From a virus, in IMG/VR virus record IMGVR_UViG_3300048549_001323, positions 1 through 24,060 of that record: a stretch of 24,060 nucleotides of DNA. The stretch is one strand, 5' to 3'. The notes beneath the pieces are model-generated. The model saw only the letters and a list, made by a program, of their open reading frames with translations, was not told the origin of the DNA and searched no databases. Below are positions 1-24,060 of the stretch, piece by piece. The position numbers and the translations under genes were made by a program. How positions within the stretch are numbered: the first letter of the stretch is position 1; every line of letters begins with the position of its first letter.

Positions 1-3000
1 CCTAATAAAGAACTTGCTTTATTACGCTCTGTACCAAATGTAAGATCCGAGACAATATCTTGTTTATTTTGATTATCGGCAAGATAGTCCATTATAAATT
101 GGTCTTGTTCTTTGCTTATACCAAGCCCAACTTTGCTTATTCTATCAACAACCGCTTGTGCTAAAGGCTCATAAGCCATAGCTGCTTCTGCTTGAAATGA
201 TTCAGGTGCATTGTTTACTTTACCGTCGTGCGTGTAGTTTTGGAATTCATTATTAATAGATCCCTCTTCAAATGCTACGTTTTCAACTATTTTAGAAGCT
301 TTAGCTTGCTGTACTTTACTTTTAACATCAGTATTAGAAAGCACATCTTTAACAGCGTTTACATTTTTAATAGCATCATCTGCAAAATAAAAGTCATTAT
401 AGCCTTCATCAACTTTTCCCTGCACCCAATTAGCTTTAGCTTGTGCAGTTCCGTCACCTAAACCAATAATGTTTTCTTTCTTAAAATCTAGCCCAGCTAA
501 TTTTAAAAATTCTTGTATTGGGCCAGCCGCGTCTGCAGGTCTGGCTGTAAGAACAAATAAATCTTCATTTCCCCTAGCAGCATTTATTTTTTGCGCTACT
601 TCAAACAAAGGTCCTTTCTTACCGTCTATAACCTTGCTAAATTCAGAAAAGTCAAATGTAGCCCCCTTATCTTTTAGCTCTTGATCTCTTTTAGCATATT
701 CGGTTGCGTTGAGCTTCCCAGTAGTCCCATCAGGCAGCGTGTATAGCACTTGTGAATTACTTTTTGCTAATGTATCATCAAAGTCAAATATTCTAATTTT
801 TTTAGCTTTTTTATCTTCTTCTGCTATTTCAGTAGCCGCCTTAGGCGTAGGTAATTTGAGATTTAGTTTTCGCTTCCCGTTAAAATCATTGTATTTTTTT
901 AACCACGTAAGCACTTCCGCCCCGTTTTCTAAGCCGCTTAAATCTAAATCTAACTCTCCCACTCCTAACGCTTTAGCAAGTTTTTCTCCAAAACTAGACA
1001 GAGCTGTCGCTGTAGGAATATCTCCTTGCTTTACCTGGTAGGAACGCATGAAATCTGATACGCTAGATATAAATTCTTCTGCTTGTTCTCTGGCCGCCGC
1101 ACCAGAATAATCTGTATCAACTCTCATTTGAGATTTTATACCAACTGCTCTTAATACAGGATCATTAGACTTTTCTAAAGTTAAACCTAAATCTTTAGCA
1201 ATTTTAACAACAGAGTTGTCATCTAGGGAATTTGTTATAGCATGCAAGCCTTCATGATGAACTACATTAGAGCCAACGCCCAAATCGCCTTTTCCCGCTG
1301 TTTCTTTTACATCAATTATAGTTTTTATACCCGGTATTGTTGTAGCATATACAGAACCATTGAGTAGCCCAGCTATATTCTCTTGAGTAAGGTCAACGCT
1401 TCTTCCTTCAAGATATTTTTTAGCTTCTTTTTTGGTGTCAAAAGTTAAATATTGAAATCCATTAAACTTATCCGGGTTATTATTAACGTATTGCCTTAAT
1501 TTATTACCCATAAAAAGCCTAACCTGCTTTGCCTGTACTTTAGCTTTTGCTTCCTCTAATTTTTGTATTTTTTCTTTATTTCGTTCAATTTGCCCTTTAC
1601 CATAAACTGAGGTTAAATCTGATTGAAACAATGGATTAATTATTTCTTTATTTTTATTTGCTAAAGTTTGTTGTTCAACTTGTATATCAAACATTTCCTC
1701 TCTAGCCTCGGGCTCGAAGTTTTTATAATTTGCATTATTAGCTATATTTTCAGCTTCATATAAAGCTGTAAGCTGATTATCTCTTTGTTTTTTACTGATT
1801 GAACCATTTTCAAAAAGAATTTTTATAGCATCTTCTTGGTTTTTAACATCGGATGATATATTGCCCTGCGCTTTTCTGGCTATTTGCCTTACACCTCTGT
1901 TTACTACTCTACCCCCTCCAACTAATGGGCCTGTAGATATTAACGCCTGAGCACCGGCTTCTCCTAATTGTTTTAAATCAAATATTTTTCTTCCGTCTAA
2001 ATATTTTGATTTACCAAGCTGCTGTTCAACCTCTACCATACCTATAGCTTCTTGTCCAGCTTCTGTTGGCATTTCAAAAAGTGATGCTTCTGCAATCTCT
2101 TTTAACTCTCCTTTAGCCGCTTTAACAGCGCCTTTATAATTTTTAGCAGCAAGGTTCCTAAACATAGAACCTATAGGTGCTTTAGCAATTTTTCCAACGC
2201 CAAACGCGTTACTTGCTAAATCTAAAGCAGCAATAGCTGTACCTGTTTTTTCTATTTGGCTAAAGTCTATTTCCCCACTTTTTACAATATTTTCTATTAT
2301 ATCTCTTTTTTCATCAGAAGTTTTATTGTCATAATCAGAAAATTTTTCTCTAGCTTTTTCTTCTGTAATTTCTTTTAAAATATTGCCAGCCTCTTGAGCA
2401 TACGTTGAGGTTCCAAAAGAAATCATAGCTAAAGCCATCTGACCCGCTTGCGTTCCTAAAATTTCTCCAAACTCACCTTTTTGTATGCCGTCTAAAATTT
2501 CTGGAGATTTACCAAACATTTTTAACTGCTCCTGGTACTTTTCTGAAGATATAAACTTTTCAACTCCTTTAGTAAACTTTTCGTTAGCTTTATTATTGTA
2601 GTCATCTACTGCATCTTTAACAGTAGGATAATTGTTTATGCCTCCTGAAATATTAACAACATCAACAGTGCCATCTTTTCTAGTAGTATAGCCTTTACCA
2701 TCAGATAATTGTTTTGATTTTTCTGCAAATGTAGTTCCTTCATCAAACTGATTAAGAGCGCCAAACACAGGCATACCAAGGTCCATAGCCTGGCCTATCA
2801 TAGGGGATAGTTTTAAAAGCCCTTTTTCAAAGCTATCTGGTAAAATAGCGCCTCCAATTTTTCCAAAAGTTTGGTCTGCTAAAAGTTTTATAATTTCTTC
2901 ATTAGCTTCTTTAAGGTCCTCTTCTGCTTTTATTTGGGCTTTTTGTCGGAGTTCGCGATCTTTATCAACAAAAGCTTCATGATAAGTACCTAACCTGTTT

Positions 3001-3590
3001 TTATAGCTGTTTGAGCCGGCTACCGCCTCTTGGATCAGATTATTTTGAAAAACACTAAATTCGTCGTTAGCTTTTTTGAACTCTTCAGAATTTTGAACAT
3101 TGTATTTTTTAATAAGCTCTTGCTCTTTTTGTTTTATTTCAGATTCTTTTAGTTTAAGAACCTTTTGGGGAAAGTCATTAAAATATTCATCTCCAAGCAA
3201 AACCATATTCATATTCTTCTTAGCTCCCGCTAAGTCATCTCCTACTTGTTTATTTACAATATCAAATATATCTTCTCTAGGAACCTCGTCTTCTTTTATA
3301 TTGTTTTGCTCCTCATAAGAAGTAAAGACTATAGGCTTTTTTTCTAGTTCAGATTGCGCAAAAGTACTAGGGGTTTGTGATTCCAAAGAACCACTTTCCG
3401 ACTGCAAATCCGTATCTACGGGTGTTTCTGCCACTACAGGTGCAGTCTCTTCCGCAGCGGCCTCGTCCTTTCCCACTTGAACGTCTTGAGTATTCTCAGC
3501 TTCGTATTTAGCTATAACCATGTTTATTGCCTCTTGGTTTTCTCCATTAGCAACCATAGATTCTATAATGCTTTTTAGCTCTTCGTTCAT
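1..3590 (-). CDS. Giant virion/ejection protein with HExxH peptidase-like motif and HAD hydrolase domain (partial, C-terminus beyond window)
   Basis: An open frame of 1196 codons runs from the ATG at 3590 off the left edge with no stop, so the C-terminus is missing. The start overlaps the upstream stop codon as TAATG. Residues 1-90 are acidic and low in complexity. Residues 90-600 are mostly helical, with Ala/Gly-rich hydrophobic patches near 380-395 and 445-570, as in phage proteins that are ejected with DNA. HEGLH at residues 779-783 fits the HExxH zinc-peptidase signature, and AEEF at 837-840 could supply the third ligand. Residues 932-1095 look like a HAD-superfamily phosphohydrolase: DFDDT at 936-940, T1015 in VLTARP, a lysine in GTAQAK, and FADDA at 1069-1073. 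I recognise this HAD block from large proteins of marine phages. The role is inferred: cargo protein delivered into the cell, possibly a 'polyvalent' protein. The substrates are unknown. Confidence 0.78.
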   Translation of the reverse strand, partial: MNEELKSIIESMVANGENQEAINMVIAKYEAENTQDVQVGKDEAAAEETAPVVAETPVDTDLQSESGSLESQTPSTFAQSELEKKPIVFTSYEEQNNIKEDEVPREDIFDIVNKQVGDDLAGAKKNMNMVLLGDEYFNDFPQKVLKLKESEIKQKEQELIKKYNVQNSEEFKKANDEFSVFQNNLIQEAVAGSNSYKNRLGTYHEAFVDKDRELRQKAQIKAEEDLKEANEEIIKLLADQTFGKIGGAILPDSFEKGLLKLSPMIGQAMDLGMPVFGALNQFDEGTTFAEKSKQLSDGKGYTTRKDGTVDVVNISGGINNYPTVKDAVDDYNNKANEKFTKGVEKFISSEKYQEQLKMFGKSPEILDGIQKGEFGEILGTQAGQMALAMISFGTSTYAQEAGNILKEITEEKAREKFSDYDNKTSDEKRDIIENIVKSGEIDFSQIEKTGTAIAALDLASNAFGVGKIAKAPIGSMFRNLAAKNYKGAVKAAKGELKEIAEASLFEMPTEAGQEAIGMVEVEQQLGKSKYLDGRKIFDLKQLGEAGAQALISTGPLVGGGRVVNRGVRQIARKAQGNISSDVKNQEDAIKILFENGSISKKQRDNQLTALYEAENIANNANYKNFEPEAREEMFDIQVEQQTLANKNKEIINPLFQSDLTSVYGKGQIERNKEKIQKLEEAKAKVQAKQVRLFMGNKLRQYVNNNPDKFNGFQYLTFDTKKEAKKYLEGRSVDLTQENIAGLLNGSVYATTIPGIKTIIDVKETAGKGDLGVGSNVVHHEGLHAITNSLDDNSVVKIAKDLGLTLEKSNDPVLRAVGIKSQMRVDTDYSGAAAREQAEEFISSVSDFMRSYQVKQGDIPTATALSSFGEKLAKALGVGELDLDLSGLENGAEVLTWLKKYNDFNGKRKLNLKLPTPKAATEIAEEDKKAKKIRIFDFDDTLAKSNSQVLYTLPDGTTGKLNATEYAKRDQELKDKGATFDFSEFSKVIDGKKGPLFEVAQKINAARGNEDLFVLTARPADAAGPIQEFLKLAGLDFKKENIIGLGDGTAQAKANWVQGKVDEGYNDFYFADDAIKNVNAVKDVLSNTDVKSKVQQAKASKIVENVAFEEGSINNEFQNYTHDGKVNNAPESFQAEAAMAYEPLAQAVVDRISKVGLGISKEQDQFIMDYLADNQNKQDIVSDLTFGTERNKASSLL
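306..797 (-). other. HAD-superfamily phosphohydrolase domain within the giant virion protein
   Basis: Residues 932-1095 contain all four HAD motifs in order. Motif I is D936-F-D938-D-T940 (nucleophile and acid/base), motif II is T1015 in VLTARP, motif III is the lysine in GLGDGTAQAK, and motif IV is D1071-D1072 in YFADDA. Every catalytic position is present, so the domain is probably an active Mg-dependent phosphatase or phosphotransferase. The segment between motifs I and II (FDFSEFSKVIDGKKGPL) matches a phage-specific version that I know from marine phage structural proteins. Confidence 0.78.
1242..1256 (-). other. HEGLH zinc-metallopeptidase-like motif within the giant virion protein
   Basis: The minus-strand codons CAT GAA GGC TTG CAT read H779-E-G-L-H783, preceded by VVH and followed by AITN. 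This is the HExxH pattern of zincin peptidases, in a hydrophobic-before, small-after setting typical of the active-site helix. A candidate third ligand is E838 or E839 in the segment REQAEEFISS, about 55 residues downstream. Metal binding and activity are not shown by sequence alone. Confidence 0.6.
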
Positions 3591-5491
3591 TAGATATTAT
3601 TTTTTAATTTTACGTATTGGTCGTATATTTCTTGCGCACTACGGGGGCCTTGCCCAGAAGCTTTTGTTTCTGTTATGGTTAAATCGCTAAGATTTACATC
3701 ATAAACTTCTTTTGCTAAAATTCTTAAAGTTTCTTCTCTATTTTTTCTATTAATCTTTAATTCTCTATTATTTCTAGGATTCTTTATAATTATAAAATTA
3801 TCATCATTTTTATCTATCACAGCCGGCCCTCCTATTACCATTGATAAGGCTCCTGGGTCTAAACCGTCGGGATTATTAAATGAGTTTAAAAAATTAGGAT
3901 TAGAGAATTTTTTGTTTAAATCTGTATAGTCTTTAGGTTTAGCTCCGCCTGTATCAGATGGTGGCATAGCTGGATCTTTTTTAAGCTGATAGGTAATTCC
4001 AGCTTTAGCGGCATATCTTTGTTTAATTTGATTTTGCAAATAATTGCTAACAAGATCTTTTGCGCTGTCCATGTCTCCTCTAAATTTATTTTCAAAAACA
4101 TCATATGGCATGCCTAGTCTTTCTGCTGCAATAGCCCTGATTGTGCCAGGGTTATCTAAAAATTGTTCTACTTGACTTTGTACAGCTGTTCCAATAGCCC
4201 CATCATAGGCCATAAGTTTTTGTTGAGCTGTCATCCCATTAGTTATCCATGTTTTATTATCAAGTATGCCTTCTGTTTTGCCATCACCGTTTAATATGCT
4301 ATTATAAAAACTTTCTGTATTTACTTTTTTAAGATACCTAAGTTTATTTGAACCAGCTAGATCAGAAATAGGTATGCTAACATCAGCGCCACTATTTGCT
4401 TTACCCACAAGGGTTGTTACCCCATTAATATTTTTTACAGTAAGGTCACCTCCCCCTTTATAAAGAGTATCTATTACGTCCATTACCTCAGGTTTCGTAC
4501 CGGCCGAAACTAAATCTTTGTTTTTTGCGTAATCTTGAATTAATCCAATAACAGATTTTGAACCCAAGTTCATTTGCTCAGTCCAATTTTTTAATTCATT
4601 ATATTTTTTTGTAAACTCTGAAGGCTTCATTTTGCCTCTTTGAGACATAAGCTGAGCCATTTCATTTACTTTTTCCTCAGAAACTTGTTCAATTGAGGAA
4701 TCGTATGCTGTATTACCAGACGGTGTTACTTTTACATCCCCAAAAGCATCATCTAAATCTTGTTGTTGTTGCCCCCAAACGCGTCTAGCGTAGTTTCTTT
4801 TTTTAATGCCAACATTATAGCCCTCAGCAAAAGCTGCACCCTCTTGACCTAAAAAAGATAAAGGTTGCATTTCCTGCTCTTCATCAACTCTTACGTTACT
4901 TCCTGTCATATAAGACTGAGGGGCCATTCTACTTGTTGTGCGCCTTTGACCAGTCGTCATTCGACCACCAGTATTTGTTTTTGGCTGTCCCGTAGTTAAC
5001 CGAAAAAGAGGGCCGCCTAAAAGCGCACTAGCTCCTTTAACAATTAATCCAGAATCAAGATATGCTGATGGGTCTAAACTATTTAAGTTTTCAGTTCTTA
5101 TAGTCGAATCGTAACCCTGTTGAGTATTTACCTTACCAAATAAATCTTTATAAGTAAAATCTTTTATTTGAATACCACCAAAGTCTGTTTGTCCTAAAAT
5201 GTCGTTAACATCCGATGCTGCCTTATCCGTTTCAGACATATTCCTGGTTTGAAGTGCTCTTAAAGAGTTATTAGCATCTCTTAAGTCATCTTTCATCATG
5301 GATTGCCTAGTGGCTAGCTCTGCATCAGTAGGTGGCTTACCTTCAACTTTTGCCTCTTCTTTGTCCTCGTTGACTAAATCATGTATAGTCGCGCCTAAAA
5401 GCCCAATACCTACGCCTAAATAATTTGGTTCTGAATATGCAGCTTCAATATCTCCGTATCTTAGCTGATCGCCTACTATTTTTCTTCCCAT
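3590..5491 (-). CDS. Putative internal virion (cargo) protein, 633 residues
   Basis: I do not recognise an enzymatic domain. Gly/Leu-rich segments lie at about residues 25-33 (YLGVGIGLLGA) and 150-165 (LIVKGASALLGGPLF). They are separated by a charged helical region, and a Thr/Arg/Gly-rich linker follows at about 165-200. The middle and C-terminal parts are mixed helix and strand with no cysteine. The ATG overlaps the stop of the 207-residue gene as TAATG, and its own stop overlaps the next start in the same way. These three genes are therefore probably translated together. Its place between a pore-like small protein and the giant cargo protein, after the neck and muzzle genes, suggests a protein packed in the head and ejected, like the inner core proteins of T7 or the cargo proteins of crAss-like phages. 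That role rests on gene order only. Confidence 0.6.
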   Translation of the reverse strand: MGRKIVGDQLRYGDIEAAYSEPNYLGVGIGLLGATIHDLVNEDKEEAKVEGKPPTDAELATRQSMMKDDLRDANNSLRALQTRNMSETDKAASDVNDILGQTDFGGIQIKDFTYKDLFGKVNTQQGYDSTIRTENLNSLDPSAYLDSGLIVKGASALLGGPLFRLTTGQPKTNTGGRMTTGQRRTTSRMAPQSYMTGSNVRVDEEQEMQPLSFLGQEGAAFAEGYNVGIKKRNYARRVWGQQQQDLDDAFGDVKVTPSGNTAYDSSIEQVSEEKVNEMAQLMSQRGKMKPSEFTKKYNELKNWTEQMNLGSKSVIGLIQDYAKNKDLVSAGTKPEVMDVIDTLYKGGGDLTVKNINGVTTLVGKANSGADVSIPISDLAGSNKLRYLKKVNTESFYNSILNGDGKTEGILDNKTWITNGMTAQQKLMAYDGAIGTAVQSQVEQFLDNPGTIRAIAAERLGMPYDVFENKFRGDMDSAKDLVSNYLQNQIKQRYAAKAGITYQLKKDPAMPPSDTGGAKPKDYTDLNKKFSNPNFLNSFNNPDGLDPGALSMVIGGPAVIDKNDDNFIIIKNPRNNRELKINRKNREETLRILAKEVYDVNLSDLTITETKASGQGPRSAQEIYDQYVKLKNNI

Positions 5492-6114
5492 TATTGTTCT
5501 TTAAAGCCTGCAACTCCGCCTCCAACTGCCATTCCAAGCCCCCCAAACAATTGTTGTGTTGCTTGGGACGTAGCTTGTTTAGCAGCATTTAATCTGCCAC
5601 TAGCTAAATTTAAAAGTTGTTGTTGTTGTTGATATTGTTGTGATTGTAGATCTTCTTCCCCCTGTGCCTCAAACTTTTGAAGTTGGGCGGCTTGGTTTAC
5701 TCTAGCCATTTGGTTAGCTTGCTCTTGTCTTGCGAGATCAGCTGATATGCCCTGTTTAGATGCTAAGGCAGCTTGCGCGATAGCTTGAGCACCGCCTGGG
5801 GCTCCGCCTGAAGCAATTGCAGCTTGCATAGACTGCGCTAAAGCTGCATCTGTTTGTTGTGCTTGAAATTGTGAAGCCTGTTGATTTACTGTTAAGTCCT
5901 CGGCAACATTTTCTAAACCTGCAAAAGGGTTAGTAAAACTATAATCCATTAAGGCTTGTCTTTGCGCATCAAACTCAGCGCGAGCTTGTCGCTCTTCTCT
6001 TCTTCTTCTACCTCCTCCAATTAATGATCCTGCTGCAGTGATTAGTCCGCCTGCTGCTCCTATAGCCATTCCTGCTGGGCCGCCTGCTGCCGCCGCTCCT
6101 AGTATTTTTCCCAT
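5491..6114 (-). CDS. Small Ala/Gln-rich internal virion protein, possible ejection pore component
   Basis: The product has 207 residues. Residues 4-35 are Gly/Ala-rich and hydrophobic (AAAAGGPAGMAIGAAGG), followed by a basic RRRREE cluster at 36-41. A long Ala/Gln-rich helical middle (about 40-185) includes QYQQQQQ at 160-166, coded partly by a run of CAA codons. A second Gly-rich hydrophobic stretch covers 189-203. Glycine-zipper-like ends around a helical rod are typical of small phage ejection proteins that insert into the host membrane (T7 gp14 type). I infer that role; there is no diagnostic motif. The start lies 2 bases after the stop of the GNAT-like gene (TAAATATG). Confidence 0.68.
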   Translation of the reverse strand: MGKILGAAAAGGPAGMAIGAAGGLITAAGSLIGGGRRRREERQARAEFDAQRQALMDYSFTNPFAGLENVAEDLTVNQQASQFQAQQTDAALAQSMQAAIASGGAPGGAQAIAQAALASKQGISADLARQEQANQMARVNQAAQLQKFEAQGEEDLQSQQYQQQQQLLNLASGRLNAAKQATSQATQQLFGGLGMAVGGGVAGFKEQ

Positions 6115-6116
6115 AT

Positions 6117-6521
6117 TTAGTATTGTATTATTAATTCGTAACTCGGTGTGTCGTCTACCGTAAATCCTGATTTTTTATATTTTTCTAATAATATGCCTGG
6201 TTTTGCCCAAGCAAATGAATACTTGTACCCCATATCTTTTGCAAAATCTGTTGTAAAGTTCACCAATAACTGTAATGCGTCACTTCTATCATTATCTTTA
6301 TAATACTTGTCTGAGATAACTATAGCTGGAATTGCAGTTTTTGAATTTGTTGTATAAAGAAACATAGCAGCTATAGCGTCATGCTCTTTACATACCATAA
6401 AACCACCGAGTCCGTTGTCGGGTAAAAAATCTCTTTGTGGTACTGGTTGATTGTACGCTTCCCACCACGAGGGCAGGAAGTTCCAATCTTGTTCAATTAA
6501 TTTTCTTATTTGTAATTGCAT
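6117..6521 (-). CDS. GNAT-like N-acetyltransferase family protein
   Basis: The 134 residues begin with IRKLIEQDWNFLPSWW, the usual beta1-alpha1 opening of this family. A conserved FLPDNGLGGFMV segment follows at 32-43, then the strands AAMFLYTTNS and AIPAIVIS. The helix DRSDALQLLVNF (78-89) stands where acetyl-CoA is bound in GNAT enzymes, and YKKSGFTVDDTPSYEL ends the fold. I know close relatives from the structural-gene regions of marine phages. The usual R/Q-x-x-G-x-G/A loop before the helix is not visible; it is replaced by YYKDNDRS. The enzyme could therefore bind the cofactor unusually or have lost catalysis. Its target is unknown; a virion or host-envelope protein would fit its place between the muzzle and ejection genes. 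The leader TAATTAAATTTA has no Shine-Dalgarno sequence. Confidence 0.75.
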   Translation of the reverse strand: MQLQIRKLIEQDWNFLPSWWEAYNQPVPQRDFLPDNGLGGFMVCKEHDAIAAMFLYTTNSKTAIPAIVISDKYYKDNDRSDALQLLVNFTTDFAKDMGYKYSFAWAKPGILLEKYKKSGFTVDDTPSYELIIQY

Positions 6522-6530
6522 TAAATTTAA

Positions 6531-9500
6531 TTAAGTTTGACTAATATAATATTCTGAGCTTACAGCAAATAATTCCCTTTTATCTGTATCAGGGTTTTTT
6601 AATCTTACTTTGGCAAAGAATCCTTTTACTCCAGCTACATCCTGTGTATTATTACTGTCTTGTATTAAAGGATAAAAACCCTCTGCATTAGGACTAGATC
6701 CAGGCTCTACAATAAAGACAGGCACCGTACCTACAATTGCGGCATGGTATTTACCTTCTTTAAAAAACCATAAGTCATCCATTAACCTAGCGTCTGTTAC
6801 AACATTTTCTTCTTGGTCAGCTAATATATTAACAATTTCCCAATCTTGACTTCCTTCATAGTTAATTGATAAAAAGTCTGAAATATATGTAGGATTATCG
6901 TTGAATATAATTTCTACCTCAGAATTATATTGTACTCCATAAAAGTTATTTCTATCGGCAGTATCAGAATTGTGTAAATAAATTTTACCATTTTTAAAAG
7001 TATAAAATTTATTATTTACAGTTACACCAGATTCTGGTATAAATGAGTATCGACTAGTCCAGCTTTGGCCTTTTAAACTATAGCCTAAAGTTAGGTTTCC
7101 ATCTTCTGAAGGAATTATTTCAGAGCCAATAGAGGCACTATTAAAGTCATATCCTTGCAATGATACTACATAAAGCTTTTTAGCTCCATCATAAGCACCT
7201 ATAAGCTTCGTAGCCGTGCCGATTCTATCTCTAAAAAAGTTTGACATTCCAATAGAGCTAATAGGGAATAACTGGCCGTTAGCAGGCGTTAGCTGCATAG
7301 CTACTCCTCGTTTTGCATCTGTAAAATATATATTATTACCAAATGTAGCAAAAGACTCAGGGTGTATGCTTATACCATACTCTCCTTGGAATGACATTGC
7401 TTGCCCTAAAACTAAATTAGTAGCTGTAACATTTACACCTTCATCTGCATTAAATAATGCATCTTTATCTGCTAATATTTTAAATACTTTGTCTTCGCAA
7501 AAAGCTAATAAATTAGTATCAAGAGCATGTAACTTTTGTATACTTCCGTAATTAGGTTCTAGCTCTTTAGTAATCCCATCTGCTAAATTAAATTTATTTA
7601 ATTCATTAATTCCTGTTCTAGAATTATATAAACCAGAAAATATTAATCCATATTTACGATGTTCTTCTGAATAATTAGCTTCTGGCGTATTAACTCTGAT
7701 ACCTTTCACTAAAGACGTAGAGTTAAATTTATCTTGTATATTGACAGATTCTAAATATATTTTATTATTGGAGCCGCCAACAGTAGCAATACAATTAGAC
7801 CAATCAAGTATGTTAGTTAACCCATGATCCGCTAAAGGAAATACACTTGAAGTTTCCCAATATAGATTAAGATTAGAATCGTTTCCTTGTTCTGTTTCAA
7901 AATCAAAAAACTTTAGTGTTTCAAGTTCTCCTTCTTCATCTAGCTCTGTTTGCCCCGTGGGCAAATTTGGAAATAATGTAATACCTGTTTTCCTTGGGAC
8001 TTTAACGAAAAAAGAACCTTTTAATTTTTTTTGCCCCGCTTCAGATAGCCCTAGTTTAAAAAACTTTATATCTACATCTGTTTGAAAATTCCAACCACCA
8101 GCTGGTGCAACATCAATACCTTTTGTAAAAATTACTTCATCGTTGTCATTAATTTGATTAGATAAAGTGATTTTAAAAATGTTTCGTTGTTCAACGTCAC
8201 CACCTGTACCAAATTCCATTTCATCAATAAGAATTTTTTTACTTTCTATACCGTCTACTTGAACAAATTGTAAAGCTAATCTTTCATTAAAACCTGTAAA
8301 ATCAATAGTCTGCAAAGAGGTATATGGGCTTTCTTTAGAATCAAAAGTTGTTGAACCACTTTGAGATGTTATATATTGATTAAGTTGTGTTATTATATAC
8401 TGAGTGTCCCATGTAACTCCTAAAGAATCTTTTATATAAAATACCTGGTTGTTAGCAGTATTGGGATTAACAGGGGTAAGTGCATTACTTAAATCAGTAT
8501 AACTAGTAATTATTTGTGCTTTATCATCTCTTATTGTAAACTTTTTAATTGCAGTTCTTTCTATAACTTGAGCTTTAACAATATCAGGAGCTTCGTTTTC
8601 AATATCTAGCACTGGTATTCTTGAAAGCTCTGTTATAACATTTCCCGCTGATGTAGCAAACCCATCTCTTTTAGGTATTAAAAAAGAGTCTTCTGTTATT
8701 TTGTTTCTATCTTTAGAATCAAATTGCAAATAAATATTAGCAGCCTCAGTATCTCCAGGATCGCCATCTAAATAACTATTAAAAGCTGTCATATTATAAA
8801 AATCTGTAGAAACATCTTTTACATAATATTTGTATGCGCTAGCCCAAACCGGCGGTTGACTGCTTATTTTAGACGTAAGCTTTATTCTTGAACTATAAGT
8901 AAAATCAGTTTTAATTAAAGAAGAATTGTCAGAGTTATTACCTACTTTTTGAGATAGTAATCCTCCTTGTCTTCCGTATTTGTCCATATAAACAACTCCT
9001 ACGTCGTAAGTTCTGTTTGTTTTTACAGAAGGCCCAGACGTTGGGTCAATAACACCTATAGTATCAACTTTTATTTTTAAACCATCACCACCTAAATCAT
9101 TTTTGCCTTGATTAAATTTAGTAACATAGTTACCGTATATTAATCTATTAGCTGTGAACTCTTGTGATTTAGCCTTTAAAGGAACAGCATCAAATTGTCT
9201 AGTTAATTCAGAATCAGGTAAAGCTATACCAAAAGATCTTTTAGATATTATAATACCATTTAAAAACCCGTTGCCTCTATCGGCTGGGTCAATTTCTATA
9301 GTTTTTAATATATATACTGTAGAAGATATTGATTCTGTGTATAATATGTCCACGGCAATAACGTCTTCCCTACCTTTTGGTATATTATTGAGTACAATGT
9401 TTTCTACATCATTGACCATAAATACGTTAAAACCTTTTTCGTATCTATCGTTTATTGACTCTATAGGCTTAGAAATAAACTGTACCTCCGTAAACGGGGC

Positions 9501-9587
9501 ATAAGGCGAATATTCGCCATCATCATATTTCCACCTATAGCTTATATAAGGAAATATTTTTTCAAAAGGTTTTACTTTTTCTGCCAT
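6531..9587 (-). CDS. Muzzle/tail-stabilisation protein, C-terminal segment (third of three genes)
   Basis: The product has 1018 residues. The N-terminus carries SYRWKYDDGEYSPYAPF at 16-32, a signature I know from the central part of large tail-stabilisation ('muzzle') proteins of crAss-like and marine podoviruses. The protein is beta-rich, with propeller-like strands such as NNIYFTDAKRG (751-761) and KIYLHNSD (868-875). A C-terminal block at 840-920 (GQSWTSRYSFIPESG, KFYTFKNGKIYL, RNNFYGVQYNS) is also typical of these proteins. The N-terminal part that should come before the RWKYDDGEYS motif is not in this gene. It appears in the two upstream genes. The gene starts 10 bases after the stop of the 1266-residue gene, in a different frame, behind the leader TAAAAAACAATAA. 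The expected location is the distal end of the short tail. Confidence 0.8.
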   Translation of the reverse strand: MAEKVKPFEKIFPYISYRWKYDDGEYSPYAPFTEVQFISKPIESINDRYEKGFNVFMVNDVENIVLNNIPKGREDVIAVDILYTESISSTVYILKTIEIDPADRGNGFLNGIIISKRSFGIALPDSELTRQFDAVPLKAKSQEFTANRLIYGNYVTKFNQGKNDLGGDGLKIKVDTIGVIDPTSGPSVKTNRTYDVGVVYMDKYGRQGGLLSQKVGNNSDNSSLIKTDFTYSSRIKLTSKISSQPPVWASAYKYYVKDVSTDFYNMTAFNSYLDGDPGDTEAANIYLQFDSKDRNKITEDSFLIPKRDGFATSAGNVITELSRIPVLDIENEAPDIVKAQVIERTAIKKFTIRDDKAQIITSYTDLSNALTPVNPNTANNQVFYIKDSLGVTWDTQYIITQLNQYITSQSGSTTFDSKESPYTSLQTIDFTGFNERLALQFVQVDGIESKKILIDEMEFGTGGDVEQRNIFKITLSNQINDNDEVIFTKGIDVAPAGGWNFQTDVDIKFFKLGLSEAGQKKLKGSFFVKVPRKTGITLFPNLPTGQTELDEEGELETLKFFDFETEQGNDSNLNLYWETSSVFPLADHGLTNILDWSNCIATVGGSNNKIYLESVNIQDKFNSTSLVKGIRVNTPEANYSEEHRKYGLIFSGLYNSRTGINELNKFNLADGITKELEPNYGSIQKLHALDTNLLAFCEDKVFKILADKDALFNADEGVNVTATNLVLGQAMSFQGEYGISIHPESFATFGNNIYFTDAKRGVAMQLTPANGQLFPISSIGMSNFFRDRIGTATKLIGAYDGAKKLYVVSLQGYDFNSASIGSEIIPSEDGNLTLGYSLKGQSWTSRYSFIPESGVTVNNKFYTFKNGKIYLHNSDTADRNNFYGVQYNSEVEIIFNDNPTYISDFLSINYEGSQDWEIVNILADQEENVVTDARLMDDLWFFKEGKYHAAIVGTVPVFIVEPGSSPNAEGFYPLIQDSNNTQDVAGVKGFFAKVRLKNPDTDKRELFAVSSEYYISQT

Positions 9588-9597
9588 TTATTGTTTT

Positions 9598-12500
9598 TTA
9601 CGCTTGTCTCCATATTAAATTAACACGTGTAAAGTACTGCTCGTAGGAACCACTGTTATATGTTGCGTCTGCATGAGCGAACTCATCGCTTGGGCGCACA
9701 AGGCCAATGTTTACAAATGTTTTTTGAGATGGAGGGTTATTTTTAGGTGTATATACTCTTAATGTATTACCATTTCTTATGATCGGGGCTGGCCAAGTGT
9801 CTGCTCCAGCGATTGAATTAGCAATATCATAAGGAGAAGTACTAGAGGTTGAAAATTCCCAGTCTTTACCAATAGAAGTTTTAACATCTATATCAATATA
9901 TTCATACCATTTTCCTGCTTCAGGGTTAGAAGGGTTAGCAATTAAATCAACGGGAATTGCTGTTTCTCTAAAAGAATAAACATTACTATTCCGATATTCT
10001 ATTTGTTTTATATCTACTAAGTCTAAAGAAATACGCCCAGAGCTAACATATTCTGTTGGGTTTAACGTTCTAAGAGCACCAACAAATGAAATTCCAAAAA
10101 AGTTGTCAACTGTTTCATAAAAAGCTACAAAATAATATTTTTTATTCGCGTTGTCTGTTGGGAAATCTATATTAAAAGGTAATTTTGCATTCCATTGTGT
10201 ATTAAATTCCATCCCAATCGAATATCCATTCGGCTCTCCACTTATAGTTACATTATATTTTGTTGTGCCTGCGCTTGGAGAATCGTATTCTTCCATAAAC
10301 TCCGCAGCACTAGACGGCTCCGTTAAAGATTGATTTTCTAAAAAATAAAAGCCGTGATTAATTATTTCTGGTTTAACACTGCTACGAGACCAAGCTGCCC
10401 TTGCAATTACTGCGGAATAGGTATTCAAGTCGTAAACGTAACTTTCAGAACCTGTTGTGGAGGCACCTAGCGTTGATATAATAAACTTTTTAGTGTAATT
10501 TGTTGATAATAATAAAGTTTTGGGTGTATTATCTATAGAAATATATGGCGATATAAATGTTTGTATATTACCGTTTGTATTAGTTTTAACAAATGTAGAA
10601 GCGTAATATTCTACTGTTGTAATCCCAGTTACATTTGCAGTAAAATTAATTTCTTCATTTTTACCATTTTCTTTAGTATTTGTTAAATCTAATTTTTTTT
10701 CAATTCTATTTGTCGCATTAGCCATAGTGGCAGCGTTGCCTGATTGATCTGAAAATGGGTTTGGAAATTCAGAAGCAGGCTTTAAATAAACACCTATTTC
10801 TGTAATAGAATAATTTAAAGAAGGCTTTTCAGCTTTGCATTTTACGGAAACACTTGTTTTTGTTAATGTAGATTTTATATTATCATCTATTATAGTAAGT
10901 ATTGGATCTACATCTACCGCGCTTAAATTAGCAGGTGTATCAACTCTTTTTGGCGTTGCCCATTTAGTTCCATTTAGTAAATTAATAAAAGGCTCACCTC
11001 CGTCTACCACTTTAGAATTAGCAGTTGTTGATAACGTCTGTTCTGGCTTTGCAAATACGGCTACATAATATGTAGTTTCGGCTGTCTTTCCAGTACAAGG
11101 TATTGTAATATCTAAAAAATCGTTGGCATTTTGATCTATATGCGCATTTATTGCTGAAACAGATTCTGTAGCCAAATGTTTAGTAGCTCCTGCTGCCCAA
11201 GCGTCTAAATCAGGACTTCTACCGTCTGGTAAAATGTTTATAGAAGGCGGGGGCGTTGTAGAAACATAAGCCCCAACCTCAACAATTCTTTTTCCGGTAT
11301 TACTTATTTCGCAAACAATAGTAAAATTATCGTGTTCTTTAACAGTAATAAATTCATTATTGCTGTTTGAATTTACTATTTTTGGGCCACCCACTAATGG
11401 TTTAATTAATTTAGGCTTAGTATCTGGGTTAACATTATCGTTTCTTGGATCGCCAAAAGGCCGGGAATAATAAGTAACTCCATTTTCTCCAATAATATAA
11501 GCCACCATTCTAAAGTTAGAAGATGAAATTTTAATCCCTTTTTCTATAAGATTGTAATATTCTTCTGTAGTTATAGCGGGTACAATTATAGGGTTTGTGG
11601 TTGTATACCTTCCTATATCAGGGTCACCTACGTTAGCGGTAAAAGTAAAATCTGATTTTGGTATAGTTAAAGTAAATGAATTATTAGGATTAACTATTGA
11701 AGGAATATCTGCCCATGCTCCATTTTCTGATTTTTCAATTTCAGCTTTTGTTATTGGCTTTGAAATTATTATGCCCGCGTCTACTATATTGGTATTATTT
11801 TTACCAGGTTTACCAATTATATCAAATTCTGCAGTTACTTCAATATTTTCTGTACCCGATGTAGACAAATTATATGTTGAAGGAAAATTCCATTCAGCTT
11901 TAAATACATTAAATAAAGGCTCTTCTGTATATTCGGGTTTTTTAAATTTTTTTAAACCCCCACACGATTCTATACCGCCAGAAATATTATAAGCAATGTA
12001 GTTTAATTCAGCCCCGTCCTCAAGGGTTAAATATGAAGCCGTGTTTAGACTAAATATTCCGCCTTCATCATAATTATCAGAGACACTAACTTTAACTGTT
12101 TTACCATCGGCAGATACTCCATTTGTAAAAGACTTTGTAATTATATCTTCTTTTACAGTTTCGTTACTGCTAAAATAAAAACCTAATTCAGTTATTTCTT
12201 CATATCTAAATGGTTTCAAATAATTATTACCATTTGAATGACCCAGTAAAATAGCTGAAGTAGCAGTATGCTCATTTACATTTAAAGTATGTACAGGAGC
12301 TGTTTTTTTAGTTTTATTTTGTATTTTATTTGTTACTGTATCTGAAAGAGACAGCGCATCGCCATATACAGTGCCATTTTTATTTGTTGCAAAAGGAACA
12401 TAGTAATAAATTAAATTTGGTACCGCTTCAAAACTAGAAATTAACTTTCCTGTTCCTTGGTCAAATGTTGCTGGAACAAAACTACCTGTATCTAATAAAT

Positions 12501-13398
12501 TTTGTACAGTAGGGGCAGTTTCATTATCATTAATTTTTCCTTCAGAAATATATAATCCTGAATTTGTTATTTTAGTATCGCCATCATTATTTAAAACAGA
12601 CTCAATTTTAATTATATTATTGGCTATTATTGGATCAGAAGATGTTAAATCTGAAGGAGCAGTACCCGCCGCAGCATTATTTAATATTTTAGATTTTGCA
12701 ATATTGCTATAAAATCTTTTTGAATTACCTTTTTTCTTACCAAAAGAAACAACAAAAATTTCGCCAGTAGACAAAGTTGCATTATAGTTTCCTCCAGAAG
12801 AATTAGTAGATTGTATACTTTCTTGTATGATAGCTATGCCACCGCCTAATTCTATATTTTTACTTGTAATTTCTACTGAAGAAGATCCAGTACCATTTAT
12901 AAGTCCTTCTATGGTATCTTCTGTAGCGGACCAAATAAACCCGCCTTCTACAAGTTGTCCTTCGTTTAATAATAATCTTCCTGTAAAAGACGTGTTTGAA
13001 GTACTATGTGCATCAATACTAATATCCGCATGGCCCTCGCTCGGGTTTGTTATTTTATTTCCATTTTCATCTATACCGTCAGTTTTACTTTTACTAACAC
13101 TATCGGTAGTTAAATCGTTAGCCCCAGTTCCAAATGCTTCATCAAACTTTTGAGTAGTCATTGAAGTAATGGGATGGTCTTTAACAACCGTTATATCGCC
13201 TTCCCTTATTTGTCTACCGTAAATATGTGTAGTTCCTGAAGAATGATCTACCTCAACCCCCTCAAAGTTGCCTTTAAATTTTTCAATATTAATTTTTTTA
13301 GGCTCGTTTTCATTGTCGGTAAAAAATAGCATACCATCAATTACATTAATTCCTGTAATTAATCTGTTTGAACTAAAATTTAGTATATTACTTGGCAT
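9598..13398 (-). CDS. Muzzle-derived virion protein with immunoglobulin/fibronectin-like repeats (second of three genes)
   Basis: The product has 1266 residues. Residues 4-40 (ILNFSSNRLITGINVIDG, MLFFTDNENEPKKINI) and 58-80 (HIYGRQIREGDITVVKDHP) match the middle of the N-terminal domain of large muzzle proteins, so this gene starts inside what is normally one protein. Residues about 130-1115 then hold seven modules. Each has a strand of the form I-x-x-x-G-aromatic-x-x-S, with the glycine near residues 153, 281, 406, 542, 709, 869 and 1016. A Tyr/Ala-rich strand follows (for example YYYVPFATNKNGTVYG at 330-345). The last 150 residues form a separate domain whose end resembles that of the 866-residue protein. 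The modules suggest a surface-exposed region at the tail, possibly for receptor or glycan binding, which is inference. There is no signal peptide and there are very few cysteines. Confidence 0.72.
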   Translation of the reverse strand: MPSNILNFSSNRLITGINVIDGMLFFTDNENEPKKINIEKFKGNFEGVEVDHSSGTTHIYGRQIREGDITVVKDHPITSMTTQKFDEAFGTGANDLTTDSVSKSKTDGIDENGNKITNPSEGHADISIDAHSTSNTSFTGRLLLNEGQLVEGGFIWSATEDTIEGLINGTGSSSVEITSKNIELGGGIAIIQESIQSTNSSGGNYNATLSTGEIFVVSFGKKKGNSKRFYSNIAKSKILNNAAAGTAPSDLTSSDPIIANNIIKIESVLNNDGDTKITNSGLYISEGKINDNETAPTVQNLLDTGSFVPATFDQGTGKLISSFEAVPNLIYYYVPFATNKNGTVYGDALSLSDTVTNKIQNKTKKTAPVHTLNVNEHTATSAILLGHSNGNNYLKPFRYEEITELGFYFSSNETVKEDIITKSFTNGVSADGKTVKVSVSDNYDEGGIFSLNTASYLTLEDGAELNYIAYNISGGIESCGGLKKFKKPEYTEEPLFNVFKAEWNFPSTYNLSTSGTENIEVTAEFDIIGKPGKNNTNIVDAGIIISKPITKAEIEKSENGAWADIPSIVNPNNSFTLTIPKSDFTFTANVGDPDIGRYTTTNPIIVPAITTEEYYNLIEKGIKISSSNFRMVAYIIGENGVTYYSRPFGDPRNDNVNPDTKPKLIKPLVGGPKIVNSNSNNEFITVKEHDNFTIVCEISNTGKRIVEVGAYVSTTPPPSINILPDGRSPDLDAWAAGATKHLATESVSAINAHIDQNANDFLDITIPCTGKTAETTYYVAVFAKPEQTLSTTANSKVVDGGEPFINLLNGTKWATPKRVDTPANLSAVDVDPILTIIDDNIKSTLTKTSVSVKCKAEKPSLNYSITEIGVYLKPASEFPNPFSDQSGNAATMANATNRIEKKLDLTNTKENGKNEEINFTANVTGITTVEYYASTFVKTNTNGNIQTFISPYISIDNTPKTLLLSTNYTKKFIISTLGASTTGSESYVYDLNTYSAVIARAAWSRSSVKPEIINHGFYFLENQSLTEPSSAAEFMEEYDSPSAGTTKYNVTISGEPNGYSIGMEFNTQWNAKLPFNIDFPTDNANKKYYFVAFYETVDNFFGISFVGALRTLNPTEYVSSGRISLDLVDIKQIEYRNSNVYSFRETAIPVDLIANPSNPEAGKWYEYIDIDVKTSIGKDWEFSTSSTSPYDIANSIAGADTWPAPIIRNGNTLRVYTPKNNPPSQKTFVNIGLVRPSDEFAHADATYNSGSYEQYFTRVNLIWRQA
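10069..12981 (-). repeat. Seven diverged Ig/Fn3-like protein modules in the 1266-residue virion protein
   Basis: The repeat is at protein level, not DNA level. The shared strand reads LVEGGFIWS, ITNSGLYIS, ITELGFYFS, IVDAGIIIS, IVEVGAYVS, ITEIGVYLK and IINHGFYFL. Spacing is about 125-165 residues. Most modules also have a later strand with Y-x-A or Y-Y-x-A/P and an N-x-G/T turn. This module type is common in Bacteroidota surface and phage proteins. Module borders are approximate. Confidence 0.7.
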
Positions 13399-13407
13399 AT
13401 TTTTTTA

Positions 13408-16008
13408 TTAATCATTTAACGTTAGCCTAACTGGCGCAAAATTAGACGTTGTTGTAACATCATTATTATAATTGTTGTCTATAAGTATATTACACCATAT
13501 TTGGCTTGGGTATGTAGGATCATTTGTTGGGTATATAGTTATACCCCCATTGCTTAATGAACTTGCGAAAGTACCAGTTTGGCTATAAGGCTCACTGTAA
13601 TCTACTGAACTTGGAGCTAGTCCACTGTAAGTAAATTTTACAGTTTTACTACCCGTAGGCCCAGTATGAACATACGCAGTTCCATCATCTATTACGCTTG
13701 TTGATCCCGTATAAGAGGATGAAGAAGCTACAGCTAGTTTATTACTCCAAGTCATTGTGGCAGCTGTAGGCGACGCATTAAAGTCTATTGACCCACTAAC
13801 TGCGCTACTTTGCCCTGTAATATTAAAGACGTATTGAATAGAGCTATAAATACCGTAATCAGTTACTGTTTCGCTCACTAAAGTAACCCAACTAGGGAGG
13901 TTTGTTGCACTAGAAGCGTTTGCATCCGTAAGCTTATATCCATCATTAGGTTGAACATTAACAGAAATTTGCTGTGTTGAACCCGGAGCAATACTCCAAG
14001 TATAACTAGTTAGGTGCGATGCTCCAATGCCAGCTACAAAATTGCTTCCAACACTGTTAAATGTTAAAGTATGATTATTTGCCGCTGTGGCGCCCGCTAA
14101 ACTAATAGCTACTGGGGCGTTGGAATATGTAATGCTTTTTCTTTGAGCGGCGGGAATAGCAATGCTAAAGTTTGCAGTTAAACTACCACCTGCACTAGTT
14201 GGCACGCCTGAATAACTTACAGTTATTAAATCACCACCATATGTTGCATTTTTAGTAGTAGAGTTAACACTGGAAATATATTTACCACTATCTGTTACTG
14301 TAATTGTATCAGAAGCGGTTTTAGTGCCAGTACCAGTAAAACTTATTGAGCTATCCGATGTTGGACTAATAGCTGCCGAAGGATTTGTAGAAGCTGTCCA
14401 TAAACCAGCAGACCAAGTAGTAACTACCTGCGTAGGAGTCGCGGCTATATTATAAGTTACACTGTCATCATTGGTAGGCGTATTAGATATAGCTATATCT
14501 ACTTGTATATATGTATGATTATCTCCGTTTGTATTTTGTGAAATACTAGCACTAGCCCACGCGGGTAGCCCTGTTACGGAAACAGAAGAAGCGTCAGCAA
14601 ATTCATAACCTGCGTTAGGAAATATATAAAATGTCTCTGTTGCTGAATATCCAGCTGTTTGTGTTGTCGTAAGCCCTGTATAAACATTTCCAGTAGAAAG
14701 AGCTGTTTGTTTTAATGTTGAATTACCTATAGATGCTGACGGTGTTAATGAGTAGCTATATGTTTGTGCTGCTCCCGCCGCTTGTTCAATTGTATCAAAA
14801 GCTTGTAAGTTAGAGGGCAAAAATACTGTTGACCCTACTGTTGCAACATCTACTCTTGGAAAACGCAATGGATCTCCTGTACCCTGCGCACTTATTGTTA
14901 TATTATGTGTAGCTGTTCCTGATCCATCTATTGTATGAGTTCCAGCTGGCGCTGTTGCTCCAACAGACCCGGTCAAAGTGTACGTAGCACCTGGAGTCCC
15001 AGATACTGAAAAGTTTTCAATTCCTCCTGTATTTACAACATTAGAATTAACAAATCCTAAGCTTGTTATTGAAAAAGCTGTATTTGTAGTTGTAAAGCTT
15101 TTAACTTCACCGTCTGTTGTTCCAATAGAATTAGTAGCAAAAGCTGCGTAACTAATTTGTTTGTCAGCAACAAGTCCCGTTATGTCAGCTGTAAAATTAT
15201 TTTTTATTGAAGAACTAGAAACAGTATTATTAGTTATACCAGCTCCACCTGTTTTTAATTCTGATAATGTTAAAGCACTACCGTCTGTTTTATATCCATA
15301 GTAAAACCCCTGCACGGTAACGTTAACACTATTATTAGTTAAAGAGCCAGCAATAGTAGCAGTTGTATTTGCTACGGTTTTTATATCTTCTGTAATAACC
15401 TCAGGCGCGGTTATAGTAGGTTGAGAGGCCGTAACACTTCCTGTTATAGAATCATTGCTATTTTTGTATGCATTTGGCACTTCAATATTTATAGATACAT
15501 CTTTATCAATTGAAGACCCTGTTGTATTTGGAGCAAATTTTGCTGTTATTGCTTTTGGGTTTCCAATTTTAGAGTTTACAAATATTGTTCCATCTTGTGC
15601 TATTGAAGCGCTAGGCGATGCTGTAGAAAAATTTAATTCTGTATTATTAGCAACTGATAAATTTGAGCTATCTATTACTATAGTACTTATAGAATTATTA
15701 ATTATATCATATTCGAATATCCCGTCAGCAACGTCGCCAGTAACAAAATAATATATTTTTTCTTCCTCCGGGTGAGCGTAAGAGCCCACAACCTTAGCAT
15801 TAGGATTTGAAGCGGCAGATAAGCCGTATATGTTTTGATTAGCTATTAGCTCGTTACCCTTTAAATTTTCAACAGCGCCTACATTGGCGTCTTCAGATGT
15901 GTCAACAGATATATTAAGGCCGTCTCTATATTGGCCTTGTTTTAATAACCTGTCATCTACATCTTTGTCCATTCTCGCGGCTTGGAACGTTCTTTTGCTT
16001 TCTGCCAT
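13408..16008 (-). CDS. Muzzle/tail-stabilisation N-terminal segment with Ig/Fn3-like extension (first of three genes)
   Basis: The product has 866 residues. Residues 5-53 carry the opening signature of large muzzle proteins of marine and crAss-like podoviruses: KRTFQAARMDKDVDDRLL, QYRDGLNISVDTSED, VGAVENLKGNE. KIYYFVTGD at 84-92 and GIFEYDIINNS at 96-106 continue this core, which stops around residue 160-180. A Fn3-like module follows at about 205-308 (QGFYYGY, then YAAFATNSIGTTDG). Several further beta-sandwich-like modules follow to 866, including an internal duplication. The C-terminal part is rich in Ser, Thr, Ala and Asn, as in exposed phage fibres. The gene starts 10 bases after the 314-residue ring gene. 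It ends with two consecutive TAA codons, and the next gene starts two codons later in the same frame. A tail-spike role for the extension is possible. Confidence 0.74.
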   Translation of the reverse strand: MAESKRTFQAARMDKDVDDRLLKQGQYRDGLNISVDTSEDANVGAVENLKGNELIANQNIYGLSAASNPNAKVVGSYAHPEEEKIYYFVTGDVADGIFEYDIINNSISTIVIDSSNLSVANNTELNFSTASPSASIAQDGTIFVNSKIGNPKAITAKFAPNTTGSSIDKDVSINIEVPNAYKNSNDSITGSVTASQPTITAPEVITEDIKTVANTTATIAGSLTNNSVNVTVQGFYYGYKTDGSALTLSELKTGGAGITNNTVSSSSIKNNFTADITGLVADKQISYAAFATNSIGTTDGEVKSFTTTNTAFSITSLGFVNSNVVNTGGIENFSVSGTPGATYTLTGSVGATAPAGTHTIDGSGTATHNITISAQGTGDPLRFPRVDVATVGSTVFLPSNLQAFDTIEQAAGAAQTYSYSLTPSASIGNSTLKQTALSTGNVYTGLTTTQTAGYSATETFYIFPNAGYEFADASSVSVTGLPAWASASISQNTNGDNHTYIQVDIAISNTPTNDDSVTYNIAATPTQVVTTWSAGLWTASTNPSAAISPTSDSSISFTGTGTKTASDTITVTDSGKYISSVNSTTKNATYGGDLITVSYSGVPTSAGGSLTANFSIAIPAAQRKSITYSNAPVAISLAGATAANNHTLTFNSVGSNFVAGIGASHLTSYTWSIAPGSTQQISVNVQPNDGYKLTDANASSATNLPSWVTLVSETVTDYGIYSSIQYVFNITGQSSAVSGSIDFNASPTAATMTWSNKLAVASSSSYTGSTSVIDDGTAYVHTGPTGSKTVKFTYSGLAPSSVDYSEPYSQTGTFASSLSNGGITIYPTNDPTYPSQIWCNILIDNNYNNDVTTTSNFAPVRLTLND
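13519..14643 (-). repeat. Internal two-domain duplication in the 866-residue virion protein
   Basis: Residues 456-525 and 678-752 align by eye: FYIFPNAGYEFADASS then GLPAWASAS, and VNVQPNDGYKLTDANASS then NLPSWVTLVS. Each is followed by a second domain that begins VVTTWSAGLWTAS or ATMTWSNKLAVAS. The period is about 222 residues. The two copies are diverged and the second domain aligns less clearly than the first. Confidence 0.6.
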
Positions 16009-16018
16009 TTAATTTTAT

Positions 16019-16963
16019 TTAATGTTTAATCCATTTAGCTTTGCCTCGCAGCACTTGTGCCATTTCTTCGGATTTATAATTTGAAAGTCTTATTTTTGCA
16101 TTTCTCATTTTAGAGCTAGCTTCTTTTTTATATAAAGGCGCTAACTGTACTGTTGATGGTCTTAGCTTTGATAAATTATATAACATGTAAGCATATAAAG
16201 CATCCTCAGCAAGCTTTGGAACATATACTTTAGATAGGTCCCCATTGTCTGCAATGCCATCAGAAATATAGTCTAAAATGATTAGGTTATCAGGTCTTCC
16301 GCTAAAAGTACTATCAAAAAATATTACGCCAGCTTCGTTGTCTATAAAAAATGTACCAGCTCCAGACATATCTTCTGGATTGCTTCCGTATCTTTTATTA
16401 AGATAAGGAAAGTCGTCATCATCATAGTTATAATTATCTTCTAAAGACCTTGTTCTATTGGCTGGGTTATTAGGGTCTTGAAATCTAGTAATTGCAGTTG
16501 ATTTAGCAGCAACCTGTATTTCGCCTTCACTATCATATAAAAAATCGTGGTCCGCGTCTTGTAAAGGAGCCGTTGGATTATCTACTTTTCTAGATGGCAA
16601 TAGAATATCTTTTTTACCATCTTCGCCCACTTGCGAAACCTTAACGTAATTTACGTAATCTTGTGGTAATGGAAATTGTAAAGTAGATCCTAGTTCTATT
16701 TCTACACTTTTTTCACTATGCAAAATATCATAACTAAACTCTTGCATACCTCTTTGCGCCCAAAAATCTACTTCGTATCTAGGCACTTTAGCTAAAGCTT
16801 TATCTTCGCCAATATATGCAACAATAAAGTTATTTATAATATCTTCTAAACTAGTTCTACTATAATAACCTAAACCTTTAAAATCAGCAGGAGTATTACC
16901 AGCATCACCCTCAAAGTTTGCGTAATATTGTCGACTAGTATATATTTTTTTTGATTCTGCCAT
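16019..16963 (-). CDS. Head-tail ring (neck/tail tubular-like) protein, 314 residues
   Basis: Residues 61-109 hold a signature I know from neck ring proteins of crAss-like and marine Bacteroidota phages: PRYEVDFWAQRGMQEFSYD, then FPLPQDYVNYVKVS. A middle acidic region at about 165-200 (DNYNYDDDDFPYL) is probably a loop. A beta strand LIILDYISDG lies near 235-245, followed by two C-terminal helices from about 250 (AEDALYAYMLYNLSKLR, then a basic helix). The fold should be comparable to the P22 gp4 / T7 gp11 adaptor group, but that is by analogy. Its ATG overlaps the stop of the 234-residue ring gene as TAATG, which suggests coupled translation and similar amounts. It would sit between the portal and the muzzle. 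Confidence 0.76.
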   Translation of the reverse strand: MAESKKIYTSRQYYANFEGDAGNTPADFKGLGYYSRTSLEDIINNFIVAYIGEDKALAKVPRYEVDFWAQRGMQEFSYDILHSEKSVEIELGSTLQFPLPQDYVNYVKVSQVGEDGKKDILLPSRKVDNPTAPLQDADHDFLYDSEGEIQVAAKSTAITRFQDPNNPANRTRSLEDNYNYDDDDFPYLNKRYGSNPEDMSGAGTFFIDNEAGVIFFDSTFSGRPDNLIILDYISDGIADNGDLSKVYVPKLAEDALYAYMLYNLSKLRPSTVQLAPLYKKEASSKMRNAKIRLSNYKSEEMAQVLRGKAKWIKH

Positions 16964-17667
16964 TATCGTTCAGATTGTGTTATTTGCTGTTCTTTTACTG
17001 TTGCCGCTTGGGTTATATCTGCTGCTCTAACAATTACACCTGCATAGGTTAATATTTTTACAACTAATTCCGGCTCTTCAGACGGATGTAATTCAAAATT
17101 TTGATAATCAGGGGCGGTTGGGTTTGCAGCAATTTGGCCGCTTAAGGTACCCCCAGCCCACTTTACTTCTGCAGGTTTTCTTATATAGTTTATATTAACA
17201 TCAGTTATACCGGTTGTTGGGTACATAACAACGCCTCCCTCGTGTCTAACGTATACGGGATTATTCACTGTAGGCTTAGTAAGTGGAGATCTATTTAGAT
17301 ATAATATTTTTTGACTTGAAACCTCGTCGGCGTGTATAGCATTTGCAGATACAGTTCCTAGCCTAAAAAAGTTAGAAGGGTAAGCGTAGTAGCTTGAGGT
17401 TGTATTGCCTGCGGCATTAGAAAATGTTCCAGCACTTATTGTTTCTTCGTTTTCAAACAAAGCTATTTTTTCTTCTACATTTTTTCTAATATCTGAATAA
17501 TCAGAGTTATTAGAAACAACATAGTTTCTTAAAGAAAAATAACCTTCAAAAATTTCATTTTGAGCCTGGTTAGCCAGCGAATTAAATTCTCTAGGCACTA
17601 TATAACCTCTATTTTCTTTATTAAGTATGTTTAATACTGTTTTATAAACGTTGTCTATGCTTACCAT
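16963..17667 (-). CDS. Head-tail ring/adaptor protein, 234 residues
   Basis: The N-terminal helical block contains NKENRGYIVPREFNSLANQAQNE (about residues 16-38). I know this pattern from small neck proteins encoded just before the 314-residue type of ring protein in crAss-like and marine podoviruses. It continues with FEGYFSLRNYV and a predicted helix at 58-73. The C-terminal half is strand-rich (YYAYPSNFFRLG, VYVRHEGGVVMYPT, VNINYIRKPAEVKW). A last helix follows HPSEEPELVVKILTYAGVIVRA, a typical ending for adaptor proteins that pack against the portal. It overlaps the next ring gene by one base. The start at 17667 follows a 56-base gap with a hairpin. Function is by family recognition and gene order. 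Confidence 0.74.
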   Translation of the reverse strand: MVSIDNVYKTVLNILNKENRGYIVPREFNSLANQAQNEIFEGYFSLRNYVVSNNSDYSDIRKNVEEKIALFENEETISAGTFSNAAGNTTSSYYAYPSNFFRLGTVSANAIHADEVSSQKILYLNRSPLTKPTVNNPVYVRHEGGVVMYPTTGITDVNINYIRKPAEVKWAGGTLSGQIAANPTAPDYQNFELHPSEEPELVVKILTYAGVIVRAADITQAATVKEQQITQSER

Positions 17668-17688
17668 TATTGTTTTTATTTATTAGAT

Positions 17689-17716
17689 GGTTATAGCTAA
17701 ACAAATAACTATAACC
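17689..17716 (-). other. Intergenic hairpin between the 241-residue gene and the first ring gene
   Basis: A perfect 8-base inverted repeat (GGTTATAG / CTATAACC) encloses a 12-base loop. It starts 7 bases after the stop codon of the 241-residue gene. No T-run follows, only ATCTAATAAATAAAAAC, so it is a weak terminator candidate or an mRNA-stability hairpin. Confidence 0.4.
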
Positions 17717-17723
17717 TGGTATT

Positions 17724-18449
17724 TTATGAAAGTTTCTTTTCAATGGCTTTCATAACGTCTACGCCTTCATCTGTTTTTAAGAATCGTGCAAACGCTGCGT
17801 ATGGATGTTCATCAAATGGTACAGTCATAATTTTTTTGCCATTTGTGCTCCACTTAAATACTGTATTATCATCTGTTAGTTTAACAATACCAGCTTCTAC
17901 ACATCTATTAGCTAAGTTACGAAGTTTAATATCTTCGTCTTTTGCTACTTCAATAAATAGTTCTGGATCGCTTTTAGCAAACAAATAACAATCTCTTTTT
18001 ATTTCTTTAGAAGACATTGTTGTTACATCAGAACCAATTTCAGTCCTAAGTATAGCCTCAAGGTGCTCAACATCAAGCTCTTGCACTAGTTTCAATGCTT
18101 CTAATTCTAATTCTATAATACTTATATCATCAACAGCTTCTTTTACGTTGTCAATTTCTTCCCATAAATTTAGTCTATCAGGATGATATAATGATAATAA
18201 TTGCTGTAGTAAAGGTTGTGTTCTAGGAACCATAAGCACCCCATCCCGGAATACTATATGTTTAAGTTGTGCAAAACCATCTTGTTCGTCAATAAATAAT
18301 GACTTTTGATTATCAGCATATCTTATTTCTCTGTTAATTGCTTTTTCTTCATCAAAGTGCAATAAACCTGTACTTTTAATTTTGTATGTTAACGGAGACA
18401 TACCATTCTTAAGAACGTATGTTCTGTCTTTTATTTCCCAATTTTTCAT
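17724..18449 (-). CDS. Conserved phage structural protein, 241 residues, function unknown
   Basis: Residues 1-105 hold conserved stretches that I have seen in marine phage genomes, always close to the capsid gene: WEIKDRTYVLK, REIRYADNQKSLFIDEQ (40-56), and FRDGVLMVPRTQPLLQQLL (67-85). The middle is a long acidic helix (about 95-130). The end is mixed (TVFKWSTNGKKIMTV, then a helix FLKTDEGVDVMKAIEKKL). It carries no enzymatic motif. It is the first gene after the capsid terminator, so it is probably made in smaller amounts than capsid protein. A head auxiliary, vertex or head-completion role is plausible but not shown. Confidence 0.6.
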   Translation of the reverse strand: MKNWEIKDRTYVLKNGMSPLTYKIKSTGLLHFDEEKAINREIRYADNQKSLFIDEQDGFAQLKHIVFRDGVLMVPRTQPLLQQLLSLYHPDRLNLWEEIDNVKEAVDDISIIELELEALKLVQELDVEHLEAILRTEIGSDVTTMSSKEIKRDCYLFAKSDPELFIEVAKDEDIKLRNLANRCVEAGIVKLTDDNTVFKWSTNGKKIMTVPFDEHPYAAFARFLKTDEGVDVMKAIEKKLS

Positions 18450-18468
18450 AATATAATTTAATAAAATA

Positions 18469-18503
18469 ATAGCTAAAGGGTGGCCGCAACCACCCTCTGC
18501 TAT
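18469..18503 (-). terminator. Hairpin terminator directly after the major capsid gene
   Basis: On the minus strand, ATAGC-AG-AGGGTGG pairs with CCACCCT-TTA-GCTAT around the loop TTGCGG. This gives a 7-base GC-rich inner stem and a 5-base outer stem separated by a small internal loop. TATTTTATT follows, a broken T-run. It starts 10 bases after the capsid stop codon. It would partly end or stabilise the capsid transcript. Confidence 0.75.
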
Positions 18504-18512
18504 ATTAATTCA

Positions 18513-19976
18513 CTACTTCAATAAGAAGAAGTTGTTGGCTCCTTGAGTAATCAAACATCTTTCAGATAAGAAGTTAACTCTCATTTCGTCCAAGCTAGAA
18601 GTGTATGCACCCCCTACTGATCCAGTAATCCAAGTTTTCATTTTTCTGTCATCAGTTTCAGAAGAACGATAACGTACGTGTAAAAATGGTCTTTTGATAT
18701 TTTTACCTAAATCCTGATCATATACAGTAGATGTACCTGCAGGAATAATAGTTCCTTCAACATCACCGAATCCGCCTCTTGTAGCAAAGTCATTTAGATA
18801 TTTCCAGTCAGTCTTATAAAAATCATAAGCACCTCTTCTAAATCCAGAAAATCCTAGGTTTAGGGCCATATCTTCAGAATTATTAAATACTCCGTAAGAA
18901 GTACCGCCTGCTCCATAAGAATTTTTAGAAGCCAATACATCATCAATAGCTAGAGACAAAGCTCTATTGCTATAAATCATATTTTCTTCAATAGCTCCAT
19001 TCTTATCTAGTTGCTTAAGGATGTTATCAAAACCAACCATAGTTGGAGTTCCTCCACCTAATAAATCTGTAGATAGTCCGTCATATACATTACCTCTTGC
19101 TTCTAATGCAGCAAAGAAACCTTCAGATCCAGTGTAGCTTGCAGCAGCAGTACCAGCAGAACCAGTTTTCTTTACTGACTCTACCATAGACATCTCTAGG
19201 TAATCTTCAAATCTTAGTCTAGTTTCGTGCTCAGACTTTAGGTACCATAGGTAACCAGAAGCACCATTTTCAGAAGTAACTTCGATCCAACCAATCTGAG
19301 CAGTGTCAGAACCATTGATAGCGTAGTTATCTTTTAGAATAATAGGCTTGTTAGTATAAGAGCTGTAGTCAGAATCCAAAGATCCAACCATTCCGTCAGT
19401 TCCTTTAGCAAACTCAGAACCGTATACTAGTACGTTTGCTTTTGCGTAAGAAGCAGCACCTGTAACACCTGTCCAGTCAGCAGCTGTATAAGCAACAGCA
19501 GTAAAAGTTCCGGTATCACCAGCAGCAGCAGCTCCAGCAACAGTAACGACCCCTTTAACTACAGGTCCTGTAGCAGCGCCTCCAGAAGTTAGTCCTTGTA
19601 CCATAATGGTTTGTCCAGCTCTAACAACAGGAGCATCTCCTGCAGCATAAGCAGTCCCGTCAGGCTTAGCGGCAAAAGTGACTGTAAATATAGATTCTCC
19701 AGTACCGCTAGCAGTGCCAATAGCTACGTTGTCGTAACGTGTGTGTAGTCTTCCTTGCTCAATCCATCTGATTTCGTCAGAAGTAGATGGCATTTCAGCT
19801 GATACCATACGTAGGAAAGAAGAGATAGAACGGTTTCCGTAGATCTCAGCTTCTTTTTCGTATACATCAGGTAAAAATTGTTTTGTAAAATCGAAATCGG
19901 TAATATAATTACCTTGAAATAATGATCCCTTGCTAGATGAAGGGGTTAAGTTTTCAATGCCAGTTGATATAGCCAT
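18513..19976 (-). CDS. Major capsid protein
   Basis: The product has 487 residues, the usual length for crAss-like capsid proteins (about 490). The N-terminal block at 34-78 (FLPDVYEKEAEIYGNRS, FLRMVSAEMP, WIEQGRLH) and the end (YKTDWKYLNDFATRGGF at 387-403; FLSERCLITQGANNFFLLK at 469-487) are patterns I know from capsid proteins of crAss-like and Bacteroidota podoviruses. The fold should be HK97-like. Residues about 86-185 form an Ala/Gly/Thr-rich, strand-rich segment that looks like a variable insertion. Base use differs from the neighbours: the 60 bases from 19441 have 29 G+C, against 15 in the 60 bases from 22681 in the portal gene. This fits strong expression. It ends in TAG and is followed by the terminator hairpin. 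The scaffold-like gene upstream is 17 bases away. Confidence 0.93.
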   Translation of the reverse strand: MAISTGIENLTPSSSKGSLFQGNYITDFDFTKQFLPDVYEKEAEIYGNRSISSFLRMVSAEMPSTSDEIRWIEQGRLHTRYDNVAIGTASGTGESIFTVTFAAKPDGTAYAAGDAPVVRAGQTIMVQGLTSGGAATGPVVKGVVTVAGAAAAGDTGTFTAVAYTAADWTGVTGAASYAKANVLVYGSEFAKGTDGMVGSLDSDYSSYTNKPIILKDNYAINGSDTAQIGWIEVTSENGASGYLWYLKSEHETRLRFEDYLEMSMVESVKKTGSAGTAAASYTGSEGFFAALEARGNVYDGLSTDLLGGGTPTMVGFDNILKQLDKNGAIEENMIYSNRALSLAIDDVLASKNSYGAGGTSYGVFNNSEDMALNLGFSGFRRGAYDFYKTDWKYLNDFATRGGFGDVEGTIIPAGTSTVYDQDLGKNIKRPFLHVRYRSSETDDRKMKTWITGSVGGAYTSSLDEMRVNFLSERCLITQGANNFFLLK

Positions 19977-19993
19977 TGTAATAAATTTTTAAG

Positions 19994-21214
19994 TTATTGT
20001 TTTAGTTTCATTCTCAGTTTAGAACTAGAATCACCAGAAACAACTTTAAACTTTTGGCCTGAAGATGTTTTGATAACACCTTCTTGCCTTGGGTCCATAT
20101 TTATATTTTTAGCCTCCTTAGCGGATTGGCGCAGAGCGTCGGCACGGCCTTGCTCATAAAAATGTTCAGCTAGCTTATCTGCATTTCTTGCAGTAAACAA
20201 TGCTTTATGATAACCCTTGGCGTCTTTAATTTGACCATCGTCACCCAAAAATTGTTTTACAAAATTATTAATATCAGATTGTTGTGTTTTTGTATCATTA
20301 ACATTATTGACTTTATAACGGTATTTATTGTTTCCAACTTGGAAATCAAAACCTTTAAAATCTTGACTAAACACATTATCTGTTTTTTGTAAAAAACTTT
20401 CAGTAAGTTGTTTGCTTGATTCAGCGTTCTGTTGATATGTATTGTAATACTCTAAAGCTTCTTGGTACTCCTGAGGAATATCTGTTTGCTTCTTCAACTT
20501 GAGGTCAGCATAATATTTCTCTTTGTTTCCTTCCAAAAACTTTTTAGCATTAAATAGCTCTTCTTTAAATGCTCTTTTCTTAGAGCGTATTTCTCTTGGG
20601 TCGTCATCTTCTTCATATGAAAAATTATCTTCCATATATTCAGATACTTCTTGTGAATCCCAAGGTTTAGATTGTTTATAATATTCCCGCAATAGATCGC
20701 CATCATTATATTTTGATAGGTCTCTATTTAATAAAACAAAGTCTTCAACACTACCGCCTGTTTCTTCCATAAACTTAACAAGCTTGTCTACATTTTCCGG
20801 AAGTACAACTTCGGGCTCTGCGGGTTTAGGTTGTTCGTTTACTTGAGCAGCTCTTTCATCTACTTTAGGCTGGTTAGTTTCTACCGCTTCTTCGTCTTTG
20901 ATGAGCTCGAGCGGCGAGTCTTGCTCTTCTGTTTCTTTGGCTTCGGTTTGTTCCTGTACTTCTTGCTCCACTTCTTTGCTATCTCCGGGTGCATCTTCCA
21001 CAGGAACTTCCTCTGCTTCTCGCTCTTGAACGGCATCTTTTTCTTTGTTTAATTCGTCTAAGTTAATTTTTGGTACTTCATCAACCTCTTTGCCCGCGGC
21101 TTCAGGTTCAATCTTGCCTTCTTCAACTGCTTTATCTAAAACAGCTTGTTCTTGTTCTTGTGCTGACTTTTGTTCAACGTCCTCAGCAGCACCTTTAATT
21201 TTCCATTCTGCCAT
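19994..21214 (-). CDS. Putative scaffolding protein, acidic, 406 residues
   Basis: Residues 1-140 are extremely rich in Glu and Gln with few hydrophobics, and are probably disordered. A helical part follows (about 145-290: KLVKFMEETGG, YYKQSKPWDSQEVSEYMED). A strand pair DFQVGNNKYRYKV comes near 300, and a conserved end covers YHKALFTARNADKLAEHFY, then GRADAL, NINMDPRQ and a basic tail SSKLRMKLKQ. I know the C-terminal pattern from the gene between portal and capsid in Bacteroidota phages. The acidic body, basic C-terminal tail and place right before the capsid gene fit a scaffolding protein that binds capsid through its tail. No protease motif is visible, so a fused maturation protease is unlikely. 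The 32-base leader is almost all A and T. Confidence 0.68.
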   Translation of the reverse strand: MAEWKIKGAAEDVEQKSAQEQEQAVLDKAVEEGKIEPEAAGKEVDEVPKINLDELNKEKDAVQEREAEEVPVEDAPGDSKEVEQEVQEQTEAKETEEQDSPLELIKDEEAVETNQPKVDERAAQVNEQPKPAEPEVVLPENVDKLVKFMEETGGSVEDFVLLNRDLSKYNDGDLLREYYKQSKPWDSQEVSEYMEDNFSYEEDDDPREIRSKKRAFKEELFNAKKFLEGNKEKYYADLKLKKQTDIPQEYQEALEYYNTYQQNAESSKQLTESFLQKTDNVFSQDFKGFDFQVGNNKYRYKVNNVNDTKTQQSDINNFVKQFLGDDGQIKDAKGYHKALFTARNADKLAEHFYEQGRADALRQSAKEAKNINMDPRQEGVIKTSSGQKFKVVSGDSSSKLRMKLKQ

Positions 21215-21246
21215 AATTTAATAATATATAATAGTTAATAATTTTT

Positions 21247-23607
21247 TTATCTAGGTTCAAATCCACTAAGATCTATACCACCTAAAACATCATTTCCGCT
21301 AGATTCAAAAGCTTTTTTAGGCTTTGGGTTTGATACTGGCTTTTGCAATTCTATTTCTTTTTTAGCATCAAGTTCCATTTCTTTAAGCTTCATATTTAAA
21401 TCAAATTCAAACTGCATGAGTTCTTTTTTAGTAATAGCTTCACTTTCTAATTTTTTAACATCAAAATTAGATTGAGCCTCTGCTAGTTTCATTTTAGCTT
21501 CAACTTTAATAGTTTCCGCTTGTGCCTTAGCAAGCTCAGCGGCTTGCGCTGCTTTAGCGTTTGCTTCTGACTGAGCTGCTATATTTCTTTCTGCTTTTAT
21601 TTGATCTATTTGTTGTTTTTTAGTTCTTCTATATTTTAATAATTGGTTGGCTAATTTAATATTTTTAATTTGCCTAATATCGATAGCGTCTTCTAAATTT
21701 ATCTGGTCTCTTGACAGCGCCATCTGTATATTTTGTTCAACCAGCTGCTTGTCGTCTGCGTCGGGGTCTAACTCTAAAAATATACCAAACTCGTGCAAAT
21801 GTAAATTTTCCAATTCTTTTAAAGCGCCAACACTAAACCTACCAATACTTGAAATCATAGCATTTCTTTGAGGATGAAATTCTAAAATGTCTTTTATCCT
21901 AATGCATATTGCTTCGGCTAATGTTGTAGTAATATACAAAGAACTATGTAAAATATGTCTTGTCGCGGTGTTTGAATTAGCCGCAGCTAGTTTTTGTACG
22001 CCCACTAGAGCATATTGGTCTGGGTCTGAGCCGTCTCTAGCCTCATTTAAGCCTGTTACATCGCGTATCATGTTTAAATAATAGTTATACGCTTGTATTA
22101 ATAAAGTTGATTGCTGGCCACCTCCACCAGGTAATTCTTGAATTGGAACTTTGCCTGGGTTCATATCCCCGTCTACAGTCATAGACCTGCCTATAACGGA
22201 GCCAGTTTGAAAATATAAGTTTAAAGCTTCTTGTGGGTTATAGCTTGTTCCATTGCCTAAATCTATTTCGGCCAGCCCATCAGCATCCAAGTAAACACCA
22301 GAAGGTGTCATTCTTTGTATTACTTGCTGCAATTTTAAATGTGTAAGTTGAATTAAATCAGCATAAGTTACCATTCTGCTAACTAAGCTTTCAATTTTAC
22401 CTTTATACATTCTGGGAGCGCTAACAACATAATTCATCATTACCTTGCTAGAATTAGAATCAGGCCGAACCATATTAGTAGCTTTTTCCCATTTAAGAAG
22501 TTTATTAGCGCCTAATACCATAACCCCTTCGTATATTGTTTCTCTTGCTTGGGCTACTTTTTGAAATCTAGTTCTTTGATCTTTTGGTGGATTAAATTTA
22601 TCATCTTTTTTTATAGCTTTTTTAGCTCCAGTAGATGTTTCTTTTATTTTATATACGCTTTTTTCCCAAGTTTTCCAATTAAAATACAATACAGTCAATG
22701 TATTTGTATCTAGCGTATCATTTGCATTATTATCTACATAATCGTAATTATTATAATTAGACGATTTTTTTATAACATCCTCAAACTCTTCGTTTGTTAA
22801 TTCTGGAAATTGTTTTTTAAGCTCATTAGATTTAATTTGCTTAACTTCACCAAAATAATATACATCATCAAAATTAGGGTCCTCTGTATATGAATATACT
22901 AAATTTGATGGATCAACATATTCTAATTTTATACCGTCTGTGTTATTAAATGTATGCTTTGCCGCGGAAATTCCTAATACTGCTTGGTCGTAATCTATTC
23001 TCTTTTTTAGCTCCGGGTAATTATTGTTTTTGAATACATTGTCTATTGCTTGCTCTTCAGCTATTTCAATACTTTGCTTGTACCCGATTTGCATATTCAA
23101 TTCTAGCTCTTCTTTGCTAGATGGCAAATTGTCTTTAGAAATATTTCTAACATCAACTTGAAGTTTTTCAGCTATGTCAGAAAGCATTTCATCAGCAAGC
23201 ATATCTCTTTGTATGCCTTCCACATAGTCTGTTCTTTCTTTAACAGATGTTGGATCTTGCGCAAAAGCTTTAACTGTAAACAATCTATCTTGCATACCGT
23301 TAACAACTATATCTACAAACTTAGGTATAATTGGTACTGGCTTCCAGTCTAAATTAAGATAAGATAAATCTCCATTTACAGAAAATTCATCTTTATATTT
23401 CTGAACAGATTGCTCACCTCTAGCATATAATCTTAACTTGTGAAAGTCTCGTTGATTTTGTACGAACCTTCCCGTGCCAGATGATTTTCTAAACCATTCG
23501 TTTTGTATACCACGCGCCACTTCCATTCCGTAGTCTTTGCTATTTTTCGTAGCATCGTCAACCGATTGGCTGGGAAATTGGGTAACTTGTCCTGTAGCTT
23601 CTGCCAT
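21247..23607 (-). CDS. Portal protein
   Basis: The 786 residues match the length and landmarks of crAss-like portal proteins. IIPKFVDIVVNGMQDRLF (about 93-110) with RDFHKLRLYARGEQ before it opens the wing/stem region. LEYVDPSNLVYSYTEDPNFDD and VYYFGEVK follow at about 230-260. TGLNEARDGSDPDQYALVGVQ is the conserved motif before the crown region. A long charged coiled coil at about 660-757 (QAETIKVEAKMKLAEAQ) is the C-terminal barrel or tail. The portal forms a ring of 12 subunits at one capsid vertex; DNA passes through it and the ring proteins bind below it. The ATG lies 3 bases after the terminase stop (TAGAAAATG). Confidence 0.92.
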   Translation of the reverse strand: MAEATGQVTQFPSQSVDDATKNSKDYGMEVARGIQNEWFRKSSGTGRFVQNQRDFHKLRLYARGEQSVQKYKDEFSVNGDLSYLNLDWKPVPIIPKFVDIVVNGMQDRLFTVKAFAQDPTSVKERTDYVEGIQRDMLADEMLSDIAEKLQVDVRNISKDNLPSSKEELELNMQIGYKQSIEIAEEQAIDNVFKNNNYPELKKRIDYDQAVLGISAAKHTFNNTDGIKLEYVDPSNLVYSYTEDPNFDDVYYFGEVKQIKSNELKKQFPELTNEEFEDVIKKSSNYNNYDYVDNNANDTLDTNTLTVLYFNWKTWEKSVYKIKETSTGAKKAIKKDDKFNPPKDQRTRFQKVAQARETIYEGVMVLGANKLLKWEKATNMVRPDSNSSKVMMNYVVSAPRMYKGKIESLVSRMVTYADLIQLTHLKLQQVIQRMTPSGVYLDADGLAEIDLGNGTSYNPQEALNLYFQTGSVIGRSMTVDGDMNPGKVPIQELPGGGGQQSTLLIQAYNYYLNMIRDVTGLNEARDGSDPDQYALVGVQKLAAANSNTATRHILHSSLYITTTLAEAICIRIKDILEFHPQRNAMISSIGRFSVGALKELENLHLHEFGIFLELDPDADDKQLVEQNIQMALSRDQINLEDAIDIRQIKNIKLANQLLKYRRTKKQQIDQIKAERNIAAQSEANAKAAQAAELAKAQAETIKVEAKMKLAEAQSNFDVKKLESEAITKKELMQFEFDLNMKLKEMELDAKKEIELQKPVSNPKPKKAFESSGNDVLGGIDLSGFEPR

Positions 23608-23610
23608 TTT

Positions 23611-24060
23611 CTATTGTATTATTTTACTTTTTGAACCTTGGTTGTTATATTTTGAAAACCCAAAGTCTATTTTCTTAACCTGTCTTGCAGTTTTAGACGC
23701 GTATAAATGTCTTTGGCATGCCATTATAGCAAGGCCAGAACTTATAGATGCATCAAACTTTGTTCTTTTATTAATATCAAATTTAGCCCAGTCTTCTAAT
23801 GTTCTTTGGAAGTACATTCTGCCACAATCTCCATTTTCTTTTAACCCAACATGAGTTTCAATATAGCTTTCGATTGCAGCCGCATGGGCTTGTCTTATAT
23901 CTTCTGAGGTATTAGGTATACCACCTAATTCCTTTTCTGTTACAGATAATTTATTTCTAGGTCTATCGGGTCTATTCATTGAATATCCTCTATAACCTCT
24001 TCTCTTAATATGATATAATAATCTAGGTTTATTATTTTCAGCAAGTATTGGCATACCGTA
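23611..24060 (-). CDS. terL: Large terminase subunit, C-terminal (nuclease-domain) end, partial
   Basis: The frame stays open to the window edge: two more codons (Tyr-Gly) precede the first in-window ATG at 24054, giving YGMPILAENNKPRLLYHI. This is the nuclease-domain pattern of large terminases (a strand, then 'ENN' and a helix), so the ATG is internal and the true start lies beyond 24060. Further marks are GYRGYSMNRPDRP, the conserved LGGIPNTSED, and KFDASISSGLAIMACQR near the end, matching the last helix of phage terminases. The ATPase domain is outside the window. The enzyme cuts concatemeric DNA and pumps it into the head through the portal encoded next to it. The small subunit is not in the window. 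Confidence 0.85.
   Translation of the reverse strand, partial: YGMPILAENNKPRLLYHIKRRGYRGYSMNRPDRPRNKLSVTEKELGGIPNTSEDIRQAHAAAIESYIETHVGLKENGDCGRMYFQRTLEDWAKFDINKRTKFDASISSGLAIMACQRHLYASKTARQVKKIDFGFSKYNNQGSKSKIIQ

Follow-up and report, generated by a model that had tools for sequence, protein, structure and literature searches.

A putative giant cargo protein of marine crAss-like phages combines a predicted zincin-type peptidase domain with a HAD phosphatase domain that is likely a movable cassette

The DNA that we analysed, hereafter the window, is the whole of IMG/VR record IMGVR_UViG_3300048549_001323 and is 24,060 bases long. At one end of it, on the minus strand, lies the gene of a giant protein of putative cargo or polyvalent type (3..3590), which starts with an ATG at 3590 and runs for 1196 codons. 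Reading of this frame found no stop before the contig end, so the protein has 1196 residues or more and its C-terminal part lies past the end of the contig. An earlier note on this DNA had described a single long open reading frame here; the frame and its coordinates were right, and the minus strand was missing from the description. The giant gene comes directly after two ejection-protein-like genes on the same strand, as had also been noted. One of them encodes 633 aa (3590..5491) and was assigned by synteny with cargo genes of crass-like phages, and the other encodes 207 aa with a Gly/Ala-rich N terminus (5491..6114) and has a relative in 32 related loci. The other minus-strand genes upstream of the giant are a 134-aa gene, the crassvirus muzzle protein (6531..9587), two ring/adaptor genes, the major capsid protein (MCP; 18513..19976, phrog_13704), a scaffold-like gene and the portal. 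Two large upstream genes contain repeats that look Ig-like by eye.

Regarding the type of phage, the C-terminal domain of the muzzle protein matched PF25729 above the cut-off, and muzzle, MCP and portal follow the order by which Crassvirales are recognised. The portal and the MCP matched those of Flavobacterium, Cellulophaga and Maribacter phages over at least 80% of their length, and these matches include records of Pervagoviridae (Callevirus), Pachyviridae (Baltivirus) and Elemovirus. Among the related contigs that we collected, the MCP is encoded in 26 of 27 (54-83% identity to that of the window) and the crass muzzle domain is present in 24 of 25. Judged by their sequences, the window phage and these relatives are one marine Crassvirales clade, the marine origin of the window phage being suggested by the isolation sources of its named relatives.

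A tblastn search of 50,697 phage records found nothing that matched the giant itself. The giants found in the same slot of named phages (MW202828, elemo, Panino, phi38:1 and phi18:3) have weak or local similarity to it at most; an HExxH motif is present in those of elemo, where it reads HEIFH, and MW202828, and absent from those of phi18:3, phi38:1 and Panino. For phi18:3, a Cellulophaga phage, MS/MS data underlie the annotation of the gene in this slot, gp123, as a virion structural protein; the same-slot genes of phi38:1 and elemo also bear a structural annotation, and the cargo proteins of crAss001 were verified in virions by MS (PMC10172136). Because of this synteny with a virion-verified slot, there are good grounds to consider the giant a virion cargo protein.

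The nearest full-length view of the giant comes from the close relative L003, whose giant has 2397 aa, an HEYMH at the matching place, an additional HEKQH near the C terminus and no HAD domain. The length of this relative bears out the expectation that more of the protein, with further domains, lies beyond the window. A scan with the C-terminal part of the L003 giant yielded 80 loci, and a scan with the HAD domain yielded another 80 viral and 15 genome loci. In bacterial genome contigs the HAD matches fell mostly on short MAG contigs whose giants are built in the same way, and these contigs are probably phage sequence.

The architecture is regular among these giants. Of 134 non-redundant giants, 130 have 3-33 residues between the end of the HAD and a C-terminal domain of 650 aa, which is the family-defining part and has no match in Pfam or PDB. 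An HExxH motif precedes the HAD by 846-1232 residues in 118 of 125 giants, these 125 being the non-redundant HAD-bearing relatives with enough upstream sequence, and it is also found in 16 of 20 giants that have no HAD. Since the composition of the proteins predicts 0.008 HExxH per protein, a chance occurrence of the motif is ruled out. Thus, on sequence grounds, the pairing of a zincin with a HAD is recurrent in over a hundred related marine phages. Otherwise divergent giants also keep an N-terminal linker patch, which in the window covers residues 37-70 (3381..3482, minus strand) and ends in LQSESGSLES.

The zincin-like metallopeptidase core of the window giant covers residues 706-854 (1029..1475, minus strand) and is delimited by the alignment of relatives, an AlphaFold model and the structural neighbours. 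The HEGLH motif is at residues 779-783 of the translation (1242..1256), exactly where the earlier note had placed it. A first alignment was made of 33 segments picked by eye around HExxH, and its sole invariant columns were H779, E780, H783 and E839. Because these rows had been chosen by eye, a profile built from them was run against all giants and matched 121 segments, 119 of which contain HExxH. H779, E780 and H783 are constant wherever aligned, so the HExxH pattern is conserved in relatives. The third ligand had been sought at 838-839. Position E839 (1074..1076) is Glu in 117 of the 119 HExxH rows, the remaining two being gaps and not substitutions, and is the predicted third zinc ligand, whereas E838 is variable and can be dismissed. 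Even relatives with as little as about 14% identity keep the set H-E-H-E.

The proposed check of the zincin fold by structure prediction came out in its favour. The AlphaFold model has a mean pLDDT of 80.7, is above 90 over most of the core and shows a zincin core in the order three-stranded sheet, HExxH helix and E839 helix (model helices 131-141 and 188-209), that is, with HExxH on one helix and the Glu on the following one as in gluzincins. Foldseek with this model returned nothing significant by E-value, with minigluzincins among the few sensible matches. In VIA-align the metallopeptidases lead and prevail in the list (lethal factor, PPEP-1/Zmp1, IrrE, collagenase) at Z 3-6.6, which is below 8, and the catalytic domain of lethal factor scores 5.3-5.6; the metallopeptidases of polyvalent proteins have been tied to the lethal-factor fold (PMC5512222). 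The assignment of a zincin-type peptidase domain is therefore solid as far as sequence goes, and proteolysis is its predicted activity.

The HAD phosphatase domain covers residues 930-1097 (300..803, minus strand). The previous description of an intact domain with all its catalytic motifs holds: motif I is DFDDT at residues 936-940 (771..785), motif II has its Thr/Ser, motif III its Lys, and motif IV is the acidic pair D1071 and D1072 (375..380). In about 148 relatives D936, D938, T940, T1015, R1017, K1052, D1071 and D1072 are essentially invariant. Of the domains of the giants it is the most conserved one: the median pairwise identity is 56% here, 47% in the C domain and 19% in the zincin. 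The model (pLDDT 91.6) has the Rossmann-like HAD fold, and VIA-align found 241 chains at Z of at least 8 with HAD enzymes in the lead. The identification of a HAD phosphatase domain is consequently solid, with phosphatase activity as the prediction.

Regarding its specificity, the seven best structural neighbours were the 3'-phosphatase of T4 Pnkp and bacterial Pnkp1 (Z 11.3-12.4), with a small lead, since the next HAD scored 11.2. PHROG 415, 'polynucleotide kinase', matched 19 of 34 HAD members, and DUF2608 matched 17 of the 34 at its cut-off. The best Foldseek matches include the Legionella effectors Lem4 and Ceg4 and human phosphoserine phosphatase. A profile comparison with T4 Pnkp by hhalign aligned motif I alone, at 33% probability. 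Taken as a whole, the models suggest a domain closer to polynucleotide 3'-phosphatases than to phosphatases of proteins or metabolites, and the assignment leans towards a polynucleotide 3'-phosphatase of the Pnkp type.

At least 18 relatives have a P-loop kinase nested in the HAD behind motif I, and one further relative has it just after the HAD. The nested kinase matches AAA_33 (4e-12), Zeta_toxin (3e-10) and the PHROG polynucleotide kinase, and AAA_33 scores above Zeta_toxin in two of three kinases. There is no kinase in the visible part of the window giant. Such nesting of a kinase in a phosphatase is an unusual enzyme architecture in its own right. We also considered RNA ligase as a general partner and discarded it as rare: only 2 of 25 related contigs had a PF09414 match, so these phages do not in general encode an RNA repair pathway in full.

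The window departs from the usual order in that its HAD comes straight after the zincin. Its two nearest relatives carry the HAD elsewhere or not at all. In L092, whose MCP is 83% identical to that of the window, the HAD is 91-92% identical and yet lies before the zincin, and L003, with an MCP 79% identical, has a giant with no HAD. At the DNA level the window and L092 share 88% over the HAD alone (nt 299-819), whereas the window and L003 share 88% over the adjoining 301 nt, so that the switch falls at nt 299-301. The segment after the HAD (residues 1098-1196; 3..299, minus strand) is 96% identical, over residues 1099-1196, to residues 935-1032 of the L003 giant. An assembly join in the window contig at this junction, just before residue 1098, is possible. 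Nevertheless, because displaced HADs are found in two independent contigs, shuffling is likely, and the HAD appears to be a self-contained cassette that has moved between positions in the giant protein. As for the segment itself, we do not claim a sigma-like identity, the only hit being Sigma70_r2 at E = 0.17, with no PDB match.

Several features of this giant are shared with known systems. The polyvalent proteins of phages and conjugative elements (Iyer et al. 2017, PMC5512222) are likewise giant multidomain proteins encoded among phage structural genes, in which a zincin hub, with an HExxH helix and a downstream Glu helix, is joined to other enzyme domains. The window giant belongs with them in having at least two disparate enzyme domains in one phage protein, zincin and HAD, with a kinase added in some relatives. 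However, the main text of that study names no phosphatase or haloacid dehalogenase, whereas here the HAD is the most conserved domain, is apparently shuffled and nests a kinase in some members; the 650-aa C-terminal domain with no Pfam family is a further difference. In crAss001 (gp45-gp47, gp49 and gp50; PMC10172136) the muzzle and ring proteins and two medium-sized cargo genes are also followed by giants. Those giants are annotated as RNA-polymerase-associated, whereas the visible part of the window giant has no recognised RNA polymerase active-site motif, a comparison that concerns annotation and motif only; the motif DxDGD of such active sites, searched as D.DG[DE], occurs at scattered positions in some giants only. 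The N4-like virion RNA polymerase is another giant ejected protein in which a large helical domain, its fold unknown, comes after an HExxH domain (PMC12633501, PMC5512222), but it has a polymerase domain, and none of N4 type was reported in the family searches of our giants. T4 Pnkp (pseT) and bacterial Pnkp1 are the closest solved folds to the HAD and, as in our relatives, a P-loop kinase is found in the same module. T4 Pnkp, however, is a stand-alone bifunctional enzyme, whereas here the phosphatase is part of a giant putative cargo, and the sequence similarity is limited to motif I. As polyvalent proteins with zincins and injected proteins with two enzymes are already known, what is new here is the HAD, together with its conservation and its likely shuffling.

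At the level of sequence, then, both active sites are intact and conserved, their pairing recurs and the cassette has probably been shuffled. For the virion location, ejection, proteolysis, phosphatase activity and substrate, we infer the following. On balance we favour a polyvalent cargo protein of the virion, in which the zincin is predicted to process the protein itself or to serve as an effector and the HAD to heal nucleic-acid ends as Pnkp does. The giant would be carried in the phage head or tail and, at infection, be ejected into the host together with the DNA or ahead of it. H779, H783 and E839 would bind zinc, with E780 as the base, and the zincin would most likely cut the giant itself, or a packaging or host partner, and free its modules. 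Once free, the Pnkp-like HAD may give 3'-OH ends back to nucleic acid that has been broken by host defence or in the course of entry. The earlier note had proposed that both domains process host proteins and phosphorylated substrates at once, and in that form the idea has no support: for zincins of this class, cleavage of their own polyprotein has been argued to be at least as frequent as cleavage of host proteins (PMC5512222), and the HAD looks more like a polynucleotide 3'-phosphatase.

A cargo protein in which the HAD is an effector phosphatase for proteins or small molecules (phosphotyrosine, phosphoserine, nucleotide), accompanied by a host-directed zincin protease, is rather unlikely in our opinion. 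Lem4, Ceg4 and phosphoserine phosphatase among the best Foldseek matches and the DUF2608 match at cut-off would agree with it, and host-directed zincin effectors are allowed for (PMC5512222); nevertheless, VIA-align gives 12.4 to Pnkp and 9.9 to Lem4, PHROG 415 and the nested kinase indicate a role at the ends of nucleic acids, and nothing specific here speaks for host-directed proteolysis. The kinase could instead be read as a zeta-toxin-like cell-wall kinase with the HAD as its phosphosugar partner or counter-enzyme, aimed at the envelope during DNA entry. We consider this highly improbable: polyvalent proteins do contain zeta-toxin-like kinases with peptidoglycan precursors as the proposed target (PMC5512222) and there is a Zeta_toxin Pfam match (3e-10), but AAA_33 beats it for two of three kinases, the PHROG polynucleotide kinase matches too, and the visible part of the window giant carries no kinase at all. 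Equally improbable is that both domains are structural relics in a mainly ejection-channel or tape-like giant that keeps enzyme folds for packaging only. Relics would not keep their catalytic residues, whereas in both domains these are unchanged across more than 100 divergent copies, even though the family is defined by a 650-aa domain with no known family and a region of the N4 virion RNA polymerase with the metallopeptidase domain is needed for encapsidation (PMC5512222).

Coming back to the cargo protein with an end-healing HAD, injected proteins act ahead of phage transcription, at the time of greatest danger from host defences. Should the HAD be an end-healing enzyme, repair would be carried in the particle, whereas T4 makes its repair enzymes after entry. 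We therefore offer, tentatively, a picture of virion-delivered end-healing, in which marine crAss-like phages would inject a Pnkp-like 3'-phosphatase, with a nested 5'-kinase in some lineages, inside a self-processing giant. The broken ends left by host anticodon nucleases or by defences that damage DNA might then be healed ahead of any phage gene expression, and the cassette would be traded between positions even among phages with about 80% capsid protein identity. The giant family is widespread in marine viromes with conserved catalytic residues and has no match in those 50,697 phage records; therefore, a large and testable group of predicted enzymes has been missed.

The giant, probable cargo protein of the window has counterparts in related loci, and some of these carry a further enzyme-like domain. 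In them the HAD phosphatase domain is interrupted after motif I by a P-loop kinase, which gives a nested kinase-in-phosphatase arrangement (loci L042, L046, L047, L050, L051, L054-L056, L058, L064, L069-L071, L073, L075, L076, L081 and L083).

The giant of the close relative L003 continues beyond the point where the window stops, and directly after it residues 1033-1084 resemble by eye a sigma-70 region 2 (GLAKTYNPEVGSFGGYAKSQLANRAIRVLDE); against Pfam, the match to this region had only E = 0.17. Further on, a strongly conserved domain of 650 residues at the C terminus (L003 5600-7540) is common to nearly all the relatives, and neither Pfam nor PDB returned a match for it. A second metallopeptidase-like domain, with HEKQHVKD, occupies the extreme C terminus (residues 2283-2383 of L003). 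It belongs to PHROG 16532 and is also found in L005-L008, L024 and L092, its carriers being the nearest relatives of the window.

Regarding the neighbouring genes, a 134-aa protein of PHROG 17252 is encoded at 6117-6521, between the muzzle gene and the ejection genes. It is kept in the named phages, and its counterpart in MW202828 is annotated as an N-terminal acetyltransferase complex subunit. Between the muzzle and ring genes (9598-16008) there are two large repeat-rich proteins of 1266 and 866 aa, whose repeats look Ig-like by eye; both are absent at the corresponding place in the named phages compared.

Finally, a short linker motif (e.g. SESGSLES, SENTSLDL) recurs near the N terminus, at residues 57-93, in the window giant (3381-3482) and among giants in L002-L186 whose N-terminal domains are unrelated to each other. 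The strict pattern occurred in 16 of the 108 giants, against 0.35 in shuffles. The giant of Maribacter phage Panino also begins with a stretch resembling this motif. The motif might be a signal for packaging, ejection or processing.
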